DNA from: Tumebacillus algifaecis
Lineage (GTDB): Bacteria > Bacillota > Bacilli > Tumebacillales > Tumebacillaceae
Assembly (NCBI RefSeq): GCF_002243515.1
Contig: NZ_CP022657.1
Location: 2,657,001-2,721,000, forward strand
DNA length: 64,000 bases
Reading direction: 5' to 3'
Shown here: piece after piece, positions 1 to 64,000 of the stretch
How positions within the stretch are numbered: the stretch's first letter is position 1
How the letters are laid out: the number at the start of each line of letters is the position of its first letter
The notes under the pieces: generated by a model
Databases searched by the model: none
What the model saw: only the letters and a program-made list of their open reading frames with translations
What the model was told of the DNA's origin: nothing
Program-made: the position numbers and the translations under genes

Positions 1-215
1 CCAATCTGCAACTCGCTCGCCGCAACCCCCAAGTGATCGGAAAGCATTTTCCGAGCCAGTTTTGCTGCGAGCAAGCCACTTTGACGGTCCTCCCAGCGTC
101 TGTACCGCATGATGCGCTGTTGGTCTTCCAGCGGAAGGGTTTGCAGAGCCGTTTGCATGTCAGTGTCGGACAATTGTGCACCACGATGGATCGCGAAAAG
201 CTGGATGTTTGTCAT
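1..215 (-). CDS. 4'-phosphopantetheinyl transferase, Sfp type (N-terminal 71 codons, cut by window edge)
   Basis: The reading frame starts at ATG 213-215 with GGAG about 11 bases upstream and stays open to base 1. The visible part has the N-terminal layout of Sfp/Gsp-family PPTases: a beta strand (IQLFAIH), a spacer, an acidic LPxxDQQR stretch, then the basic RYRRWEDRQ..LLAAKLARKML helix seen in Sfp as the RRFYHKEDAHRTLLGDVLVR region. Such enzymes transfer phosphopantetheine from CoA to the serine of carrier domains, which fits the position directly downstream of six NRPS/PKS genes. The catalytic part (GxD..., KExxxK) lies outside the window, so activity cannot be judged. A terminator and its own promoter separate it from the NRPS transcript. 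Assignment is by N-terminal pattern only. Confidence 0.7.
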   Translation of the reverse strand, partial: MTNIQLFAIHRGAQLSDTDMQTALQTLPLEDQQRIMRYRRWEDRQSGLLAAKLARKMLSDHLGVAASELQI

Positions 216-256
216 TTGTGGGGACGCTCCATTTTTCTTAATATATATTAATTTTC

Positions 257-265
257 ATTTTAGCA
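257..265 (-). promoter_or_regulatory. Extended -10 promoter of the PPTase gene
   Basis: On the minus strand TGCTAAAAT gives a TG-n extended -10 (TAAAAT, 5 of 6 to consensus) about 42 bases before the ATG. No good -35 box is visible, as is usual for extended -10 promoters. It lies just after the NRPS terminator, which supports a separate transcript. Confidence 0.4.
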
Positions 266-286
266 TAACTTTCTGAGAATGTGGAT

Positions 287-323
287 AAAAAAGAGCCTGG
301 CTGGTTTTAGCCGGGCTCTTTTT
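287..323 (-). terminator. Rho-independent terminator after the last NRPS gene
   Basis: On the minus strand AAGAGCC-cGGCT pairs with AGCC-aGGCTCTT around an AAAA-type loop (arms 309-320 and 291-302) and is followed by a run of T. It ends the NRPS transcript four bases after the stop codon region and before the PPTase promoter. Confidence 0.85.
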
Positions 324-326
324 CAG

Positions 327-3300
327 CTAGCGTTTTTTGCGGGAACCAACACGGTCCAGACGTTTATAGACCGGTGTCTCCACCTTCTCTGCCGCTTCCA
401 CCGCTTCGGCAAGCTCAGCGATGGTCGTTTTTTCAAAGAGGTCACGCAGTTGGAGCGTCACTTGGAACTCTTTTTGCACCTTGACCACTAGTTGGGTGGC
501 CATCAGGGAATGACCTCCGATGTCGAAAAAGTTGTCGTGGACAGAAATCTGCTCCACGAGTAGCAGTTCCGACCAAATCACGGCCAAGCGCTCTTCCGTC
601 GAGTTGCGCGGCGCAACATAGGCGTCTGTGCGCTCCGCTCCCTCCGGTGCAGGAAGGAGGCGGCGATCAATTTTGCCGTTTGGCGAAAGCGGCAAGCTGT
701 CGAGGTGCATAAAATACGCAGGGACGAGATAGGCGGGCAGACGCGTCTTCAGATAGGCACGCAACTCAGCAGCCGCAACTTCCTGACCCGAGTAATACGC
801 GGCAAGATCTTGGCCCATAATGTTGACCACCGCCTTGGAAATGGACGGATGGTCGGCCAGTACCGCCTCGATCTCACCCAATTCAACGCGGTACCCGCGC
901 AGTTTGACCTGTTGATCGAGTCGGCCCAAAAATTGAACATTTCCATCGGGCAGCCAGCGCGCCGCATCACCTGTTTTATAGAAGCGTTCGCCGGGCACAA
1001 ATGGGTTGGCCAAGAAGCGCTCTGCTGTCAAATCTGGACGGTTATAGTACCCTCGTGCCACGCACGAACCGCCGATGTACAGTTCGCCAGCAATGCCGAT
1101 CGGTTGTGGATTCAGATGCGCATCCAAAATGTACATCCGTGCGTTATCATTCGGTCGTCCGATCGGAACGGTGCTGTACAGGTGCGGGTCGAACTGCCCT
1201 GCTTCTGCCTCAAACGTGGAGGAGTCGATGGTCGTCTCCGTAATCCCGTAGCAGTTCGCGATGATCATCCGGTCACCGAAGCGCTCCAAGAGCGTCGCAT
1301 AATCTGTGCTGGCCAAAGCGTCGGCGCCGGGGAGCACCACTTTGAGATGGTCGAGCGGCAAATTGTTCTGCCAGATGTAATCCATCAGCGGAATGATCAG
1401 CCCAGGCGTAGAGTCGATCACCGTCACTTTTTCGTCTTGCATCAAGCGGTGTAGCGCAGTAAAATCCAAGCGGACCTCATACGGGCAGATCACCAAGGCA
1501 CCGCCTGTCAGCAGGGAGCGAATCAGGTCGCCGACAAAAACGTCGAACGACATGGATGCATATTGCAGGCCCCGAACGTTCATTTTGTCGAAACCAAATT
1601 TTCCATACCACACTTCGCTCGTGCTGTGCAACGTATCGTGCTGCACCATGACGCCTTTTGGCACCCCAGTGGAGCCCGATGTGAAGATGACGTAGGCAAG
1701 GTTGTGCGGCTCTACGCGGCTGATCGGATTTCGGGTCGGTTGTGCGGCGATGTCGCTGACCACCTCTTCCCAGGCCAAGACGCGCGTAGCCTCATGCGCA
1801 CCTGACAGTTCTACCTTTTGATCGGTCAGCAACAGCGGCGGAGCACAGACGCTGAGCATCGACTCGATTCGGTCGACTGGATAGGTCGGGTCGATCGGTA
1901 CATAAGCCCCACCCGCCTTCAGCACGGCGAGCGCGGAGATGACCATCAAAGGTGTGCGATCGACGCAGAGCGCGACGAGCGTTTCTTCAGTGACGCCCTG
2001 ACCTTGCAGATAGTGGGCCAATTGGTTCGCACGCTCGTTCAGTTCGCGATACGTCAACCGCGCTTCGCCGCACACGACCGCTTCCGCCTCTGGCGTGCGC
2101 TCAACTTGCGCTTCAAACAGGTGGTGGAAGCACTGCACCTGTTGAGTCGGCGCTTTGATCTGCGTCCAGTCGAGCAATTGACGCTCTTCCACGTCGGTGA
2201 GCAGACGGAGTTCGTTGAGCAGGCTGTTCGGGCGAGCCGCGATGCTGGTGAGCAAGGTGACAAAATGCTCCGCCATACGCGAGATGGTAGCCGGTGCAAA
2301 CAGGTCGGTGTTGTACTCGAGCACACCTCGCAGCCCGTCCGCTTCCTCCACCATATCCAAGCTCAAATCAAATTTAGCCTTGCTGTTCTCTTGCGGTTCC
2401 GGCGTCAAAGTGAGACCTTGCACTTCAAGTGTGCCTTTGGGCGCGTTTTGTAGCGCGAAGAGGACTTGGAACAGCGGAGAGTAGCTCATCTGGCGTTTGG
2501 GCTGCAACTCACCGACAAGTCGTTCGAACGGCACGTCTTGATGCGCATAAGCATCAAGCGCTGACTGGCGCACGCGTGACAACAGATCGCGGAAGGTCGG
2601 CCGCCCAGACAGGTCGGTGCGCAAGACGAGCGTGTTGACGAAGAAACCGATCAGTCCTTCGACCTCTTCTCTGCTCCGCCCAGCGATCGGCGAGCCGATC
2701 AGAATGTCGTCTTGACCCGTATAGCGATGCAGCAACGTGTTGAACGCCGCAAGCAACGTCATGTACAACGTCGCGCCTTCCTGTTGGCTCAGTTTTTTCA
2801 GACGATCCGTCAGATCGGCATCGAGTTGGAAGACCAGATTGGCCCCATTGTCGCTCAGCACAGCTGGACGTGAGAAGTCGGTCGGCAATTCCAGGATGGG
2901 CAGGTCGCCCCCGAGTTGCTGTTTCCAGTAGCCCAGTTGCTCTTGCAAAACGTCCCCTTGCAACCACTCTTTCTGCCAAGCCGCATAGTCAGCATATTGG
3001 ATCACCAGCTCCGGCAAGGTCACAACATTCCCCGCGGCCAATTCGCCGTACAGCGATACCATTTCGTTAACCAGGATACCCATCGACCATTCATCGGTGA
3101 TGATATGGTGCAGAGTCAGCAACAGCAGATGGTCTTCGCTACCCAACCGCAAAAGTTTGGCGCGGAGAAGCGGACCCTGTCGGAGATCGAACGGCGTTTG
3201 TGCTTCTTCCAACGCGCAGGCCCGAGCTTCCGTTTCACTTGCCACGTTTTGGATCGGCAAGTTGACGTCCACCACAGTGGCGATGATCTGCTTGACACTG

Positions 3301-6300
3301 CCGTCCACGCTGTCAAATGTGGTACGAAGCGATTCGTGACGTTGGACGATCATCTCGAAACTGCGAACTAGCGCTTCCGTGTCGAGCGCACCCTGCAAAC
3401 GCAACGAGGCGGCCATGTTGTAGGTCGCTTGATTCGGCTGAAGTTGGTCGAGGAACCACAAGCGTTCCTGTGCATAAGAGGCAGGGCGCTCACGCTCTCT
3501 TGTGCCGGGGAGAATCGGCGCAAACTGGCGGTCGTTCACCACTGCGGACTGATGTTGCAAATAGTGAGCCATGTCGCGAACGGTCGGATTGCTGAACACA
3601 TCGCGCAGTGTAAACTTCACCTTCAAATCTGTGATCACCCGCGACACAAGTTGGGTCGCCAGCAAAGAATGGCCACCAAGCGTGAAAAAGTTGTCTTGGA
3701 TGCTGACTTCTTCGACAGACAGAATGTCCTTCCAGATCGAAGTGAGGGCCAGTTCGAGCGGTGTGGACGGCGGAACATAGCTTTGCTCCGATGAGAACGC
3801 GGCCGATTGGGGCGCGGGCAGAGCTTTGCGGTCCACTTTACCGCTCGGGGTCAGCGGCATCGCTTCGAGGCGAACATAAGCGGACGGTACCATATAGTCG
3901 GGCAGGTGTTCACGCAGAGCAGTACGAAGCTCTTGCACAGTCGGCATCACATCACCTTCTGTCACCACATACGCGACCAGTGTGTTGTCATGCGCGACCA
4001 CGACCGACTCGCGGATCTCATCATGCTGGGAGAGTCGGGTTTCGATCTCGCCCAGTTCGATACGGTAGCCGCGCACCTTGACCTGATGGTCAAGACGGCC
4101 GAGATACTTGATCGTCCCATCCGAAAGATAGGTGGCGAGATCCCCCGTTTTATAGAGTCGCCCTGGCCCGAACGGATTCGGGATAAAGCGTTCGGCAGTC
4201 AGATCTGGACGTCCATGATAGCCTCGGGTCAGACCCGGCCCACCGATATGCATTTCCCCACCGACTCCGACAGGCACCGGTTGGAGGTATTCATCGAGAA
4301 TGTAGATCGTGTAGTTGTCGATCGGACGGCCGAGCGGAATCGTGATCAGGCTTGTGTCTGTCACTTCGTATGCGGTCGAGTAGATCGTGGTTTCAGTCGG
4401 ACCATACAGGTTGAACAGACGCGCGTTCGTGTGTCCTTTCAACTGTCTCGCCAGCGCGAGTGGCAACGCTTCACCGCCCAACATAATTTTTTTGAGCGGA
4501 TGCAGAGCGGCCAGCCCCTCCGGCATCGCGGTGATCATACCCATCATCGACGGCGTGCATTGCAGAATCGTCGCGCCGTGGCGATGCAGTTGACTGCGCA
4601 ACGAATACTCACTGTCCGATACGCCCGCTTCGAGGATGTCCTGATCGGAGAGCAAGATCACTTTCCCCCCTCTGGACATCGTCCAGAACAGTTCGACGAC
4701 CGAGATGTCAAAGCCGATCGAGGTCACCGAAAGGATCGCATCTCCTGGCTGACAGCCGACCGCTTTGTCCATGGCTTCGAAGGTGTGCACCGCGTTGCGA
4801 TGCTCGACGAGCACGCCTTTTGGTTGGCCGGTTGACCCGGAGGTATAAATCATATAGGCGAGGTGTTCCGGCCGCACGAGACTGTTCGGATTCGGGAGAG
4901 CAACAGATGGCTCCGCTCCTGCCAACACGATCACTTGAGCTTCTTGAGCAGGCAGTTTGTCAGCAAGCGATGCTTGCGTCAAGATCACTTTGGGCATCGA
5001 GTCCTTGATCATATAGCCCAAACGTTCCTGAGGATAACTCGGGTCGAGCGGCACATAACAGCCGCCTGCTTTTTGCGTGGCCAAAAGAGCGGTGACCATG
5101 TCCAATGAGCGTTCCAGATGAATCCCGACCCGATCGTCCGGGCTGATCCCCAGCGCTAGCAGTTGCTCGGCCACATGGTTGGCGCGATTGTTCAAGGCGC
5201 TAAAAGTCAACTCCTGATCTTCAAACACGACGGCGACCGCATCGGGGGTTCGTTCTACCTGTGCTTCAAACACATGGTTCAAGCAGGTAGAGTCAAATGA
5301 TACTTCGTTCGTTTGATTCCAGTCGCTGAGTATCTTTTGCTGTTCTTCCTGCGGGAGTAGCGGAAGTGCGTGCAAAAGTTGATCCGGATTGTCCACAATT
5401 GCTTGGAGCATGGTTGTGAAATGACCGATCATGCGCGCGACCGTTTCCGCATCAAACAGATCGGAGTTGTACTGCCACTCTCCAGACAATCCGCGCTCTG
5501 TATCGTAGAACATCAGCGTGATGTCGAACATCGACGTGCCCGGATCGATCGGCTCTGGATGCAAGGTCAAGCTGTGCATCGCGAGCGAAGAAGGCGTGTT
5601 TTGCAAGATGAACATGACTTGGAACAGCGGCGAATAGGTCATGTTGCGATTGGGCTGTAATTCCTCGACCAACTTTTCAAAAGGCAGATCTTGATGGGCA
5701 AACGCTTCAAGCGTCGTCTTGCGCACGTTTTGCAAGAGGGTGCGGAAGCTCATCCCCTTTTCAACTTGGCTGCGCAGCACCAGCGTGTTGATGAACACCC
5801 CGACCAATCCTTCCACTTCTTGTCGGTTACGGTTGGCGATCGGGGAACCGATCAGGATGTCCGTTTGTCCGGCATAGCGGGCGAGAAAAGTTTGGAAGGC
5901 TGCGGTCAATGTCATGAAGAGTGACGTGCCTTCTTGCAAGGCAAGATTTTTCAAGTCTTCGCTCAAAGATTTTGACAATAAAAAATTGGTCATCACACCG
6001 TTAAACGTCTGCTGTGCCGTGCGAGGACGATCGGTCGGCAGCGCCAACGGTTCGAGTGAACCGCTCAACTGATTTTTCCAGTAAGCAAGATGTCTATCCA
6101 GCGCTTGCTGCTGTTCCGGCGATTTCTGCCAATGTGCAAAGTCGCTGTATTGAATCGGCAGTTCCGGCAGGGGCGACTGCTTTCCTTGCGCGAACGCATC
6201 ATAGACGGCGGTGAACTCGCTGACCAAGATGCCGATCGACCAACCATCGCCGATGATGTGATGCATGATCAGCACAAAGAGATGCTCGGTGTCCGTTTTG

Positions 6301-6791
6301 CGAATCAAGGTCGCACGAACGAGCGGACCTGCGGACAAATCAAATGGGCGGCGCGCTTCGGCGGTGGCCAGTCGATCCGCCTCCGCTTTGCGCTCAGCCT
6401 CTGGAAGATGCCTGATGTCTTCGCGGTGAACCGAAAGGATCAGTTCGTCCTTGATCGCGATGTTAGGTTTTCCTTCTTTTGTATGAAACGTGGTTCGCAA
6501 CGCCTCGTGGCGCGCGATCACAACGTTGATACTGCGCGTGAAAATATCAAAGTCAAGATCTCCCATGATCGTGACCGATAGCGGGATGTTATAAGTGACA
6601 CTGTCCTCTTCGAGCTGTTCCATAATCCAAATGCGTTCTTGAGCGTACGATAACGGCACCTGACCTTCTGGTCGGCGGGGGATGCCCGTTTTCTTTGCAG
6701 CTGCAGAAGCAATCAATGGACCGGCTTGACCTTTGATTCGTTTTTCTAAAAGTGCGCGCTGCGCCGGGGTGAGGTTCGCTCTTTTATCCAT
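327..6791 (-). CDS. Two-module NRPS: C-A(Gly-like)-PCP-C-A(Orn-like)-PCP
   Basis: 2154 residues with a strong AGGAGGA site ahead of the ATG. The order is: short LTPAQRALLEKR docking-like N-terminus; C domain with HHIIGDG near residue 178; A domain with YTSGSTG near 650; PCP serine (GGHSL) near 1041; second C with HHIITDE near 1230; second A with FTSGSTG near 1704; PCP near 2094; and a basic tail ending RKKR. Reading the specificity pocket by the GrsA numbering gives D-I-V-Q-M-G-L-I-Y for the first A domain, closest to the glycine code DILQLGLIW. The second gives D-V-G-D-L-G-C-I-D, closest to the ornithine code DVGEIGSID, so a basic residue such as Orn or Dab is likely. There is no epimerase or thioesterase, so the chain must leave to another protein. 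The basic tail may dock to the next enzyme. The gene follows the thioesterase gene on the DNA but probably acts before it. Confidence 0.93.
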   Translation of the reverse strand: MDKRANLTPAQRALLEKRIKGQAGPLIASAAAKKTGIPRRPEGQVPLSYAQERIWIMEQLEEDSVTYNIPLSVTIMGDLDFDIFTRSINVVIARHEALRTTFHTKEGKPNIAIKDELILSVHREDIRHLPEAERKAEADRLATAEARRPFDLSAGPLVRATLIRKTDTEHLFVLIMHHIIGDGWSIGILVSEFTAVYDAFAQGKQSPLPELPIQYSDFAHWQKSPEQQQALDRHLAYWKNQLSGSLEPLALPTDRPRTAQQTFNGVMTNFLLSKSLSEDLKNLALQEGTSLFMTLTAAFQTFLARYAGQTDILIGSPIANRNRQEVEGLVGVFINTLVLRSQVEKGMSFRTLLQNVRKTTLEAFAHQDLPFEKLVEELQPNRNMTYSPLFQVMFILQNTPSSLAMHSLTLHPEPIDPGTSMFDITLMFYDTERGLSGEWQYNSDLFDAETVARMIGHFTTMLQAIVDNPDQLLHALPLLPQEEQQKILSDWNQTNEVSFDSTCLNHVFEAQVERTPDAVAVVFEDQELTFSALNNRANHVAEQLLALGISPDDRVGIHLERSLDMVTALLATQKAGGCYVPLDPSYPQERLGYMIKDSMPKVILTQASLADKLPAQEAQVIVLAGAEPSVALPNPNSLVRPEHLAYMIYTSGSTGQPKGVLVEHRNAVHTFEAMDKAVGCQPGDAILSVTSIGFDISVVELFWTMSRGGKVILLSDQDILEAGVSDSEYSLRSQLHRHGATILQCTPSMMGMITAMPEGLAALHPLKKIMLGGEALPLALARQLKGHTNARLFNLYGPTETTIYSTAYEVTDTSLITIPLGRPIDNYTIYILDEYLQPVPVGVGGEMHIGGPGLTRGYHGRPDLTAERFIPNPFGPGRLYKTGDLATYLSDGTIKYLGRLDHQVKVRGYRIELGEIETRLSQHDEIRESVVVAHDNTLVAYVVTEGDVMPTVQELRTALREHLPDYMVPSAYVRLEAMPLTPSGKVDRKALPAPQSAAFSSEQSYVPPSTPLELALTSIWKDILSVEEVSIQDNFFTLGGHSLLATQLVSRVITDLKVKFTLRDVFSNPTVRDMAHYLQHQSAVVNDRQFAPILPGTRERERPASYAQERLWFLDQLQPNQATYNMAASLRLQGALDTEALVRSFEMIVQRHESLRTTFDSVDGSVKQIIATVVDVNLPIQNVASETEARACALEEAQTPFDLRQGPLLRAKLLRLGSEDHLLLLTLHHIITDEWSMGILVNEMVSLYGELAAGNVVTLPELVIQYADYAAWQKEWLQGDVLQEQLGYWKQQLGGDLPILELPTDFSRPAVLSDNGANLVFQLDADLTDRLKKLSQQEGATLYMTLLAAFNTLLHRYTGQDDILIGSPIAGRSREEVEGLIGFFVNTLVLRTDLSGRPTFRDLLSRVRQSALDAYAHQDVPFERLVGELQPKRQMSYSPLFQVLFALQNAPKGTLEVQGLTLTPEPQENSKAKFDLSLDMVEEADGLRGVLEYNTDLFAPATISRMAEHFVTLLTSIAARPNSLLNELRLLTDVEERQLLDWTQIKAPTQQVQCFHHLFEAQVERTPEAEAVVCGEARLTYRELNERANQLAHYLQGQGVTEETLVALCVDRTPLMVISALAVLKAGGAYVPIDPTYPVDRIESMLSVCAPPLLLTDQKVELSGAHEATRVLAWEEVVSDIAAQPTRNPISRVEPHNLAYVIFTSGSTGVPKGVMVQHDTLHSTSEVWYGKFGFDKMNVRGLQYASMSFDVFVGDLIRSLLTGGALVICPYEVRLDFTALHRLMQDEKVTVIDSTPGLIIPLMDYIWQNNLPLDHLKVVLPGADALASTDYATLLERFGDRMIIANCYGITETTIDSSTFEAEAGQFDPHLYSTVPIGRPNDNARMYILDAHLNPQPIGIAGELYIGGSCVARGYYNRPDLTAERFLANPFVPGERFYKTGDAARWLPDGNVQFLGRLDQQVKLRGYRVELGEIEAVLADHPSISKAVVNIMGQDLAAYYSGQEVAAAELRAYLKTRLPAYLVPAYFMHLDSLPLSPNGKIDRRLLPAPEGAERTDAYVAPRNSTEERLAVIWSELLLVEQISVHDNFFDIGGHSLMATQLVVKVQKEFQVTLQLRDLFEKTTIAELAEAVEAAEKVETPVYKRLDRVGSRKKR

Positions 6792-6887
6792 GCTGTGCTT
6801 CCTCCTAGCTAAGCATATATTTAGGTAATAAATTTTAGTGAGTTTACAATAACTTAGTTCGTGACTACAATGCTCTTTCCTCCCTAA

Positions 6888-6923
6888 AAGACCACCAAGA
6901 CATTAAACAGTCTTGGTGGTCTT
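6888..6923 (-). terminator. Stem-loop over the stop codon of the thioesterase gene
   Basis: A perfect 14-bp stem (6888-6901 with 6910-6923, loop of 8) carries the TAA stop of the C-A-PCP-TE gene in its loop. On the minus strand only TTTT follows before AGGGAGG. It looks like a weak terminator or attenuator, and the last NRPS gene downstream may need read-through or its own promoter. Confidence 0.5.
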
Positions 6924-9900
6924 CAACATGTCGGCCAAGAGATGAACGTGCGGTGGTTGTAGCAATCCATAGTGATCGGCCGGAATGTTTTGGATCTGCA
7001 AATCACCTGTGATTAGCTCCTGCCAACCGTGGGCTGCATCCCCTACTGCGTTGGAGCGGAAGAGAAGCAGGTCCCCCTGGTAGGCGACAGGTTGATAGTG
7101 AGTATAGGCATGAATATTCGCTTTGAAAACTTGCCACAGTCGGCGCAGACTCGCAAATTCGATCGCGATCGGCAACTGCTGTTGCAGGATTTCCAGCGCT
7201 TGATCTTCGCTTGTGATCGAGGTCGTCGGTACCTGCGGATCAACTCCCCCCAGCAGATCGCGGGCGAATACGGCAAGCAAGGTCAGGTCGTCCGCTTGTT
7301 CTTGGTAGGCGGGAACGGGAGCGAGCGAATCGAAGAGCGCGAGCAGTTCCACCTGCTCCCCTTGCATTTGCAATTGTTGGGCCAGTTCGTAGGCGATCGT
7401 GCCGCCGAGCGACCACGCTCCGATTCTGTACGGGCCATGTGGCTGAACGGAGCGAATCGCAGTTAGATAAGCAATTGCCAACTCTTCAATGGTCGTAAAC
7501 GGCTCCTCCCCCGCTTCTAGCCCACAAGCCTGCAAGCCATAGAACGGTTGGTCGCTGCCCAAGCTTGCTGCCAAGGCGGAGTAGCAGAAAACACTGCCCC
7601 CGACCGGATGAATGCAGAAAAAGGGTGTCTCGGTGCCGTCCGCTTGGATCGGGATCAGCGGTGACCAGCTTCTGTGGCCCGTTTGTCGCAACAGGTTGGC
7701 CAGATGCTCGACGGTACCGCCTTCAAAAAGGGCAGAAAGCGGGAGCGTTTGGGAGAAACGGGTGGTGATCTGCGCCATCAAGCGCACAGCAAGCAACGAG
7801 TGTCCGCCGAGAGTGAAGAAATTGTCTGTAACACCAATGCCGCTTATGCTGAGCAAGTTTTCCCAGATCTGCACCAGTTCGCGCTCCAAATCACTTCGCG
7901 GCGCGACGTGGTTGTGCTCCGCTTCGAGGCGGATTCCGGCAGGTGATGGCAATGCTCGGCGGTCCAGCTTGCGGTTGGCGTTGAGCGGCATGGTGTCGAG
8001 ATGCATAAACAGCGATGGAATCATGTACTCGGGCAGTTTGTCATGCAAGTAATCGCGCAGTTCCGCACTGCTTAGCGCAGGTTGCTGGCGTGCGACGAGG
8101 TAGGCGACGAGTCGTTTGTCGCCCGGGCTGAGTTCATGCGGGATGACTGCAGCTTCGAGTACATTGTGGTGCTGGCGAAGCACGCTTTCGATCTCGCCTG
8201 GTTCGATGCGGTACCCGCGGATTTTGACTTGGTGATCGAGACGGCCCAGATAGTCGATTTGACCATCGGTGCGCCAGCGGGCTCGATCGCCCGTTTTGTA
8301 GAAGCGCTCCCCTTCATGCAGGATGAAGCGCTCTGCGGTGAGCTCAGGGCGATTCAAATAGCCATTCGATAAGCACTGGCCGCCAATGCAAAGCTCACCG
8401 GGCACGCCGAGCGGGACAAATTGGTTTTGGCTATCCAAAATGCGTATCGCAGCCCCCGAGATCGGACGACCAATCGGCGGCATGGTGTCTGTTGTCTCCT
8501 CCGGCAAGCGATAGGACGTGACGACATGTGACTCGGTCGGCCCGTAATGGTTGTATAGCGTGCACCCAGGCAAACGCTGTAACAGACGTTTGATCGGGGC
8601 TGTCAGTTGCAGTTGGTCACCAGCGGTGTAGATTTCGCACAGGTGCAGACTGGTATCTCGCAGTCCCTCTGCCGCTTCGGCCAATTGCTGAAAGGCGACA
8701 TAGGGCAAGAAGAGGCGCTCCACCTGCTGTGACGATAAGTAGGGGATCAACTGCATCGGATCGCGGCGCACCTCATCGGTGAGTAGCACCAATGTCCCAC
8801 CGGAACAGAGCGTGGAGAAAATCTCTTGCACCGAGACATCGAACGTGATCGTAGCATATTGCAAGGTCCTTTGACCCGCAATAAATTTGGCGTCCTGAAG
8901 TTGCCAGTCGATCAGATTCTGCATGGCACGATGGGGCATGACGACCCCTTTGGGCTGCCCGGTGGTGCCCGATGTGTACAGGACGTACATCGTATTTTCC
9001 AGCGCGACGGTGCCTTGCTCGCGAGGTGCCTTCGCGTGATCGTGATGCTCTGTTCGGATCATCACGATGCTCGCACCGTTCTGGTTATCGATCGTGACGC
9101 TCGTCGATGCCGATGCTGAGATCGTATGCGCCGGACTGGTAAGTAGAACGGACACTTGGGCATCTTGCAGGATGTAAGTTTGACGCTCTTCCGGATGTGT
9201 AGGATCGACCGGTACGTAGCCGGCACCCGCCTTTAGAACGCCCAAAATGCTGATGATCAGTTCAGGCGAGCGCTCGAGGCGTATTCCGACCAGATCACCC
9301 GGTCCGACGCCTTGAGCTTGCAAGATGTTGGCCAAGCGGTTTGCCCGTTCGTTCAGTTCCGCATAGGTCAGGCGATCCTCACCCATGAGAACGGCCAGCG
9401 CTTGGGGCCATTTTTCCGCTTGTGCTTCAAAAAGCTGATGAACACAGCGGTGGTCCTTCCGCTCTACCAGTTGCCCCTGACCCAGCGCGATCAGTCCTTG
9501 ACGCTCGGCGGCAGGGAGCAAGTTGAGTTCGCTCACTTTTTGTTCAGGGTTTTCGGTGATGCTGACCAGCAGTTCGTGGTAATGGGTCAGCATGCGCGCC
9601 ATGGTCTCCCCATCGAAAAGGTCGGGGCTGTACTCAATCGAGCAAGTCAAACTGCCGTTGGTCTCTCCGACCGCCAGTGACAGGTCGAACATCGCCGTGT
9701 CCGTTTCTGCGATCAGCGGTGACCAAGTCAATTCAGGCAGGTGCATCTCCGTGTACAGCTCGGCGAGATGGCGGAAAAATGCTTGGAAGAGCGGCGTCTG
9801 GCTCATACTCCGTTCAACTTGCAGCTCCTCGACTAGTTTTTCAAAGGGGACGTCTTGGTTCGCAAAAGCATCGAGCGACGTTTGACGCACCTGTTGCAAC

Positions 9901-10934
9901 AGGTCGCGGAACGTCTGCTCCCCATCGATGCGCACCCGTAGTGACAGCGAGTTGATAAACAGACCGATCAGCCCTTCGATCTCTACACGGCTCCGTCCAG
10001 CGATCGGTGTCCCGATCGAAATGTCGTCCTGTCCAGTCCAGCGGTGCAACAAGACGTGAAACCCCGCCAAGAGCAACATGAAGAGCGTGACGCCCTCTTC
10101 TTCGCAGAGCTCTTTTAGTTTGGCGGTGAGTTCATCCGGCAGCGGATGTCGCTGCTGTTCGCCTCGCGAAGATTGCTTCGGTGGGCGCAGGTGATCGGTG
10201 GTGAGTTGCAGTGCAGGCGGATGGTCACCCAATTGTTTTTTCCAGTAGGTCAGCTGTTTGGAAAGCACGTCCTCTTGATCCTGTTGCCATTTGGCATAGT
10301 CGGCATATTGAATCGGCAGCTCCGGCAACTGCGCCGACTCTCCTTGGTAATTCGCTTGATAAAGCGCGATCATCTCCTGCAACAACACGCCGAGCGACCA
10401 GCCATCCGCGACGATGTGATGCAACGTGAGCAGCAAAATGTGCTCATTTTCCGCAATGCGCAACAACGTGGCGCGAATCAACGGCCCTCGTGCTAAATCA
10501 AACGGCTTTCGTGCTTCTTCTCGGGCAAAGCGACGCCACTCGTTATCTGGTACTTCGAGCACTCGAACCTTGAGGGTCAATTCCTCGGCGATCGCTTGGT
10601 ACGGCACTCCACCAGCCGCGTGGAAAGTGGTGCGGAGCGCTTCATGGCGGGCGATGATGTCGTTGATGCTTTGCGTTAGAACCTCCAACTTGAGATTACC
10701 CTGCATCTTAATGATCGAAGGGATGTTGTAGATGTGATTGCCCGGTTGAAAACGGTCGAGAAACCACAAGCGCGCTTGGGCAAAAGACAGCGCAGCCGTC
10801 GCAGCCGGTTCACGCTTGGCAATGCCTGTCGCTGCGGGCGTTTTGATCTCACCGCGCAGGCGTTTTTCAAGCAAGGCTCTTTTATCTGCGGACAAATTGG
10901 TCCGTCGTTGTAGCAGGTCTGTTTTGCGATCCAT
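6903..10934 (-). CDS. NRPS termination module: C-A(Pro)-PCP-TE
   Basis: 1343 residues. A docking-like N-terminus (LSADKRALLEKRL) is followed by a C domain with HHIVADGWS near residue 171, an A domain with YTSGTTG near 655, a PCP with GGHSL near 1045, and a type I thioesterase. The thioesterase has GAWSLGG (nucleophile Ser near 1175), an Asp in LFDS and a His in PADHYG near 1321, so its catalytic triad is complete. The A-domain pocket reads D-V-Q-F-Y-A-H-V-V, essentially the proline code DVQ(L/F)IAHVV. This protein should add Pro last and release the product by hydrolysis or cyclisation. It is encoded before the two-module NRPS at 327-6791, so gene order is not product order. Confidence 0.94.
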   Translation of the reverse strand: MDRKTDLLQRRTNLSADKRALLEKRLRGEIKTPAATGIAKREPAATAALSFAQARLWFLDRFQPGNHIYNIPSIIKMQGNLKLEVLTQSINDIIARHEALRTTFHAAGGVPYQAIAEELTLKVRVLEVPDNEWRRFAREEARKPFDLARGPLIRATLLRIAENEHILLLTLHHIVADGWSLGVLLQEMIALYQANYQGESAQLPELPIQYADYAKWQQDQEDVLSKQLTYWKKQLGDHPPALQLTTDHLRPPKQSSRGEQQRHPLPDELTAKLKELCEEEGVTLFMLLLAGFHVLLHRWTGQDDISIGTPIAGRSRVEIEGLIGLFINSLSLRVRIDGEQTFRDLLQQVRQTSLDAFANQDVPFEKLVEELQVERSMSQTPLFQAFFRHLAELYTEMHLPELTWSPLIAETDTAMFDLSLAVGETNGSLTCSIEYSPDLFDGETMARMLTHYHELLVSITENPEQKVSELNLLPAAERQGLIALGQGQLVERKDHRCVHQLFEAQAEKWPQALAVLMGEDRLTYAELNERANRLANILQAQGVGPGDLVGIRLERSPELIISILGVLKAGAGYVPVDPTHPEERQTYILQDAQVSVLLTSPAHTISASASTSVTIDNQNGASIVMIRTEHHDHAKAPREQGTVALENTMYVLYTSGTTGQPKGVVMPHRAMQNLIDWQLQDAKFIAGQRTLQYATITFDVSVQEIFSTLCSGGTLVLLTDEVRRDPMQLIPYLSSQQVERLFLPYVAFQQLAEAAEGLRDTSLHLCEIYTAGDQLQLTAPIKRLLQRLPGCTLYNHYGPTESHVVTSYRLPEETTDTMPPIGRPISGAAIRILDSQNQFVPLGVPGELCIGGQCLSNGYLNRPELTAERFILHEGERFYKTGDRARWRTDGQIDYLGRLDHQVKIRGYRIEPGEIESVLRQHHNVLEAAVIPHELSPGDKRLVAYLVARQQPALSSAELRDYLHDKLPEYMIPSLFMHLDTMPLNANRKLDRRALPSPAGIRLEAEHNHVAPRSDLERELVQIWENLLSISGIGVTDNFFTLGGHSLLAVRLMAQITTRFSQTLPLSALFEGGTVEHLANLLRQTGHRSWSPLIPIQADGTETPFFCIHPVGGSVFCYSALAASLGSDQPFYGLQACGLEAGEEPFTTIEELAIAYLTAIRSVQPHGPYRIGAWSLGGTIAYELAQQLQMQGEQVELLALFDSLAPVPAYQEQADDLTLLAVFARDLLGGVDPQVPTTSITSEDQALEILQQQLPIAIEFASLRRLWQVFKANIHAYTHYQPVAYQGDLLLFRSNAVGDAAHGWQELITGDLQIQNIPADHYGLLQPPHVHLLADMLKTTKTV

Positions 10935-10960
10935 GGTGTCACCTACCTTTTTGAATGAAG

Positions 10961-10992
10961 GGAACCCCTTGCCCTGTTGTGCAAGGGGTTCC
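10961..10992 (-). other. 12-bp stem-loop between two NRPS genes
   Basis: GGAACCCCTTGC (10961-10972) pairs perfectly with 10981-10992 around an 8-base loop. No T run follows on the minus strand, so it is more likely an RNA-processing or stabilising hairpin than a terminator. It lies about 27 bases upstream of the C-A-PCP-TE start codon. Confidence 0.5.
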
Positions 10993-11079
10993 TTGCTTCT
11001 GACAACTAATTCTTAGATCGAACTGATCGAGAAACTAGCGACATGTTGCGCGAAAACCAACGGGAGCTCGACAATGCGA

Positions 11080-14000
11080 TCACACGAGGTCAGATGGATC
11101 GGGTTCCCCCTGCGTGGTTGTGCCCGGCGGTTTTTGTCGATTGGCCACAGAAGTTGGCCGAACTGCCCTGCGCTCCCGAGACATCCGCTCGATGGTGATC
11201 CGCTCTCTGCGCAAGCCTTGCGACAGTTTCCCTTCGACCTCCTCGGCGATCGCGGCGACCGTCGGGCGTTCGAACAGGGTGCGAAGCGGTAGATCCACTT
11301 CGAATTCATGACGAATGCGAGAGACCAACGAAGTGGCCAGCAGAGAATGACCGCCGAGCGCAAAGAAGTTATCCTGAACACCCACTTTTTCCAAGCGTAG
11401 CACGTCCGCAAAGATCACAGCCAACTTTTCCTCGGTCGGGGTGCGCGGTGCGACATATGCCGCATCGGTTGCGCGAACTCGTTCCGGTTTGGGCAGCGCT
11501 TTGCGATTGACTTTGCCGTTGGCTAGTCGCGGCAGGACATCGAGGAACTGGAACGACCTCGGCACCATCGCAGCGAGCAAGTGACGCTCCAAATGGACAC
11601 GCAGGTCTTCGGCGGTCGCCTTATGCCCCTCTTTTACTACGAGGTAAGCAACCAGTTCAGTCTGTCCAGTTTCGTCTTTCCAATCGAGCACTGCGCAGGC
11701 GTGGACAGCCTCGTGTCGCAGGAGCACAGAGGACACTTCATGCAATTGAATCCGCACACCGCGAACTTTGACCTGATCGTCCGTACGTCCGAGAATTTCC
11801 AACGACCCGTCAAGGCGATAGCGCCCTTTGTCGCCTGTGAAGTATAGCTTGTCGGCAGGATCATGCGGACAAAACGGGTTTTGCACAAAATTCGAATTCT
11901 CCTCTGGAGCGTTGACATAGCCGAGCGTACGAAACGGTGTGCGAAGAACGATCTCCCCTTGTTCACCGATCCCGCAGAGCTGTCCCGTCTCGCTCAGAAC
12001 GAGCGCCTGCGTTTCTGGGAATGGAACGCCGGCCGGTTGGATTCCCGGTTCGGGCTGTTCCGGCACGACATGGTAACATTTAACCATCGTTGTTTCCGTC
12101 GGGCCATACAGGTTGATGATATTGCCGAGTGCCGGGAATGCACCGCGCAGGCGATTGACCAGCACATCGGTCAACGGTTCGCCCGCCAGGAACAGGTGGC
12201 GCAGCGAACGAAGCGAGAAGCCATGCGGATGATCGGTCGCCCACGCTTGAGCGACAGACGGTACGGTATGCAACACGGTGACCCCGACGCGCTCCAGCCA
12301 CGGCAAGATCAAGTCGCCGCCTAGATCGTCTGTCGCTTCGGGGAGGCACAGCGTCGCCCCGCTGGTCAGCGGGAGGAACACATCGCGCAGCACTGCGTCA
12401 AATGACAGATGGATCAGTTGCGCGACACGGTCGCTCGGGCCGATCTGAAACGTGCTGCGCTGCCAGGCCAGGAAGTGGTTGAGCCCTTTGTGACAGCCGA
12501 GAACGCCTTTGGGCACGCCCGTCGTTCCCGAGGTGAAGAAAATATAGGCCGGGTCGTCTGGGGCCAGCGTCGGCAACACAGTTGTGTCAGGTGCCGACTT
12601 TTGCAATACGCTCCCGCTGTGTGGGTCGATGTGCACGATTTCGAAACGTAGGAACATCGTTTGCCAGTCGTCTGTCATTTCCTCATCGCTTGTGAAGAGC
12701 AGATGTTTCGCTTTCGACTGCTCGACCATCACGCTCTGACGATTCAGCGGCAGGTGAAGATCGATCGGTACCAAAACACCACCGCTCTTCAACACGCCGA
12801 GCATGGTGACGATAAATCCGAAATTGCGCGTCCCAGCCACAGCCACAGCATCGCCTGGCGCTACCCCGTTTGCGACCAGCACACGAGCCAGCGTGTCGGC
12901 GCGCTCTTGTAGGTCTCGGTAGGACCACTCTCGCCCGCCTTGCATAACGGCGCTCTGCTCAGGCGCTTCTCCCGCCCATTTGGCAAAAAGCTCGTTGATG
13001 AACGGGTAGTCCGGTTCTGCGATCGCCACGGTTGGATCGGGGAGTCGGTTCCGGCAGGAAGACGTTACCAGCGTGCAGGTATTGACCTTGCGATCCGGTT
13101 CCGCCAACATTTGCTCGAGCAGGAATTCAAATTGCTCCATGAAGGTTGCCATGCGCTCCGCTTTGAATAGCGCCGTCTGATAGACGAGGCTCATGCGCAA
13201 CTGTTCGTCCTGCTCCGAGATGTAAAGCGTCATCATGAACTTGGAAGCTGGCTCTGCGCCCGCTTCAAGTCCGGAGATCGTCAGACCTGGGAGTGACAAG
13301 TCACTGCTTGGCGTGTTGACGAAGTTGACCATGACGTCGAACACCGGGTTGCGGTTCATATTGCGGTCCGGTTGGATTTCTTCAACGATCTTTTCGAACG
13401 GTACCTCTTGGCGGGCGAACGCATCCAAAGTCGTTTCACGCACACGGCTCAACAGTTCGCGGAAGGTCGGCCCGCCGCTAAAGTCGGTGCGCAGGGCAAG
13501 CGTATTCAGCAAAATGCCGATCAACCCTTCCGTCTCCACCGTACCGCGATTGGCGACCGGAGTTCCGACGATGATGTCATCCTGTCCAGTCATGCGGGCG
13601 AGCAGTGTTTTGAAAGCGGCAAGCACCGTCATGAACGGGGTCGTGCCTTCCTCCCGACCCAACTTTTTCAACTGTTGAGTCATCGATTCGGACAGCATGA
13701 CCACCTGCCGAGCACTCTGTCCGCTGTTCGCTTCTGGACTAGAGTCGGTCGGCAATTCCAAAACGGGGAGGTCGCCGCCTAATTTGGTTGTCCAGTAAGC
13801 CATCTGCTCGTCCAACGTTTCACCATTCATCCAACCGCGCTGCCAGATCGCATAGTCGGCAAACTGCACGGGCAGTTCGCTAAGCGGCGAAGATTGCTGT
13901 TGCGAGTAGGCTCCATAGAGCGCCACGAACTCCTCGATCAATACGTTCATCGACCAGCCGTCCGAGATGATATGGTGCATGTTGACGAGGAGCGCGTGCT

Positions 14001-17000
14001 CTTCTGTCGCCAAACGGATCAAAGTAACGCGCAAAAGTGGGCCTTCGTGCAGATCAAACGGGTCGGTCGCATCCTTCTGCACCAGAAGATGCAGTTGATC
14101 GTCGCGGTCTGCTGCTGCAGTAAGGTCGATCACCGGCACATCCAGTTCCAAGACAGGCGCGATCACTTGCACCGCCTGCTCCCCTTCCATCTGGAAGGTC
14201 GTGCGCAGCGATTCATGGCGCCTGACAATCTCGTTAAAACTGCGTTTGACAGCTTCCACATCCAACACGCCCTGCAGTTTCAGTGCGGACGGCATATTGT
14301 ACGCATTGCTACCCGGCGTCAATTGGTCGAGGAACCAGAGACGCTGCTGAGCGTAAGACAGCGGGATCGGCTCGTCGCGCAATGCTTTGCGAAGCGGAGG
14401 TAGTTGTACTGGCGTTACGCTTTGATTCTCATCGCTCAGCAGTTTCGCGAGCGCTGCCACCGTCGCATGATCGAACAGAGCCCGCAGCGGCATCTCGGCC
14501 TGAAACACTTCGCGAATGCGGGACACCAGACGTGTTCCGAGCAGCGAGTGACCGCCAAGTTCAAAGAAATCGTCAAAAGCTCCGACTTGTTCGACTCCCA
14601 ACAGTTCTGCAAAAAGCGCTGCGATCTTCGCTTCGGCCTCGTTGCGCGGCTCGACATACTCCGTTTCCAGTTCGGGACGACCCTCTGGTGCTGGAAGCGC
14701 GCGGTAGTCCAGCTTTTGGTTGGCGGTGAGCGGGAAGGACTCGAGCGTGACAATCGCGCTTGGCACCATATAATCGGGCAGTTTGTCGAGCAAAAATTCG
14801 CGCACATCGCCAGATGATGCACTTGCCGCCGGGTCAAACACGAGGTAGGCGACAAGACGTTTCAGCCCTGGCACGTCTTCTCTTGCCATCACCGCCGCTT
14901 GGACGATGGCCGGGTGCTGTTCGATCACCGACTCCACTTCCCCGAGTTCGATGCGGAAGCCGCGAATTTTCACTTGACTGTCGATACGTCCAATAAACTC
15001 CAGCGTGCCATTTGCCAACCAGCGCACCAGATCGCCCGTCTTGTAGAGGCGCTCTTCGTGCTTGAAGGGGCTGGGCACAAACTGTTCATCTGTCAGATCG
15101 GGGCGATTCAAATAGCCGAGTGCAATCCCTTCTCCGCCGACATATAATTCTCCCACCACGCCAGTCGGCACCGGGTGCATCCGATTGTCCAACACGTAGA
15201 CGCTCGTGTTCGCGATCGGTCGGCCGATCGACAGGCTGGTGCCAACATCGTCCCCCGCCCTGACCGCATGAGCGCTGGCGACAGAGGTCACCTCGGTCGG
15301 GCCGTAAAGGTTGAAGAAAGTGAGGTTCAACTGCTCGATCACCTTTTTCGCATGCGGTGCAGAGATCGCGTCACCGCCCGAAGCGAGCAAGCGTATGCCG
15401 CGCAGTCCTTCGAGATGTGCCTCGACCATCTGGTGGAATAGCCCGGCCGTCAGGAACAAAACGGTAATGCCATGTTCGCGAACCGCATGTCCGATCTCCT
15501 CCATCGACGCTTGATACGGCGGGTAGACGACCAATTTCGCACCATTCAGCAGCACACCCCAAATTTCCACCGTCGATGCATCAAAGGCGATCGGGGCATA
15601 TTGCAGTCCGACATCGTCCGATATATAGGGAAGCGCGGCGCTCGGTCCGTACACCAGTCGAACGATGCCGCGATGCGGAATCAAAATGCCCTTCGGATTG
15701 CCCGTCGTACCGGACGTGTACATCACATAGGCCACACTGTCAGGAGTCACAGCTGATGTTAGATTGTCTCCACTCTCCTGCGCGAGCACCTCGTGCAACT
15801 GTTCGACGCAGACTTGCCGCGCGTTATGCGGTGGCAATTTATCGACCAGATGAGCCATCGTCACCATCACCGTGACGCCCGTGTCTTCCAGCATGTAGCG
15901 TAGACGTTCCAGTGGATAGGCTGGATCGAACGGAACATACGCCCCGCCCGCCTTTACTATCGCGAGCATTGCGATGATCAGTTCGCTCGAACGCTCCATC
16001 GCAAGCCCGACCAGATCCCCTGTCCCAACCCCTAGTTTTTGCAAATGGCGGGCCAGACGATTGGCGCTCTCATTCAGTTCACGATAGGTCAAGCGCTCCT
16101 TTTCAAACACGAGAGCCGTTCGATCTGGGGTCGCCGCAGCCTGTTGCTCGAAAAGCTCGTGTACCGCTCGCTTGGGCAGATCAACCTGTGTCTGGTTCCA
16201 CTCGACAAGCAATCGTTGCTGTTCTGCTTGTGTCAAAATCGACAACTCGGAACAGGAAACGTCAGGCTGTTCGGCAACAGCATCGAGCAGTTGCTGGAAA
16301 TGTTCGGCCATCCGTACAGCCGTCGCTTTGTCAAACAGATCAACGTTGTATTCTAAAATGCCATTCAGCCCTTCTGCGCCCTCTTCCATCGCCAAAGTTA
16401 AATCAAATTTGGCCAGATCCGCTTTCATTTCGATGGCGCTAAACGAAAAACCGTCCGCTTCCAATTTGCTCTCCGGAATGGTCTGCAAGGTGAACATCAC
16501 TTGGAACAGCGGCGAATGGCTTTTGTTTCGATCCGGTTGCAATTCTGCCACCAACATCTCAAACGGCACCTCTTGATGCGCGTACGCTTCTAAAGTTGTC
16601 GCCTTGACGCGACGCAGCAGTTCGCTGAAGCTGTAATCGCCCGACAGGTCGGTGCGCAGCACCAACGTGTTGACTAAAAATCCGATCAAAGGCTCCAACT
16701 GCGTGTGATTGCGCCCCGCAATCGGAGAGCCGACCGCAAAGTCATCCTGCCCGCTGTAGATGTTGAGCAAGATTTTAAACACGGTCAGCAACGTCATGTA
16801 GGAGGTCGCGCCTTCCCTTCGTCCGTTGGAAAGCAGTTTCTCATACGATTCTTTACGAACCTTGAAGTAGATCGTGTGGCCGCGATTCGTCTGTACAGCA
16901 GGGCGCGGACGGTCGGTCGGCAGTTGCAGGACGCTGAGTTCCCCGCCCAGCTTTTTCCTCCAATAGGAAAGCTGATCCTCCAACACTTCGCCTTGCAAGC

Positions 17001-18186
17001 GCTCGCGCTGCCAATGAGCAAAGTCTGCATACTGAATCGACAACTCCGGTAGCGGCGAAGGCAATCCTTTTGCAAACGCATGATAGAGCGTCCCGATCTC
17101 CTGAATAAACACGTTCATCGACCAACCGTCCGAAATGATGTGGTGCATCGTGAACAGGAGAACATGTTCCTCCGGGGCGACTTTGATCAGAAGCAGACGC
17201 AGAAGCGGACCTTTGGCTAGGTCGAATGAGTACATCTGTTGATGATCTGCCCAACGCCTGATTTCCACTTCCTTGTTGCTCAAGTTCTGCACATCAAGCT
17301 TCGGAATGTTGCGGAACTTATATTCTTTGATCACTTGCATCGGCTCACCGTCGATCAGGCGAAACACTGTGCGCAATGACTCATGACGGTGTAGCATCTC
17401 GTTGAAACATTGTTCGAGGGCGTTCAGGTTCAATTTTCCGGTCAAACGCAAGGTGGCCGGAATGTTGTATAGCGGAGTGCCGGGGTCCATCTGATCGATC
17501 AACCACAGGCGCTGTTGGGCGAAGGAAATCGGCATCGCGATATCTTGGGCCGAATCTTCGTACCCCGCCTCTTCTGCCAACAGGTGGCTGATCTGCCTGG
17601 CATACTGCTCCTCCGCCGCCTCTGTGGCTTGCCTGCACATGCGCTCAAGATCGCCGCGCATCGCCTGTATCGCAGCCGCGTCTACATCTGGAAGTGGAGA
17701 TTGCTGCCCCGTCACAAACGCGTCATAGAGCGCAGACAATTCGTGCAGGAAGACGTCTTTTGCCCATTCGGCTGTAATTACCGGATGCATGACTGCAAGG
17801 AAAACGTGCTCATCGGGTGCCCTTTTGATCAGCAACGTACGCAGCAAAAGGTCCTTTTCTACTTGGAAAGGAGTGGCTGCCTCTTGCACCAGCAGTTTCT
17901 CTAGAGACGATGTTCTGATTGCTTCAGGCAAATGAGTGAGGTCCAGCAAAGGCATAGCCACATACGGTTCCACTTGCAAAGCGGACACTGTCGTTCCATC
18001 AAGGAGAGAGACGGTCGTTCGCAACACTTCATGGCGGGAAATGATCTCGCGCACGCTTTTCGCTACTATTTCCAAATTCAACGAACCAGTGAAGCACAAC
18101 ACGATCTGAGTGGTTTCTTTCGCCTCTGTCGTCAGCTGTTCATCCCAACTCTTCAATGTCACCAGCTCCAGCATACGATTGTCCAT
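11080..18186 (-). CDS. NRPS: truncated C-C-A-PCP-C-A-PCP
   Basis: About 2368 residues from ATG 18184-18186, chosen because GGGAGTGG sits just upstream; an in-frame ATG 22 codons earlier lacks a site. The first 170 or so residues match only the N-terminal lobe of a condensation domain, and its active-site motif is broken (HPVITAE in place of HHxxxDG). Two complete modules follow: C with HHIISDGWS near 347, A with YTSGTTG near 825, PCP near 1213; then C with HHIISDGWS near 1403, A with FTSGTTG near 1882, PCP near 2280. The first pocket reads D-A-V-F-A-G-L-S-V and the second D-A-R-H-F-A-L-M-V. I cannot match either to a known amino acid. The C-terminus is a long basic, proline-containing tail without a TE. 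No E domain is present. Confidence 0.93.
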   Translation of the reverse strand: MDNRMLELVTLKSWDEQLTTEAKETTQIVLCFTGSLNLEIVAKSVREIISRHEVLRTTVSLLDGTTVSALQVEPYVAMPLLDLTHLPEAIRTSSLEKLLVQEAATPFQVEKDLLLRTLLIKRAPDEHVFLAVMHPVITAEWAKDVFLHELSALYDAFVTGQQSPLPDVDAAAIQAMRGDLERMCRQATEAAEEQYARQISHLLAEEAGYEDSAQDIAMPISFAQQRLWLIDQMDPGTPLYNIPATLRLTGKLNLNALEQCFNEMLHRHESLRTVFRLIDGEPMQVIKEYKFRNIPKLDVQNLSNKEVEIRRWADHQQMYSFDLAKGPLLRLLLIKVAPEEHVLLFTMHHIISDGWSMNVFIQEIGTLYHAFAKGLPSPLPELSIQYADFAHWQRERLQGEVLEDQLSYWRKKLGGELSVLQLPTDRPRPAVQTNRGHTIYFKVRKESYEKLLSNGRREGATSYMTLLTVFKILLNIYSGQDDFAVGSPIAGRNHTQLEPLIGFLVNTLVLRTDLSGDYSFSELLRRVKATTLEAYAHQEVPFEMLVAELQPDRNKSHSPLFQVMFTLQTIPESKLEADGFSFSAIEMKADLAKFDLTLAMEEGAEGLNGILEYNVDLFDKATAVRMAEHFQQLLDAVAEQPDVSCSELSILTQAEQQRLLVEWNQTQVDLPKRAVHELFEQQAAATPDRTALVFEKERLTYRELNESANRLARHLQKLGVGTGDLVGLAMERSSELIIAMLAIVKAGGAYVPFDPAYPLERLRYMLEDTGVTVMVTMAHLVDKLPPHNARQVCVEQLHEVLAQESGDNLTSAVTPDSVAYVMYTSGTTGNPKGILIPHRGIVRLVYGPSAALPYISDDVGLQYAPIAFDASTVEIWGVLLNGAKLVVYPPYQASMEEIGHAVREHGITVLFLTAGLFHQMVEAHLEGLRGIRLLASGGDAISAPHAKKVIEQLNLTFFNLYGPTEVTSVASAHAVRAGDDVGTSLSIGRPIANTSVYVLDNRMHPVPTGVVGELYVGGEGIALGYLNRPDLTDEQFVPSPFKHEERLYKTGDLVRWLANGTLEFIGRIDSQVKIRGFRIELGEVESVIEQHPAIVQAAVMAREDVPGLKRLVAYLVFDPAASASSGDVREFLLDKLPDYMVPSAIVTLESFPLTANQKLDYRALPAPEGRPELETEYVEPRNEAEAKIAALFAELLGVEQVGAFDDFFELGGHSLLGTRLVSRIREVFQAEMPLRALFDHATVAALAKLLSDENQSVTPVQLPPLRKALRDEPIPLSYAQQRLWFLDQLTPGSNAYNMPSALKLQGVLDVEAVKRSFNEIVRRHESLRTTFQMEGEQAVQVIAPVLELDVPVIDLTAAADRDDQLHLLVQKDATDPFDLHEGPLLRVTLIRLATEEHALLVNMHHIISDGWSMNVLIEEFVALYGAYSQQQSSPLSELPVQFADYAIWQRGWMNGETLDEQMAYWTTKLGGDLPVLELPTDSSPEANSGQSARQVVMLSESMTQQLKKLGREEGTTPFMTVLAAFKTLLARMTGQDDIIVGTPVANRGTVETEGLIGILLNTLALRTDFSGGPTFRELLSRVRETTLDAFARQEVPFEKIVEEIQPDRNMNRNPVFDVMVNFVNTPSSDLSLPGLTISGLEAGAEPASKFMMTLYISEQDEQLRMSLVYQTALFKAERMATFMEQFEFLLEQMLAEPDRKVNTCTLVTSSCRNRLPDPTVAIAEPDYPFINELFAKWAGEAPEQSAVMQGGREWSYRDLQERADTLARVLVANGVAPGDAVAVAGTRNFGFIVTMLGVLKSGGVLVPIDLHLPLNRQSVMVEQSKAKHLLFTSDEEMTDDWQTMFLRFEIVHIDPHSGSVLQKSAPDTTVLPTLAPDDPAYIFFTSGTTGVPKGVLGCHKGLNHFLAWQRSTFQIGPSDRVAQLIHLSFDAVLRDVFLPLTSGATLCLPEATDDLGGDLILPWLERVGVTVLHTVPSVAQAWATDHPHGFSLRSLRHLFLAGEPLTDVLVNRLRGAFPALGNIINLYGPTETTMVKCYHVVPEQPEPGIQPAGVPFPETQALVLSETGQLCGIGEQGEIVLRTPFRTLGYVNAPEENSNFVQNPFCPHDPADKLYFTGDKGRYRLDGSLEILGRTDDQVKVRGVRIQLHEVSSVLLRHEAVHACAVLDWKDETGQTELVAYLVVKEGHKATAEDLRVHLERHLLAAMVPRSFQFLDVLPRLANGKVNRKALPKPERVRATDAAYVAPRTPTEEKLAVIFADVLRLEKVGVQDNFFALGGHSLLATSLVSRIRHEFEVDLPLRTLFERPTVAAIAEEVEGKLSQGLRRERITIERMSRERRAVRPTSVANRQKPPGTTTQGEPDPSDLV

Positions 18187-18549
18187 GGTTCCACTCCCTC
18201 GCTCGCTTCTTGCGCACAAATTATGCTTGTGCAATATGCAATATGATTCCAACCATTCACGATATTGTCTTTTCGGTTCAATGCAAAAATTAATAATAAT
18301 TGGTCAGCTAAATAACAATTACGACATGAAGATCGAACTTCCCTCTGTGAAACTTGAATGGCTTAAATAATAGTATAAAGACAATAATTCATTAGGGAAA
18401 TTTTGTTTTATTTGTAATTATTATATAAGCACAAAGTTCCTCGCGACGACCATCCAACCGATCGCTCCCCTCCTGATTCAAAGTGGAAACAAAGGGCCGA
18501 CTCGCGCATCCACAAATTTACGTTTCGCTCGACCTCCCCTCCCAAATGG
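18187..18549 (-). promoter_or_regulatory. AT-rich leader of the second NRPS transcript
   Basis: This 363-bp gap holds no supportable gene. The best minus-strand promoter guess is TTGTTA (18313-18318), a 17-base spacer and TATTAA (18290-18295), each 4 of 6 to consensus. An inverted repeat GCACAA-7-TTGTGC (18214-18232) lies between this promoter and the start codon and could be an operator or an RNA hairpin. The stretch 18421-18540 shows nothing I can name. Confidence 0.35.
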
Positions 18550-18581
18550 GAAAAAGCACCCGCGATGTACGGATGCTTTTT
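18550..18581 (-). terminator. Terminator ending the FAAL-PKS-C transcript
   Basis: On the minus strand AAAAAGCATCC pairs with GGGTGCTTTTT around a short loop and ends in T5. It follows the 47-residue ORF by three bases and splits the assembly line into two transcription units. Confidence 0.8.
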
Positions 18582-18584
18582 CGT

Positions 18585-18728
18585 TCACTCGTCTGCTGTT
18601 TGTTCTTGCGATAAGGACGGGATGCGTCGGTCGAGCTCTTCCAGCGACCATTCGCCTTCTTCCAACCGCTTCACATCTACTTTCGTTTGTTCAGACTCTG
18701 TCGCTTGAGATCGTTGATTCTCCACCAT
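18585..18728 (-). CDS. 47-residue acidic protein at the end of the FAAL-PKS-C operon
   Basis: The ORF starts at ATG 18726-18728 with AGGGAGTG eight bases upstream, lies 33 bases after the stop of the free-standing C-domain gene, and runs directly into the terminator. That position and ribosome site support translation. The product is hydrophilic and rich in Glu/Gln, with a central VKRLEEGEWSLEELDRRIPS stretch that looks helical. It has no signal peptide or membrane segment. It is too short for an MbtH protein and lacks the conserved MbtH tryptophans. I do not recognise it. A docking or regulatory partner of the neighbouring C domain is possible but unsupported. Confidence 0.55.
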   Translation of the reverse strand: MVENQRSQATESEQTKVDVKRLEEGEWSLEELDRRIPSLSQEQTADE

Positions 18729-18761
18729 CGTTCGATCACTCCCTGTGTTTGGGTAACACGC

Positions 18762-20204
18762 CTAGAGTGTACAAATTTTCGCTGAAGGATTCTCGATGAT
18801 CGCCTCGATCAGGCTCAGCCAGGTTTGAGCAAAATGGTGGACAGTTTCAGCGCGGTGGAGGTCGGGGCTGTATTCGAAAAAGCATTCCAGACCCCATTCG
18901 CGTTCGACGAGCCCCAATGTCAAATCATACTTGGCAGTTCCAGCATCGAGCAGGTCGTACTCGATTTCCAAACCTGGCAGTTGCAACGGTCTGTCGTCCG
19001 CCTCTACGTAGACGAACATCGCTTGAAAGACGGGGTTGCGGCTTGAATCGACTGGCAGGTGCAACGCTTCTTTCAGCAGATGAAACGGCAATTCCTGATG
19101 GGCGAATGCACCGATCGCCGCCTCACGAACTCGATGGAGCAGATCACAAAACCTCAGCTCTCCGCTTACCTCAGTTCGGATGACAGAACTGGTCAATACA
19201 TAGCCAAGCACGCGCGCCATCTCTTTGCGTCCACGATTTGCGAACGGCGTGCCGACCACGATGTCTTCTTGCCCGCAAAGACGGTGCAACAGAACTTGAT
19301 AGGCCGCCAGCAAGACCATGAAGCTGGTGGCACCTTCCTGCTGTCCCAACGCTTTCAAACGCTGAAGCCCCGCTTGGGGAAGATCAAAAAACACTCTCAC
19401 GCCTCGATGTGACTGCACAACAGGGCGCGGATAGTCGGTCGGCAGTTGTAACAAAAAGTCGCTCCCCGCCAATCGACCCTTCCAATAGGCTAACAACCTT
19501 TGCAACTCGTCACCTGTCAAATACTCTCGCTGCCACTCCGCATAGTCCGAATATTGAATCTCCGGTTCGGGCAGCGTTGCCCGCGCTCCCTGCACCAAAG
19601 CGCGATATAGCTCCGACAACTCCTCAAATACGATCGAAAAGGACACCCGATCTGTCACCAAATGATGCACCGTCAGCACCAAGCACCACTCATCCTGCGC
19701 CGCATGTACTAGCTTGACGCGCAGCATGGGTCCTTGTTCCAATTCGAAAGGTCGCTTGACCTCTTCCCCGATGACCTTTTGCATCGCCTGCTCCCGATCG
19801 ACAAGCGCCACATCTGTCAGATCAACTTCGACCCACGGCAGGAGAATTTCAGGCATCACCACCTGCATCACCTGACCGTCGATCATCCGAAACACCGTTC
19901 GCCACGCTTCATGACGCCTGATGATTTCATGGAGCGCTCGTCGCATCGCATCAACTTTGAGCAAGCCTCTGATGCGGATCGATCCGTACACATTGTACGT
20001 AGGCAACTCTGGCGCTTGCTGGTGCAACTGCCACATTCGCTCTTGATCGAACGACAGCCGACTCGGTCCCTGATGTCCGCGACGCGAAATTGATCCCTTC
20101 CCACGCTCGCCTCGTGCGGACAAGCTCTTTCGCATCACCTGTTGCTCGAACAGGGCGCGTTGTTCCGGCGATAAGGCGGCCAGACGCTCTTGCAAACGAT
20201 CCAT
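18762..20204 (-). CDS. Free-standing NRPS condensation domain
   Basis: 480 residues, about the size of one C domain plus a docking-like N-terminus (LAALSPEQRALFEQQ). The catalytic HHLVTDR motif is intact near residue 180. The later landmarks are also present: YADF/W-type QYSDYAEWQRE, the LPTDYPRP motif, VVGTPFANR and the HQELPFHLL stretch. It has no A or PCP domain. Start ATG follows GGAGGAG. It sits between the PKS gene (31-base gap) and the 47-residue ORF. Downstream modules all carry their own C domains, so this one is surplus to a linear model. It might transfer the polyketide-bound chain to a downstream carrier, make an ester or amide with a free substrate, or substitute for the broken C lobe that begins the 11080-18186 protein. 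Confidence 0.88.
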   Translation of the reverse strand: MDRLQERLAALSPEQRALFEQQVMRKSLSARGERGKGSISRRGHQGPSRLSFDQERMWQLHQQAPELPTYNVYGSIRIRGLLKVDAMRRALHEIIRRHEAWRTVFRMIDGQVMQVVMPEILLPWVEVDLTDVALVDREQAMQKVIGEEVKRPFELEQGPMLRVKLVHAAQDEWCLVLTVHHLVTDRVSFSIVFEELSELYRALVQGARATLPEPEIQYSDYAEWQREYLTGDELQRLLAYWKGRLAGSDFLLQLPTDYPRPVVQSHRGVRVFFDLPQAGLQRLKALGQQEGATSFMVLLAAYQVLLHRLCGQEDIVVGTPFANRGRKEMARVLGYVLTSSVIRTEVSGELRFCDLLHRVREAAIGAFAHQELPFHLLKEALHLPVDSSRNPVFQAMFVYVEADDRPLQLPGLEIEYDLLDAGTAKYDLTLGLVEREWGLECFFEYSPDLHRAETVHHFAQTWLSLIEAIIENPSAKICTL

Positions 20205-20235
20205 GCTAGCATCTCCTCCACATAAAGCAGTGTCA

Positions 20236-23200
20236 CTACTTCCCAGTCAAGATCGCTTGGGCTTCTTCTATAGACAAGCTCTCGATCTCTAGAAGCATCG
20301 CCTCCAACTCGTCCGATTCGGTATGTTCGATCTGCTGCTTGACAATGCTTTGCGCAAGACCTGCCACCGTCGGGGAATCATAGAGCATACTCATCGGCAC
20401 ATCCAATCCAAACGTCTGACGCAGGCGCATCACCAATTGCACGCCAAGCAGCGAGTTACCGCCCAACTCGAAGAAATTGTCCTGCACCGAAACTCGATCC
20501 AAGGTGAACAGTTCCTGCCAGAGCGCCACCACCGTCTGCTCCACTTCATTGCGCGGCGCCATGTAGGGCCGCAAAAGATCGCCTCCCGCAATCGGAGCAG
20601 TCTGGGGCAAAGATTTGAGGTAGGCGGACGTATGGAAAAATGACAGCTCTTCCAGCGCCGTTTGAAAATCTTGGGTGGACACAATCACCTGCTTCAAGCC
20701 GCTGCCCAACACGCGTTCAAACGCCACAAGCCCTTCTTCCGCCGACAAACCAAATCGCAGTTGCAACTGCTGTAAATGCTTTTGCAGCTCTGGCAAAATC
20801 ATCGTCTGCGCAGCCTGCCACGCATCAAACTGCCAGCCGCTCCAATTGACGACCACTACGTCCGGCTGACTGCGAGCAAAAGCATCCAAAAACGCGCTCG
20901 CCGCCGCATTGTCCACCTGACCAAAACCGCCCGTGAAGGAAATCGTTCGCGAGAAGAGGGCGAAAAAGTCGAGTTTACAGTTGCGAAGCACCTGATGCAA
21001 AACGAGCGTTCCTTGCACTTTCGGACGCAACACACGATCTGCCAGCTCTTTTGTCTTCAGCTGGATCAGGCCGGAGCCGATCACCTCTTCGGCATGAAGC
21101 ACACCATGAATCTCGCCGAAAGTTGTCAGCGCCTGCGCCACAACCGATTCCATCTGCTCAACATCTGCGACGTCGGCGTGAAAGAAGAGATGCTCCGTAT
21201 CCACAACGGCCCGCGGCGTGCCGGGAGCAGCGACCAAGATCAATTTGGCCTTGACCGTTTGGGCAAGCTGTTCCGCAAACACTTTGCCCAGCGCATGACC
21301 CGCTCCTGTGAGCAGATAGACCCCGCCTTGGCGCAACTTCAAGTTTTGCAAGGCATCGGGAATACGGATCGGTTCGAACGTCTGCACGTAGCGGTGCTTT
21401 CCACGATAAGCGACAAAAGTTTCTTTGGCATCGTCCGCAGTAAACTCAGCCAACAACTGCTCGATTAGCCGATCTTCCTGTTTACCAAGCACCGCGTCTA
21501 CAGCACGGCACATCAGGTTCGGGTACTCCTGCGAAATCACTTTCACCACCCCGAGCATCGTGGCCCGCTCCGGGTGAAGCACCTCATCATCTGTCACATC
21601 CTGCAAACGATTGGTGACAACAAAAATCTGACAATCTCTTCCTGATTGTTGCTCGCCAAGCGCCTGTGTGAGAAAGAGCATCGAATAGAATCCGGCATCT
21701 TGTGAAGGAGCGTCCAAGTTCCAGAGCTGGACGATCTTCGAGGGCATCACCTGCTTCAATAGCTGACTGTAGTCCGCTCGCTGCGTGGGATTGAGCGTAA
21801 AATGGCCACCCTCCAGCACAGCAAACTCCTCACCCTGTGCTACGGTACACACATCCTCCCCCGCATCACGCAACTGGCGAACCAGTTTGTCACCCCATCC
21901 GTCTTCGTCGAGAAACACCAGCCACAATGAATTGTGTTCCGTTTTCAAAACAGGTGCTGACTGTTTCCACAGCGGCAGATAAAACCATTCGGATCGATCG
22001 GCCAGTTTGCCAGCTTGACGAAACGGTTTTTTTGCGCCCGTTTCTACATAGAATTTCCGTCGCTCAAATGGATAGGTCGGCAAAGACAGACGCAGTCGAC
22101 GTTCGTCCGCATGCATCGCCTGCCAGTTTACATGTACGCCGTGCAACACCAATTGCGCAACGGAGTTGAGCAAACATGCGACATCCGACTGTCCTTCGTC
22201 CCGATGGCGTGTCGTCGCCAGCACCACGGGGTGCACCTCTTTGACCAACGTGGTAAGCGACCTTCCCGGCCCGACTTCCAAAAACACACAATTTGGCTCC
22301 TGTAACACCGCCCCCACATTTTCGCCAAAGCGCACCGTTTCGCGCAGATGGCGCACATAATAGCTGGGGTCGGTCGCCTCCTCTGCCGTGATCCACGTTC
22401 CCGTCAGATTGGACAGATATCGCTTCTTTGGCGGGCTCAGCTTCATTCGCGATACAGCCGCTGCAAAGCGCTCCAGCATCGGCTCCATCATCTCCGAATG
22501 AAACGCATGCGACGTTTCCAGACGGCGATAGGTCACACCCCGCGCCGCCAAACGAACTTCCAGCGCCTCGATCGCGGCAAATGGCCCAGCGACCACTGTC
22601 GCCTTTACCCCATTGACGCATGCAATCGACAAAGAGTCGGTCCCTGCTCCTGCCGTCACCCCTGCCTCATGAGCCTGCCACGACTGCACCTCCACACCAT
22701 CTTCAACCAGATCAAACGCTGCTTCTCGCTGCGCTGACTCCGCACTTCCATCACGTTCTGCCAGCAGCTTTCGAACGTCCGCCTCTCCCATCGCCAGTGC
22801 CATCATCGCCCCTGGCTGCATGTCCTGCATCAAGCGTCCGCGCACAACGATCAGTTCCAGCGCCTCTTCCAGCGACATCACGCCAGCCAATACCGCCGCC
22901 ACATACTCACCGATGCTGTGTCCGATCATCGCCTGCGGTTCCACCCCCCAAGCCTGCCAGAGCTTGGCGAGCGCATAGTCAAAGACAAACAACGCAACTT
23001 GCGCATACTGCGTCTGATGCAAGTCCTCCCGTGCCCAAATCTCGAGCAGTGAACAGCCTAGATGCGACGCCGCCAATGCGGCCAAGCGATCAACCTCTTC
23101 ACGAAACGCAGGCACGCTTGCATACAGCTCTTGCCCCATGTTCACATATTGCGCCCCTTGCCCAGAAAAAAGGAACACGACGAAAGGCTCCGCACTCTCG

Positions 23201-24765
23201 CTGACCACCCGAGTCTGCATCAAGCTAGGGTCCCGCAACGCGCGCAACGCCGCTGGAACATCCTGACAAACGACAGCCCGACGATGTCCATGCAACGTCC
23301 GCCCCACTTGGAGCGTATAGGCCACATCGGCAAGATCGATTTCCGGATGGCGTTCCAACTCATCGGCCAGCCGCGACGAAAGCGCTTCCAACGCCGAGTC
23401 CGTTTTTGCCGAAACCATCAGCAACTGATGCCCTTTTGCCGCACTCCCTTGTTCTAGGCTTGGAGCCTCTTCCAAAATCAGATGCGCATTCGTCCCCCCG
23501 ATGCCAAACGAGCTGACTCCAGCCCGGCGCACGCCTTTCGTCTGCCACGCCTGCTGCTCGCCATTAATGTAAAAGGGCGAGTTGGCAAAATCGATCTGCG
23601 GGTTCGGCTCCTCGACATGTAGGGTCGCCGGTATCACCCGATGTTGCAAAGCCAGTGCAGTCTTGATCAAACCGGTCACCCCGGCCGCAGCATCGAGATG
23701 ACCGACGTTCGTCTTGACCGACCCCACCGCGCAAAATCCATTCCCTGCCACACCCGACTCCCGAAACGCTTGCGTCAGTGCCGCGATCTCAATCGGGTCG
23801 CCAAGCGTCGTTCCCGTCCCATGTGCCTCCACATAGGAGATCGTCTCCGCCTCGACCTCTGCCATCGCTAACGCTTCCGAAATCACGGCCGCTTGCCGGG
23901 CTACACTCGGCGCCGTAAAGCCGACTTTTACAGAACCGTCATTGTTCACCGCCGACCCGCGAATCACCGCATAGATGTGATCGCCATCCGCCACCGCCTC
24001 GTCCAATCGCTTCAAGAGCACAACGCCTGCGCCATTGCCAACAACTGTCCCTTGCGCCTTCGCATCGAACGCCCGGCAATGTCCATCCGGTGAGAGAATC
24101 CCACCATCCTGATAGAGATAGCCTTCGACCTGCGGATCTTTTACTGCCACACCTCCGGCCAGCGCCATGTCACACTCATAGGTCAACAGGCTCTGGCATG
24201 CCAAATGAACGGCGACCATGGAGGTCGAACAGGCGGTCTGCACCGTCAAGGCAGGCCCGCGCAGGTTGAGCTTATAGGCCACGCGCGTCGCCAGATAGTC
24301 CGCATCATTTCCGATCAATGCCCCATACTTTCCGACGGCCTGCACCAGCTCCGGATTGGCGTAAATATGATTCACATACGTATTCCGACCCGTGCCGCCA
24401 AACACCCCGACAGCACCTGCAAACTGCTGTGGATCATAACCTGCATCTTCCAGCGCCTCATGGGCACACTCTAGAAACAGACGCTGTTGCGGATCGGTCA
24501 CTTCCGCTTCCTTAGGCAAAAAATCGAAATAGTCCGCATCAAACAGTTCGGCCCCTTCCAGCACCGCTCCCCGCTTGACATAAAAGGGATCGCTCAAAAG
24601 CGCCGAGTCTACTCCCGCCGCCTTGAGTTCCTCCTCGGTCAGGGAACGGATCGATTCCGTTCCCACCGTTAAATTATGCCAAAACTCAGCCGTATTTTTT
24701 GCGCCCGGAAAACGTCCGGCCATCCCGATGATCGCAATTCCATGCAAAGACTGTCTCGCTGTCAA
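20236..24765 (-). CDS. Type I PKS module: KS-AT(malonyl)-KR-like (degenerate)-ACP
   Basis: About 1509 residues. KS is complete: TACSTS (Cys near 180), HGTGT and NVGHLD. AT has GHSIGEY (Ser near 619) and HAFH, the malonyl-CoA signature. The KR-like region (about 1130-1340) has TGAGHALG instead of TGGTGxLG, and its active site reads GQVDNAAASAF where GQxxYAAANAF is expected, so Tyr is Asn and Asn is Ser; reduction is unlikely. ACP has ELGGNSLLG near 1440. There is no DH, ER or TE. TTG 24765 lies eight bases after AGGAGG and is my start; GTG 24771, which overlaps the previous stop as GTGA, sits too close to that site but cannot be excluded. The module should extend the acyl-Thr chain by two carbons and leave a beta-keto group. 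Confidence 0.93.
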   Translation of the reverse strand: MTARQSLHGIAIIGMAGRFPGAKNTAEFWHNLTVGTESIRSLTEEELKAAGVDSALLSDPFYVKRGAVLEGAELFDADYFDFLPKEAEVTDPQQRLFLECAHEALEDAGYDPQQFAGAVGVFGGTGRNTYVNHIYANPELVQAVGKYGALIGNDADYLATRVAYKLNLRGPALTVQTACSTSMVAVHLACQSLLTYECDMALAGGVAVKDPQVEGYLYQDGGILSPDGHCRAFDAKAQGTVVGNGAGVVLLKRLDEAVADGDHIYAVIRGSAVNNDGSVKVGFTAPSVARQAAVISEALAMAEVEAETISYVEAHGTGTTLGDPIEIAALTQAFRESGVAGNGFCAVGSVKTNVGHLDAAAGVTGLIKTALALQHRVIPATLHVEEPNPQIDFANSPFYINGEQQAWQTKGVRRAGVSSFGIGGTNAHLILEEAPSLEQGSAAKGHQLLMVSAKTDSALEALSSRLADELERHPEIDLADVAYTLQVGRTLHGHRRAVVCQDVPAALRALRDPSLMQTRVVSESAEPFVVFLFSGQGAQYVNMGQELYASVPAFREEVDRLAALAASHLGCSLLEIWAREDLHQTQYAQVALFVFDYALAKLWQAWGVEPQAMIGHSIGEYVAAVLAGVMSLEEALELIVVRGRLMQDMQPGAMMALAMGEADVRKLLAERDGSAESAQREAAFDLVEDGVEVQSWQAHEAGVTAGAGTDSLSIACVNGVKATVVAGPFAAIEALEVRLAARGVTYRRLETSHAFHSEMMEPMLERFAAAVSRMKLSPPKKRYLSNLTGTWITAEEATDPSYYVRHLRETVRFGENVGAVLQEPNCVFLEVGPGRSLTTLVKEVHPVVLATTRHRDEGQSDVACLLNSVAQLVLHGVHVNWQAMHADERRLRLSLPTYPFERRKFYVETGAKKPFRQAGKLADRSEWFYLPLWKQSAPVLKTEHNSLWLVFLDEDGWGDKLVRQLRDAGEDVCTVAQGEEFAVLEGGHFTLNPTQRADYSQLLKQVMPSKIVQLWNLDAPSQDAGFYSMLFLTQALGEQQSGRDCQIFVVTNRLQDVTDDEVLHPERATMLGVVKVISQEYPNLMCRAVDAVLGKQEDRLIEQLLAEFTADDAKETFVAYRGKHRYVQTFEPIRIPDALQNLKLRQGGVYLLTGAGHALGKVFAEQLAQTVKAKLILVAAPGTPRAVVDTEHLFFHADVADVEQMESVVAQALTTFGEIHGVLHAEEVIGSGLIQLKTKELADRVLRPKVQGTLVLHQVLRNCKLDFFALFSRTISFTGGFGQVDNAAASAFLDAFARSQPDVVVVNWSGWQFDAWQAAQTMILPELQKHLQQLQLRFGLSAEEGLVAFERVLGSGLKQVIVSTQDFQTALEELSFFHTSAYLKSLPQTAPIAGGDLLRPYMAPRNEVEQTVVALWQELFTLDRVSVQDNFFELGGNSLLGVQLVMRLRQTFGLDVPMSMLYDSPTVAGLAQSIVKQQIEHTESDELEAMLLEIESLSIEEAQAILTGK

Positions 24766-24767
24766 CG

Positions 24768-27700
24768 TCACTTCCTCCTGTCTTTTCGGAACTGTTTCTG
24801 CCTGTTCAGCGCCTCCTTCTTCCGACTCGCCTTGTCGCGCAGTTGTTCGACGCCAAGCCGTGGTTCGGCCACCTCGTCACCTTGGTGTAAGAAACTGGCC
24901 AGCGCATCGATCGTCGGATGCTTGAACATCTCCACGATGGAGAACGTGTGCAAAAGTCGCTCCTGAATGGCATGGTGCGCCTTCGCCAAAGACAGCGAGT
25001 GTCCGCCCAAGTCAAAGAAATTATCGTAAATGCCGACCTGCTCGATCCCGAGCGCTTCCTGCCAAATGATCGCCAATTGTCGCTGTAGCTCATTTTTCGG
25101 AGCGGCATACTGGGTGCTCACATCGCGGCGACCGCTTTCTGGCGCAGGCAAGGCACGGCGATCGACCTTTCCGTTGCCAGTCAGCGGGAACGCGTCGATC
25201 TGCATGAACACGGATGGCACCATATACTCTGGCAACCGCTCCTTCACATAGGCTCGCAAGTCTCCGCCTGTCAAGCTCCGATCGGCGACCACATAGGCGA
25301 CAAGACGCTTCTCACCTGGCACTTCGTCCCACGCCACCACCAATGCTTCGCGCACAGACGGATGCTGTTCCAACGCCGCTTCGATCTCCCCAAGCTCGAT
25401 GCGAAAGCCCCGCACTTTCACTTGATGGTCGATGCGCCCGAGGTACTGCAACTGCCCGTCCGGCAGGAAACGCGCCAAGTCACCCGACTTGTACAATCGC
25501 CCTGGCCCAAATTGATTTTGCACGAAGCGCTCAGCTGTCAACTCCGCTCGGTTCAGATACCCTCGGGCCAATCCCGCACCGCCAACATACAGTTCGCCTG
25601 GCACCCCGATCGGTACCGGCTGTCCTTGCTCATCGAGCACATATACTTGCAAATCGGGAATCGGCCCGCCGATCACGCTCCCCACAGCCGTCTGCACATC
25701 CTGCATCGACAGCGCGCGATAGGTGACATGGACGGTCGTTTCGGTGATGCCATACATGTTGACCAGCACCGTTTTTTGTTCGTCGTGCCGCTCATACCAA
25801 GGTGACAAACTTGGCAAATCGAGCGCTTCCCCGCCAAAGATCACATAGCGCAGCGCAAGATCGGGCGATACGCCGACCGCTTCCTCAGCTGCGAGCAGTT
25901 GGCGGAATGCGGATGGTGTCTGGTTGAGCACCGTCACGCCTGCTTGCACCACCAGCCCGTAAAACGCCTGCGGATCGCGGCTGACCTCGTATGGCACGAC
26001 AACCAGTTTGCCCCCGAACAGCAAGGCGCCCCAGATCTCCCAGACCGAGAAGTCGAACGCATAAGAGTGAAAGAGCGTCCAAACATCCTCTTCATCAAAC
26101 TGAAACCAATGGTCGGTAGCATCTAACAGTCGCACCACGTTGCTGTGTTCGATCAAAACGCCTTTCGGTCGGCCCGTCGATCCCGAGGTATAAATCACAT
26201 AGGCCAAGTGATTCGCCGCCGCTATACTAGGCGGATTGTCCCCGCTCGCTACGGCAATCTCGTCCTCGTCGCGGTCAAGAGCGATCACTCGCGCCGATTG
26301 TTCAGGCAGGATCGACAGATATTTCTCCTGCGTCAACAGCACCGAGATGCTGGCATCTTCCAGCACAAAAGCGATGCGCTCCGGCGGATAGGTCGGGTCG
26401 AGCGGCACATAAGCACCGCCTGCTTTTAAGATCCCGAGCACGCCGATGATCGTTTCCAGCGATCTCTCCACGCACAGTCCGACCAGCACATCCGGCCCGA
26501 CACCGCAGGAGCGCAGGTAATGGGCCAACCGATTGGCCCTTTCGTTCAACTCCGCGTAGGTTAACGACTGTTCCTCATACGCCACGGCTACCCGATGAGG
26601 CGTCCGCTCCACCTGCTGTTCAAAGCGTTCATGCAAGCAGAGTTCCGACGCGAAATTCGCTTGACTATCATTCCAGCCATACAGCACTTGCTCGCGCTCA
26701 ACAGGTGTCAAGAGCGGCATTTGCGAAACTTTGCGCTCCGGTGCTTCGCCAATCCCGCGCAGCAGTTCGGTCAGATGACCTGACATGCGTTCGATCGTAG
26801 CCGCATCAAACAGGTCGCTGTTATAGTCAAACGAAGCCAACAGTTCCCCATCATGCTCAGTCATCGTCAACGTCAGGTCAAACTGTGCCATCTGCCCAGC
26901 CAATGGATAGCCTGCGAACGGAAGTGCTCCTTCTAAACGAACGGTCGAATCTTGGAGCGCCAGTCCGGTCAAGCCGTCGCTGTCCAGATGTGATTTTTGC
27001 AGAACAAACATCGCTTGGAACAGCGGGGGGTAACTCAAGTCGCGTTTTGGGGCCAATTTTTCCACCAACAACGGGAGCGGATAGTCTTGATGATCCAGCG
27101 CTGCCAACACGGTCAGGCGCACCTGTTTCAGAAACTCGCTGAAGGAAGGCTGATCGCGAAAGTCTGCCCGCAACACGACCGGGTTGACGAAATACCCCAC
27201 CGTATCAGCAAACTTCGCACTGCTGCGGCCGGCGGTTGGCGATCCAACGAGCAGATCATCCTGCCCGCTGTAGCGATAAAGCAGAACTTGGAACGCCGCA
27301 AGCAGTGTCATGTACAGTGTGGCCCCGTTCGCTTGGGCGAGTTGTTTTAACTGGTGCGTCACGTCTTTCGTCACGCGGAAACTTCTTGAATCACCGCGAT
27401 AGGTCTGCACCGGAGGGCGCGGACGGTCGGTGGGCAGGTTCAAGAGCGGCAATGTCCCACCGAGCTGCTTTTTCCAGTAGGCGAGCAGCTCCTCACCGCG
27501 CACTCCTGCGAGCAGCTCCGCCTGACGCGCAACATGTTCGCCGTAGCTGTCGTTTGGCTGCCCCACTTCGACCGATGAGCCGCTTTGCATCAACGGGTAC
27601 AGCTCACGCAGTTCCTTGACCAGCACGGCGAGCGACCAGAAATCTACGATGATGTGGTGCATCGAAAGCAGCAAAATATGTTCCTGCTCCGAACGTTTCA

Positions 27701-30143
27701 GCAGATAGACGCGCAGCAACGAATCACGCGCCAAATCGAACGGACGGTGGGCATAGACCGACAACCGTTCGGCCAACTCGCCTTCGCTCAGATGTGTGGC
27801 ATCTTCGACGACAAAATACAACACGTTGTACTCCTGCATTTTCTGTACAGTTTCGCCGTCCTGCATCACAAAATTCATCCGCAATTGCGGGTGCCGACTC
27901 AACAACACTTCAAAGGACCGTTTCAGCGCCGCCAGATCCAACGCACCTGGAATGCTCACCGCGCGGGCGATGTTGTAGGCGGACGATTCTGGAGCTAGAC
28001 GTTGCATGAACCACAGCGCACGCTGACCGTAGGACAGCTCATTTGGATGGACGGTGATCGGAGTGCTAGAACGTCCGTCGCCAGCGTTTGCCACCACCTG
28101 CTCAAGGACATCTCCGGCCAACTCCGCCACGCTCGGCCCATCGAGCAACCGTGCTAACGGCACGCTCACGCCGAAACACTCCTCCAACTCATTTTTCAAC
28201 TCAACGGCCATCAACGAATCCAAACCAACCGCATTTAACGACTGGTCATTCGCCAATTGCGTAGCCGCAATCTTGAGCACCCCGGCCGCTTTTTCCAGCA
28301 AATGCGTCTCCAGTACCATTTGCCGCTCGACCGCAGGCAACGTCAACAGTTGCTCGCGATTTAAGCCTGCACCCTGATTCACTGCCAAATCTTCTGTGCT
28401 CGCAGTCACTCCATCGAGCGTGCTTTGCAAAAGCACATCCAATCCGCCCTGCACAAATCGCTCTTTGCACAGATGGCGCTGAATTTTCCCTGATGAAGTT
28501 TTGGGAATGCTGGCCGGCTTGATCAACACCACCGCATAGACTTGCAGCTCATGGTGCTTAGCCACCGCTTGCCTGATTGCTGTCGTCACTTCTTCCAGAT
28601 TCGACTTGCGGTGCGTCCGTTCAACCTCTTGCACGATGACCAGACGCTCTTCACCGTCCACTTCCACCGCTACAGCCGCACCAAAACCTGCGGCGATCGC
28701 CTGATGACATTCGCCGACCGTAAACTCGAGATCCTGCGGATAGTGATTGCGCCCGCGGATGATGATCAAATCTTTTAATCGCCCCGTCACATAAAGCTCA
28801 CCCTCATGCACAAAGCCAAGATCGCCCGTCCGCAAAAACGGCCCCGCGCCGTCTTGCTCCAGATAGGCTGCAAACGTTTCTGCGGTCTGCGTTGGACGGT
28901 TCCAATAGCCTTGTGCCACGCTCGGCCCAGACACCCAGATTTCGCCGACTTCATCCTCTGCACAGGTGATCCGCGTGTCTGGGTTGACAATGGCGATCTG
29001 TTGTTCGCACAACGCCACACGCCCCGAACTGACCAGCGTTCGTGTCGTATCATTCGGTGCATCTACCAAAATGACTTGGTTCTGTTCCAGCCCTTCCCCG
29101 TCATAATCCCGCACGATCGGCCGTTCCTGCCGCACACCGCCCGTCACGAACAGCGTCGCTTCCGCCAAGCCATAGCAGGGATAAAACGCCTCCTTGCGAA
29201 ACCCTGCCGGAGCAAAATAATCAGCAAATTTCGCCAAAGTCTCCGGACGCACCGGCTCAGCCCCGGTAAACGCGTTCTCCCACTTGCTCAGATCGAGTGC
29301 ATCGCGTTGCTCCGGTGTGACCTTTTGTACGCACAGGTCGTACGCAAAATTTGGCCCGCCGCCTAACGTCGCCCCTTTGCGTGAAATGGCTTCCAACCAG
29401 CGCACCGGTTTGGTGATAAAGGAAACGGGTGCCATCAGCGACATGTGATACCCGCCATACAGCGGCTGCAAGATTCCACCGATCAAGCCCATATCATGAT
29501 ACGGTGGCAGCCAAATCACGCCTTCCGTCTGTTTGGTGATGCCAAAACGCTCTTGCATCAAGGCTAAATTGTGGAGCAGATTGCCATGGCTCAACATCAC
29601 GCCTTTCGGTGCGGATGTCGAACCGGATGTGTATTGCAAAAAAGCAAGCGACTCCGTTCCGATCACTGGCTCAACCCAAGTGGACGACAGCTGTTGGGAC
29701 AGCGTATCGGTCACGATCCATTGTATTTTTTGCAATCCAGGCGTATCCGCAAAACGCTGCTCAATTCCAGGCAAAATCCCCGATGTGGTCAGCGCAAATT
29801 TAGCTTCGGCATCTGACACCACCGCCTGCAAGCGATCTAAATTCCCGTTCTGTCGCGGCGGATAGGCTGGAACGGCCTGCACCCCGCCGTACAAACATCC
29901 AAAAAAGGCGACCAGATACTCGAACCCTGGCTGATAAAGCAACAACGCACGTTCACCCGTTGCGCCTACGCCCTGCAAGACCGCGCCGAGCGCCCGCGCC
30001 TTTTGATCCAGTTCCTGATAGGTATAGCTTACTTCGCTCCCGTCTTCCAGCAAAAACGTATAAGCCAACTGCTCAGGCTGCTCCACCGCCCGCCAGCGCA
30101 ACAATTCCACAAGTGTATGAAAGATCGTCGAAGTCTCCGCCAT
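24768..30143 (-). CDS. Loading NRPS: FAAL-ACP-C-A(Thr)-PCP
   Basis: 1791 residues. Residues 1-590 are a fatty-acyl-AMP ligase with QYTSGSTSAPKGVMLSH and the FAAL-type YPP and YHDMGLIGG motifs, which activates a free fatty acid as acyl-AMP. ACP has GLDSL (Ser near 642). The C domain has HHIIVDFWS near 829. The A domain has YTSGSTGRPKG near 1318, and its pocket reads D-F-W-N-I-G-M-V-H, exactly the threonine code. PCP has GGHSL near 1715, followed by about 60 strongly basic residues that probably dock to the KS of the next protein. Start ATG follows GGAGG by nine bases. This is the first gene of the operon and starts the product as fatty acyl-Thr. The 128 bases upstream are AT-rich but show no clear promoter. 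Confidence 0.94.
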   Translation of the reverse strand: MAETSTIFHTLVELLRWRAVEQPEQLAYTFLLEDGSEVSYTYQELDQKARALGAVLQGVGATGERALLLYQPGFEYLVAFFGCLYGGVQAVPAYPPRQNGNLDRLQAVVSDAEAKFALTTSGILPGIEQRFADTPGLQKIQWIVTDTLSQQLSSTWVEPVIGTESLAFLQYTSGSTSAPKGVMLSHGNLLHNLALMQERFGITKQTEGVIWLPPYHDMGLIGGILQPLYGGYHMSLMAPVSFITKPVRWLEAISRKGATLGGGPNFAYDLCVQKVTPEQRDALDLSKWENAFTGAEPVRPETLAKFADYFAPAGFRKEAFYPCYGLAEATLFVTGGVRQERPIVRDYDGEGLEQNQVILVDAPNDTTRTLVSSGRVALCEQQIAIVNPDTRITCAEDEVGEIWVSGPSVAQGYWNRPTQTAETFAAYLEQDGAGPFLRTGDLGFVHEGELYVTGRLKDLIIIRGRNHYPQDLEFTVGECHQAIAAGFGAAVAVEVDGEERLVIVQEVERTHRKSNLEEVTTAIRQAVAKHHELQVYAVVLIKPASIPKTSSGKIQRHLCKERFVQGGLDVLLQSTLDGVTASTEDLAVNQGAGLNREQLLTLPAVERQMVLETHLLEKAAGVLKIAATQLANDQSLNAVGLDSLMAVELKNELEECFGVSVPLARLLDGPSVAELAGDVLEQVVANAGDGRSSTPITVHPNELSYGQRALWFMQRLAPESSAYNIARAVSIPGALDLAALKRSFEVLLSRHPQLRMNFVMQDGETVQKMQEYNVLYFVVEDATHLSEGELAERLSVYAHRPFDLARDSLLRVYLLKRSEQEHILLLSMHHIIVDFWSLAVLVKELRELYPLMQSGSSVEVGQPNDSYGEHVARQAELLAGVRGEELLAYWKKQLGGTLPLLNLPTDRPRPPVQTYRGDSRSFRVTKDVTHQLKQLAQANGATLYMTLLAAFQVLLYRYSGQDDLLVGSPTAGRSSAKFADTVGYFVNPVVLRADFRDQPSFSEFLKQVRLTVLAALDHQDYPLPLLVEKLAPKRDLSYPPLFQAMFVLQKSHLDSDGLTGLALQDSTVRLEGALPFAGYPLAGQMAQFDLTLTMTEHDGELLASFDYNSDLFDAATIERMSGHLTELLRGIGEAPERKVSQMPLLTPVEREQVLYGWNDSQANFASELCLHERFEQQVERTPHRVAVAYEEQSLTYAELNERANRLAHYLRSCGVGPDVLVGLCVERSLETIIGVLGILKAGGAYVPLDPTYPPERIAFVLEDASISVLLTQEKYLSILPEQSARVIALDRDEDEIAVASGDNPPSIAAANHLAYVIYTSGSTGRPKGVLIEHSNVVRLLDATDHWFQFDEEDVWTLFHSYAFDFSVWEIWGALLFGGKLVVVPYEVSRDPQAFYGLVVQAGVTVLNQTPSAFRQLLAAEEAVGVSPDLALRYVIFGGEALDLPSLSPWYERHDEQKTVLVNMYGITETTVHVTYRALSMQDVQTAVGSVIGGPIPDLQVYVLDEQGQPVPIGVPGELYVGGAGLARGYLNRAELTAERFVQNQFGPGRLYKSGDLARFLPDGQLQYLGRIDHQVKVRGFRIELGEIEAALEQHPSVREALVVAWDEVPGEKRLVAYVVADRSLTGGDLRAYVKERLPEYMVPSVFMQIDAFPLTGNGKVDRRALPAPESGRRDVSTQYAAPKNELQRQLAIIWQEALGIEQVGIYDNFFDLGGHSLSLAKAHHAIQERLLHTFSIVEMFKHPTIDALASFLHQGDEVAEPRLGVEQLRDKASRKKEALNRQKQFRKDRRK

Positions 30144-30271
30144 CGTGTCCTGCCTCCGTATCCGATTCTATTTCGAACCGTTTCTCTATTTTAAATAATA
30201 CAACTTCTATTTCTAAATACCTTCTAATAGAAAAAGGCCTACCTCCGCGATCTACAACCCCAAATAAAAAG

Positions 30272-30295
30272 ACCGTCCTCCCAAAGGAAGACGGT
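30272..30295 (-). terminator. Terminator of the MoxR/VWA operon
   Basis: On the minus strand ACCGTCTTCC pairs with GGAGGACGGT (one wobble) and is followed by CTTTTTATTT. It lies just after the last gene of the operon and before the FAAL gene. Confidence 0.85.
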
Positions 30296-30300
30296 GCTCA

Positions 30301-33087
30301 TTATTTCTTGCGCTTCTTATCCAGTAATTTGGACAGTGTTGACGAATCCGCTTGTTTCGACGGTTCAGGTGATGCTGGTTCTATCTTGGGCGGCGCGGTT
30401 TTCACAGGTTGCGTCACACTGCCTGTGCGGCGCTCCGTTGCCCCTTCCGCTTTGCGTTTTAGACCTTGCATCGCAGAGCTCTGCTCCACATGCTGTTGTC
30501 TCGATTGCTCGTGATGATCGGCCTTGAGCTGTTGCCTTGCTGCACGCCACGCTTGCAACCTCGAGGTGGAAAAATGTACCCGGCGCACGGCCACATCGAG
30601 CGGCCACAGACAGGCGGCCAAGAGCAGGAGCAGATAGGAAAGGTCCCGTGCCGACCATTTCGGGGGCAGATTGTCGGCATATACATCCGTTGGGTCATCA
30701 AGCACCCGACCGCCACCCGCCTGAGCGATCGCGGCCAGCGTCTCCTGCCCATTTTTCGGAAGATCGTACTCCGGAGAGTAGGCCACGGCGATTCCCGAGG
30801 ATGCCGCCTTGAGCACTTTTCCTTCCTGCTCTTCGACGACCGATACGAGATAGGTACCTGGGCGGTTGGCGTTAAAATGGCCGACATACTCGCCCGGAGC
30901 TTTTAACAAAAGCGGCACCTCCTCTTTCATCGCTTCCCCGGTCACCACTTCCGCCTTGAGCACCGCGCCTGTGGCGAGCGGTTGCTGTAAGCGGATCGAC
31001 AGTTCGCCTTTCCCTCCCGAGATGGCTGTGCGCAGGTCGAACGCGTCCGTCTGGTACTGTGGCAACAACCACGTCATCAACTGGTTCCAAAACGCGCTCG
31101 ATCCGCTCCAAGCCGACCAGTTGTTGGACCAGACCCCTTTTGCATCGGACGTCCATGCGACAGCCCTGCCTAGTCCATACTGCCAGCGTGCTAGCACCGG
31201 TTCGCCTTTCGGATTGGCGAGCACCACATCGGCCGTCTCTTTTGCGGTGACGGCGATATGCGCGTTGATCTGGGGAAGCCCTTTTGCAAACAGAGGAGCC
31301 AGTTCCTTGGACTGCCCGATCCCCGGCGTAAACGGGTTGTCTTCGATGTAGGTCTTGCCTGCCAGCGCCGTCTCTTTTGAGAAGATCATTGGCACGCTGG
31401 CGCTGTCCACCGCCGAGTAGAAACGGCCCTTCGCCTTTTCTGCCAACTTCTCCAGCAAACCTTGATCCGCATCCTCCCCGACGGCGACCGTTGACATCGT
31501 GATGCCTTTTTCCCGCATTTTCGCCGTCAACCCGTCATAGTCGCCCTCCGGCGATTGACCGTCGGTGAGCAAAATGATGTGTTTGCGTTTCGTATCGACA
31601 TCCTGTAGTTTCTTGAACGCCGCTTCTACAGCTGGATAGATCGAGGTCCCACCGCTTGCGACGATCCCAGAGATTTTATTTTGCAGCTCTTTGGGATCGG
31701 TCACTTTGGTCGGTTCGACCACCCACCAGTTGGTCGTATCAAAGGCCAGAACGCCAAGCGTGTCCTGCGCCTTTAGCATTCCAGTCGAACGGCGGGCCGC
31801 TTCTTTGGCCAACTCCATCTTATCCGTGCCCATCGATCCGGAGCGGTCGATGACGAGCATCAGGCCGAGCGATGGAATTTCTTGCTGGTTGCGCAGATCC
31901 ATGTAGACCGGAAGCGCTTTTTCAATCGGCGTGTCAAAATAGCCACCGAGGCCAAAGGAATCTTCGCCGCCTGTCATCATCAAGCCGACGCCAAAATCGC
32001 GCACCGCGCTTTCGATCTGTTTTTGTACCGATTCGGCAAGATCCACGCCAGAGACGTTGGCGAGCACGATCACCGAATAGCGACGCAGATCCTCCAGCGT
32101 TTTCGGCATCGTTTCTGCCGTCGCGATCCGGTGCGGAAATTGGCCCGCGCGCAGTGCTTCGCTGAGCCACTTCGCATCACCAGGCGTCCCTTCGACGATC
32201 AGGGCCGCCGATTTGCCCAGCACTTCTCCGTAGGCGTATGCAGTATTGTTGACAGACTCCGTGTCCTCCGCAGGCAGCACTTCGACTCGGTAGCGATGAA
32301 ATCCGGAATCGGTCGCCTGCAGTGGAATCGACAGGCGATTTTCGCCCTTTTGCACTTGCAACTGCGTTTTTGCGATCGGTTTGTTATCCTCATATACTTG
32401 CAAAGTCGCGCTGGTTTCCACCGTGCTTTCCACCACAGCGCTTAGAGAAAACGTTTCCCCTTGATAGAGCGTGGCTGGCACGGAGGCGTTTTTCACCAGC
32501 ACCTCCGCGCCGACTTCGCGGGCGAGATAGGAAACATCCACACGAATGCCGCGCTCTTTCAGATAGCCGGCCTCGCGCACTGCGTCGCCTAAGTTTTGTT
32601 CACCGTCCGAGAGTAAGACGACGCGGGGCTGGTAATCGGCGCTGATCAAACCTTGGGCGAGACGCAACCCCGCGGAAAGGTCGGTAAAATCCTTGTTTGG
32701 CACGCCGCCGAGCTCAAATGTGCTCGACAGATCGGTGCTCAGCGGATACTCGACGGCGGGGCGTTCGCCAGTGCCGATGATGGCATACCCATCGTCCAGC
32801 CGCTTCGAACCAATCGCCGCTTGCACGAAGGCCACCGCCTGCTTTTGCGAGGTGATACTTTTCGACTCATCGACGACAAATATCACTTCCTGATGGTTGA
32901 CGGGCGCTTTTAGCGTCAAGCCCGCCACCGAGCAAATCAACAGCAAAAACATCAAGGTGCGCAAGACGGCGGCCGTCTTTTTGCGGGCGCCGATCAGCCT
33001 GCGCTCCCCTTTGTACCACCAGTACATCATATAGCCTGCCGGAAGCAGTAAGCACAGCCACCAAGGGTGCAACAGATCAAATCCCAC
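30301..33087 (-). CDS. Membrane-anchored VWA / glutamine-amidotransferase-like protein
   Basis: About 928 residues. GTG 33087 is my start because GGGGGTG precedes it; it overlaps the end of the upstream gene by 11 bases. Two hydrophobic segments near the N-terminus are followed by a VWA-like domain (VVDESKSI...LLSDGEQ), beta-sandwich regions, a class-I-amidotransferase-like domain (VGLMMTGGEDSFG) and a second VWA domain with a complete MIDAS (DRSGSMG, GGTSIYP, LTDGQ). A further membrane helix and a basic tail (KLLDKKRKK) end the protein. VWA MIDAS domains bind metal-dependent protein ligands. With MoxR and DUF58 partners upstream it probably belongs to an envelope complex remodelled by the AAA+ protein. 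The substrate is unknown. Confidence 0.85.
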   Translation of the reverse strand: MGFDLLHPWWLCLLLPAGYMMYWWYKGERRLIGARKKTAAVLRTLMFLLLICSVAGLTLKAPVNHQEVIFVVDESKSITSQKQAVAFVQAAIGSKRLDDGYAIIGTGERPAVEYPLSTDLSSTFELGGVPNKDFTDLSAGLRLAQGLISADYQPRVVLLSDGEQNLGDAVREAGYLKERGIRVDVSYLAREVGAEVLVKNASVPATLYQGETFSLSAVVESTVETSATLQVYEDNKPIAKTQLQVQKGENRLSIPLQATDSGFHRYRVEVLPAEDTESVNNTAYAYGEVLGKSAALIVEGTPGDAKWLSEALRAGQFPHRIATAETMPKTLEDLRRYSVIVLANVSGVDLAESVQKQIESAVRDFGVGLMMTGGEDSFGLGGYFDTPIEKALPVYMDLRNQQEIPSLGLMLVIDRSGSMGTDKMELAKEAARRSTGMLKAQDTLGVLAFDTTNWWVVEPTKVTDPKELQNKISGIVASGGTSIYPAVEAAFKKLQDVDTKRKHIILLTDGQSPEGDYDGLTAKMREKGITMSTVAVGEDADQGLLEKLAEKAKGRFYSAVDSASVPMIFSKETALAGKTYIEDNPFTPGIGQSKELAPLFAKGLPQINAHIAVTAKETADVVLANPKGEPVLARWQYGLGRAVAWTSDAKGVWSNNWSAWSGSSAFWNQLMTWLLPQYQTDAFDLRTAISGGKGELSIRLQQPLATGAVLKAEVVTGEAMKEEVPLLLKAPGEYVGHFNANRPGTYLVSVVEEQEGKVLKAASSGIAVAYSPEYDLPKNGQETLAAIAQAGGGRVLDDPTDVYADNLPPKWSARDLSYLLLLLAACLWPLDVAVRRVHFSTSRLQAWRAARQQLKADHHEQSRQQHVEQSSAMQGLKRKAEGATERRTGSVTQPVKTAPPKIEPASPEPSKQADSSTLSKLLDKKRKK

Positions 33088-34897
33088 GCTTGTACACCCC
33101 CCATTCAGCAAACAGCACAAACAGCGCGAAGAACGCCAGGTAGCGCCAGATCTCGAACTGCCCGCTTTGCGCCTGATCCGATGCGCCTCGCTCTTCCGTG
33201 GCGTCAGTCGGCAGTGCTGTGCGTTGCAAGGATAGCTTCGACTCCGCTTCAGGGATGGTGACCGCCAACAGCTTTACCTCTTCGGCCGTCTTGCCTTGGA
33301 AGCGGTATAGCCCTGGCAGAGCAGGTTTGAAGCCCTGCTCGATCATCGCTTTGCTCACCACTCGTTGCTCACCGCTCGGATCGGTCACCTTCCATCCCTG
33401 TTCACGTACGGGCGGCAACAGTGCCACGCGCTCTCCTGCCGTCACCTGTCCGAGGGCAGTGCCTGAACTGGGCATGAGATATTCCTTTATCTGTTTGATC
33501 AGGATCGGGAACGCAGGAAGCAGTGGCAGGTCTGATTGATGCAGATCGAACGGGAGCATCGCGACGCGCCGTCCTTCGTGCTCACCTGCAAGCAACATCG
33601 GCCGTTCACCGCTTTTCGCAACCGTCTGCAGCCAAGGTGGGGCTTCTACTTCTCGCACCGCTTTCAGATGAATGCGCTCCAGCTCCACATGCTGCAAAAG
33701 CGGCGAATCGAGCTGAGCCGCCTGCAGTTTTCCAGGCTCGACCAGATCGCCCACCTTCAAAACTCCATCCCCCTGTGGAGGATTGATCAGCAGCACCGCT
33801 CCGTTGGGCCACGTTTTAGGAATCACACCATCATAGACATACAGCGCAGCATCATCTGGCGGAACGTCCGGGTCGGACCCGCGTTCAACTGTGGTTCCGC
33901 CGCCAATGCGCAGCGCTTTTTCCAAGAAGAGGTTGCCTGTGGTGTACAACCAGACCTTTTTTTGCGCGCTCACCTGTGGCAAAACGGTCACTCGGTCATC
34001 CAAGGAGAACGAGTCTTCTCCTTGCAACCTGATTTCATAATGCGTCTGTGCGGGCAGATGCGACCAGGTCAGCGGGGTTTGGCCGCCCGCCGCGACCTGC
34101 ACCTGCTTCGCATCCACGACCTGACCTTGCTCATCGAGCACTTCCACCTCTGTCGTGATCGCTTCCTCACCATCATTTTTCACCGTCGCGACCAACTGAC
34201 CCTGTGTACCGCTGACCAGTCCCGCCGCGTAGTAGATTCCGAGATTGGCGGTGACGCTCGGCGCTTCCACCGTCGGCTGGCGTCCGAACTTTGGAAACAT
34301 CGCCGGTTCGATGCCCCAGTTGCCGTCCGAATAGATTCTGACATCGCTTGACGGCTCCTGTACCGACAGTGCAGCAGCGAGTGACAACGCCCCTTCGTAG
34401 TCAGCTTTGCCATACTCTTGTCCAGCTTCGTGCAACCGATTTTCCAACTCAGCCCGATCGCTGGTCGAGACGAGAACTCGCGGCTCTTGCCCCATGGCGA
34501 TCAACGTCATCCGTTGAGGAGGTGTCAATCGGCCGATCAACTCGGCCGCCTGTTGCTTGCTCACCTCCAACCGCGTGCCGTTTTGCCCTTTTGCTGCCAT
34601 CGAGGGCGAAAGATCGAGCACGACGATCGTGTGGTCGGCCACGGGACCGTCCCCGTTCAGCGCGGGACGCGCCAAGGCCAGTGCCAACAGCAAAGCGAGC
34701 AGCAGTTGCAACAACAACAGCAGATTGCGACGCAACTTCTGCCACGGACGGTTCGCTTCCATCTCGCGGAGCACCTGCCCCCAGAGCAGAGTGCTCGGCA
34801 CCGTCACCTTTTCATAGGTCCGTTTCAACAAATATAAGATCAGGATCGCGGGCAACACAGCCAAAAAAGAAAGCATCCACGGTGAAACCAAGCTCAT
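33077..34897 (-). CDS. BatA-type membrane protein with VWA domain
   Basis: 606 residues from ATG 34897, which overlaps the DUF58 stop as ATGA and has GGGGGTG eight bases upstream; a longer frame to 34996 would lie inside the DUF58 gene. The N-terminus (SPWMLSFLAVLPAILILYLL then TVPSTLLWG) is the aerotolerance-regulator (BatA) domain: two membrane helices around the PSTLLW motif. A VWA-like domain follows with DLSPSM, so its MIDAS is partly non-canonical. Then come beta-rich extracellular regions and a C-terminal membrane helix before a short cytoplasmic tail. It is translationally coupled to its neighbours and is probably a subunit of the same envelope complex. Confidence 0.87.
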   Translation of the reverse strand: MSLVSPWMLSFLAVLPAILILYLLKRTYEKVTVPSTLLWGQVLREMEANRPWQKLRRNLLLLLQLLLALLLALALARPALNGDGPVADHTIVVLDLSPSMAAKGQNGTRLEVSKQQAAELIGRLTPPQRMTLIAMGQEPRVLVSTSDRAELENRLHEAGQEYGKADYEGALSLAAALSVQEPSSDVRIYSDGNWGIEPAMFPKFGRQPTVEAPSVTANLGIYYAAGLVSGTQGQLVATVKNDGEEAITTEVEVLDEQGQVVDAKQVQVAAGGQTPLTWSHLPAQTHYEIRLQGEDSFSLDDRVTVLPQVSAQKKVWLYTTGNLFLEKALRIGGGTTVERGSDPDVPPDDAALYVYDGVIPKTWPNGAVLLINPPQGDGVLKVGDLVEPGKLQAAQLDSPLLQHVELERIHLKAVREVEAPPWLQTVAKSGERPMLLAGEHEGRRVAMLPFDLHQSDLPLLPAFPILIKQIKEYLMPSSGTALGQVTAGERVALLPPVREQGWKVTDPSGEQRVVSKAMIEQGFKPALPGLYRFQGKTAEEVKLLAVTIPEAESKLSLQRTALPTDATEERGASDQAQSGQFEIWRYLAFFALFVLFAEWGVYKRGI

Positions 34898-35772
34898 CGT
34901 CCGATCACCCCCGTCCGCAACAGGCGGCCAAACAGCGCCGCCTCCAGACTTTCCTCCGCGGGCACCAGCACATGATACATGCCCCGCCGACGGCAAAACT
35001 CGCCGAGCTCTGCCGTATAAGCGGTCACCGTGTCTCGATACCGCTTGAGCACAAAGGGAGACAGCGCCACATCCAGCCCTTTTCCGCTCTCACTGTCCAC
35101 CAACTGCAAATCGCCCGCGTAACTCGGATCGAGTTCCTCCGCAGACAAAATCTGTATGACAACCACCTGATGCTGTGCAGCCTGTAGCCGCTTCAGTGCG
35201 TCCTCATACCCGTCAGCGAACAAAAAATCGGACAGGATCACCACCACGCCGGGCTCGGTCGGCATCGCGGAGCGGACCAACCACTGAAGCGACCCTTCCG
35301 TTCCCTCCCCAAGCGCTTTGGCCTGCTGGAGCATGGCAAACAGTCGATGCGCCGACTGCTTGCTCATCAGCCGTTCCAATTTACCGCGCACTCGGTCGGC
35401 AAAGATCAGCGCTTCCACACGGTCTTCTTCAGCAAGTCCGAGGTAGCCGATCGCCGCCGCCAAGCGCTGTGCCTGTAGCAATTTCCCGTGAAAATCCATC
35501 GAGCGAGAGGCATCGACCATCAGATACAGCAACACATCGCGCTCATCGAAAAAGGTTTTCAAAAACAGGCGGCCCAATCTGGCATACGCCCGCCAGTCCA
35601 GATGGCGCAGGTCGTCGCCCGGCAGATAGGGTCTGTATTCGGCAAATTCGACAGACGAGCCGAGCTGCTTCGAACGCCGCGCCCCACCGCGATGGCTTGG
35701 CATGTCCCGCACCTGCAATCGCAGCCGCTCGAGGCGGGCGAGAAACGCAGGCGTCAGAAACCCTTTGCTCAT
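34894..35772 (-). CDS. DUF58 domain protein
   Basis: 292 residues. The DUF58 signature is clear: SVEFAEYRPYLPGDDLRHLDWRAYAR near residues 40-65, then a VWA-like core beginning LMVDASRSMDF and an ILSDFLF strand. DUF58 proteins are the standard partners of MoxR ATPases. The gene overlaps the MoxR stop by four bases (ATGA) and the BatA-type start by four, so all three are translated in series. No signal peptide or membrane helix is visible, so it should be cytoplasmic at the membrane face. Confidence 0.92.
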   Translation of the reverse strand: MSKGFLTPAFLARLERLRLQVRDMPSHRGGARRSKQLGSSVEFAEYRPYLPGDDLRHLDWRAYARLGRLFLKTFFDERDVLLYLMVDASRSMDFHGKLLQAQRLAAAIGYLGLAEEDRVEALIFADRVRGKLERLMSKQSAHRLFAMLQQAKALGEGTEGSLQWLVRSAMPTEPGVVVILSDFLFADGYEDALKRLQAAQHQVVVIQILSAEELDPSYAGDLQLVDSESGKGLDVALSPFVLKRYRDTVTAYTAELGEFCRRRGMYHVLVPAEESLEAALFGRLLRTGVIGR

Positions 35773-36746
35773 AAGCCCACGCTCTTGAGCAGGTGCAAGA
35801 TCAGTTGCTCTACGCTGTACTGATCGGCTGCCGCTTCATAGTTCAACCCGATCCGATGGCGCAGTGCGGGCACCGCCACCTCGCGAATATCTTCGCCCGA
35901 CACGTTGAGACGTCCATGCAAAAAGGCACGAGCTTTGGCAACTTTCACAATCGCCTGCGCTGCACGCGGTCCCGCGCCGTAGCGCACATAGCGGCGCACT
36001 TCCTCAGATGCACCGTCTTGGTCAGGCTGGGAGCGGAAGATCAGTTCCACGACCTGCCCGACCAATTCTGGCGTGATCAACAGCTCGCGAACCGAATCCT
36101 GCACTTCGATAATCTCCTCGCCCGAAATCAAGGCTTGCAAGGCGCCTTGCGCAGCACCTGTGGTCAATTGCACGATCTGCTGTAGTTCATCACGCGTCGG
36201 AAACGGCACCTGAATCTTCAGCAAAAAGCGGTCGAGTTGCGCTTCCGGAAGCGGATAGGTACCTTCCAACTCCAATGGGTTCTGCGTGGCGAGGACAAAA
36301 AATGGCTTGGGCAGTTTCCGCGTCTGCCCGCCGACGGTGACGGCCGCTTCCTGCATCGCTTCAAGCAGGGCGGATTGGGTCTTCGGCGTGGCCCTGTTAA
36401 TCTCGTCCGCTAGGACGAGGTTGCCATGAATCGGGCCTTGCTGGAAGACGAATTTCATGCCTTCTCCCGGCTCTTCACGCAGGATTTCTGTGCCGACAAT
36501 ATCGGCTGGCATCAAGTCGGGAGTGAACTGAATCCGCGAATATTTCATCTCCATCACATCGGCCATCGTGCGCACGAGCAAAGTTTTGCCGAGTCCAGGT
36601 ACCCCTTCAAGTAGAGCGTGACCGCCGGCGAGGATGCAATACAGCACCTGTTCCACCACGTTCTCCTGACCGATCACCTGTTTGGCGATGCCGCCTCGTA
36701 CTTCATTCATGCGATCACGCTGTGTTTGCAATTGTTCCAGCATCAA
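35769..36746 (-). CDS. MoxR-family AAA+ ATPase
   Basis: 325 residues, the usual MoxR length. It has Walker A GVPGLGKT, Walker B LVLADEINRA, sensor 1 LATQNP and the PLPEAQLDRF second-region-of-homology segment with its arginine finger. MoxR proteins act as chaperones that insert cofactors or remodel VWA-domain partners. Here the partners are the DUF58 and two VWA proteins encoded directly downstream. Twelve bases separate it from the upstream coiled-coil gene. Confidence 0.95.
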   Translation of the reverse strand: MMLEQLQTQRDRMNEVRGGIAKQVIGQENVVEQVLYCILAGGHALLEGVPGLGKTLLVRTMADVMEMKYSRIQFTPDLMPADIVGTEILREEPGEGMKFVFQQGPIHGNLVLADEINRATPKTQSALLEAMQEAAVTVGGQTRKLPKPFFVLATQNPLELEGTYPLPEAQLDRFLLKIQVPFPTRDELQQIVQLTTGAAQGALQALISGEEIIEVQDSVRELLITPELVGQVVELIFRSQPDQDGASEEVRRYVRYGAGPRAAQAIVKVAKARAFLHGRLNVSGEDIREVAVPALRHRIGLNYEAAADQYSVEQLILHLLKSVGL

Positions 36747-36757
36747 TCCAGTACCTC

Positions 36758-38356
36758 CTACGGAGCGATCTCCGAAAAATAATCGCGCACCAGTTCCTGT
36801 TCATTCAAGGGAAGCGAGCTGCGATCCACACTTTCTCGGGCATAATCTGCATATTCGCGGTATACCTCTTTGTACGGGCGCACGACACCTGGCGTCACTT
36901 GTCCGCTACCAGAGATCATCTCACCGGAGCCTTGCCCGAGCGGACCGCTCCCATCGCTGCCCTGCTCGCCGACACCAAACTCTCCGGCCGGAACCATCAC
37001 CCACTCCCGACTGCCCGCTCCGTTGCCAGCGCCGGAACCACCGATTCCCGAGCCATTGCCTCCGGAACCATTGCCATTGCCGTTCCCATTTCCTGAACCG
37101 CTACCGGAGCCATTCCCGTTTCCATTTCCCAAACCGCCCTCGTTCTGCGATCCACTGCCTGAGCCTGTTGTTGACCCGTTCTGTCCACCGTTTGCGGACG
37201 AACCGGGAGAGTCGCCAGGCTGCCCTGTCCCGCCTGCGCTGGCATAGACGCCACTCGGCGTGCCGTTCGCTGCGGCAAGGGCCGTTCCCAGTTGTTGCAA
37301 CCCTGCGGTCTGCGTTCCGCTCGAACCGTTCAGCATGTTTTCCAGCGAGCCGAGCATATTTTGCATCTGCTGCAAATCGCCTTGCTGCATCGCCTGTGCC
37401 GCCATCTGGAAAGCTTGTTGCAACTCCTGGTTGGATGCTTGCCCGCCTGCGTTAGCCAAAGCTTCGGCCAAGCTTTTGCGCTGTTCCTCGCTCAGCGCCG
37501 ACAACTGCTCCTTCATCTGCTCCAGCGCCTTTTGCACCGCTTGCGAATCCTTTTTCTGCAGAGCCTCGCCCAGTTTCTTCGCCGCTTCAGACTGGGCCAG
37601 ACTCGCTCCTGCTTTGGCGAGGTCTTTTTCACGCTGAGCCAACTCGTCTTCCAGCGCTTTGACCTTGAGCTGTGCCTTCGCGAGCGCCCGCTCCACATCT
37701 TCTTTTGTCTTCGCTTCCTTTAGCTCCTCGAGCAGTTTTTCCTTCGCTGCGTCCAATTTGGCCTGATCTTTCTCGCTGAGCGCTGCCGTTTTCTTCGCCG
37801 CCTCCAGCGCTTTTTTTGCTTCCTCTGCGACTTTTTCCGCATCTTTTTGCACCTGTTGACGCTCTTTTGCCACCAGGTTCAATGGATTGTCCCAGATGGT
37901 CAACGCCGACATCATCAGCGCCAGAACAAGCAAGATGCCTGCCGCCCGCCGTGGCACGCTAAGCTTCACAATCTGCGGAACTTCCGCACGCAATTGTAGC
38001 AGCATTCCGACAGCCTCTTGGCGCTGTAGCGCTGCGATCTTCGAATCATCTTCTGCAAAGGAAAGCGCGGTGCTCACGCGGTCTTGCAGCCCATAGCGAT
38101 CGACCTCCTGTGCCGCCTGCTGATAAGACGGCGGGGTGGCCCAACTCCATACCACACCGATTAGCGCCCCACAGACGACCAAGCCACCCGCCCACAGCTC
38201 ATTGCTTAGCATAGGAACGAAACGGGCGATCAGAAGCAGCAAACATGCTGCTCCCAGACCGCCGAGTACGCCAAGTCCTGTATAATTGATCGTTTGCCGA
38301 ATCCACAACCGCCGTCGAACCGGGTTGAGCCCGGTGATCAATTCGCGCGGAATCAT
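36758..38356 (-). CDS. Membrane coiled-coil protein with Gly/Asn/Ser-rich segment
   Basis: 532 residues. There are two hydrophobic segments in the first 75 residues and a third near 145, then about 170 residues of Lys/Glu/Ala/Gln-rich coiled coil. Next is a Met/Gln-rich part and about 80 residues of almost only G, N and S (residues 395-440 are strongly repetitive in DNA as well). The end is charged and rich in aromatic residues. I recognise no catalytic motif. Its place between the ABC permease (four-base overlap) and MoxR indicates a structural or scaffold subunit of the envelope system. The low-complexity part may be an extracellular linker and is prone to slippage, so length may vary between strains. 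Confidence 0.8.
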   Translation of the reverse strand: MIPRELITGLNPVRRRLWIRQTINYTGLGVLGGLGAACLLLLIARFVPMLSNELWAGGLVVCGALIGVVWSWATPPSYQQAAQEVDRYGLQDRVSTALSFAEDDSKIAALQRQEAVGMLLQLRAEVPQIVKLSVPRRAAGILLVLALMMSALTIWDNPLNLVAKERQQVQKDAEKVAEEAKKALEAAKKTAALSEKDQAKLDAAKEKLLEELKEAKTKEDVERALAKAQLKVKALEDELAQREKDLAKAGASLAQSEAAKKLGEALQKKDSQAVQKALEQMKEQLSALSEEQRKSLAEALANAGGQASNQELQQAFQMAAQAMQQGDLQQMQNMLGSLENMLNGSSGTQTAGLQQLGTALAAANGTPSGVYASAGGTGQPGDSPGSSANGGQNGSTTGSGSGSQNEGGLGNGNGNGSGSGSGNGNGNGNGSGGNGSGIGGSGAGNGAGSREWVMVPAGEFGVGEQGSDGSGPLGQGSGEMISGSGQVTPGVVRPYKEVYREYADYARESVDRSSLPLNEQELVRDYFSEIAP

Positions 38357-39237
38357 TGCGAAGCCTCTTTCTGCACAATCTTCTCACCGCTGCGGCGCTT
38401 GACCGGTGTCAACAACCGAACGCTCAGCCACATCAGCAAGACCGCAGCGACCAGGTAGACCACCGTAAAATACAACCACGGAGGCATGATCAGCAGATTG
38501 CTACCACCGCTACTGAAAAAATAGGCGTCTGAATCAAAAAGTCCCCAAATGTTCATGATCGGGTTGAGCGCCGTAATGTACATCAAGCTCGGACGCTGTC
38601 CGTAGTTGCCAGTCAGCGCGGATAAAAAGGCGTTGATCATTTCGCCTATGATCGCAGTCCCGCCTAGCAAAAACAGCGAAACCATGTACGACACGACCAC
38701 AGCTATACCCGTTCGCTTGAACCACGTCGAACAAAACAGCCCGATCACGCCAAACGAGATAATGATGACCAGATAGAAACCGAACATATACAGCAGTTTG
38801 ATCGGTTGCACGCCCCCGTAAAGGAGCACGATCGCATACAAAGGCAGCGTAGAAAACAACACCAGCCACAAAAATGCCATCGACGAGACCAGCTTGGAGA
38901 ACAAAATCTTAAACGGTGACAGATGGGTGGTCAGCAGGATATTCAATGTCTGACGCTCCCGCTCACCGGAGATCGCCCCTGCAGTCAAGCCTGGCGCGAT
39001 GAAGGCAAGCAACACCAGTTGGATGATCGCCACAGCCATCAGAATGGAGCGGTTCTCCCCCGGTCGCATCACATTGCCAATATTCGAGACGAAAATAAAC
39101 GCCAACGCCAACCCGCCAAGCACGGCCAGATACAAACACAAAAGCACAATCGTCTTCGGCGTCCGCATCCGCACCCGAAACTCGCGAAGCAAGATCGGAT
39201 TGGTCACAAACCCCAGCGACAACAACCGTTGGATCAT
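38353..39237 (-). CDS. ABC-2 type transporter permease
   Basis: 294 residues with six predicted membrane helices and the ABC-2 landmarks: an N-terminal NPILLREFRVRMRTPK segment before helix 1 and the GERERQTLNILLTTHLSPF coupling motif near residue 90. It overlaps the ATPase gene upstream and the coiled-coil gene downstream by four bases each. It forms the membrane channel of the exporter with the 39234-40160 ATPase. The transported substrate cannot be told from sequence. Confidence 0.92.
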   Translation of the reverse strand: MIQRLLSLGFVTNPILLREFRVRMRTPKTIVLLCLYLAVLGGLALAFIFVSNIGNVMRPGENRSILMAVAIIQLVLLAFIAPGLTAGAISGERERQTLNILLTTHLSPFKILFSKLVSSMAFLWLVLFSTLPLYAIVLLYGGVQPIKLLYMFGFYLVIIISFGVIGLFCSTWFKRTGIAVVVSYMVSLFLLGGTAIIGEMINAFLSALTGNYGQRPSLMYITALNPIMNIWGLFDSDAYFFSSGGSNLLIMPPWLYFTVVYLVAAVLLMWLSVRLLTPVKRRSGEKIVQKEASQ

Positions 39238-40160
39238 GATCCCACCCCTTTCGTCACCGTCAGGAACACTTCTTCCAAATTGCCCGCTTCCTCAGCAAAT
39301 GACAGCACAGGCAAGCCGTTTTTGATCAGCGCGGAAAGCAGGATCACCTGTCCCGCATCGTCACCCGTATAGGTGACGAGTAGTGCATTGCCTTCGATGT
39401 CAGCGCGGGTGACCAGTTCGGACTGCTCTAGCAGCTGTGCCGCTTCTTCCATGCGGTCGAGCAAGCGCACGCGCAACACGCGGTGCCCGGCGACTTGAGC
39501 TGCGATCTGATCGACCGGAGCCTGCGCAATCAGCTTGCCCTGTTCGATGATGCCGATCGTATCGCACATTTCGGCCAGTTCGGGCAGAATGTGTGAGGAG
39601 ATCAGGATCGTCTTGCCCATGTCCCGCAACTCTTTTAGAATTTCCTTCATCTCGATGCGCGCACGCGGGTCAAGACCGGAAGCTGGTTCGTCCAAAATCA
39701 ACACTTCCGGATCATGAATCAAACAGCGCGCCAATCCGAGCCGTTGCTTCATCCCTCTGGACAGCGTATCAACATAAGCGTCCGCTTTGCCAGACAGGTT
39801 GACCAACTCCAGCAAATCCTTGATCAGCGCCATGCGGTTTTCCTTCGGCACCTTGTACGCTCCAGCGTAAAACTCTAAGTACTCCACCGCCGTCAAGTTG
39901 TCATACACGCCGAAGAAGTCCGGCATGTAGCCGATCAGTTGGCGTACGTTTGACGGCTCTTCCATCACATCGAAACCGCCTACGTACGCGTGACCGGATG
40001 TCGGTTCGAGCAAAGTCGCCAAAACGGACATCGTCGTCGATTTTCCCGCACCGTTCGGCCCGACAAAACCAAAACAGGAACCTTTTGCGATATGCAAATT
40101 GAGATCATCGACCGCTTTGTACTTGCCATAAGTTTTGGTAAGACCTACCGTGCGGATCAT
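39234..40160 (-). CDS. ABC transporter ATP-binding protein
   Basis: 308 residues with all nucleotide-binding motifs: Walker A GPNGAGKST, the Q-loop, signature LSRGMKQRLG, Walker B VLILDEPASGLDP and switch His in ISSHIL. The layout (single domain plus about 80-residue C-terminal extension) is that of ABC-2 exporters such as the NatA/CcmA group. Four-base overlaps on both sides couple it to the permease and to the exported protein upstream. Confidence 0.96.
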   Translation of the reverse strand: MIRTVGLTKTYGKYKAVDDLNLHIAKGSCFGFVGPNGAGKSTTMSVLATLLEPTSGHAYVGGFDVMEEPSNVRQLIGYMPDFFGVYDNLTAVEYLEFYAGAYKVPKENRMALIKDLLELVNLSGKADAYVDTLSRGMKQRLGLARCLIHDPEVLILDEPASGLDPRARIEMKEILKELRDMGKTILISSHILPELAEMCDTIGIIEQGKLIAQAPVDQIAAQVAGHRVLRVRLLDRMEEAAQLLEQSELVTRADIEGNALLVTYTGDDAGQVILLSALIKNGLPVLSFAEEAGNLEEVFLTVTKGVGS

Positions 40161-42541
40161 GGTGACACCAACCCTTCCACGCCCATGCTCGGGAAATGCA
40201 GGAACGGTCCGCTTGCCAATTGCGAGTTGCCTTGCAATTGCACCCGGAACATCCCATCAGGCGACATGTACTTCTTCAAGTCGGCAGAGGTTAGTGCGGT
40301 CAACAGCTCTCCGCTCACCTTATCCCACTGCTGTGTCTGCCAGTTGAAATAACGTTTCTCAAGCAACGAGAACATCGACTCATCCAAATCGATCATCGCT
40401 TTTTCCGGAACAAAACCTGAAGCTTGCTTCAAGTTGTACTCCAAATCGATCGATCCGCCGTTGAGAATCAGTTCGATATTTCTGTTGATCACATCTCCGT
40501 CGGTGGCGATCATCTTCGGCCGCACCAACCCAAGCGGCCATTTCATCTGACCGCTACTGTGTGCCAGATTCAGTTCTTGCGTCACGAGGCTGCGCATCTC
40601 AGTACGCGGTTTGTCTCCGTTGACCGTATACAAGTCAAACGCGGTCGAGCTAAACCCGATCAGCGTCAACTCTCCTTGACCCATCTGATAGGGCAGCAAG
40701 CCGAAATCGACCAAAGCCCGTCTGCGCTCCTCTTCAATGTCTCTCGAGAGCCCAAACTGCGAGTAAGTGGGATTGATCAATCGGTCTCGCGTCATCTGAA
40801 ACATTCCCATTCCTGCTGAAGGCGCCGAATACTGATACGTTGCATCGACAGACTTGCTTGCACCTGCTTTGAGATCGCCAACTTCAATTGCCGAATCACC
40901 GAGCAACAGGTAGGTGCGTTCCAAATCCAATTTGGACTTGTTGACCAGCGTCCCGGTGATTCTCCCAGTCGCGTCGAGCTTGAGGTCGCTCTCGACCAAG
41001 CCTAGCCCGCTGAGTGTCGTCGTCAGCTCCGCTTCCCGTGAGGAGAAATAATCCACTTCTTTAAAACGCACCGACTGCTGATCACCCGACTGAACGATCT
41101 GCGACTTCGGACTCCGTTCATTAATATAACGCTGCGAATTGATCGGTGCGATCCGTCCGCCTTCCAGCGCCTCGACCGAATACTCGCCGCCGTTCGGGAC
41201 CACAAAAGAAGCGACTGCCAGCACGTTCGCCACGTCTTGTCCTTTGAGTTGAATCTCCCCTAACGTCTGTGTGATCGGACCTGTACCGCGCTCCAAGGAA
41301 CCAAATCCGAAGATGCCAGCGGCAAAGAGGATCGATGTGACAGGGATGAGTCCCCAAGCCCATTCACTGCGGTTCTTGCGGCGCAAGAACAGATACAAGC
41401 CGGGCGCTGCGATCAGCACATACACGCCAAACGCCAGCGCCATCACCTGTACAGACGGCACGAGATTCGGAAAGCTCGCCGCCGTGCTGGCCAGATATGG
41501 GAACTGGTCGTACCGATCGGATTGCGCGATAATCGAGCTCGACACAACTCGCTCGGCCAACACCCGTTTCCATAACTCCTCATTACCAGCCCAAGAAGCG
41601 AGCGGTTCGACGCTCAAATCATACCCTGCATAAAACACTTTGCCCGCCCCAACGTGCTGCCAAGCGATCAGCGGCATGTCTCCAGACTGTATCAGCGCCT
41701 TCGCCCCTTGCTTCAGACGCGCGTCGGTCACGGTGATCGTTTCCACATTTGGCTTCTGTCCGGCGAGCTGTTCCAGACCCGACAGGTCGCTCACCTCTTT
41801 GGTACCGCTGATCGCAACGGGAGACAGATCGGTAAATTGCCCAGCTCCGCCTGGATACTGCGCGCCGCCGGACAAGACCAGATTGCCACCGCCCTGCACC
41901 CACGTTTTGATCGCTGCCATCTGCTCGACAGTCCATTTTTCTTTTGGCGCATGATTGATCACCAGCACGTCGAGCGATTTGAGCAAATCGGCTCGCTCCG
42001 GCAGATTGGTTCCGTCCAACGAGCGCACGTACACCCGATCGCCGATACCCGGTCCCGATGATTTGGTCAGAAAGGTCAAATCATTCTCTTTCGCAGCGAC
42101 CGCCCCGATCAGCAATTGGTTCTCCATCGGCTTGCCGATTCCGGAGCTGTAGCTTGCCTCCACCTTGCCCTTTTCATCGACCAACTTGACGTTGACCGGC
42201 TGATACAGATAAGAGGCTGGCACTTCAAGCAGCACTTGTTTTGTCGTGCCTTTTGGCAACACGACCGGTTTCGTAAATGAACCGTAATGCCCCGAGGGCG
42301 TACCATATTGTGCATCTCTCTCTACAATTTCCACATGTCCCTGAAAATCGGGACCTTCTTGATTTTCCAGCATGACTTGTACAAGCGTCCATGTTCCGGC
42401 CTTAAACGAACCGTCAAAGCCATATTGAACATTCATCTTTACTTCAGCGTCTGCCAGTGTGGTACCAGCCAAGCTGGTCAACAGGCACGCCGTCGTGACC
42501 GCTACAGCTGCAAAACGCCACGTCCGTTTCCTTTTCCTCAT
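40157..42541 (-). CDS. Large exported membrane protein, first gene of the ABC/MoxR/VWA operon
   Basis: 794 residues. A clear signal peptide (basic RKRKR, hydrophobic core, LADA cleavage region) is followed by a beta-rich extracellular part with an amidotransferase-like fold (WVQGGGNLVLSGG and an AGKVFYAGYDLS strand). Two membrane helices lie near residues 365-410, and a second extracellular domain of about 370 residues ends the protein. I know no precise family name. Similar proteins in Bacillota accompany ABC-2 pairs and MoxR/VWA genes. It may sense or bind the substrate of the system. The 105 bases upstream separate it from the MFS terminator and should hold the operon promoter, but no box is convincing. 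Confidence 0.8.
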   Translation of the reverse strand: MRKRKRTWRFAAVAVTTACLLTSLAGTTLADAEVKMNVQYGFDGSFKAGTWTLVQVMLENQEGPDFQGHVEIVERDAQYGTPSGHYGSFTKPVVLPKGTTKQVLLEVPASYLYQPVNVKLVDEKGKVEASYSSGIGKPMENQLLIGAVAAKENDLTFLTKSSGPGIGDRVYVRSLDGTNLPERADLLKSLDVLVINHAPKEKWTVEQMAAIKTWVQGGGNLVLSGGAQYPGGAGQFTDLSPVAISGTKEVSDLSGLEQLAGQKPNVETITVTDARLKQGAKALIQSGDMPLIAWQHVGAGKVFYAGYDLSVEPLASWAGNEELWKRVLAERVVSSSIIAQSDRYDQFPYLASTAASFPNLVPSVQVMALAFGVYVLIAAPGLYLFLRRKNRSEWAWGLIPVTSILFAAGIFGFGSLERGTGPITQTLGEIQLKGQDVANVLAVASFVVPNGGEYSVEALEGGRIAPINSQRYINERSPKSQIVQSGDQQSVRFKEVDYFSSREAELTTTLSGLGLVESDLKLDATGRITGTLVNKSKLDLERTYLLLGDSAIEVGDLKAGASKSVDATYQYSAPSAGMGMFQMTRDRLINPTYSQFGLSRDIEEERRRALVDFGLLPYQMGQGELTLIGFSSTAFDLYTVNGDKPRTEMRSLVTQELNLAHSSGQMKWPLGLVRPKMIATDGDVINRNIELILNGGSIDLEYNLKQASGFVPEKAMIDLDESMFSLLEKRYFNWQTQQWDKVSGELLTALTSADLKKYMSPDGMFRVQLQGNSQLASGPFLHFPSMGVEGLVSP

Positions 42542-42619
42542 GCCACTACCTCTCGAATTTTACAGGATTTTGAATTATTTCGAACATATCATTCTTTTCG
42601 ACAAATGGCAAACAAAAAA

Positions 42620-42645
42620 TGCCGTCTGCAAAGTCACAGACGACA
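42620..42645 (-). terminator. Terminator of the peptide-nucleotidyltransferase-MFS operon
   Basis: On the minus strand TGTCGTCTG pairs with CAGACGGCA around GACTTTG, followed by TTTTTTG. It begins directly after the MFS stop codon. Confidence 0.85.
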
Positions 42646-42646
42646 T

Positions 42647-43891
42647 CTATGAAATCTCCTGTAATTTATTTTTCATACTGAGCAAAGCCAGCATCAAAAA
42701 CATCAGCGAAGCCGTAAGAAAAATAAAGTGCACCTCGATGTATTCCCCGCACACCCCACCGAGAAACAACCCGATTGGAGCGGCGATCCGCGCCAGCATC
42801 GACGTGGTGCCAGAGACGCGACCCAGCATATGATTGGGCGTCACTTCCTGACGAATCGTGTGGATATGGATGTTGGAAAACGTCGAAGCAGCGCCCAGAA
42901 TGAACAGCCCGACGGCCAAAATCAGCCAATGCGCGGATAAAAACAGCACCGACTGACCCAACGCCGCCGTCAGTATGGCGCCGATCAGCAGTTTGCCGCG
43001 CCGTCCCCATTTCAGGCTCGGCTTGGCGACAAAAGTCGAACACATGCTGCCAAGCGCCGATGCGGACAGCACCAATCCAAGTGAACTTGATGCCAAATGC
43101 AGTTTATCGAGCGCATAAAAGACGATGACCGCACCAGCGAACGAAGATACAAAGTTCACACCGAGCACGAGCAGCGTGATCGTGAACAACTCCTTGGTCA
43201 AGAGCAGTTGTTTCCAGCCTTCACGCATCTCCTCACGAATCGATGTTTTACGCCCTTCTGGCGATGGCGGCTTTTCCACTTTAGGCAATTTCATCAACGA
43301 AGTGAACATGAACAGGATCAGAAAGCCACCGATCGTGATCAACAGTCCTAGGCGATAGTTCATCACGAGGAGTAGGCTACCTGCGATCGAAGGTCCAGCC
43401 ATGGAGATCACAGTGCCCCAAAAGTTGATCGTCGCATTGGCCGACACATAGTGCTCCCGCTCCATCAACAGCGGTACAATACTGGTCGTTGAGTTTGAGA
43501 ACACATAGCCAAACGTCGTCAAACAAAATCCGAGCAGATACAAAACCCAGATCTTCGCCAATCCTGCTGTGAGCAAGCCGAACATCAACAGCAAGATGGC
43601 GATTTGCAACGCCACAGCAGCCAGCATCAGTCGCTTGCGGTCGAAGCGATCGACAATCACGCCGACCAACATGCCAAACAGCACATATGGCAACATGTTC
43701 ATGACCGCCATCGAACTCATCGCCAGCGTCGAACGAGACAGATCATAAATCATCAGCGGCAGTCCCAGCGTGTAAATGTGAAACGTCAGCCCGGAGAAGC
43801 AACTGCCAACCCACAAGTACAAAAACTGGCGATTGCGCCATAACGATTTGGGTTTCGCTACAGAGTTGACCTGAGCAAGCGGTGTGCTCAC
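42647..43891 (-). CDS. MFS transporter, probable exporter of the peptide-locus product
   Basis: About 414 residues and 12 hydrophobic segments with the MFS_3/enterobactin-exporter-like layout. The loop 2-3 motif is GMLVGVIVDRFDRKRLM, a typical MFS motif A. GTG 43891 has GGGGA nine bases upstream; GTG 43900 overlaps the upstream stop (GTGA) but its site is too close. The gene directly follows the nucleotidyltransferase and ends at a terminator, so it belongs to the same transcript as the six small peptides. It probably exports the mature product or protects the host from it. The sequence does not fix a substrate. Confidence 0.88.
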   Translation of the reverse strand: MSTPLAQVNSVAKPKSLWRNRQFLYLWVGSCFSGLTFHIYTLGLPLMIYDLSRSTLAMSSMAVMNMLPYVLFGMLVGVIVDRFDRKRLMLAAVALQIAILLLMFGLLTAGLAKIWVLYLLGFCLTTFGYVFSNSTTSIVPLLMEREHYVSANATINFWGTVISMAGPSIAGSLLLVMNYRLGLLITIGGFLILFMFTSLMKLPKVEKPPSPEGRKTSIREEMREGWKQLLLTKELFTITLLVLGVNFVSSFAGAVIVFYALDKLHLASSSLGLVLSASALGSMCSTFVAKPSLKWGRRGKLLIGAILTAALGQSVLFLSAHWLILAVGLFILGAASTFSNIHIHTIRQEVTPNHMLGRVSGTTSMLARIAAPIGLFLGGVCGEYIEVHFIFLTASLMFLMLALLSMKNKLQEIS

Positions 43892-43896
43892 AGATC

Positions 43897-45153
43897 TCAC
43901 TCCCCGCTAGAAGCCGCACAGTGCTGTGCGATCGCCGCGTCGAGTTCGAGCAATTCCTCGCGTGTTTCCAATCCAAAGCAGCTGGTCACATACCAACCGA
44001 CAGGCGAGCGGACGACCATCTTCCCTTGCAAGCGAACCCAAGCGTATTCGCCAGGTGTACCGCTCGGCACAGGGATCAAATGCGCCATCATGCGCAATTT
44101 GTAGCGTGGCAACGTAGGGAGCAATTTTTCAAAAAAGCGAACCAGCTTCAACTTCTCACGCTTGGACACCAGTTTCGTCAGCTTGTTGCGGTAGATGTTG
44201 AGCACTTCGAGCAACAGCGCGTTGAACAGACCGCCGTTGTCCACATTGTACGGAATGTAATGGTAAAGACGCTTACGCCATACGTTTTGTTTGACAAACA
44301 ATCTATTAGAGAAACCCTCGAGCATAAAATCGGGGATGTTCGCTTTCTGTCCGGAAACCTGCTCATAGTACTGCACCAACTGATAGAATTCCATATTCAA
44401 ATGATGGCCTTTTAAACGCTCGTGCAATTTTACATAATCAAGGTTGGGAGCTTCCAGTAGCAAGTATAAATCGACCGCATCGCGCAACCTAAAAATTTTG
44501 TTGCCCACCGATTCTCCGGTGAGGATCAAGATCATGTCTTCGGCAGACGGAATCGGAACTTTTACACCATTTACCAACGTTGTTCGTGCTTCGCTCCAAA
44601 AGTCACCGGACAGCCAACTGACCTCGCCCATGACAAAAGAGCCGATGCTCACTTCCAATTCGAGCATCGTGTTCTCATCGATGCGCTTATAAAAACCAGC
44701 AGCACCAACCACTTCACCGTGCAACTGACAAATCGCCGGTGCATTTTGGTAATCGAATCCAATCCCTTCGATCAAAGCGATCAATTTCCAAAAATCATCG
44801 ACCGATGGGACGACCAGGTCATAGTCGCCCATTTGACGCGGGCAACCTTCTGGGTAGAGATTTTTCATGGCGTTGCCTTTTATGTGAATATAGCGAACAC
44901 CATTTTCATTTAATACCTGCGCAACTTGGGCGAACAGTTCATCCTGAGCCGCACGGTTCCGCACCCGCTCTGTATAGTCTTCGTGCAGTCCCATCGATTG
45001 CTCCAATTGCAGGATTGGCACCATCATCTTGTTGTCATTGGCGATCTTTTTGACCTCTTCCTTTAAGCCTTCGTATTCGCGGATCAGTTCCTCGTTTTTC
45101 TTATCGGGGGTCAGAGCCAGACGATACAAAAACGGAAGTAGCTGTTGTTGCAC
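43897..45153 (-). CDS. NTP_transf_5-type nucleotidyltransferase
   Basis: 418 residues. Residues 85-120 hold the family core: HIKGNAM...YPEG..RQMGDYDLVV, with the two metal-binding aspartates of GDYD at 110 and 112. The middle has further acidic motifs and the C-terminal half is helical and basic. GTG start with AAAGGAGTG seven bases upstream. This family is uncharacterised. Members are known next to lasso-peptide genes in Bacillales, often with a kinase. Here it follows the six-peptide array after a hairpin, so peptide nucleotidylation or phosphotransfer is a reasonable inference. It could instead act on a phosphonate made by the divergent PEP mutase. Confidence 0.82.
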   Translation of the reverse strand: MQQQLLPFLYRLALTPDKKNEELIREYEGLKEEVKKIANDNKMMVPILQLEQSMGLHEDYTERVRNRAAQDELFAQVAQVLNENGVRYIHIKGNAMKNLYPEGCPRQMGDYDLVVPSVDDFWKLIALIEGIGFDYQNAPAICQLHGEVVGAAGFYKRIDENTMLELEVSIGSFVMGEVSWLSGDFWSEARTTLVNGVKVPIPSAEDMILILTGESVGNKIFRLRDAVDLYLLLEAPNLDYVKLHERLKGHHLNMEFYQLVQYYEQVSGQKANIPDFMLEGFSNRLFVKQNVWRKRLYHYIPYNVDNGGLFNALLLEVLNIYRNKLTKLVSKREKLKLVRFFEKLLPTLPRYKLRMMAHLIPVPSGTPGEYAWVRLQGKMVVRSPVGWYVTSCFGLETREELLELDAAIAQHCAASSGE

Positions 45154-45186
45154 AATGGTTCACTCCTTTAGCACTTAACATCAGGA

Positions 45187-45215
45187 GAAAGGAGAGGAAG
45201 ACTTCCTCTCCTTTC
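45187..45215 (-). other. Perfect 14-base inverted repeat between peptide array and nucleotidyltransferase
   Basis: GAAAGGAGAGGAAG (45187-45200) and its exact complement (45202-45215) flank a single base, giving an RNA stem of 12-13 bp. No T run follows on the minus strand. The likely role is to protect the 3' end of an abundant peptide mRNA or partially attenuate transcription into the enzyme genes, as happens in many peptide clusters. The stem contains GGAGAGG but no start codon follows at a useful distance. Confidence 0.6.
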
Positions 45216-45235
45216 CAATCAAATGAAACGAATCA

Positions 45236-45331
45236 CTACTTGCGGATGTTTACAAAATCAGTCTGCGGCAAAACGAAACCTTTGCGGACGTCGATAAAGT
45301 TCGGCAGTTCCATCACGATTGTGCGCTCCAT
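45236..45331 (-). CDS. Paired-DIRK peptide 6 (last in array, 31 aa)
   Basis: ATG 45329-45331 follows AAAGGAGGTGCCC, as good a ribosome site as any in the window; the stop is TAG. The product starts MERTIVMELPNFIDVRKG and ends with a second motif copy, DFVNIRK. It is the most diverged member of the group that has MELPxF in the first half. It has no signal peptide, no cysteine and no serine. Six neighbouring ORFs share this layout, which is strong evidence for coding. Its stop lies 20 bases before the inverted repeat that separates the array from the nucleotidyltransferase. Confidence 0.85.
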   Translation of the reverse strand: MERTIVMELPNFIDVRKGFVLPQTDFVNIRK

Positions 45332-45380
45332 AGTGGGCACCTCCTTTTTCTTGCAGGACGAGTCTTTTCGTCGTGCAAAA

Positions 45381-45479
45381 TTACTTCTTGCGGATGTCGA
45401 TGTACTCATGCGTGTACATAACGAGACCTTTGCGGATGTCGTTGAAGTACGGCAGTTCCATTACGAGTTTGCGCTCCAT
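45381..45479 (-). CDS. Paired-DIRK peptide 5 (32 aa)
   Basis: ATG 45477-45479 is preceded by GAAAGGAGGTGCACAAC. The first half reads MERKLVMELPYFNDIRKG and the second ends THEYIDIRKK, so each half closes with an aromatic residue, one spacer and D-I-R-K. It is nearly identical to peptides 3 and 4, from which it differs only around residues 21-24 (MYTH here). It is one of three 147-bp tandem units. No function is known to me. It lacks Cys and Ser, which argues against lanthionine, azole or sactipeptide chemistry. Confidence 0.88.
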   Translation of the reverse strand: MERKLVMELPYFNDIRKGLVMYTHEYIDIRKK

Positions 45480-45527
45480 GTTGTGCACCTCCTTTCAATT
45501 AAATCTCGGTAAATATAGGAAGAAAAA

Positions 45528-45626
45528 TTACTTCTTGCGGATGTCGATGTACTCAGGCGTGTGCAAAACGAGACCTTTGCGGATGTCGTTGAAGTACGGC
45601 AGTTCCATTACGAGTTTGCGCTCCAT
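45528..45626 (-). CDS. Paired-DIRK peptide 4 (32 aa)
   Basis: Two ATG codons stand in a row (45629 and 45626). The second keeps the same length and the same eight-base spacing to GGAGG as in the sister genes, so I take 45626. The first half is identical to peptides 3 and 5; the second half differs in LHTPEYIDIRKK (Leu and Pro in place of Met and His). The conserved parts are therefore MELPYFNDIRKG and EYIDIRKK, and the variable part is the short linker between them. Confidence 0.88.
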   Translation of the reverse strand: MERKLVMELPYFNDIRKGLVLHTPEYIDIRKK

Positions 45627-45674
45627 CATGTGCACCTCCTTTCAATTAAATCTTGGTGAATGTAAGAAGCAAAA

Positions 45675-45773
45675 TTACTTCTTGCGGATGTCAATGTACT
45701 CATGCGTGTGCATAACGAGACCTTTGCGGATGTCGTTGAAGTACGGCAGTTCCATTACGAGTTTGCGCTCCAT
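45675..45773 (-). CDS. Paired-DIRK peptide 3 (32 aa)
   Basis: ATG 45771-45773 follows AAAGGAGGTGCACAAC. It differs from peptides 4 and 5 only in the linker (MHTHEYIDIRKK). It is the most upstream of the 147-bp units. The 108 bases between it and peptide 2 contain no further member, only a remnant-like AT-poor stretch with no motif copy. Confidence 0.88.
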   Translation of the reverse strand: MERKLVMELPYFNDIRKGLVMHTHEYIDIRKK

Positions 45774-45881
45774 GTTGTGCACCTCCTTTACAACATTTTT
45801 TCCGAGATATCGAACTAGTGTGACGCACCACCAAGATCGTCTGATGTTGCTGAAACATTGCTCGACATTCCGGGATCATCA

Positions 45882-45977
45882 TTACTTGCGGATATCGATA
45901 AACAATACCGGTTCTTGCCAGTACTCTTTACGGATGTCGAAAAATTCAACAGGCTCTTGCCAACGGTTACGTTCCAT
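45882..45977 (-). CDS. Paired-DIRK peptide 2 (31 aa), openly duplicated halves
   Basis: ATG 45975-45977 follows GAGAGGAGGTGCACAAT. The two halves are near-copies of each other: RWQEPVEFFDIRK and YWQEPVLFIDIRK. This shows that the family arose by internal duplication of a 13-15 residue unit, W-x-E-P-V-x-F-x-D-I-R-K. The unit resembles the start of the PQQ precursor PqqA (W-x-K-P-x-F-x-D-L-R). It has no Cys, Ser or Thr. Confidence 0.88.
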   Translation of the reverse strand: MERNRWQEPVEFFDIRKEYWQEPVLFIDIRK

Positions 45978-46020
45978 ATTGTGCACCTCCTCTCCCAGCT
46001 AAGGCGTGTCCGATCCAATG

Positions 46021-46113
46021 TTACTTACGGATTTCGATGAACTCCGGCATCGTGATTGCGATACTGCGGATGTCAACAAATTCTACCGGTTGTGCTACGC
46101 GGTTACGGAACAT
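46021..46113 (-). CDS. Paired-DIRK peptide 1 (first in array, 30 aa)
   Basis: ATG 46111-46113 follows GGGAGGTGTCC. The first half is MFRNRVAQPVEFVDIRS and the second closes with MPEFIEIRK, so the motif is kept with I-E-I-R-K and D-I-R-S variants. It carries one Ser and no Cys. It is the promoter-proximal gene, about 75 bases after the predicted transcription start. Codon use and ribosome site match the other five. Confidence 0.85.
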   Translation of the reverse strand: MFRNRVAQPVEFVDIRSIAITMPEFIEIRK

Positions 46114-46170
46114 GGTGGACACCTCCCTTAACACTTAATTAGGGACGGAAAATTTAGCAAGTTTAGTGCC

Positions 46171-46199
46171 TTGAAAAAACTTTCCGTTTACTCTATTAT
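46171..46199 (+). promoter_or_regulatory. Sigma-A promoter for the PEP mutase arm
   Basis: TTGAAA (46171-46176), a 17-base spacer and TATTAT (46194-46199): each box is 5 of 6 to consensus with ideal spacing. Transcription should start near 46206, leaving a leader of about 110 bases. The -10 overlaps that of the opposite promoter. Confidence 0.75.
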
Positions 46200-46222
46200 A
46201 TAAATAATCAGAAAATAATCAA
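46195..46222 (-). promoter_or_regulatory. Sigma-A promoter for the peptide array
   Basis: On the minus strand TTGATT (46217-46222), a 16-base spacer and a perfect TATAAT (46195-46200). Transcription should start near 46188, about 75 bases before peptide 1. Its -10 shares six bases with the plus-strand -10. Confidence 0.75.
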
Positions 46223-46316
46223 GCGAAGATTTGAATGTTTTTCAGTCGAATTGATTGGTGAATATTCTATACGTAAACAAAAATTATATATAAAATTCGG
46301 AAGGGTGGGAATTGAG

Positions 46317-47198
46317 ATGAACCCGAGAAAACGATTGCGCAGTCTGATGCAGGAGCCGGATCGCATCATCCAAACGGTAGGGGCGCACAACGCGTTGGGA
46401 GCAAAGTTGGTGGAGCAGCACGGATTTGATGCGGTATGGGCGAGCGGATTTGAGATCTCCACAGCCCATGCCAAACCGGATGCAAACATCTTGACCATGG
46501 TCGAATTTCTTGAAGCTGCACGTCAGATGACCGATGCCACCCACTTACCGATCATCGCAGACTGTGACACCGGATTTGGCAATGTGAACAACGTGATCCG
46601 CATGGTGCGCGATTATGAGAAAGCGGGCATTGCAGCCGTCTGTATTGAAGATAAAGTCTTTCCAAAGATGAATTCCTTCATCCCAGGCTTCCAAACGCTC
46701 GCTCCCAAAGATGAATTTTCAGCCAAGATTCGCGCAGCAAAAGACACACAGCGCGACCCTGATTTTGTGGTGATCGCCCGCGTCGAGTCGTTGATCGCAG
46801 GACATGGGATGGAAGAGTCACTCGAACGTGCGGCCGCTTATGAGGAAGCGGGCGCCGATCTCATTTTGATCCATTCCAAACAAAAAGATCCCGGAGAGAT
46901 CTTCGAATTCAGCCGCCGCTGGAACTCCGACACACCGCTGGTTATCGTGCCAACCACTTACCCGAGCATCACGCTGACCGAAATGATCGAACATAACGTC
47001 AAAATGGTCATCTATGCCAACCAAGCGTTGCGGGCGGCGGTCAAGGCCATGAATCAAGTCCTTGCCCAGCTCAAAGAGTCTGGGTCGTTGCTTGCGATTC
47101 AAGATCAATTAAGCCCGATGGATCAACTTTTTGAACTACAAGGGTTGAAAGACATGATCAAACAAGAAGAACAGTACCGCAGACAAGAGGTCAGATAA
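46317..47198 (+). CDS. pepM: Phosphoenolpyruvate mutase
   Basis: 293 residues from ATG 46317, with AAGGGTGGGA upstream; upstream in-frame codons lack a site and run into the promoter. The active-site order matches known PEP mutases: WASGFEIS near 41, ADCDTGFGN at 81-89 and EDKVFPKMNS at 111-120. The EDKxxPKxNS gating-loop motif separates PEP mutases from isocitrate/methylisocitrate lyases and oxaloacetate hydrolases. The enzyme converts PEP to phosphonopyruvate, the entry to nearly all natural phosphonates. Equilibrium favours PEP, so a follow-up step is needed, yet no phosphonopyruvate decarboxylase, transaminase or reductase is encoded here. The thymidylate-kinase-like gene follows on the same strand, and the nucleotidyltransferase, peptides and exporter diverge. 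Confidence 0.93.
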   Translation: MNPRKRLRSLMQEPDRIIQTVGAHNALGAKLVEQHGFDAVWASGFEISTAHAKPDANILTMVEFLEAARQMTDATHLPIIADCDTGFGNVNNVIRMVRDYEKAGIAAVCIEDKVFPKMNSFIPGFQTLAPKDEFSAKIRAAKDTQRDPDFVVIARVESLIAGHGMEESLERAAAYEEAGADLILIHSKQKDPGEIFEFSRRWNSDTPLVIVPTTYPSITLTEMIEHNVKMVIYANQALRAAVKAMNQVLAQLKESGSLLAIQDQLSPMDQLFELQGLKDMIKQEEQYRRQEVR

Positions 47199-47265
47199 GA
47201 GGAGCGGTTAGAATTTGACAGCCAACGATTGCAAGCTGTTGCAATCTCGAAAGGAGTGCAGGAAC

Positions 47266-47889
47266 TTGAAACCGTTTTTGGTTATTGAAGGTGTAGATGG
47301 CACCGGAAAAAGCACCGTCTGTGCAGCTTTGGAGCAGGAACAAGGGGCTGCATTTTATAAAGGGATGTCACCAGAGTGGCGCGATTTCCGCGATTTTGTC
47401 GATGAAGATGCGGATGACGATTCGCGCCTGCTATACTATTTTGCTTCGTGTATGTACACGTCGGGCAAAGTAAAAAAATCTGGTGAAAAAGTGCCGGTGA
47501 TCTGTCACCGCTATTTTGCAACCTATATGGCGATCTATTCTCTGAACACCGGAACGCCGCTGGAGAAAGTGCTCGAGGCGTTTGCACCGATCCGCGAGCG
47601 CATGGTCACGCCGCACCTGTCGATTTTATTGACGGCAGACCACGAAGAATTGAAACGCCGCCTGCTCGCCCGTGTCGATGAACTAAAAGCGACCGATATG
47701 CGGGTCGTCAACTCGCACGAATATACCTTAAACTTCGAAGCGGCTCTGCGAGCAGTGATGAGTTGGGACGGGCCCTACATCGTTTTGGACACGACCGGCA
47801 AAACACCGGAACAAGTCGTGTCCGAGGTTCGTCAGCTCTGTGTCCAGCACATTCCCGGCTGGCCAACGGTCATCGAATCGTCCAACTAA
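47266..47889 (+). CDS. Thymidylate-kinase-like P-loop kinase
   Basis: 207 residues from TTG 47266 (AAGGAG nine bases upstream). An in-frame TTG at 47215 also has a GAGGAG site and would add 17 residues that the family lacks, so the later start is preferred. The Walker A motif is EGVDGTGKST, and the fold follows thymidylate kinases (about 205-215 aa). The DRY motif that follows strand 3 is HRY here (VICHRYFATYMA), and the LID region is short (RLLARVDELKATD). That loss of the Asp argues against a housekeeping dTMP kinase. Because it shares a transcript with PEP mutase, phosphorylation of a phosphonate or nucleotide intermediate is possible, but this is inference. Confidence 0.8.
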   Translation: MKPFLVIEGVDGTGKSTVCAALEQEQGAAFYKGMSPEWRDFRDFVDEDADDDSRLLYYFASCMYTSGKVKKSGEKVPVICHRYFATYMAIYSLNTGTPLEKVLEAFAPIRERMVTPHLSILLTADHEELKRRLLARVDELKATDMRVVNSHEYTLNFEAALRAVMSWDGPYIVLDTTGKTPEQVVSEVRQLCVQHIPGWPTVIESSN

Positions 47890-47890
47890 C

Positions 47891-47932
47891 ACACAAGAAG
47901 AGTATCCCAGACCTGGGATACTCTTCTTGTGT
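47891..47932. terminator. Bidirectional terminator
   Basis: A perfect 20-bp stem (47891-47910 with 47913-47932, loop of two) separates the convergent kinase gene and XRE-TPR gene. The arm GAAGAG/CTCTTC gives modest T-rich flanks in both directions. Stem length alone makes it a strong barrier. Confidence 0.75.
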
Positions 47933-47946
47933 GTTCTACACCAGTC

Positions 47947-49221
47947 TTACAACGCGATGCCGCGCTTTTGCAGATCTCCCATCAAATAATCGTGGAGTTG
48001 CTCCCAGCGGCGTGCAGACTCTTCGTATTTCCCTTGACGGTTGAGGAGACGGCAGAGTTTGCGGGTACCTTCCTCCAATTCGGAGGTCATGCCATACTGT
48101 TCGAACAATGCGAGCGCACGGTCGAGATGGGCCTGACCTTTTTGATCATCTTCTCGCTCAAAGAAGATCAGTGCTAGCAACTGATGGACTCGGCCCATGC
48201 ACGGATGAAGTTCCGGCAAGCTCATTCGTGCCTTTTCCGCGTACTCACACGCTTCATCGATCGCCTCGTTCGTCAGCAAAATGGTGGCGATATCCGCATA
48301 CAGCTCTCCGACCTTCGCACCTTCACAATGGTTGGTCATGGCGAGTAGCTCCTGTACGGAAGCTCTCCAGTCGATTCGATCGCGCTTGAGCAACACCGCT
48401 CTGCGCTTCCAGTCCTGATTGTGCCGAGTGTTTTCTTCCTCTTCCAGCAAGATCGTAGCCTTGGTCGCATATTCATCCGCCTTGAGGTAGTTCTTTTGAC
48501 GGTAGTAGGCGTCTGCAAGCTTCAGCATCATCTTGCCTCGATCCTCCGCTTCTACCACCTGCAACGCCGCATTCCAACATTCTGCTGCTTTGTTTACCTG
48601 GCCGGTCTTCTCATGAACGTTCGCCAATTGTACCAACACTTTTGCCTGAAGCGCCGGGTCAGGCAGCTCAATCTTTTTCAATTCCTCAAGCGCACGCTCG
48701 GTGTGATATAAAGAGATTGAATATTCGCTCTTTTTTAGTGCATCCAGCCCCATATGGAGATACACTTTGGACAGCAGCTCTCCATCCTGCCGCAGAATCG
48801 CCAAGCCCTGCACCTCGTTCAAGAATGACATCGCCTCCGCGGCCCGTCCAACTTGGAGCAAGGAGAAGGCCAATTCCACCTGCACGTCCATCTTCGGAAT
48901 CTGCTGGTCGGTGCTGTCGAGCAATTCCTGCAACTGCGTGATCGCCAACCCGTACTCCTTGGCTCGCACCAGCCCTTTCGCCATCTTATATTTGGTGATG
49001 TCTGCCAGATCGAGTTCAACATCTTTCAGCAAAAAGTCGAGTGGCACGCCCAATTTCTCTGCAATCCCAAACAATATTTTATACGAAGGAGTGGTTCTGT
49101 CCGACTCGATTTGCGAAATCATACTCGGCGTACAAATTCCATCTGCCAGCCCAATCTGGGTCATCCCCTTCTTCACTCTCAACTCACGAATTCTTTGTCC
49201 CAACGATGTCATCATTTTCAT
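47947..49221 (-). CDS. XRE-family HTH regulator with TPR repeats
   Basis: 424 residues (or 422 from the ATG at 49215, which is better spaced from GAGGAGG). Residues 8-62 form an XRE HTH (RIRELRVKKGMTQIGLADGICTPSMISQIESDR). The rest is helical with repeated TPR-like pairs through to the C-terminus. This is the RRNPP-like architecture (PlcR, NprR, PrgX) in which the TPR part binds a short peptide or protein. It converges on the PEP mutase arm and is therefore not in that transcript. It may control it, but no pheromone-type ORF with a signal peptide is adjacent. Confidence 0.88.
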   Translation of the reverse strand: MKMMTSLGQRIRELRVKKGMTQIGLADGICTPSMISQIESDRTTPSYKILFGIAEKLGVPLDFLLKDVELDLADITKYKMAKGLVRAKEYGLAITQLQELLDSTDQQIPKMDVQVELAFSLLQVGRAAEAMSFLNEVQGLAILRQDGELLSKVYLHMGLDALKKSEYSISLYHTERALEELKKIELPDPALQAKVLVQLANVHEKTGQVNKAAECWNAALQVVEAEDRGKMMLKLADAYYRQKNYLKADEYATKATILLEEEENTRHNQDWKRRAVLLKRDRIDWRASVQELLAMTNHCEGAKVGELYADIATILLTNEAIDEACEYAEKARMSLPELHPCMGRVHQLLALIFFEREDDQKGQAHLDRALALFEQYGMTSELEEGTRKLCRLLNRQGKYEESARRWEQLHDYLMGDLQKRGIAL

Positions 49222-49253
49222 CGTACCTCCTCAGCGGTGAATGTCTTGAACAC

Positions 49254-49262
49254 ATTGTAACA
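49254..49262 (-). promoter_or_regulatory. Extended -10 promoter of the XRE-TPR gene
   Basis: Minus strand TGTTACAAT: a TG-n motif and TACAAT (5 of 6), about 33 bases before the start codon. A TTGACC lies ten bases upstream, too close to be its -35. Confidence 0.4.
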
Positions 49263-49352
49263 AGAAACGGGTCAACTTTGATATATTTACAGACCATGTT
49301 ATTGCAGGAAAAAAAAACGACAGAAGTTGTCTGACAATTCGCCTCCTTCAAC

Positions 49353-49376
49353 AAAAAAAGCCCCTAAAAAGGGGCT
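49353..49376 (-). terminator. Terminator of the three-gene XRE paralogue operon
   Basis: Minus strand AGCCCC-TTTTTA-GGGGCT followed by TTTTTT. It lies about 120 bases after the stop of the short HTH gene. Confidence 0.88.
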
Positions 49377-49493
49377 CGTATTCGCACTTATCGTTTAAAA
49401 GTGTCTGTAAGGTATCTGAGCCTAGCCTATGTATCGTCTTGTATCATCAAAAAATGGAACCTGTAACTTCTCATCTAACGAATCAAAAAACGG

Positions 49494-49769
49494 CTAGATC
49501 TTCTCTTTTGGATCCTGCTCCCACGATTCTGCCTGCAAGATTCGTGCAACAGGCACATTTAGGTCCTGTGCGATTTTCTCCAACATAACGAGATAGATCG
49601 CCCGATCCCCGGTTAACATCAGCCGTAATGTTTCCCTGCTAATACTCAGGCGTTTTGCCATTGCGGAAAGACTGAAGGAGCTTTCCTTCTCCTTCATGAT
49701 CTCCCGGATTCGTCTCAACCGTGGAATCTGATCTGCATTTGTATGTGTCGGTGCCATAAGTTGGCTCAT
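49494..49769 (-). CDS. HTH-only XRE paralogue (91 aa)
   Basis: The 91 residues match the N-terminal domain of the two genes upstream almost position for position (MSQLMAPTHT, IPRLRRIREIMKEKESS, then an HTH with SMAKRLSISRETLRLML). It stops just where the TPR part of the paralogues begins. GGTGAGGG precedes the ATG. It lies 25 bases after its long sister gene. It could be a truncated duplicate that still binds the same operator and competes with the full-length forms, or a decaying copy; the intact frame favours function. Confidence 0.8.
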   Translation of the reverse strand: MSQLMAPTHTNADQIPRLRRIREIMKEKESSFSLSAMAKRLSISRETLRLMLTGDRAIYLVMLEKIAQDLNVPVARILQAESWEQDPKEKI

Positions 49770-49794
49770 CTACGGTTCCCTCACCTTCCATCTA

Positions 49795-50973
49795 CTAAAA
49801 ATTCTTGTCGAGCGGGAAACGTTTTTTCGTCAATCTCCCCTTCGATTTTCGGGTCAACACATGCCACTGCTGCAAAAACTCTTTTTGCTTAAAGGCAATC
49901 GTCAGATAGCGATACGCAAGGTACCTGCTCTTTTTCGGGTAGCTCAGATTCCGCGCCACGCCATCCGCATACCGGGTGTCTTGAGTGGCCCGGGACAGTA
50001 AGATTAGCATTCTTGCTTTTAAATCCAAGTTTTGATCAATAGGTTCCGATTGTAACGTTTTGCGAATTATTGACTCGGCTGCCTGAAATTCATGTAGTTT
50101 GATATACACTTTCGCCAATGCCTTAAACCCGCTCAGACGTACAATTTCATTTTCCCAATATTCGATCGAACCCGCGATTAGATCTCTTGCTTTCCTGTAG
50201 TTGAGATCAGCATATTCAGCCCAGGCGACATTGAGATAGGCCCGACCAATCCGATCACGATTCGTAGTTGTCAAATATAGTTCCAAACATTTATAGAGAT
50301 ACATTTTGGCTTCTTTATGTTCAAACGATGAGTACTTCATTTTGGCAAGTGCAACATACAAAACACCATGATTAAGCGGATCATTCTGCAAATAGGGCTC
50401 CACTTGCTCTTTGATCTCAAGTACTTTATCAAACTCATCAGTATGTGCATAAACATTCAAAAACAGGACCAAGCATCTGGAATATAATGCCTCATCTTGA
50501 TAGTCCTGTTTGATTTTTTCTGCAATCACGTACAATTCTTGTAGATATTGCTTCGCTTTATCGAAATCCTGTTTCCAGAAACAGATGTATGCAATTGCAG
50601 AGAGGCTGAATGCTCTTTCCGACATACCGATCGATACAACGTGTCGAGCTTCGACTAGTTCCATGGCCTTCCCTAACTGGTTCTGTGTAATAAGTTGACG
50701 ACGAAGGTCATTATTATTTTGTGCATGCAAATCTTCTTGCAACAATCGAGGCAGCTGCACTTTCAAATCTTGGGCAATCTTCTCTAATTCAAAGTTGTAG
50801 ATCTCGCGTTCACCATTCAACATCAGCCGCAATGTCTCCCTGCTCATCCCAAGCCGTGCTGACATCGCTGTAATGCTGTAGGAACTGCCTTTTTCCTTCA
50901 TAATCTCGCGAATTCGCCGCCAGAGCGGAATCTTATCTTCATACGTATGTGTAGGTGCTGTAAGTTGGCTCAT
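49795..50973 (-). CDS. XRE-HTH/TPR regulator, paralogue B
   Basis: 392 residues. The start has AGGAG seven bases upstream. The N-terminal HTH (RIREIMKEKGSSYSITAMSARLGMSRETLRLMLNGER, near 15-55) is followed by a linker and about ten helices with TPR-like spacing, ending in a basic tail (KGRLTKKRFPLDKNF). It is closely related to the gene at 50990-52159 and lies 16 bases downstream of it. This architecture suits a ligand-responsive repressor or activator. Its targets and ligand are unknown. Confidence 0.85.
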   Translation of the reverse strand: MSQLTAPTHTYEDKIPLWRRIREIMKEKGSSYSITAMSARLGMSRETLRLMLNGEREIYNFELEKIAQDLKVQLPRLLQEDLHAQNNNDLRRQLITQNQLGKAMELVEARHVVSIGMSERAFSLSAIAYICFWKQDFDKAKQYLQELYVIAEKIKQDYQDEALYSRCLVLFLNVYAHTDEFDKVLEIKEQVEPYLQNDPLNHGVLYVALAKMKYSSFEHKEAKMYLYKCLELYLTTTNRDRIGRAYLNVAWAEYADLNYRKARDLIAGSIEYWENEIVRLSGFKALAKVYIKLHEFQAAESIIRKTLQSEPIDQNLDLKARMLILLSRATQDTRYADGVARNLSYPKKSRYLAYRYLTIAFKQKEFLQQWHVLTRKSKGRLTKKRFPLDKNF

Positions 50974-50989
50974 TCATTTTCTCCTGCCA

Positions 50990-52159
50990 TTACATATTGT
51001 TATCCAGCGAAAAAAGACGTTTCGAGTTACTCCGTTGCACCCTTGCTGACCGTGACCGACCCAGCCTTAGTATTCCTTTGTAATATCGATTGAGATAGCG
51101 CGATGCGATAAACCGTTCCTTCTTGTTGTATTGCATACCGGAGACGACTGCTTCCGCATAGCCAGGATTCCCTGTAGCTCGAAACAATAAGATAAGAAGC
51201 AAAGCTTTCACGTCCAGATGTTCAACAATCCGATCCGATTGTAAAGCTGACCGAATTACTTCCTCCGCTGCACGATTTTCTTTGAGTTTGATTAGCGTTT
51301 TTGCCAAACCTTTCTTCGCCAGAAACCAAATTTGGACAGACGGATCCGTTCTAAATACAGCTTCAAAAAGTTCTTTTGCTTTCTCATACTCGCGTGTGAC
51401 ATATTCAATGTACGCAATATTCATGTATCCTCGTCCGATCCTATCCGTAACCTTTGACAGCAAAAATTGTTCATGACTTTTGTAGAAATACATTTTCGCA
51501 TCGGCCAGTTCATACCTCGATAATTCCATTCTAGCAAGCGTATAATACACCAATCCCATTAGAGGCGTATCGCGAAAAATTGGTTCGACCAATTCTATGA
51601 GTTCGAGCGCTTTGTCAAATTGCCCCATATTTGCATAGCAGTTCAAGAGATTATTCAGCGCTTTCTCAAGTATTTTGCTATCTTGATACTTCTTGTTAAT
51701 TTCTTCTGCCATTGCATAAAATTCCAAACAATGTCGAGTTGCTTCTTCTAATTCGCCCTTCCAGAAGTGTACAAGTTGTAACCTGTTGGTCGCCTCTGCG
51801 CGCTCTGAGAGACCAATTGCAACATCGTTATGCTCCCTAGCGGCGCGCATCGACTCCTCCCACTGGCCATTAGATATATACTTCGAAAACTGTTTATCAC
51901 TATGATAGTGCATCAAATCCGCTTGCGTTAGACGTGTCAACGGCACTTTCAAATCTTGTGCGATCTGCTCCAACTCGAATGTGTAAAGCCCGCGTTCGCC
52001 ACTCAGCATCACTCGCAGTGTCTCACGGCTCATACCAAGACGACTTGCCATGGCTGACATGCTGTAGGAACTTCCTTTTTCTTTCATGATCTCTCGAATC
52101 CGCCGTCCCAGCGGAATTTGATCTACATAGGTATGCGTTGGCGCATCTAATTGGCTCAT
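50990..52159 (-). CDS. XRE-HTH/TPR regulator, paralogue A
   Basis: About 389 residues from ATG 52159, chosen because the paralogues all begin MSQL.APTHT and GGGGA then has a seven-base spacing; an ATG two codons earlier is too close to that site. The HTH is SAMASRLGMSRETLRVMLSGER. TPR-like helices and a basic C-terminus (SNSKRLFSLDNNM) follow. It is the first gene of a three-gene paralogue operon that ends at the 49353-49376 terminator. The shared C-terminal F[PS]LD.N. motif in A and B suggests a functional tail. Confidence 0.85.
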   Translation of the reverse strand: MSQLDAPTHTYVDQIPLGRRIREIMKEKGSSYSMSAMASRLGMSRETLRVMLSGERGLYTFELEQIAQDLKVPLTRLTQADLMHYHSDKQFSKYISNGQWEESMRAAREHNDVAIGLSERAEATNRLQLVHFWKGELEEATRHCLEFYAMAEEINKKYQDSKILEKALNNLLNCYANMGQFDKALELIELVEPIFRDTPLMGLVYYTLARMELSRYELADAKMYFYKSHEQFLLSKVTDRIGRGYMNIAYIEYVTREYEKAKELFEAVFRTDPSVQIWFLAKKGLAKTLIKLKENRAAEEVIRSALQSDRIVEHLDVKALLLILLFRATGNPGYAEAVVSGMQYNKKERFIASRYLNRYYKGILRLGRSRSARVQRSNSKRLFSLDNNM

Positions 52160-52591
52160 GTTCATTCCCCTGTCATCGCTCGTTTAAAGTTGACTGTCGA
52201 ACAGATATCGTTTTTGGTCTGACTTCATGAACGATTCGCATACGGTTGTCGTCCTCTTTGAAGGTGTCACGTGCAAAGAGGAATGAGGAGCGACTCTTTC
52301 ACCACAGCAGAAGCCGCTTGAAACTGGGTTGAGCGGGTGCCGCCTAATGGCGCCTCTTGATCCACTGCCATTTCTTGAACGACGATTCCAATATAGAAAA
52401 GTATACGAATCTCATTAATATTAGCATAGCTTATTTTGCAGAATAATTCCTCATACCTAACCGGAAAATTCTGTACTATATCGAATAAATAACAAATGTA
52501 TAACTACGATTCAAGGCGTTTTATATCGAAAATATTTGTGATATGATAAGGTAGTAATTTCCCACCCTCATTCTGAGAGGAGATGCTGCTA
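52160..52591. promoter_or_regulatory. Divergent intergenic region between XRE operon and orphan 189-aa gene
   Basis: These 432 bases hold no firm gene. The right half is AT-rich and includes a weak plus-strand promoter (TTTATA at 52520-52525, 16-base spacer, TATGAT at 52542-52547). The left half is GC-richer and has a 34-codon minus-strand ORF (52267-52371, starting MAVDQEAPLGG) without a ribosome site, which I do not call as a gene. Confidence 0.4.
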
Positions 52592-53161
52592 GTGGAAAAT
52601 TTGACTCGCCAACTTGAGCACCTGTCATTCGATTATCAACCGACGTTAAGTGAGGTCATTCATGATGAATCGATCTCCCGTTTGCACAGTGTTCTGGAAG
52701 GTCGTACCGGCTTTGATTTACCGTTTGGCACAGCACGGCTTGTGTTGCACATGTTCCCGGAAAGCGCGTTTGTTGATCCGAAGGAATACGACATTTGTCC
52801 CTTGGCTCCGCTCGCGGTCCAGGAATACATGACAGAATCTGAAACTTACAGTGAGACCTCTTTTGTCAAGATTCCCAATACCAGATCGATCATCTCGTAC
52901 ACCCAGTTCTTCCAAGATGGTTATATCGAAGCAGTAGACTCCTCTGATCTGACTGAAGCCCAACTTATCGAAAAGATTGTTCTTTACATGGAGGCACTCT
53001 TCAAATTTGGCGTTGACCTCCCCATTCAAATACGTCTCTACCAAATCGACGCGAACAACCGCGCTTATCAACTTCCCCCAGTCGTCACCCATGGCAACGT
53101 AGACTTGGCCGCGAAGCTTGGCAAGGTGCTGTCGTCGCAAGAAAAAGAGCCCCTCGAATGA
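52592..53161 (+). CDS. Unrecognised 189-aa protein
   Basis: GTG 52592 is eight bases after GAGAGGAG; an ATG three codons earlier touches that site and is unlikely to be used. The product is acidic, soluble, without signal peptide or membrane helix. The first 60 residues are mostly helical. A strand-rich middle follows, with SFVKIPNTRSIISYTQFFQDGYIEA, and the C-terminal helix ends at a terminator. I recognise no family. It stands alone on the plus strand between a regulator operon and the pseudo-cyclase operon with a promoter and terminator of its own, so it is a single-gene unit. Confidence 0.8.
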   Translation: MENLTRQLEHLSFDYQPTLSEVIHDESISRLHSVLEGRTGFDLPFGTARLVLHMFPESAFVDPKEYDICPLAPLAVQEYMTESETYSETSFVKIPNTRSIISYTQFFQDGYIEAVDSSDLTEAQLIEKIVLYMEALFKFGVDLPIQIRLYQIDANNRAYQLPPVVTHGNVDLAAKLGKVLSSQEKEPLE

Positions 53162-53175
53162 GAGGCTCTTTTTTT
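53142..53175 (+). terminator. Terminator overlapping the end of the 189-aa gene
   Basis: AAAAAGAGCC pairs with GGCTCTTTTT across the stop codon, followed by seven T. The A-rich left side also lets it serve the convergent minus-strand gene. Confidence 0.88.
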
Positions 53176-53187
53176 ACCCATTTTGAC

Positions 53188-56049
53188 TTAGACGATCAAT
53201 GTTCCTTTCCAATCGTCCTTCATACCGCCGCGGTTTTCATCACAGACGTAAAAATAGAGTTGGGCGATTTTGTCACTTGGATTTTGACGAATCACTTGCA
53301 GGAAAGCTTCACGGGCGTCATAGAATCGGCCCTGTTGGTATTTGGTAATCGCCGATTCGAACAGGTCTTTTGTCTTTTGTTTTAAACGGCGCGTCTCTTC
53401 GTCGTCCGCTTCAAAAACATCGTACAATTCGATCGGGCCGGCCAATTTGTCTTGAAGCTCGATCAGCCCAAGGCTGCGCGCTTGGAAGTTGTCTCGCTCT
53501 GGAATCGATTGCAGGACATGCGCCGGAAGCAGGATCGTCGCTCCGAGTTTGTCCGAGATCTCCTCGAGCAACATGGCAAATTGCACGCTGTCCGAGATGA
53601 CGCTGACCTCAAGTCGCTCTTCCGCACCGATGATCCCAAGCATCAGCGGTCCGCGCTGGATGCCGATGCCCACTTCGATCCGCCCCTTGCCCTTCCCTTC
53701 TCGGATGTCATTATAGTCGTCTAACGAACGTTTCATCTCCACCGCCGCCGTCAGCGCCTCGCTCGGGCTATCTGGGAACACGGCGAGAATCCCATGGTTG
53801 AGGTATTTGCTCACTTCCCCGTTGTTATCATCGATGATCGGTGAAATCTCGTGCAGGAAGCGGTTGATAAAGTTGAAATTGTCGCGCGTTTTGTCTTTCA
53901 TATCTTCCAAGAAGTCTTCGAAGTCACGAATGTTGATGACCAGGATGCTCATGTCCAACTCGACCTGATCGCCCAATATCACATGGCGAATATCGCGCTT
54001 GCCTAGGTAGTTTAGGAACTTCTCCGGTACGAAATGGCGATACGCATCGCGGAACTCACGCAATTCCAACACCTTTTTCTCCACATGCTCCGACATGTCG
54101 TTGAAGCTGTGCCCCAAGGCGGCCACTTCATCATGGGAGGTGACGGTCACTCGCGTGCTCCACTGGCCTTTGGCAATCTGGTTAGCGCTTGTGCTCAAGC
54201 GGCGGACCGATTTGAGTTGCAGAAGCGTCACCAACAGTACGACGAGCAAAATCAAGATCGTAAACCCGGTCAGTTTCTGTAACGTGCTGTACCAGTACTC
54301 CTCCATGCGCAGTTCAAAGCCGTGCATATTGATCCCTGCCTCATAGACCCCGATCACTTTTGTTTTGTCCGCGTTGTACAGCGGGCCGAGCGCGAACAGC
54401 CAAGTGCCATTTTGGTCTTGAGATTTACAAGTGACATACGACTGCTCTTCTAACGCTTTGTTGTAATCGAAGCCTGCATCCACAGCCTTCAAATTGCCTG
54501 TCACTTTGTCACGGGCCATACAAGCGGAAACGGCCGTTTCATCGACGGTGACCTGGAAGGAATCGAACATGCGAGTATCGTTATCATCTTCGAGCACATC
54601 GTACAGCCTGTTGTCGATGTATTTGTAGACCATCATGTAAAACTTTCCAAAGTTATCTTTAAAGGTCAGTTTGTCTTTGATCGCTTTGTAATCTTCGTTC
54701 ATATAGTCCTGTGGCGAATTGATGCGCTGCAGATGCTCAGGACTGACCAGATTCTGCCCATCATGAGCGACATAGACCAGTGAGCTCCTGACTTCCCCTT
54801 CCGTGTCTTCGCGAAAATCTTGATGCACCAAAAAGGCCAAGAGCAACATTGACAAAGAAATCAACGGAATGATGATGAAGAGCTGCTTGTAAATCAGCGA
54901 GTACGGCATGATGTTGACGTACAAGATCTTCAGTACGCCAAGCAGCAATAACACCGAGACCACCGCGCCAATCCAGACCAAAAAATGACGCGTTTGGGAG
55001 CTACCCGAATATTCGAGCACCGTCATTTCCTTTTGTGGCGTATACAGCAAAGCATACTGCGCCATGGAGACGAACAAGGCGCCATCCGGGCGTATTTCCA
55101 AGCTTGCCAACGGATGGTCGATTTGAGCGGTGTCTGCAATCGATTTCCCCACCAAGAGATCCAGCGCCTCTTTTTGGGTGAACACCGTCTCGACATGAGT
55201 CGGATCATCCAAGGAAAAATGTTTGACGCTCCCGCCATACTCGTCGAGGAAGTACACGTCTCTGCCTGACACCTTGACATTCTCGGCGAATCTGCCATTT
55301 TGTCCCGTGAAATTCTGCGGGTAGAGGCGTTCACCAGCCTGGTAGATCTCACCGCGCTTCGTCGAATAGATCAACTCTTTCGATTTGACCCCGACGATGT
55401 CTGTCACACCGATGTCAGTAGCAAGATGTGTGCTGGTGATTTTTGTGAATCGATCGAGCGTTCGGTCCCATTCATGAAGAGCGAGCTCGATATCGCTTTC
55501 CTGTGTGATCAGGAACAGTTCGCCGTCTTTCAGCTCCAACGCACGAATGTTGCCGCCACGCAGCGAATTGCGTTCCGCCACGCTGTAAGGACGTGAGAAG
55601 CCAAGCCAGTTTGTATCTAGTTTCCCTTCCGCATTGTAACGGACGATGGCTTCGTGTTTCAACACCAGCGCATTGACATCCATGACCCGCACCACGACAT
55701 ACAGCATTCCGTCTGGAGCGGGCAAAACATGATCGTAAATGATATAGGACAGGGAATCATCGAGCAGCGTCGGGTCTTTCGAGTTCAGATTGACAAACTT
55801 TGAAAGCGACGGTGCTTTGATTTTAAATTTCTGAGTGCCATCGGCGTCGAGCTTGAGAATCGACTGCTTGGCATCCTCGATAATATACATGTTGTTTTCG
55901 CCGTCAGACGTCACTTTATACGGTTTCTTTAGGGCTACGAGCTGATTGGTCGGAAACCGCTTCAAATCATCCGCATTTCGAATGCTAAAAAAACCTAGAA
56001 CTGAGAGAGCTAACAATAAAATGGTTAAGATCAGTAGATTTCGTCTCAT
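53188..56049 (-). CDS. Receptor-like class III cyclase homologue with degenerate active site
   Basis: 953 residues. An N-terminal signal anchor is followed by about 310 residues of repetitive beta structure (propeller-like, LKLDADGTQKF and similar strands), a membrane helix near 365-385, another at about 395-415, an extracellular sensor segment to about 580, a membrane helix, HAMP-like linker (RRLSTSANQIAKGQWSTRV) and a cyclase homology domain from about 690. The residues that make cyclases work are missing. The first metal Asp is Asn (INIRDF near 707), the second is His (KYLNHGILAVF near 751) and the transition-state Asn/Arg pair is Gln/Leu (SDSVQFAMLLEE near 822). It therefore looks like a signalling or scaffold pseudo-enzyme. 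It overlaps the upstream gene by four bases. A TPR-like tail ends the protein. Confidence 0.85.
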   Translation of the reverse strand: MRRNLLILTILLLALSVLGFFSIRNADDLKRFPTNQLVALKKPYKVTSDGENNMYIIEDAKQSILKLDADGTQKFKIKAPSLSKFVNLNSKDPTLLDDSLSYIIYDHVLPAPDGMLYVVVRVMDVNALVLKHEAIVRYNAEGKLDTNWLGFSRPYSVAERNSLRGGNIRALELKDGELFLITQESDIELALHEWDRTLDRFTKITSTHLATDIGVTDIVGVKSKELIYSTKRGEIYQAGERLYPQNFTGQNGRFAENVKVSGRDVYFLDEYGGSVKHFSLDDPTHVETVFTQKEALDLLVGKSIADTAQIDHPLASLEIRPDGALFVSMAQYALLYTPQKEMTVLEYSGSSQTRHFLVWIGAVVSVLLLLGVLKILYVNIMPYSLIYKQLFIIIPLISLSMLLLAFLVHQDFREDTEGEVRSSLVYVAHDGQNLVSPEHLQRINSPQDYMNEDYKAIKDKLTFKDNFGKFYMMVYKYIDNRLYDVLEDDNDTRMFDSFQVTVDETAVSACMARDKVTGNLKAVDAGFDYNKALEEQSYVTCKSQDQNGTWLFALGPLYNADKTKVIGVYEAGINMHGFELRMEEYWYSTLQKLTGFTILILLVVLLVTLLQLKSVRRLSTSANQIAKGQWSTRVTVTSHDEVAALGHSFNDMSEHVEKKVLELREFRDAYRHFVPEKFLNYLGKRDIRHVILGDQVELDMSILVINIRDFEDFLEDMKDKTRDNFNFINRFLHEISPIIDDNNGEVSKYLNHGILAVFPDSPSEALTAAVEMKRSLDDYNDIREGKGKGRIEVGIGIQRGPLMLGIIGAEERLEVSVISDSVQFAMLLEEISDKLGATILLPAHVLQSIPERDNFQARSLGLIELQDKLAGPIELYDVFEADDEETRRLKQKTKDLFESAITKYQQGRFYDAREAFLQVIRQNPSDKIAQLYFYVCDENRGGMKDDWKGTLIV

Positions 56050-58133
56050 AGATTGACCGTTCCTTTAATTTCTATCGCCTGCGTTTTGTCATGCCATACC
56101 ACGTTAAGTCCCAACGCCTCAACAACGAAACGCAACGGGACGACGGTGCGTCCAGCGATCAGTCGCGGCGGTGCATCCAGTTTGACAGCCTTGCCATTGA
56201 CGAGCGCTGTCATCTCCCCGATCTTGCAATAGACGGTGGTACCTTCTTTGCTGATCCAGACGCTTTGCTCGTCTTGGTTCCAGGTGACCGTCGAGCCAAA
56301 GGACTCAGAGATCGGACGAATGTGCATCAGCGTGCGATCTCCGAGGATCAGCGGCGGCATCATGAATTTGATATCCACCGTTTTGGAGATCACGTTTTCT
56401 ACCGGCAAGACGGTCGCTTTCGGCTGCTCGACTTTGATCTGCTTTTGCAGGTCGGCCAAGGCGCTCAGGTCATTCGCGGTGTATTTCTGTCTTTCAATCG
56501 CTTTGATCTCCTCGATCACTGCACTCTGAGCGCTGTCGAGAGCAGGGCTAGACTTGCCACCCGTTTCCGCCTTCACTTCCATTTGTTTCTTTTCGAACTG
56601 CTCTTTAAGCAGAAAGCGCTCCGTTTTTTGTGCCTTGAGCAGTTTTGCATCGAGCACGGCGATTTCCTGATTGATCAGCACAGCTTCTGCATCGGAAGCC
56701 TGTGGCAATTTGGCGGTTAGTTTCTGCTTGCCTGCAACCAGTTGCTCGATCGAGTCTGCAACTCCTTGCTCCTCGAATATCAGCGCGGTCTCCGCCTCGA
56801 CTAGTGACACCAGCAGATTGTCGGCAGATTCTGCTGCACCTTGCTCTTTGGCCTGCTTGATCTGGTCTTTGAGCGCGGTGATCAACGTTTGAAGATCAGC
56901 CATCCGAATCACTTTTCGCTCCGCTTGGATCTCATCGATGCGCAGGGCAATCGTGTTGAGTTTGGCAAGCAATTGAGCTGCTATGTCCTTTTGTCCGAGC
57001 TTTTCCGCTTTCTGAAACGTTCCTTCTACAATCTCGAACTCCGCTTGCCAAGCGGCTTTTTCTTTGAGCAGTAACGATTGCTTCGTTGCGGTGATCTCCG
57101 CTTGAATCTCCTTTCTCTCGTCGAGGCCGTTCGCCTCCTTTAGTCGCTTTTCCAGCGCGGAAACCTGTTGCGCGAGCAATCCTCTTTGCACGAGTAACAA
57201 CTGCTGATCGGCAGCATCCAACTTCACCAGCAGTTCCTTCGCGAGTTGGGCCTGTGAGTTGTTGACCGCGCGATCGAGCTCCAGCGCCAGTTGCTTGCTG
57301 GCTGTTATCGCTTTGTCCACCTCGGCCGACAAGATCCCCGCTTTGAAGTCGTTCAGGTTCTTTTCGGCCTGTTTCTTCTGTTCCAACAGCTTCGCCTTCT
57401 CAGCCGGGTCGCTTGCCGATGCCAGTGCGTCTTCCACTCGTTTCAGTTCGGCTTCCAACTGCTTTTGCAAGTCGGCTTGAGCTCCCTTGACTGCGCTCTC
57501 CAGCAGTTTCTGTGGATCAGCGAGCTTTTCGAGCTCATTGCCCGCTTGCTCGCTGTTCCCAGCCTTCAACGCTTCGAGAAAAGCGACTTGTGCGCGTAAC
57601 GTGGCCGCTTTGATCGCAAGTTGAATGGCGAGCGTGTCATCACCGGCTGCAACCGCTTGTTTGTTAGCCTCCTCCGCTTTCTTCTGCTGATCTTTGGCAT
57701 CGGTGATCGCTTTGTCAAGCGCGGCTGCCGTGTCCAACCATTCGATCGACACCTTGCCGTCTTTCAGCCGCACCCAGATGTTGATTTTCATTTTGTCAAT
57801 GTCAGCATTGGCAACCGTTGTACCGCTCGGATTGAGGATGGCCGACAGATCGTATCCGTTTTGGATGTTGAACCATGCACCGTCTGCTAGCTCCGACTTG
57901 TAATACATGCCTTGATCCGACTGGTCGATGCTCGCTTTTGCCGCATCGAGAACAGGATTGGTCAACGCCTCTTTTTGGATCAAATAGGTGCCGATCAGCA
58001 GATGCCCGCTTGCCAGCTTCGATGCTGCGGGGCGGTCGGCCGCCGACGCAGAAGGTGAGGCCGACAAGAGTGTGCCAAACAATGAGAGGGCGAGCAATAA
58101 GGTGACAAACTTACGGCGATGTTTCCTACTCAT
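56046..58133 (-). CDS. Exported coiled-coil protein with copper-amine-oxidase-N domain
   Basis: 695 residues; AAAGGAGG lies six bases before the ATG. A signal peptide (KHRRKFVTLLLALSLFG, cleaved near ASA-AD) is followed by an N-terminal beta domain of about 110 residues and roughly 400 residues of nearly uninterrupted Lys/Glu/Gln/Ala-rich coiled coil. A C-terminal copper-amine-oxidase N-like domain completes it (IRPISESFGSTVTW..., RTVVPLRFVVEALGLNVVW). That fold is a common wall- or surface-associated module in Bacillota and does not itself bind copper. It sits between the TolC-like gene (13-base gap) and the pseudo-cyclase gene (four-base overlap), so the three products probably form one envelope-spanning assembly. 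Confidence 0.85.
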   Translation of the reverse strand: MSRKHRRKFVTLLLALSLFGTLLSASPSASAADRPAASKLASGHLLIGTYLIQKEALTNPVLDAAKASIDQSDQGMYYKSELADGAWFNIQNGYDLSAILNPSGTTVANADIDKMKINIWVRLKDGKVSIEWLDTAAALDKAITDAKDQQKKAEEANKQAVAAGDDTLAIQLAIKAATLRAQVAFLEALKAGNSEQAGNELEKLADPQKLLESAVKGAQADLQKQLEAELKRVEDALASASDPAEKAKLLEQKKQAEKNLNDFKAGILSAEVDKAITASKQLALELDRAVNNSQAQLAKELLVKLDAADQQLLLVQRGLLAQQVSALEKRLKEANGLDERKEIQAEITATKQSLLLKEKAAWQAEFEIVEGTFQKAEKLGQKDIAAQLLAKLNTIALRIDEIQAERKVIRMADLQTLITALKDQIKQAKEQGAAESADNLLVSLVEAETALIFEEQGVADSIEQLVAGKQKLTAKLPQASDAEAVLINQEIAVLDAKLLKAQKTERFLLKEQFEKKQMEVKAETGGKSSPALDSAQSAVIEEIKAIERQKYTANDLSALADLQKQIKVEQPKATVLPVENVISKTVDIKFMMPPLILGDRTLMHIRPISESFGSTVTWNQDEQSVWISKEGTTVYCKIGEMTALVNGKAVKLDAPPRLIAGRTVVPLRFVVEALGLNVVWHDKTQAIEIKGTVNL

Positions 58134-58146
58134 GGCGAGCCTCCTT

Positions 58147-59874
58147 TTACTTCTTGGTCAAAGTTCCTTTAGGAGCATAGCCTTCAAGAACGGCTTCGTC
58201 CCCTTTCTGATCTCCGTTGTACAACACGATGTACAGATCGCTGATATCGCTGAAGGCGAGGTTTAAGTGGAGCAGTTCACCTTTAATCGCAGTGCGCTCC
58301 CCGATCTGCTTGCCCGTCTTTTTCGAATGCAGCGTAAAATGGGTCGCCTGAAGGCCGTCTTTGAGATCGCCGACCGTAAACTTGCTGGTCATCCCCTCGG
58401 CAACCGGTTCGAGTTTCCAACCTCCGAGCAACAGGTCAACGCTCGGCGGCTGGACCAGCGGGTCGAGGCCACTGTCCACCTGATAGGGCAACAAACCATT
58501 GCGGTAGACAACGCTGCCTGAGGTGTCAAGGTCGAGCTTGGAAAGTGATAACTTATACGCGAGAAAAGCTGAGGTGACCATTTCTCCCGCTTGAACTTCC
58601 GACGCTTTGACCGCGTCCAATTCCTCCTGTTTTAGCACGCCAAACTTTTTCTTTTGCTCTGCATCTTTCGTTGCTTGGCGCGCATGATCCTGTGCTTTCA
58701 TCGCTAAGATGTAGCTTGCTTCCGACTGCTTGACACCGAGGTAAGACGTTTTGATCTTGGTTACGAGCTTTTGGCGGGTGTCGCTTTCTTTTAAGCGCGC
58801 TTTATCAAACTCAAGCATGGCCAGTGGCAAGGAGTTCTGCATGTCTTCAAAATAGCGCATGCCTTCGTACTCCCCTTGCAGATCTTTTTTAGGCACTTGT
58901 TTCAAAAACGGGAAGGAGAAGACGAGAACCCACACTTTGCCGCGCCATTTCGCTTCGATGTTCGCCAACATTTCATTGTATTTGGCCATAAATGCCGCAT
59001 AGTCGGTCTCTTTCGTGCTGCTGTAGGTCGATTCCAATATCTGCATCGTTTGGGCGCCAAATTTATTCGTATACAATTGACGGATCAGATTGACTTTCGC
59101 CTCTGCGAGGCGTCTAGCTTCAATCGCTTTCCACAGCTCAAGATCGGTCCCCTCGGCTCGAGCGATCATCTGCCAGAGCACCGTTTGATTGAGCCATGCA
59201 TATTGACGTGGAACGTCAAACGTAAAATCGCCGTCGAGATCCATGCCCACCTTTTGCCCCAACTCATTGCGGCTGGACTTGAAGGCAAGCGTTGCTACCG
59301 TGACGGACGATTGCACCGTTTCCAGCTCTTTTTTCGCAGCATCGACAGCTGCTTGCTTGGCATAGCCGAAGATCGCCTTTTTGGTCAGGTCATCCACTTT
59401 CACTTGCGCCTGTTTCAGTTCGGACTGTGCCTTTTGAACGCCAAGCTGAGCTTGGTAAGCGTTTATGTAGAGTTGCTCGATTTCAAGCCCAATCTCACGT
59501 CGCTTGTTCTCGATCTCGCGTTCTGCTTTTTTCAGTTCCAGTTGCGCGTTCGGGACCTTGGTGCCGAGGTCGATGTCTCGACTCAAACTATGCTCTTTCG
59601 CATGCTTGCTCGCATCTTTCTCAGCTTGAATGTTGATCGCTTTGTAGGCTTGGATCAACTCTTGCTTCTTTTTTTCCAGATTGCTGTTTAGATCTTTCAG
59701 ATCCGGACTAACTTGAATGGCGCGCGCTGTCAACTCCTGAAGGGACAAGGCGGCCGCAGCATAAACAACGGTCGAGGACTGCAAGATCGGCACTGTAGAC
59801 TGGCCTGCCAGCAGGCAGGCGGTGATCAATGAGATGGCAGCCGTTTTCTTATTCAAAATAAAAATGTGAACCAC
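58147..59874 (-). CDS. TolC/OEP-like exported coiled-coil protein
   Basis: About 575 residues. A signal peptide (NKKTAAISLITACLLAG) leads into LSLQELTARAIQVSPDLKDLNSN, the usual N-terminal motif of outer-membrane efflux proteins. Two long helical hairpin regions separated by a short central part follow, as in TolC repeats, and a beta-rich domain of about 110 residues ends it. A monoderm Bacillota should have no outer membrane, so a structural role in a wall-crossing assembly is more likely than an efflux duct. The start is uncertain: AGGAG touches GTG 59874, an ATT at 59865 is optimally spaced and a TTG at 59856 fits the signal peptide best. Confidence 0.75.
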   Translation of the reverse strand: MVHIFILNKKTAAISLITACLLAGQSTVPILQSSTVVYAAAALSLQELTARAIQVSPDLKDLNSNLEKKKQELIQAYKAINIQAEKDASKHAKEHSLSRDIDLGTKVPNAQLELKKAEREIENKRREIGLEIEQLYINAYQAQLGVQKAQSELKQAQVKVDDLTKKAIFGYAKQAAVDAAKKELETVQSSVTVATLAFKSSRNELGQKVGMDLDGDFTFDVPRQYAWLNQTVLWQMIARAEGTDLELWKAIEARRLAEAKVNLIRQLYTNKFGAQTMQILESTYSSTKETDYAAFMAKYNEMLANIEAKWRGKVWVLVFSFPFLKQVPKKDLQGEYEGMRYFEDMQNSLPLAMLEFDKARLKESDTRQKLVTKIKTSYLGVKQSEASYILAMKAQDHARQATKDAEQKKKFGVLKQEELDAVKASEVQAGEMVTSAFLAYKLSLSKLDLDTSGSVVYRNGLLPYQVDSGLDPLVQPPSVDLLLGGWKLEPVAEGMTSKFTVGDLKDGLQATHFTLHSKKTGKQIGERTAIKGELLHLNLAFSDISDLYIVLYNGDQKGDEAVLEGYAPKGTLTKK

Positions 59875-60001
59875 TCCTGTATGCTCATCAACTTCAACAT
59901 CAATTTTACTACATTTTCTTGTAGTCTAGCATCTAATTTACAAACAATAACTCAATAACTTGTGGTACATTTAGTAGAAGAGACATAAAGGAGCGAGTAC
60001 A

Positions 60002-60388
60002 ATGGGTTTTGTGGTATGCGGTGGCGCACAGATGCAGTGCAGCTTTGGTGCTGCGCCGAGTGCACTGATGCTGCTTCCGAATAATAAAGTTGTAACAACG
60101 ATGCCGATTGCAAACATCATGGACAACAAGCCGATGGTAAACGTGATGCCTTTTGGAATGTGCCAATCGCTGGCCAATCCGGCGGTCGCTTCGGCCACTG
60201 CTGCGGCGTTAGGTGTGCTGACACCGATGCCCTGCATGCCGGTGACTTCTGCGCCTTGGGCGCCGGGCAGCCCAACGGTGCATATTGCGAATATGCCTGC
60301 TTTAAACAACAACTCCAAGCTGATGTGCAACTGGGGCGGCGTGATTTCGATCATCCAGCCCGGTCAGCAGACGATCCAGGTGCCCTGA
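60002..60388 (+). CDS. DUF4280 PAAR-like protein
   Basis: 128 residues; AAAGGAG is eight bases upstream of the ATG. The N-terminus MGFVVCGGAQMQCSFG, the central PFGMCQSLANP and the CNWGGVISI ending are the conserved parts of the DUF4280 family, with the cysteines in the expected places. DUF4280 proteins are relatives of PAAR tips, which cap the spike of contractile injection systems or join toxin proteins in polymorphic-toxin loci. The stop overlaps the start of the MORN gene (TGATG), so the two products are translated together. Confidence 0.88.
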   Translation: MGFVVCGGAQMQCSFGAAPSALMLLPNNKVVTTMPIANIMDNKPMVNVMPFGMCQSLANPAVASATAAALGVLTPMPCMPVTSAPWAPGSPTVHIANMPALNNNSKLMCNWGGVISIIQPGQQTIQVP

Positions 60389-62067
60389 TGAAAGTATTGA
60401 TGCAATTGTCTAACATGATCATAAGACCGGTTGTCACTCCAATAAAAGTCCGTGTCCAAAAGGTGATCACGGCGGTGAAAAATTGGCCTAGAACCGTGCA
60501 GTCCAAAGTTGAATCGATGCTCAAACCAAAAGAGCAATCGTTGAAGGACTATGTCCGCTTCGGTCGGCGTTATGTTTCAAAACGGCTGATTTTAATCATC
60601 ATGATCTTGGCTTTGGCGCTCGGCGTCTTAGCGTATCAATACCTCTATCTCAACCCGCCCGCCTTTTTGCGCGAACTGCTGGGGCGCAACGTCTTTGTCG
60701 AGAACTCCCAAGAGATCGTCAAATATTCCGGCTACGGTAAAGTTGTCGATGAAAACGGGGTTCTGCTTTACGAAGGCGACCTGAAAAATGGGAAATTCAC
60801 AGGCACAGGCACCATTTTCGGCCATAACGGCGAGGTATTGTACAAAGGCGAGATGAAAGACGGCAACAAGCACGGCAATGGTGAATCCTACAACGGATTG
60901 GGAGAGATCGTGTACAAGGGCAGTTTTGCTGATGACCTGTACAACGGTGAAGGCACGACCTATTACACCAACGGCGACATGCGTTATACCGGCAACTTTA
61001 AGCACGGCAAGATGAGCGGCGACGGCACGATGTATTTCCAACAAGGCAAGCTGATGTACAAAGGTCTGTTTGTTGAAGATAAATATGCGGGCAAAGGCAC
61101 CGAATACTTCTTTAACGGTCAGGTCAAATATGATGGAATGTTTCTCGATAACGCCTATGAAGGTGAAGGCAAGCTATTTGCGGAAAACGGTAAAAAGGTA
61201 TTTGAAGGCACGTTTTCCGGCGGCGACTATCAAGGAGCTGGGAAACTTTACGACAAGGCTGGTAAGCTCCTGTTCGAAGGCGGGTTTAAAGAAGGACAGT
61301 ACAACGGTGACGGCAAGGAATATTACAGCAATGGCCTAGTGAAATATGAAGGGCAGTATGCAGCCGGCAAGTTCCATGGAGTCGGGACACTGACCACAGA
61401 AAAAGGCAAACCGCAATATGTCGGCTCCTTTGTCGAAGGTAAGTATGACGGCGAAGGCGAACTGTTCACCGCAGAAGGCACACTGCGTTACAAAGGCCAG
61501 TTTCAAGCTGGTCGTGAGAGCGGGCAAGGGGAACGTTACAATGCGAAAGGCATGGTGGTATTCAAAGGCCAGTTCCAAGATGGGTATCCCTTCTACCCTG
61601 GCTTCCTCGATCTCGCCCCGCAGAAAGTGGAAGAATTGCTCGGCAAGGCTACAGATGTGCGAATCTCTGAGCAAGGTGTTCCGGCATTGGAGATGGTCTA
61701 TGCGGGCAACAACATGCTGTTCCGCTTCGAACTTGACCCTGCCAATCTCGATCCCGATCCGGAGAAGCAAAAGGAAGCAAAAGTTACCTCGATCCAACTC
61801 TGGGGCTCGGAGCAGTTGGCAGAGCTGCAGCAGATGCTAAAAGAGAAGCAGGAAGCCGCCACTAAAACTACCAGCGGTGCCGCTTCGCCCACCTCACCAG
61901 GCGGCAAGACGGGGGACGCTTCAAAAGATCAGCCGACTTCTCCGCCGCTGAAACTGGTACGCGAATCGGGCAATGTGAAAGTGTATGCAATCGGCGACGA
62001 TTGGTATTACTGTTCCTACAATGGAAAAGTGATCGCGCGAGCTGAAATCGCCAAAGCAATTAAATAA
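60388..62067 (+). CDS. Membrane-anchored MORN-repeat protein (12 repeats)
   Basis: 559 residues. ATG 60388 shares a base with the stop of the DUF4280 gene; a longer frame to 60160 lies inside that gene and is not used. A basic cytoplasmic N-terminus (about 65 residues) is followed by one membrane helix (LILIIMILALALGVLAYQYL) and about 290 residues made of twelve 23-residue MORN_2-like repeats of the form YKGxFxxGxxxGxGxxYxxNG. A C-terminal beta domain, a Thr/Ser/Pro/Gly linker and a small closing domain (VYAIGDDWYYCSYNGKVIARAE) complete it. YwqK-type antitoxins use the same repeats. Coupling to a PAAR-like protein makes an immunity, receptor or anchor role likely, though no toxin domain is in view. 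Confidence 0.85.
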   Translation: MKVLMQLSNMIIRPVVTPIKVRVQKVITAVKNWPRTVQSKVESMLKPKEQSLKDYVRFGRRYVSKRLILIIMILALALGVLAYQYLYLNPPAFLRELLGRNVFVENSQEIVKYSGYGKVVDENGVLLYEGDLKNGKFTGTGTIFGHNGEVLYKGEMKDGNKHGNGESYNGLGEIVYKGSFADDLYNGEGTTYYTNGDMRYTGNFKHGKMSGDGTMYFQQGKLMYKGLFVEDKYAGKGTEYFFNGQVKYDGMFLDNAYEGEGKLFAENGKKVFEGTFSGGDYQGAGKLYDKAGKLLFEGGFKEGQYNGDGKEYYSNGLVKYEGQYAAGKFHGVGTLTTEKGKPQYVGSFVEGKYDGEGELFTAEGTLRYKGQFQAGRESGQGERYNAKGMVVFKGQFQDGYPFYPGFLDLAPQKVEELLGKATDVRISEQGVPALEMVYAGNNMLFRFELDPANLDPDPEKQKEAKVTSIQLWGSEQLAELQQMLKEKQEAATKTTSGAASPTSPGGKTGDASKDQPTSPPLKLVRESGNVKVYAIGDDWYYCSYNGKVIARAEIAKAIK

Positions 62068-62095
62068 GAACCCACTCGTCCAAATGTGACCCTAT

Positions 62096-62124
62096 AAAAA
62101 AGCCCTCCAGACGGAGGGCTTTTT
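62096..62124. terminator. Bidirectional terminator between MORN and DUF4157 genes
   Basis: AGCCCTCC (62101-62108) pairs with GGAGGGCT (62113-62120), flanked by A5 and T4. It serves both convergent genes. Confidence 0.85.
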
Positions 62125-62141
62125 GCTGTCAATTCTGTTGC

Positions 62142-62840
62142 TTACAATTTCAAACTCGCCGCTTTGCGGCCCACTTCGTCAGCATCTTGCTCTAGCTTGG
62201 GGTCATCATTGACGGGGAGTCCGCCCACCGTCGTGGTCGGTTGAACGAGACCTTTTGCTTGTTGATCGACGTGTTTGAGTTCGTGACCGAGCAGTTCTTG
62301 GCCAGTTTGAGTATCAGGTTGATACTGTCCTCGGGCAAAGTAGATGTCCTTGCCCTGTGCAACGGCCAATGCCCCGACTTTTGAGGCTTCGTCCCCTTCA
62401 TGAATCTCCACGTCAGAGAAGTCGGCATTCATCGCCGTCTCCATTTTCAACTGCACATCTTCCGGCATTTTGCTCGATGACGCGCTGCGTTGCAAAGGCG
62501 CGGCCGGTTTCATCTGCAGTTCCTCTTCATCCAATGCCATCCGCTGTGCCGGATCTGCTTTCAGTTGCAGTTCCTCTTCGTCCATTGCCATCCGCTGTGC
62601 TGGGTCTTGTTTCAATTGCAGTTCTTCCTCTTCAAGCGCAGACATCTGGAGCGCCTTGCGTTGGATTTGGCCGCTGAGAAAGCGAGTGGTGGCTTGATTG
62701 CCGTATGAACGCTGCATTTGCATCAAGGTGCTTTGTATCGGTGAACCTGTGTTTACCTGTGCGGCTTTCTTTTTCTGTTTGACTTGGGATGTATTTGAAA
62801 TACCGGCAATGCCGCGATGCATCTTCCTTGCCACAGTCAT
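62142..62840 (-). CDS. DUF4157 (eCIS core domain) protein
   Basis: 232 residues with AGGAGGGG directly upstream of the ATG. The N-terminal part has the MQRSYGNQATTRFL..QIQR motif common in this family. Three short acidic repeats (66-117) follow, then the DUF4157 domain (125-232). The domain carries MPEDVQLKMETAMNADFSDV, the zincin-like HELKH at 186-190 and a C-terminal EQDADEVGRKA that would supply the third metal ligand. DUF4157 domains are found on cargo and associated proteins of extracellular contractile injection systems. Without a fused toxin this may be a processing protease, carrier or maturation factor. Six bases separate it from the partner gene upstream. Confidence 0.9.
   Translation of the reverse strand: MTVARKMHRGIAGISNTSQVKQKKKAAQVNTGSPIQSTLMQMQRSYGNQATTRFLSGQIQRKALQMSALEEEELQLKQDPAQRMAMDEEELQLKADPAQRMALDEEELQMKPAAPLQRSASSSKMPEDVQLKMETAMNADFSDVEIHEGDEASKVGALAVAQGKDIYFARGQYQPDTQTGQELLGHELKHVDQQAKGLVQPTTTVGGLPVNDDPKLEQDADEVGRKAASLKL
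62490..62645 (-). repeat. Three near-identical 17-18 residue acidic repeats inside the DUF4157 gene
   Basis: Encoded units: MSALEEEELQLKQDPAQR, MAMDEEELQLKADPAQR, MALDEEELQMKPAAPLQR. The DNA is repetitive too, so copy number could change by slippage. Similar EEELQ-K repeats are familiar upstream of DUF4157 domains. Confidence 0.85.
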
Positions 62841-62846
62841 CCCCTC

Positions 62847-64000
62847 CTAGAGCTCGTCGTCCGCAGGAGCTGCTTCTCGCTGGAACGGTCGTTGTGCAGC
62901 GGTCCCTTCCTCCGGATCTTGTACTGCCCACCAACGGATGCGCACTTTGCTCATCTCTGTTCCGCCGAACAGTTTCACACCGATGCGGAACGTGCCTTTT
63001 TTCGGATAGACAAGCACGCCGACCGACAGCTTCGGCATGAAGGATTCAAAATCGCTACCCGAAAACACGTCCTGATCTCCATAATAAACGGCCTCACCTT
63101 GATTGAGCAAGGAGTCGCACTCTTCCGCGCCAGCCTGCACAAACACATTCCCCGTGCCAAGACCGTGCTCAATCTCATCCGAATAGTAGGTGCGCTCCCC
63201 TCTGGCAAACGGATTGATGCCCGTGCGTTGTGTGGGGAACAAATGGATGTCGGTCGTGCCAGCCGCCGTTCGCGGCACTTGGCCTTTGCTGACGTTCGAG
63301 CTGCCACCCTGCACTGGCTTGACCTCAGGGACGCCGAGAGTAAAGGTAAATTCCTGCTTGGTCGGATCGAATGTCACATCGAACTGCGGCTCGGCATCGG
63401 ACGGCAGTTTTTCCGACTGCGACTGCACGCTGAAGTTGGGCATTGCCATTTCGCTGCTGTCGAGCGGAGCCGACGAACCATTATCGAGACCGAGGTTCGT
63501 CAAAAGCGAATGGTTGTAGATGTGATCCCCAAACGGTACCGTCTCGATGCGGTCGATCATAAAGACCGCCCCAGCCTGCTGCAGATGAATCTTCGCCAGG
63601 TACAAGCATGGTTCGCTGTCCGCTTCCAACGCTTTGTCGAGCGAACGGGCAAAATACTCTTCCAGCACGCGCTCTCGGGCAGACGATGCGACCAGTTCGA
63701 TGTTCTGAATGCTGACCTGCCCGACTTTCACCACTTCATTGCCGACCCCAAGCATCGAGTTCTCCGGCAAGATTGCTACGGTCGCATCATGACCTGGCGT
63801 ATCATGCGCACGCAGTTGGTAGGTGAACTCAGAACGGGTTTCGCTTTGCCCCTGCATTTTAAAGGAGAGCTTGTTGCCACCGATCGCGTCGCAGCCTTTG
63901 GTCATCAGTTCAAACTCCAACTGCAATTCTGGAGTCTGCACCGATTTTTCCACGATCACTTTCGCTTCAAAAACACTGCCCGCCTGCACATAGCGCGGCA
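62847..64000 (-). CDS. DUF4157-partner protein of unknown function (N-terminus outside window)
   Basis: At least 384 residues; the frame is open to base 64000, so the true start lies to the right. The visible part is beta-rich and soluble, with several Asp/Gly turns and no membrane segment or catalytic motif. The C-terminal 100 residues are strand-rich (VQAGAEECDSLLNQGEAVYYG, GTFRIGVKLFGG, KVRIRWWAVQDPE) and end in an unstructured tail. It is encoded six bases before the DUF4157 gene. In loci of contractile injection systems, large beta-rich proteins of this kind are often structural or cargo-related, but I cannot assign a family. Confidence 0.75.
   Translation of the reverse strand, partial: PRYVQAGSVFEAKVIVEKSVQTPELQLEFELMTKGCDAIGGNKLSFKMQGQSETRSEFTYQLRAHDTPGHDATVAILPENSMLGVGNEVVKVGQVSIQNIELVASSARERVLEEYFARSLDKALEADSEPCLYLAKIHLQQAGAVFMIDRIETVPFGDHIYNHSLLTNLGLDNGSSAPLDSSEMAMPNFSVQSQSEKLPSDAEPQFDVTFDPTKQEFTFTLGVPEVKPVQGGSSNVSKGQVPRTAAGTTDIHLFPTQRTGINPFARGERTYYSDEIEHGLGTGNVFVQAGAEECDSLLNQGEAVYYGDQDVFSGSDFESFMPKLSVGVLVYPKKGTFRIGVKLFGGTEMSKVRIRWWAVQDPEEGTAAQRPFQREAAPADDEL

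Follow-up and report, generated by a model that had tools for sequence, protein, structure and literature searches.

The window is a stretch of 64,000 nucleotides of Tumebacillus algifaecis (NZ_CP022657.1); Tumebacillus species are soil bacteria. It contains a locus with two divergent arms. The minus-strand arm consists of six tandem genes for peptides of 30–32 aa, a PF14907 nucleotidyltransferase (NTase) and an MFS exporter, and the plus-strand arm consists of a PEP mutase and a dTMP-kinase-like enzyme (Table 1). All five gene types named in the preliminary description were recovered by profile matches and ribosome sites. A large cluster occupies 0–30 kb of the window, and a separate operon (30–42.5 kb) lies between this cluster and the locus.

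Table 1. Features of the peptide and PEP mutase locus, in window coordinates
Feature	Coordinates	Strand	Match, sequence or remark
Intrinsic terminator, end of the peptide-NTase-MFS arm	42617..42648	-	
MFS exporter, 417 aa	42647..43900	-	PF07690, E 1.3e-32
PF14907 nucleotidyltransferase, 418 aa	43897..45153	-	PF14907, E 8.5e-19
Peptide 6	45236..45331	-	MERTIVMELPNFIDVRKGFVLPQTDFVNIRK
Peptide 5	45381..45479	-	MERKLVMELPYFNDIRKGLVMYTHEYIDIRKK
Peptide 4	45528..45626	-	MERKLVMELPYFNDIRKGLVLHTPEYIDIRKK
Peptide 3	45675..45773	-	MERKLVMELPYFNDIRKGLVMHTHEYIDIRKK
Peptide 2	45882..45977	-	MERNRWQEPVEFFDIRKEYWQEPVLFIDIRK
Peptide 1	46021..46113	-	MFRNRVAQPVEFVDIRSIAITMPEFIEIRK
Overlapping divergent promoter-like sites	46171..46222	both	Nearly invariant in three species
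PEP mutase, 293 aa	46317..47198	+	TIGR02320, 324 bits
P-loop kinase, 207 aa, dTMP-kinase-like	47266..47889	+	Weak dTMP kinase match
Perfect 22-bp hairpin between convergent genes	47888..47935		

The NTase and MFS genes overlap by 4 nt. With regard to gene starts, the orthologues give ATG 46317 for the PEP mutase and TTG 47266 for the kinase, and the upstream candidates (TTG 46251 and 47215, respectively) were rejected. A 209-aa ORF on the strand opposite the peptides (45373–46002) was also rejected as a gene, being the mirror of the peptide repeats. A promoter region common to both arms had been proposed and was borne out: a plus-strand site (TTGAAA-17-TATTAT, 46171–46199) and a minus-strand site (TTGATT-16-TATAAT, 46222–46195) lie in a block that is almost invariant across the three genomes of the genus. 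Strong terminators had been proposed at both ends of the locus. The left one is canonical (−17.7 kcal/mol, z −5.5, followed by a T-run), whereas the right one, with its perfect 22-bp stem (−37.3 kcal/mol, z −9.5), lies between convergent genes and lacks a long T-run; an inverted repeat occupies the same position in both other species.

Each of the six peptide genes, which together span 45236–46113, carries a GGAGGTG ribosome site directly 5′ of its ATG, and the 147-nt repeat unit of the array was confirmed. Six peptides are encoded in each of three Tumebacillus species, and every peptide in these genomes contains two [FY]-x-D-[IV]-R repeats. Across the repeats of 17 peptides, Arg was retained in 34 of 34 and Asp in 32 of 34, while the remainder of the peptide varied; the 524 residues of these peptides include 0 Cys, 2 Ser and 13 Thr. 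The peptide profile recovered all six peptides of the window at E 7e-15 to 4e-19 and gave no convincing match in the other 397 genomes of the phylum sample. Over the examined loci, true peptides scored at least 55 bits and everything outside the genus at most 10 bits. The peptides are beyond chance; a search of plasmids yielded none. The locus shows the gene arrangement expected of RiPPs, with short genes for putative precursors next to an exporter and an enzyme that could modify them. In the peptides, no leader/core split, export signal or associated protease was seen. The genes of the locus include neither the B protease nor the C cyclase of lasso peptide systems, and the Cys-free, Ser/Thr-poor precursors, with no LanM, YcaO or radical SAM enzyme at the locus, do not fit the lanthipeptide, sactipeptide or azole classes.

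The PEP mutase exceeded the TIGR02320 equivalog cut-off of 319.55 bits and scored 100 bits below the phosphonopyruvate hydrolase cut-off. Its EDKxxxxxNS signature reads EDKVFPKMNS in all three species, its best PDB match is a PEP phosphomutase, and the copies in the two other species are 85–88% identical to it. Outside the genus, the nearest PEP mutases, those of genomes G615 and G619, show 56–58% identity, and the tree, with few and long branches, gave the window copy no firm placement. Because the isocitrate lyase superfamily takes in lyases and hydrolases of similar fold, the protein might be another member of that superfamily that makes no C–P bond; however, both cut-offs, the signature and the co-distribution with a decarboxylase described below make this highly improbable.

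A RhiEF-like split phosphonopyruvate decarboxylase is encoded at G000:C1:2227999-2229065, unlinked to the peptide locus. The best PDB match of both of its subunits (1e-57 and 1e-61) was 9IZ3, the phosphonopyruvate decarboxylase RhiEF (PMC12141560). All three species have preserved its operon, which comprises Ppd-alpha, Ppd-beta, FomA-like kinase, dTMP-kinase-like enzyme and 3-hydroxyisobutyrate-dehydrogenase (HIBADH)-type dehydrogenase. All 13 genomes with a strong PEP mutase match also have the decarboxylase, and none of the 32 others does, the sister genus included. In G001 and G002, the sole strong PEP mutase match is the copy at the peptide locus, so the decarboxylase pairing there cannot come from a second PEP mutase copy. 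Because the RhiEF-like decarboxylase tracks the PEP mutase, the mutase in all likelihood supplies a genuine phosphonate pathway, as had been supposed, and the sequences strongly suggest that it is active and coupled to the unlinked decarboxylase. The step pulling phosphonopyruvate forward would be supplied in trans by the RhiEF-like pair. The FomA-like kinase of this second locus had FomA as its best PDB match (111 bits) and scored 145 bits against an isopentenyl phosphate kinase cut-off of 120, so it could act on a phosphate ester. No regulatory motif common to both loci was found beyond one 8-mer. The peptide locus had been taken for one functional unit; its two arms do look joined, but its pathway is incomplete, since the decarboxylase, the FomA-like kinase and the reductase lie at the second locus.

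The full locus, with its divergent order and six peptides each, was found in 3 of 3 Tumebacillus genomes examined, and a close NTase, a close kinase and a PEP mutase of 85% identity each occurred in exactly these three genomes. No genome was found to hold one arm without the other; the sister genus has neither arm and keeps the left flank of the locus without the NTase, kinase or PEP mutase. The conserved order, peptide number and promoter block thus support the two arms as one unit. Synteny within the genus runs past the locus on both sides, so co-occurrence within the genus is not independent evidence. This synteny would suit two unrelated modules that share a promoter region by chance, the peptide arm being unconnected to phosphonates, but the restriction of all three enzymes to the same genomes and the left flank of the sister genus, which carries none of them, render such a coincidence improbable. 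The same five gene types, expected to recur in unrelated genomes if they form one system, were not found there, and the notion of one system therefore rests on one genus. Outside it, only one genome offered a parallel: its PEP mutase and a PF14907 protein from a distant branch are 2 kb apart and belong to a rhizocticin-like cluster that lacks such peptides. G615 was rejected as the same system: its PF14907 protein is 23% identical to the window NTase over 152 aa (E 0.14), and no such peptide was found within the 20 kb examined.

Tandem HTH-TPR genes adjoin the locus in all three species. The peptides could be signals for these RNPP-like regulators, with the NTase and the MFS protein processing and exporting them and the PEP mutase and kinase forming the target operon. 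However, the peptides carry no export signal, RNPP signalling requires no NTase, and the HTH-TPR family is numerous elsewhere in the genus (18 to 31 matches per genome), which leaves a signalling role only a small chance of being correct.

The NTase matched PF14907 at 68.5 bits (gathering cut-off 31.2), and its G-D-Y-D motif (D110, D112) is invariant in the three species. The MFS exporter (by blastp) and the window kinase are each 82–83% identical to their copies in the two other species. The window kinase is far from all solved structures (best match E 0.002) and matched the PADLOC models VakA and PDC-M51B at 1e-16 to 1e-18; its relatives adjoin radical SAM or viperin(-like) genes, a kinship that points to nucleoside monophosphates as substrates. 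Among the 396 other Bacilli sampled, there were no close relatives of the NTase or the kinase; plasmids, phages and viral contigs yielded no NTase relatives, and viral contigs yielded no close relatives of the kinase. The AlphaFold models of the NTase and kinase (pLDDT 41 and 48) were too poor for use.

PF14907 genes are common among Bacilli without PEP mutase, and in another genome one adjoins HPr-kinase-like and PqqD-like genes. In pseudomycoidin, a ribosomal peptide that is first phosphorylated is modified by PsmN, a nucleotidyltransferase by annotation, which places hexose groups on phosphoserine (PMC9266682). These cases, together with the resemblance of the window kinase to nucleotide kinases, are consistent with an NTase that adds a nucleotide or sugar-phosphate to the peptides, the phosphonate being a separate, co-regulated small molecule exported by the MFS protein. 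However, the HPr-kinase-like gene is absent at the locus, and the arms are bound together by their promoter block, their gene order and their strict co-inheritance more closely than two independent products would require; we consider such a division unlikely, though with an appreciable chance.

The explanation that we favour, and regard as quite possible, if somewhat short of probable, is that a phosphonate pathway is divided between the two loci, the peptide locus holding one half, and that the product of this pathway reaches the ribosomal peptides via the kinases and the NTase. The PF14907 gene beside HPr-kinase-like and PqqD-like genes and the example of PsmN also speak for it. Against it, the peptides are tied to the phosphonate only by the shared promoter region and by co-inheritance in one genus, whose three genomes are not independent; the possible phosphate-ester substrate of the FomA-like kinase, the kinship of the window kinase and the lack of a visible protease or leader/core split also count against it. 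The PEP mutase would make phosphonopyruvate, the RhiEF-like decarboxylase would convert it irreversibly to phosphonoacetaldehyde, and the HIBADH-type enzyme of the operon would probably reduce this to 2-hydroxyethylphosphonate. Stepwise phosphorylation of the phosphonate to an NTP-like R-P-P-P species would then fall to the FomA-like kinase and to the two dTMP-kinase-like enzymes, of which each locus encodes one. The NTase would take this donor, free pyrophosphate and leave a phosphonyl group on the peptides, and the MFS protein would carry the modified peptide, or a piece of it, out of the cell. The nature of the phosphonate, the sequence in which the kinases act and the role of the peptide as NTase substrate are conjectural here, and that the peptides may bear phosphonate or nucleotide groups is our inference.

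The near-invariant repeats in otherwise variable peptides could also be docking sites that lie outside the product. The peptides would then be scaffolds or carriers, PEARL- or LysW-like, on which a phosphonate small molecule is built, or to which it is attached, before its release, and an MFS protein is a likelier exporter for such a small molecule than for a 30-mer. However, neither locus has a recognisable PEARL-like, ATP-grasp or peptidase gene, and a carrier role appears distinctly unlikely.

Within the two-locus pathway, a new ribosomal peptide class, in which a polymerase-beta-type NTase uses a kinase-built NTP mimic to phosphonylate the D-[IV]-R repeats, is a serious but rather doubtful possibility. 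Our literature search revealed no system joining ribosomal peptides to PEP mutase, and to our knowledge none has been described; it also revealed no phosphonate pathway described for Tumebacillus. If the peptides carry phosphonates, they would be the first C–P-bearing ribosomal peptide class, and the FomA-like and dTMP-kinase-like enzymes would be assigned the task of building the donor that a nucleotidyltransferase uses. Even the weaker reading leaves Tumebacillus with a phosphonate pathway over two loci, including a kinase cascade, that is clear-cut and can be tested.

Among known systems, rhizocticin-type clusters hold the nearest relatives, outside the genus, of both the PEP mutase (in G615 and G619) and the split decarboxylase (51–52% identity), and RhiEF is the best solved match of the Tumebacillus decarboxylase, although the tree is insufficiently resolved to prove kinship of the PEP mutases. 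The clusters holding these relatives contain aldolase, threonine-synthase-like and ATP-grasp genes, all absent at both Tumebacillus loci; in contrast, the Tumebacillus pathway is split over two loci and has ribosomal peptides and FomA-like and dTMP-kinase-like kinases. Our locus resembles the clusters of the lasso peptides pseudomycoidin and paeninodin (annotated nucleotidyltransferase PsmN, kinase PsmK) in that ribosomal peptides are encoded together with a nucleotidyltransferase. However, a lasso cyclase, a leader protease, PqqD and an HPr-kinase-like gene are all missing from the Tumebacillus locus, and its peptides lack the C-terminal Ser that the kinases of those systems modify. The window kinase matches the model of the viperin-associated kinase VakA, but at an identity of only about 25%, and no radical SAM protein accompanies it at the locus. 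With regard to the fosfomycin self-resistance kinases FomA and FomB, neither Tumebacillus locus has a recognisable fosfomycin epoxidase or methylase gene, and the second kinase is dTMP-kinase-like rather than FomB; nevertheless, FomA is the best solved match of the first kinase, and the two Tumebacillus kinases could act in series, as in the FomA/FomB pair.

All five gene types claimed in the preliminary description, a peptide array, a nucleotidyltransferase and an MFS exporter divergent from a PEP mutase and a kinase, were found in the window by gene calls and family profile matches. The two other Tumebacillus genomes, G001 and G002, keep the same order, with two overlapping divergent promoter-like sites between the arms, and about 50 bases surrounding these sites are nearly unchanged across the three species. 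Close relatives of the nucleotidyltransferase were present in three of 399 Bacilli genomes, all Tumebacillus (the next is a 24% identical protein in genome G003), close kinase relatives in the same three of 399, and PEP mutases of more than 60% identity in only the same three of 300. In a 398-genome phylum sample, where the window's genome (G000) was the only one listed with real matches, the peptide profile found nothing convincing elsewhere; a lone weak match (E 0.004) lay within a 691-aa frame. The sister genus keeps the gene left of the locus (37–40% identical) with different neighbors, and the cassette enzymes were found in none of its four genomes. Because of this shared restriction and the sister genus lacking the enzymes, the locus genes are gained or lost together, but in a single lineage with conserved flanks, which amounts to one event, not three. 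The claim of one functional unit is supported within the genus by order, promoter block, and co-inheritance, and the rival of two unrelated modules placed side by side keeps the single event in its favor. Tandem HTH-TPR regulators adjoin the locus in all three species, and each Tumebacillus genome holds 18 to 31 matches to the family of the 424-aa regulator.

Each species has six peptides, and all six in the window have a GGAGGTG site and a properly spaced ATG. In the 17 peptides aligned (the sixth of G001 was left out), the motif [FY]-x-[DEN]-[IV]-R occurs exactly twice per peptide, 13 or 14 residues apart, with Arg in 34 of 34 motifs and Asp in 32. Cysteine is absent from the peptides, and serine nearly so. 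The pooled pN was 0.13 versus a pS of 0.26, a pool including some within-window repeat-versus-repeat comparisons; as amino acid changes occur at about half the silent rate, purifying selection on the protein sequence is suggested. A 17-aa fragment between G001 peptides 4 and 5, perhaps a decayed seventh peptide, matches the profile (E 8e-9).

The PEP mutase scored above the equivalog cut-off, contains EDKVFPKMNS, and has PEP phosphomutase as its best solved match, with phosphonopyruvate hydrolase ranking behind. Judged by gene content, the locus is part of a phosphonate pathway. The PEP mutase equilibrium favors PEP; therefore, a pulling step is needed, and none is encoded at the window locus. 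A search for phosphonopyruvate decarboxylase revealed two short adjoining proteins, Ppd-alpha and Ppd-beta, in all three Tumebacillus genomes, each with 9iz3, RhiEF of rhizocticin biosynthesis (PMC12141560), as best solved match. Among 45 genomes searched, the beta subunit was present in 13/13 that matched PEP mutase strongly (E < 1e-70) and 0/32 others (exact odds 1.4e-11, kinship ignored). This pairing is unambiguous in G001 and G002, since the locus copy is their only PEP mutase. G000 has a second PEP mutase (TIGR02320, 324 bits), a copy that G001 and G002 lack, in a gene row that is perhaps a separate phosphonate pathway from sugar-metabolism paralogues.

The decarboxylase genes lie in an unlinked operon, the second locus, whose five genes are also adjacent in G001 and G002 (68–84% identity); its sister-genus check covered the beta subunit alone. 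The amino-acid-kinase protein scored above the isopentenyl phosphate kinase cut-off, yet its best solved match is FomA. FomA phosphorylates fosfomycin, a phosphonate. With only about 20% identity, the dTMP-kinase-like protein of the window locus and that of the second locus are not recent duplicates. The window kinase matched dTMP kinase (weakly) and PADLOC VakA and PDC-M51B, and its distant plasmid relatives adjoin radical SAM proteins, one annotated viperin, suggesting a nucleoside-monophosphate-type kinase serving unusual nucleotide chemistry.

Features of the locus, its genome, and related genomes
Feature	Location	Content
Window	G000:C1:2657001-2721000	Within a single-contig 4.5 Mb genome
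Multi-module cluster	Window 327-30143, minus strand	Large; six genes, up to 2390 aa; NRPS/PKS-like by eye
HTH-TPR regulators	Window 47947-52165; L007:166-7185 (G001); L008:787-6927 (third species)	
Sixth G001 peptide	L007:9519	
G001 fragment	L007:9662-9715	
Second locus	G000:C1:2227999-2231408	Ppd-alpha, Ppd-beta, amino-acid-kinase-family, dTMP-kinase-like, 3-hydroxyisobutyrate-dehydrogenase-type
Second PEP mutase row	L009:5415-14011 (G000:C1:149415-158011)	Orotate-PRTase-like, two archaeal-type GAPDH-like, ribose-5-phosphate isomerase, phosphoglycerate-dehydrogenase-like, phosphoglycerate kinase, ribulose-phosphate epimerase
Rhizocticin-like cluster	L029 (G615:C11:128001-148000)	Additional PF14907 gene, HprK-like kinase, PhyH-like gene, two ATP-grasp genes
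Kinase relative	L041 (Streptomyces albidoflavus plasmid NZ_CP109086.1)	dTMP-kinase-like gene beside radical SAM gene; NUDIX hydrolase near; lasso B2 genes a few kb away

The conversion of PEP to phosphonopyruvate and on to phosphonoacetaldehyde is well supported as a prediction by homology and co-distribution. The later steps are inferred from gene families: phosphonoacetaldehyde would be reduced to 2-hydroxyethylphosphonate, and two phosphorylations would give a phosphonate with two further phosphates, shaped like the tail of a nucleoside triphosphate. From this donor, a polymerase-beta-type transferase could move the phosphonyl unit onto the peptide, releasing pyrophosphate. A phosphorylated phosphonate would resemble a nucleoside-monophosphate-type substrate, which fits this model without proving it. 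Alternatively, a nucleotide or sugar-phosphate might be put on the peptides, the phosphonate being a separate product, or the peptides might be a scaffold or signal to the neighboring HTH-TPR regulators. Phosphonyl transfer is preferred because it accounts for the joint need of PEP mutase, kinases, nucleotidyltransferase, and peptides.

Members of the nucleotidyltransferase family, PF14907, occur frequently in one Bacilli family, and at least one of them is encoded beside an HPr-kinase-like and a PqqD-like gene. In G615, a genome outside the genus, a PF14907 gene and a PEP mutase gene are 2 kb apart inside a rhizocticin-like cluster; the PF14907 protein is distant from the one in the window, and no DIR-type peptide was found nearby.

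The features tested ruled out a lasso peptide, lanthipeptide, sactipeptide, or rhizocticin-type cluster. The peptides matched no Pfam or NCBIfam family (sub-threshold chance matches only), and a literature search covering few subscription journals found no system of this kind; hence, the locus would be categorically new on condition that the peptides belong to the phosphonate pathway. If they do not, the remainder would be a new phosphonate gene-set variant. For the proposed nucleotidyltransferase role, the closest experimental precedent comes from pseudomycoidin, whose PsmN, an annotated nucleotidyltransferase, adds hexose groups to a phosphorylated peptide (PMC9266682).

Follow-up and report, generated by a model that had tools for sequence, protein, structure and literature searches.

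The array and its neighbours

The window, by which we mean the whole 64,000-nt stretch of DNA analysed here, comes from Tumebacillus algifaecis (GCF_002243515.1, NZ_CP022657.1). On its minus strand, from 46113 to 45236, six small ORFs lie in series, encoding near-duplicate peptides of 30-32 amino acids, and they lead, as the original prediction held, into a nucleotidyltransferase (NTase) and an exporter; the NTase belongs to family PF14907 and the exporter is an MFS protein. The features of the locus are as follows.

47266..47889, plus strand: thymidylate-kinase-like P-loop protein after the PEP mutase, an uncertain member of the locus
46317..47198, plus strand: PEP mutase, divergent from the array (TIGR02320 above cut-off; EDKVFPKMNS)
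46195..46222, minus strand: putative sigma-A type promoter, TTGATT-N16-TATAAT, unchanged across the three genomes that carry arrays
46202..46221, minus strand: operator-like direct repeat TGATTATTT-TC-TGATTATTT with an 11-nt step, between -35 and -10
46145..46187, minus strand: predicted leader-RNA hairpin with 11-bp arms ACGGAAAGTTT / AAATTTTCCGT plus an inner stem, also present in the congeners
46021..46113, minus strand: peptide 1, 30 aa, MFRNRVAQPVEFVDIRSIAITMPEFIEIRK
45882..45977, minus strand: peptide 2, 31 aa, MERNRWQEPVEFFDIRKEYWQEPVLFIDIRK
45675..45773, minus strand: peptide 3, 32 aa, MERKLVMELPYFNDIRKGLVMHTHEYIDIRKK
45528..45626, minus strand: peptide 4, 32 aa, MERKLVMELPYFNDIRKGLVLHTPEYIDIRKK
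45381..45479, minus strand: peptide 5, 32 aa, MERKLVMELPYFNDIRKGLVMYTHEYIDIRKK
45236..45331, minus strand: peptide 6, 31 aa, MERTIVMELPNFIDVRKGFVLPQTDFVNIRK
45186..45216, minus strand: predicted strong RNA hairpin GAAAGGAGAGGAA-GUC-UUCCUCUCCUUUC, between the last peptide and the enzyme gene, conserved in the congeners
43897..45153, minus strand: NTP_transf_5 (PF14907) nucleotidyltransferase, 418 aa, pol-beta NTase fold
42647..43900, minus strand: MFS exporter, 417 aa, its start overlapping the stop of the enzyme gene by 4 bp

Each of the six ORFs has the ribosome-binding site of its own that had been claimed for it: a strong Shine-Dalgarno sequence (AGGAGGTG in five, GGGAGGTG in peptide 1), the GGAGGTG-type site lying about 7 nt ahead of an ATG start in every case. 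The two copies of [FY]-x-[DNE]-[IV]-R ascribed to each peptide are likewise present (12 of 12), and K closes all but one of them, the exception reading R-S (11 of 12 with K); the spacing between the copies, put at about 15 residues, measures 13-14 residues. The six peptides together hold no Cys and a single Ser, as stated, so that their exclusion as lanthipeptide and sactipeptide precursors follows from the absent Cys and that as azole precursors from the lack of the usual Cys and Ser; Thr occurs in several of them. The peptides are Pro-rich, their net charge lies between just -1 and +2, and their C-termini read R-K, R-K-K or R-G-L; a predicted peptide structure came out mostly disordered (pLDDT 73, pTM 0.15). 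By inspection, an N-terminal signal-like hydrophobic stretch is present in none of the 19 peptides of the three array-bearing genomes. Further, no ORF in 399 kb of control DNA showed the two-motif C-terminal pattern, which argues that the paired-motif array did not arise by chance.

Judged by score and signature, the divergent gene at 46317..47198 encodes a genuine PEP mutase: it scores 324 bits against TIGR02320 (cut-off 319.55), its closest solved structures are PEP mutases, and EDKVFPKMNS, an instance of the EDKxxxxxNS signature, occurs in the PEP mutases of all three genomes. Near 153.4 kb, the chromosome has another copy, of 55% identity, as part of an unrelated operon (L048). Elsewhere in the window, very large ORFs of up to 2390 aa occupy 327-33120 (minus strand), and the ORF at 18762-20204 (minus strand) has a condensation domain; this suggests an NRPS cluster, which a MoxR/DUF58/VWA and ABC operon separates from the array.

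Conservation within the genus

The original prediction looked to relatives for homologous arrays with the same neighbours and unbroken frames, and such arrays exist in two congeneric species, one (G001) with seven peptides and the other, Tumebacillus avium (G002; NZ_CP021434.1), with six, all with reading frames intact. The three genomes share the gene order thymidylate-kinase-like gene, PEP mutase gene, divergent array, NTP_transf_5 gene and MFS gene, and the neighbour proteins of the congeners are 75-88% identical to those of the window. Across the 37 modules in the 19 peptides, F/Y, I/V and R are kept in all 37 and the motif Asp in 35; K follows the motif R in 27 of 37 and is hence dispensable. 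One peptide of G001 carries a single module, and we therefore regard the module as the unit.

A comparison of synonymous and non-synonymous change, also put forward at the outset, gave pS 0.215, pN 0.087 and dN/dS 0.36 for the peptides of one congener against those of the other, and in the other two frames of the array pS was not above pN. Purifying selection acts at the peptide level, and the array encodes short ribosomal precursors of the kind expected of ribosomally synthesized, modified peptides (RiPPs). The dS of the array equals that of the NTase gene (0.25), and the array therefore diverged together with its neighbours.

Among 14 genomes of the order, a peptide profile matched meaningfully only in the window's genome and the two congeners, and in about 790 further genomes (398 of Bacilli and 398 of Bacillota) meaningful E-values were again confined to the three congeners; three weak matches of 16-20 residues near E 0.008 outside the genus were taken as chance. 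When 84,980 genomes were scanned with the NTase (one per species, the window's own genome possibly left out), T. avium alone was found. The NTase had no match in plasmids, the peptide none in phages, and the paired-motif DNA pattern none in viral contigs. Because all cases lie within one genus, the co-occurrence of array and neighbours counts as a single evolutionary event. The peptides look like a new, genus-specific family. The claim that no such family had been described stands for the peptides, which current Pfam and NCBIfam models do not match and of which no description was found in the papers searched, but not for the enzyme, whose family recurrently accompanies lasso-type precursors.

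Predicted expression signals

The promoter and the direct repeat do not differ between the three genomes, each of which has them once, at the array only. The promoter call rests on this conservation, since a scan for promoter-like sites found 3 against 2.1 expected, which is not significant by itself. With one conserved promoter upstream and no terminator-like site inside the peptide array, it is plausible that the six peptides are made from one mRNA. The candidate leader hairpin has z-scores of -2.7, -2.6 and -1.6, and the 13-bp hairpin ahead of the enzyme gene has z-scores of -4.0 and -3.2; no canonical terminator tail was detected at the latter, which is likely a partial terminator or an element of mRNA processing or stability. 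A search of Rfam found no known RNA. The operator, both hairpins and the PEP mutase neighbour are absent from the original prediction.

C-ending codons make up 86% of those in the array; the NTase and MFS genes have 47-52% (Fisher p = 5e-7), and one congener shows the trend as well. CGY encodes every Arg in the array as against 71-78% in those two genes. On general knowledge of codon bias, we read this usage as a pattern of high expression.

The nucleotidyltransferase and the possible product

The window's NTase is a member of PF14907, scoring 68.5 bits (cut-off 31.2) and retaining the catalytic residues, with K92-G93, R106, D110, D112 and D228 invariant in 17 relatives. Residues 1-280 are modelled well and the C-terminal 135 residues poorly; in the well-modelled part the enzyme has a fold like that of active NMP transferases, among them ANT(2'')-Ia and MenT: the closest solved fold is MenT1 (Z 15.4, 3.0 Å over 185 residues, 14% identity), and ANT(2'')-Ia (Z 12.1, 3.5 Å over 165) and LnuA (Z 9.9, 3.5 Å over 148) also match. 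The enzyme, with its active-site residues intact, is encoded alongside the peptides and may modify them.

Most other PF14907 genes examined in Bacilli stand in lasso-type clusters, with precursors of 33-51 aa and with asparagine-synthetase-like, PqqD-like, transglutaminase-like, HPr-kinase-like and ABC genes as neighbours, which were named by reading translations rather than by profiles. One lasso-type locus (L082, 2805-3511) has three near-identical tandem precursor genes upstream of its PF14907 NTase. The window's enzyme shares only about 15-20% identity with the lasso-associated members, so its type of substrate may differ. In a sister genus (G003), the locus L046, 1622-12636, combines a PF14907 NTase with HPr-kinase-like, PqqD/TenA-like, M3-type peptidase, aminotransferase-HD and MFS genes and is possibly another undescribed peptide-type cluster. 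In G003, an NTase of 24% identity shares its contig with an MFS gene; the locus was considered as a sister cluster and rejected, since no such peptides were seen among its small ORFs.

Among known systems, the paeninodin and pseudomycoidin (PsmK/PsmN) lasso clusters resemble the array operon in that short precursors lie by a nucleotidyltransferase-like gene and an exporter, and PsmN, annotated as a nucleotidyltransferase, is needed for the hexose on the phosphorylated peptide of pseudomycoidin, sugar or nucleotide transfer being unsettled (PMC9266682). PF14907, too, is often paired with lasso-type gene sets in Bacilli. In contrast to lasso clusters, the array has no HPr-like kinase and an MFS protein in place of the ABC exporter, and its precursors are six tandem genes of unrelated sequence that lack a C-terminal Ser; nor was an asparagine-synthetase-like lasso cyclase or a leader peptidase or RRE protein found among the flanking proteins of the window or the congeners, which sets the array apart from the lasso class. 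The microcin C operon (mccA-mccB-mccC) likewise joins a very short precursor, a nucleotide-transferring enzyme and an MFS-type exporter. However, MccB is a ThiF/E1-like enzyme that acts on a C-terminal Asn, whereas the array's enzyme is of pol-beta type and its peptides have 30-32 aa with two internal motifs. The repeated F/Y-x-D pattern recalls the aromatic-x-D/N of three-residue cyclophane (triceptide) precursors, but no radical SAM maturase family matched among the 20 larger neighbours scanned, mostly from 33-64 kb. This kind of system (short precursor, NTP_transf_5 enzyme, exporter) has known cousins; the peptides themselves look new.

The reading that we prefer, and to which we give about an even chance, is a RiPP-like operon in which a bulk precursor is tagged with a nucleotidyl or sugar-phosphate group and exported. 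One regulated promoter would yield an mRNA with the six precursor genes, then the modifying enzyme, then the exporter, and the precursors would be made in large excess, as the strong Shine-Dalgarno sites, the high-expression codons and the hairpin ahead of the enzyme gene suggest. The pol-beta-type NTase would recognise the repeated [FY]-x-D-[IV]-R-(K) module and place a nucleotidyl or sugar-phosphate group on it, most likely on the conserved Asp or the basic end; cleavage by host proteases at K/R may then leave two core units per peptide, and the MFS protein would export the product, probably an antagonistic or signalling peptide. The analysis shows the gene order, the conservation, the selection on the peptides, the intact active-site residues of the NTase and the conserved promoter and hairpins; from there we infer co-transcription, modification, processing, export and biological role.

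Several observations lead us to favour the RiPP-like reading. First, arrays of six, seven and six peptides with the NTase and MFS genes downstream occur in three congeneric genomes, under purifying selection and with F/Y, I/V and R kept in 37 of 37 motifs. Second, the codon bias, the conserved promoter with its unique operator and the pre-enzyme hairpin all fit it. Third, the enzyme has its catalytic K, G, R and Asp invariant and a fold like that of NMP transferases, its family adjoins lasso-type gene sets at most other loci in Bacilli, and PsmN offers a precedent (PMC9266682). The same reading is weakened because the peptides have no recognisable separate leader and almost no Ser, which is the modified residue in the lasso relatives, because neither a protease nor a further tailoring enzyme accompanies the array, because the NTase is so distant from the lasso-associated members, and because the co-occurrence is confined to one genus.

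It is unlikely, though worth weighing, that the peptides are instead unmodified pheromones, exported and sensed by neighbouring HTH-TPR (RRNPP-like) regulators, the NTase having a separate role. Tandem regulators of this type, forming a locus-specific subfamily, lie at 47947-52165 (minus strand) together with truncated copies (e.g. 49494-49769), and the congeners have two to four full copies in the same place. The regulators near the array in all three genomes share 38-59% identity with the window's protein at 49795-50973, regulators located elsewhere 36% at most; decayed fragments accompany those near the array, from which two divergent genes part them. One regulator gives a weak AimR match, and the unique operator within the array promoter would suit a regulated pheromone. 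Yet HTH-TPR proteins abound, with 6-17 matches in each genome, those without arrays included, the peptides show no visible Sec signal and are unlike SHP-type propeptides (compare PMC10075063), the high-expression codons fit a bulk product better, and a fixed double motif in each peptide is unlike known pheromones.

We hold it rather improbable that the array is a multi-peptide leaderless bacteriocin, with peptides active unmodified, export by the MFS protein and the NTase a bystander or immunity gene. Multi-precursor leaderless bacteriocins do share with the array several small tandem peptides without a visible leader and an exporter in one operon, but they are typically cationic and amphipathic, whereas these peptides are near-neutral (-1 to +2), Pro-rich, mostly unstructured in prediction and paired-motif, and they have a nucleotidyltransferase partner that retains its catalytic residues.

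We see little chance that phosphonopyruvate from the PEP mutase becomes a phosphonate that is nucleotidyl-activated and joined to the peptide in a Trojan-horse-like conjugate. The gene that diverges from the array does encode a true PEP mutase, judged by its score against the model and its signature, and within the order close orthologues of it (83-87% identity) are confined to the three genomes that have the array, as is a split TPP-dependent phosphonopyruvate/sulfopyruvate-decarboxylase-like pair (L099, about 8000-9066; L100, about 8100-9154; L101, 7757-8825); a 45%-identical PEP mutase in G011 has a true phosphonopyruvate decarboxylase as its neighbour. Phosphonate pathways commonly include nucleotidyl activation (PMC6697681). 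Against this, the three genomes form one clade, so that shared ancestry alone explains the co-occurrence, which cannot show a functional link; the decarboxylase-like pair lies far from the array and scores below the family cut-off; and no phosphonate transferase or ligase was recognised in the cluster. To our knowledge, PF14907 is not the known family of phosphonate cytidylyltransferases. Overall, an association of the PEP mutase with the array is possible. It is similarly improbable that the array represents a new class of ribosomal conjugates, defined by a lone pol-beta NTase that attaches a PEP-mutase-derived phosphonate (or the nucleotide of that phosphonate) to each module.

A toxin-antitoxin-like pair, in which a MenT/AbiEii-type NTase toxin is restrained by the peptides, is very improbable: MenT toxins are the closest solved folds, but that match is at superfamily level and shared with ANT and LnuA enzymes, six repeated-motif peptides, an exporter and a single-locus, genus-specific spread do not fit, and PF14907 genes of Bacilli are mostly in RiPP-type clusters.

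Enzymes of the NTP_transf_5 family are found repeatedly in peptide clusters of Bacillota, and the chemistry of PsmN, the nucleotidyltransferase-like enzyme studied best in such clusters, is unsettled between glycosylation and nucleotidylation (PMC9266682). The array operon, which combines an NTP_transf_5 enzyme with its putative precursors and an exporter and has no other obvious peptide-modifying enzyme, offers a clean two-component test of the enzyme's action on a peptide. If the NTase modifies the repeated motif, the peptides would define a new family of precursors, one transcript holding up to 12 modules in the window's genome.

Follow-up and report, generated by a model that had tools for sequence, protein, structure and literature searches.

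We analysed a stretch of DNA of 64 kb, hereafter the window, which corresponds to C1:2657001-2721000 of a Tumebacillus genome assembled as a single contig of 4.52 Mb. In it we considered the gene of a PEP mutase, PepM, and its surroundings (locus A). The features, with positions referring to the window, were the following:

42647-43900, minus strand: MFS exporter (MFS_1)
43897-45153, minus strand: NTP_transf_5 protein (PF14907, 68.5 bits), divergent neighbour of PepM
45236-46113, minus strand: array of six tiny ORFs, 30-32 aa each, with strong ribosome-binding sites
46120-46316, plus strand: upstream region of PepM, strongly conserved in an alignment of three species
46317-47198, plus strand: PepM, 293 aa, assigned by TIGR02320, EDKx5NS, catalytic residues and clade
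47257-47889, plus strand: TMPK1, thymidylate-kinase-like P-loop kinase of about 210 aa, about 60 bp 3′ of PepM, with an uncertain start (47215 or about 47266)
47947-49221, minus strand: HTH-TPR regulator (HTH_3 and TPR domains)

The PepM ORF starts with ATG and has GGAAGGGTGGGA upstream. A promoter-like TTGAAA-17-TATTAT is located 5′ of it at 46171-46199, a weak candidate because the count of the consensus scan was not above that of shuffled sequences. With the TIGR02320 PEP mutase profile the protein scored 324.4 bits, hence passing the cut-off of 319.55 by a small margin, and it was under the cut-offs of the methylisocitrate lyase, CPEP mutase and phosphonopyruvate hydrolase profiles (274.9 bits for the last one, whose cut-off is 374.4). 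The initial annotation had recognised a true PEP mutase by the segments EDKVFPKMNS and ADCDTG; both are present, as residues 111-120 and 81-86, respectively, and the profile score and the retained catalytic residues uphold that assignment. In fact, when PepM was aligned to the mollusc PEP mutase 1m1b and to 5unc, it retained the equivalents of D58, D85, D87, E114, K120, N122, S123 and R159, which we take to be catalytic. In the tree, it was placed inside a clade with pepM of phosphonate clusters and grouped with PepM of Priestia flexa (support 99/95, on long branches), to which it is 57% identical; identity to PepM of G237, from a rhizocticin-like cluster, is 58%. The narrow TIGR02320 margin and the match to the hydrolase profile are what could speak for a hydrolase or lyase of the isocitrate-lyase/PEP mutase superfamily in place of a mutase. 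Such a reading is scarcely credible, the least probable of those we weighed, given that in the alignment EDKx5NS of PepM has Asn where phosphonopyruvate hydrolase 2dua has Thr, that the best solved relative of PepM is PEP mutase 5unc and that its clade is that of pepM from phosphonate clusters. The product of 46317-47198 is a genuine C-P bond-forming PEP mutase, as far as activity can be predicted.

TMPK1 is the only co-directional neighbour of PepM and is kept beside pepM in three Tumebacillus species. It scored 34.8 bits with PF02223 and 39.5 bits with the dTMP kinase profile TIGR00041 (cut-off 83.25), and it carries HRY in place of the DRY motif of thymidylate kinases; by score and motif we discarded it as a housekeeping dTMP kinase. 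In a homology search of 398 Bacilli genomes, it was not found in the 395 others. Outside the genus, no orthologue was found among viral contigs, GTDB contigs and the same 398 genomes, and the plasmids searched gave only P-loop kinases at 24-26% identity.

The tiny-ORF array is upstream of the PF14907 gene and of the MFS exporter gene. Each ORF contains two F-x-D-I/V-R-K-like repeats (e.g. MERKLVMELPYFNDIRKGLVMYTHEYIDIRKK), and the array is present in both congeners too (L013, L014). These ORFs look like ribosomal peptide precursors, candidate members of the phosphonate pathway; in P. flexa NBRC 15715 a single candidate ORF of 16 aa (MIVKRSSKIRRTSVTL) is similarly placed. A PF14907 gene is found within 10 kb of pepM also in P. 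flexa (L064) and in G233 (L062), and the PF14907 protein is possibly part of the cluster. In P. flexa an MFS gene likewise adjoins the PF14907 gene (26% identity to the MFS protein of the window, which is the probable export gene of the cluster), and an HTH-TPR gene follows pepM there too (24% identity to the Tumebacillus protein, a candidate regulator of the locus). Beyond locus A, at 49795-52165 on the minus strand, the window encodes a tandem pair of regulator-like proteins, 392 and 391 aa long, with an MSQL-APTHTY start, and further paralogues occupy the same place in the congeners.

The equilibrium of PEP mutase favours PEP by more than 500:1, and the pulls known to act on it are a decarboxylase, an aminotransferase, a 2-hydroxyacid dehydrogenase and a homocitrate-synthase-like enzyme (PMC12871164). 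According to the initial annotation, no such enzyme was encoded within about 17 kb downstream or 46 kb upstream. This held for the whole 64 kb window, in which tblastn with single-chain and split decarboxylases, AEP transaminase, 2-hydroxyacid dehydrogenase, homocitrate synthase and Psf3-like proteins returned none. Its broader statement, that the mutase was without any of the usual follow-up enzymes, has to be withdrawn, as a two-subunit decarboxylase is encoded on the same chromosome. Precisely, a whole-chromosome search with the phosphonopyruvate decarboxylase profile returned two adjacent ORFs at C1:2.228 Mb that jointly span the profile (locus B):

C1:2227999-2229065: PpdA and PpdB, two-subunit phosphonopyruvate decarboxylase, with RhiE and RhiF as best solved relatives
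C1:2227999-2231408: operon of PpdA, PpdB, FomA/IPK-like kinase, TMPK2 and Psf3-like reductase, 472 kb from PepM

PpdA and PpdB are intact ORFs of 168 and 184 aa, separated by 5 bp and matching profile positions 2-152 and 171-357, respectively; a single broken gene was thus ruled out. PpdA matched RhiE (9iz3_A) with E 3.7e-61 and PpdB matched RhiF (9iz3_B) with E 2.6e-57, other TPP enzymes following at a distance, and both are 50-60% identical to the PpdAB adjoining pepM in G237 and G233. RhiEF is described in a review as the heterodimeric decarboxylase of the rhizocticin pathway, converting phosphonopyruvate to phosphonoacetaldehyde (PMC12141560). The separate chains scored 119.6 bits (PpdA) and 152.4 bits (PpdB) with TIGR03297, both below its cut-off of 312.5 bits, which is no defining test for a split PpdA/PpdB since this profile describes the fused enzyme. 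The sulfopyruvate decarboxylase profiles gave 114.2 bits for PpdA (alpha) and 150.0 bits for PpdB (beta), also under the curated cut-offs. A sulfopyruvate decarboxylase was considered and rejected: the scores (114.2 vs 119.6 and 150.0 vs 152.4 bits) are not decisive, and the likeness to RhiEF and the operon context decide.

The operon continues with a protein of the amino-acid-kinase family whose closest solved relative is FomA (3d40, E 6.3e-31), isopentenyl phosphate kinases ranking behind; as for profiles, the isopentenyl phosphate kinase HMM scores above the FomA HMM. After GGGxxG, the proteins of Tumebacillus, P. flexa and G204 carry Asn where FomA has His, and for this reason a FomA-like function has to be assigned with care. 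The next protein of the operon, TMPK2, is thymidylate-kinase-like. The last one is a HIBADH-family reductase, whose closest solved relative is by far 5u5g (177 bits, E 4.7e-51; next 133 bits), which we take to be Psf3, the enzyme reducing 2-oxopropylphosphonate in the fosfomycin pathway of Pseudomonas. A Psf3 homologue has been listed as '6-phosphogluconate dehydrogenase', which fits the name of entry 5u5g (PMC8719888).

Both loci are present in all three Tumebacillus species examined. T. avium (G001) and a second congener (G002) each have a single over-cut-off PEP mutase, in the same place and next to the same kinase, together with a single PpdAB-kinase-kinase-reductase operon in the same arrangement; neither a PEP mutase nor such a FomA-like kinase was found in four sister-genus genomes. 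One tight operon of P. flexa NBRC 15715 (L064:7844-11058) encodes the FomA-like kinase, TMPK2, the Psf3-like reductase and PepM, which share 48, 51, 43 and 57% identity, respectively, with their Tumebacillus counterparts. It is this joining of the kinase-kinase-reductase trio to PepM that ties loci A and B together. Moreover, among the other Bacilli pepM loci retrieved, a decarboxylase was located within 1.5 kb in 29 of 30, which makes it the expected partner of pepM; Tumebacillus is unusual in distance, since the clustering of decarboxylase and mutase, usual and not essential, gives way there to a separation of 472 kb. The conservation in the congeners, the P. flexa operon together with the tree, and the usual decarboxylase partner say, as lines of comparative evidence, that loci A and B would be one pathway. 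What is read from the DNA here is the predicted identity of mutase and decarboxylase, the family of each other enzyme and the conservation of both loci.

The initial annotation had left two options for the pull. Its origin from another locus is borne out by the RhiEF-type decarboxylase operon, conserved with PepM in three of three Tumebacillus genomes. A new kind of pull by the kinase or the nucleotidyltransferase is unsupported and unneeded, as the decarboxylase is present and the PF14907 gene, on the opposite strand, shares no operon with PepM. A genome-wide search for the decarboxylase had also been proposed, with the expectation that a co-regulated gene elsewhere would make this an ordinary phosphonate pathway: the gene was indeed found elsewhere; as for co-regulation, no motif common to the upstream regions of pepM and ppdA was above shuffled sequence.

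The same genome encodes a second PEP mutase at C1:149.4-159.0 kb (L003:2416-11984), in an operon-like run of sugar-phosphate/PRPP enzymes. The run is composed of an OPRTase-like protein, a truncated and a full archaeal-type GAPDH, a transaldolase/F6P-aldolase, RpiA, the PEP mutase, a 2-hydroxyacid dehydrogenase, a PGK-like protein, a PRPP synthase, RPE and an EamA exporter. It could lead from phosphonopyruvate, through phosphonolactate, to phosphonate analogues of glyceraldehyde 3-phosphate, ribose 5-phosphate, PRPP and a nucleotide. Relatives of its GAPDH are only 31-35% identical and occur in 8 of 397 other genomes of the phylum; no pertinent paper on pepM-transaldolase clusters, judged by title and abstract, came out of a literature search. 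This second operon and the array of six tiny repeat peptides are more unusual than the split pathway.

Three other sources of the pull were weighed against PpdAB. The Psf3-like reductase could reduce phosphonopyruvate to phosphonolactate, with PpdAB serving another 2-oxo acid, e.g. sulfopyruvate; reductive pulling of phosphonopyruvate is known (PMC12871164), and the reductase is common to P. flexa, where no decarboxylase was found. We regard this as highly unlikely, considering that P. flexa has a pull of its own in the homocitrate-synthase-like gene, that RhiEF is by a wide margin the nearest solved relative of PpdAB, which stands in one operon with the FomA-like kinase, and that the known phosphonopyruvate reductases are 2-hydroxyacid dehydrogenases (PMC12871164), whereas the enzyme of locus B is by far nearest to 5u5g. 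More improbable still is that TMPK1 and/or the PF14907 protein consume phosphonopyruvate directly with ATP or NTP. TMPK1 is, in its favour, the sole co-directional neighbour, conserved beside pepM across the genus, but every genome with the PepM-TMPK1 pair has a dedicated decarboxylase, TMPK1 is genus-confined in the genomes searched, the P. flexa contig carries a related PepM operon without it, and the PF14907 gene is on the other strand. A shade less probable again is a pull by the 2-hydroxyacid dehydrogenase beside the second PEP mutase (C1:153-155 kb). Enzymes of this kind pull some phosphonate pathways (PMC12871164) and its gene overlaps that of the second mutase; that mutase, however, has its own operon, and T. 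avium and G002 have the window mutase and no second mutase over the cut-off, so the pathway of the window must run there without the second locus.

On these grounds PepM very probably catalyses the first step of a phosphonate pathway driven by a decarboxylase, with its genes divided between two loci of the chromosome. PepM would convert PEP to phosphonopyruvate, and PpdAB would convert this to phosphonoacetaldehyde and CO2, the release of CO2 pulling the mutase equilibrium; with CO2 lost, the decarboxylase step would be effectively irreversible. For every step past the decarboxylase we infer the substrates of reductase and kinases, the order and the product. The Psf3-like reductase probably reduces phosphonoacetaldehyde to 2-hydroxyethylphosphonate, phosphonoacetaldehyde being 2-oxopropylphosphonate, the substrate of Psf3, minus a methyl. 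Just as FomA acts on fosfomycin, the FomA-like kinase probably adds a phosphate to a phosphonate, which TMPK1 and TMPK2 may then extend in the manner of FomB; FomA and FomB are the fosfomycin self-resistance kinases of Streptomyces (PMC4790336). The phosphorylation would be either protection or part of the product, which the MFS pump would export. We considered unlikely the more specific proposal that a phosphonic acid is extended by the FomA-like kinase, TMPK1 and TMPK2 to a phosphono-phosphate or diphosphate, as active product or protected intermediate, and that the PF14907 protein and the six tiny peptides are involved in that same product, in which a phosphonate would be attached to a ribosomal peptide or matured together with it.

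Against the two-locus, decarboxylase-driven pathway there are the 472 kb between the loci, with no common upstream motif, and the scores of PpdA and PpdB under the curated cut-offs of both the phosphonopyruvate and the sulfopyruvate decarboxylase profiles. Furthermore, P. flexa has the trio without a decarboxylase and with a homocitrate-synthase-like gene instead, so that phosphonoacetaldehyde and what is made from it are not necessarily the substrates of the trio; its presence in a fosfomycin-like cluster suggests a module serving more than one early pathway. All in all, the pathway appears to be a rather ordinary phosphonate one, distributed over two clusters, and the apparent breach of phosphonate thermodynamics is removed. 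The proposed pathway is decarboxylase-driven, lies in two loci and has an unusual kinase set. The gene set so defined for a Tumebacillus phosphonate comprises PepM, the RhiEF-type decarboxylase, the Psf3-like reductase, and the FomA-like and thymidylate-kinase-like kinases. Genome mining centred on pepM and limited to nearby genes can miss the pulling enzyme when loci are split. A search of the literature on Tumebacillus phosphonates gave nothing relevant by title and abstract.

As in the Bacillus rhizocticin pathway, the Tumebacillus decarboxylase has two chains, close to RhiE and RhiF, and PepM resembles that of the rhizocticin-like cluster of G237. Unlike that pathway, both Tumebacillus loci are without aldolase, threonine-synthase-like and ATP-grasp genes and have the kinases and the Psf3-like reductase instead, and mutase and decarboxylase are far apart (472 kb). 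The Psf3-like reductase and the FomA-like kinase are shared with the Pseudomonas-type fosfomycin pathway (PsfABC, Psf3, Psf4, FosC/FomA), in which, however, the early pull is phosphonomethylmalate synthase and not a decarboxylase. Fosfomycin production by Tumebacillus was considered and rejected, as no HppE/Psf4 epoxidase was matched in three Tumebacillus genomes by a single P. flexa query sequence, used with no positive control. As for Streptomyces FomA/FomB, a FomA-family phosphonate kinase precedes another kinase within a phosphonate operon; the Tumebacillus kinase differs from FomA by the Asn after GGGxxG, and the further kinases differ from FomB in being thymidylate-kinase-like P-loop proteins, whose FomB-like action is putative.

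The P. flexa NBRC 15715 contig (L064:1-12982, NZ_BCVD01000115.1) carries an apparent Pseudomonas-type fosfomycin cluster in a Bacillota species. Its genes encode a homocitrate-synthase-like protein, an HppE-like epoxidase (E 2.8e-35 with 5u55), the FomA-like kinase, TMPK2, the Psf3-like reductase, the PEP mutase, the MFS and PF14907 proteins and a haem-oxygenase-like protein. No phosphonopyruvate decarboxylase was found in the P. flexa genome, and L064:6453-7199 gave no PsfC match by PDB sequence search.

Related kinases occur elsewhere. In G204 (L060:7224-10321), a FomA-like kinase with 51% identity to that of Tumebacillus adjoins an MFS pump and a LysR-like regulator; this genome has no PEP mutase match at E 1e-80, and the protein is possibly a phosphonate-resistance kinase. 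On the Rhizobium leguminosarum plasmid NZ_CP090100.1 (L082:4031-9651), a TMPK2-like kinase (36% identity) is about 3 kb from aepX and aepY, which suggests that such kinases recur in phosphonate clusters. Finally, plasmids of Pantoea agglomerans (L084) and Streptomyces durmitorensis (L081) have TMPK2-like kinases next to genes of nucleotidyltransferase and PEP-binding/PEP-synthase-like proteins, apparently within natural-product clusters of other kinds.
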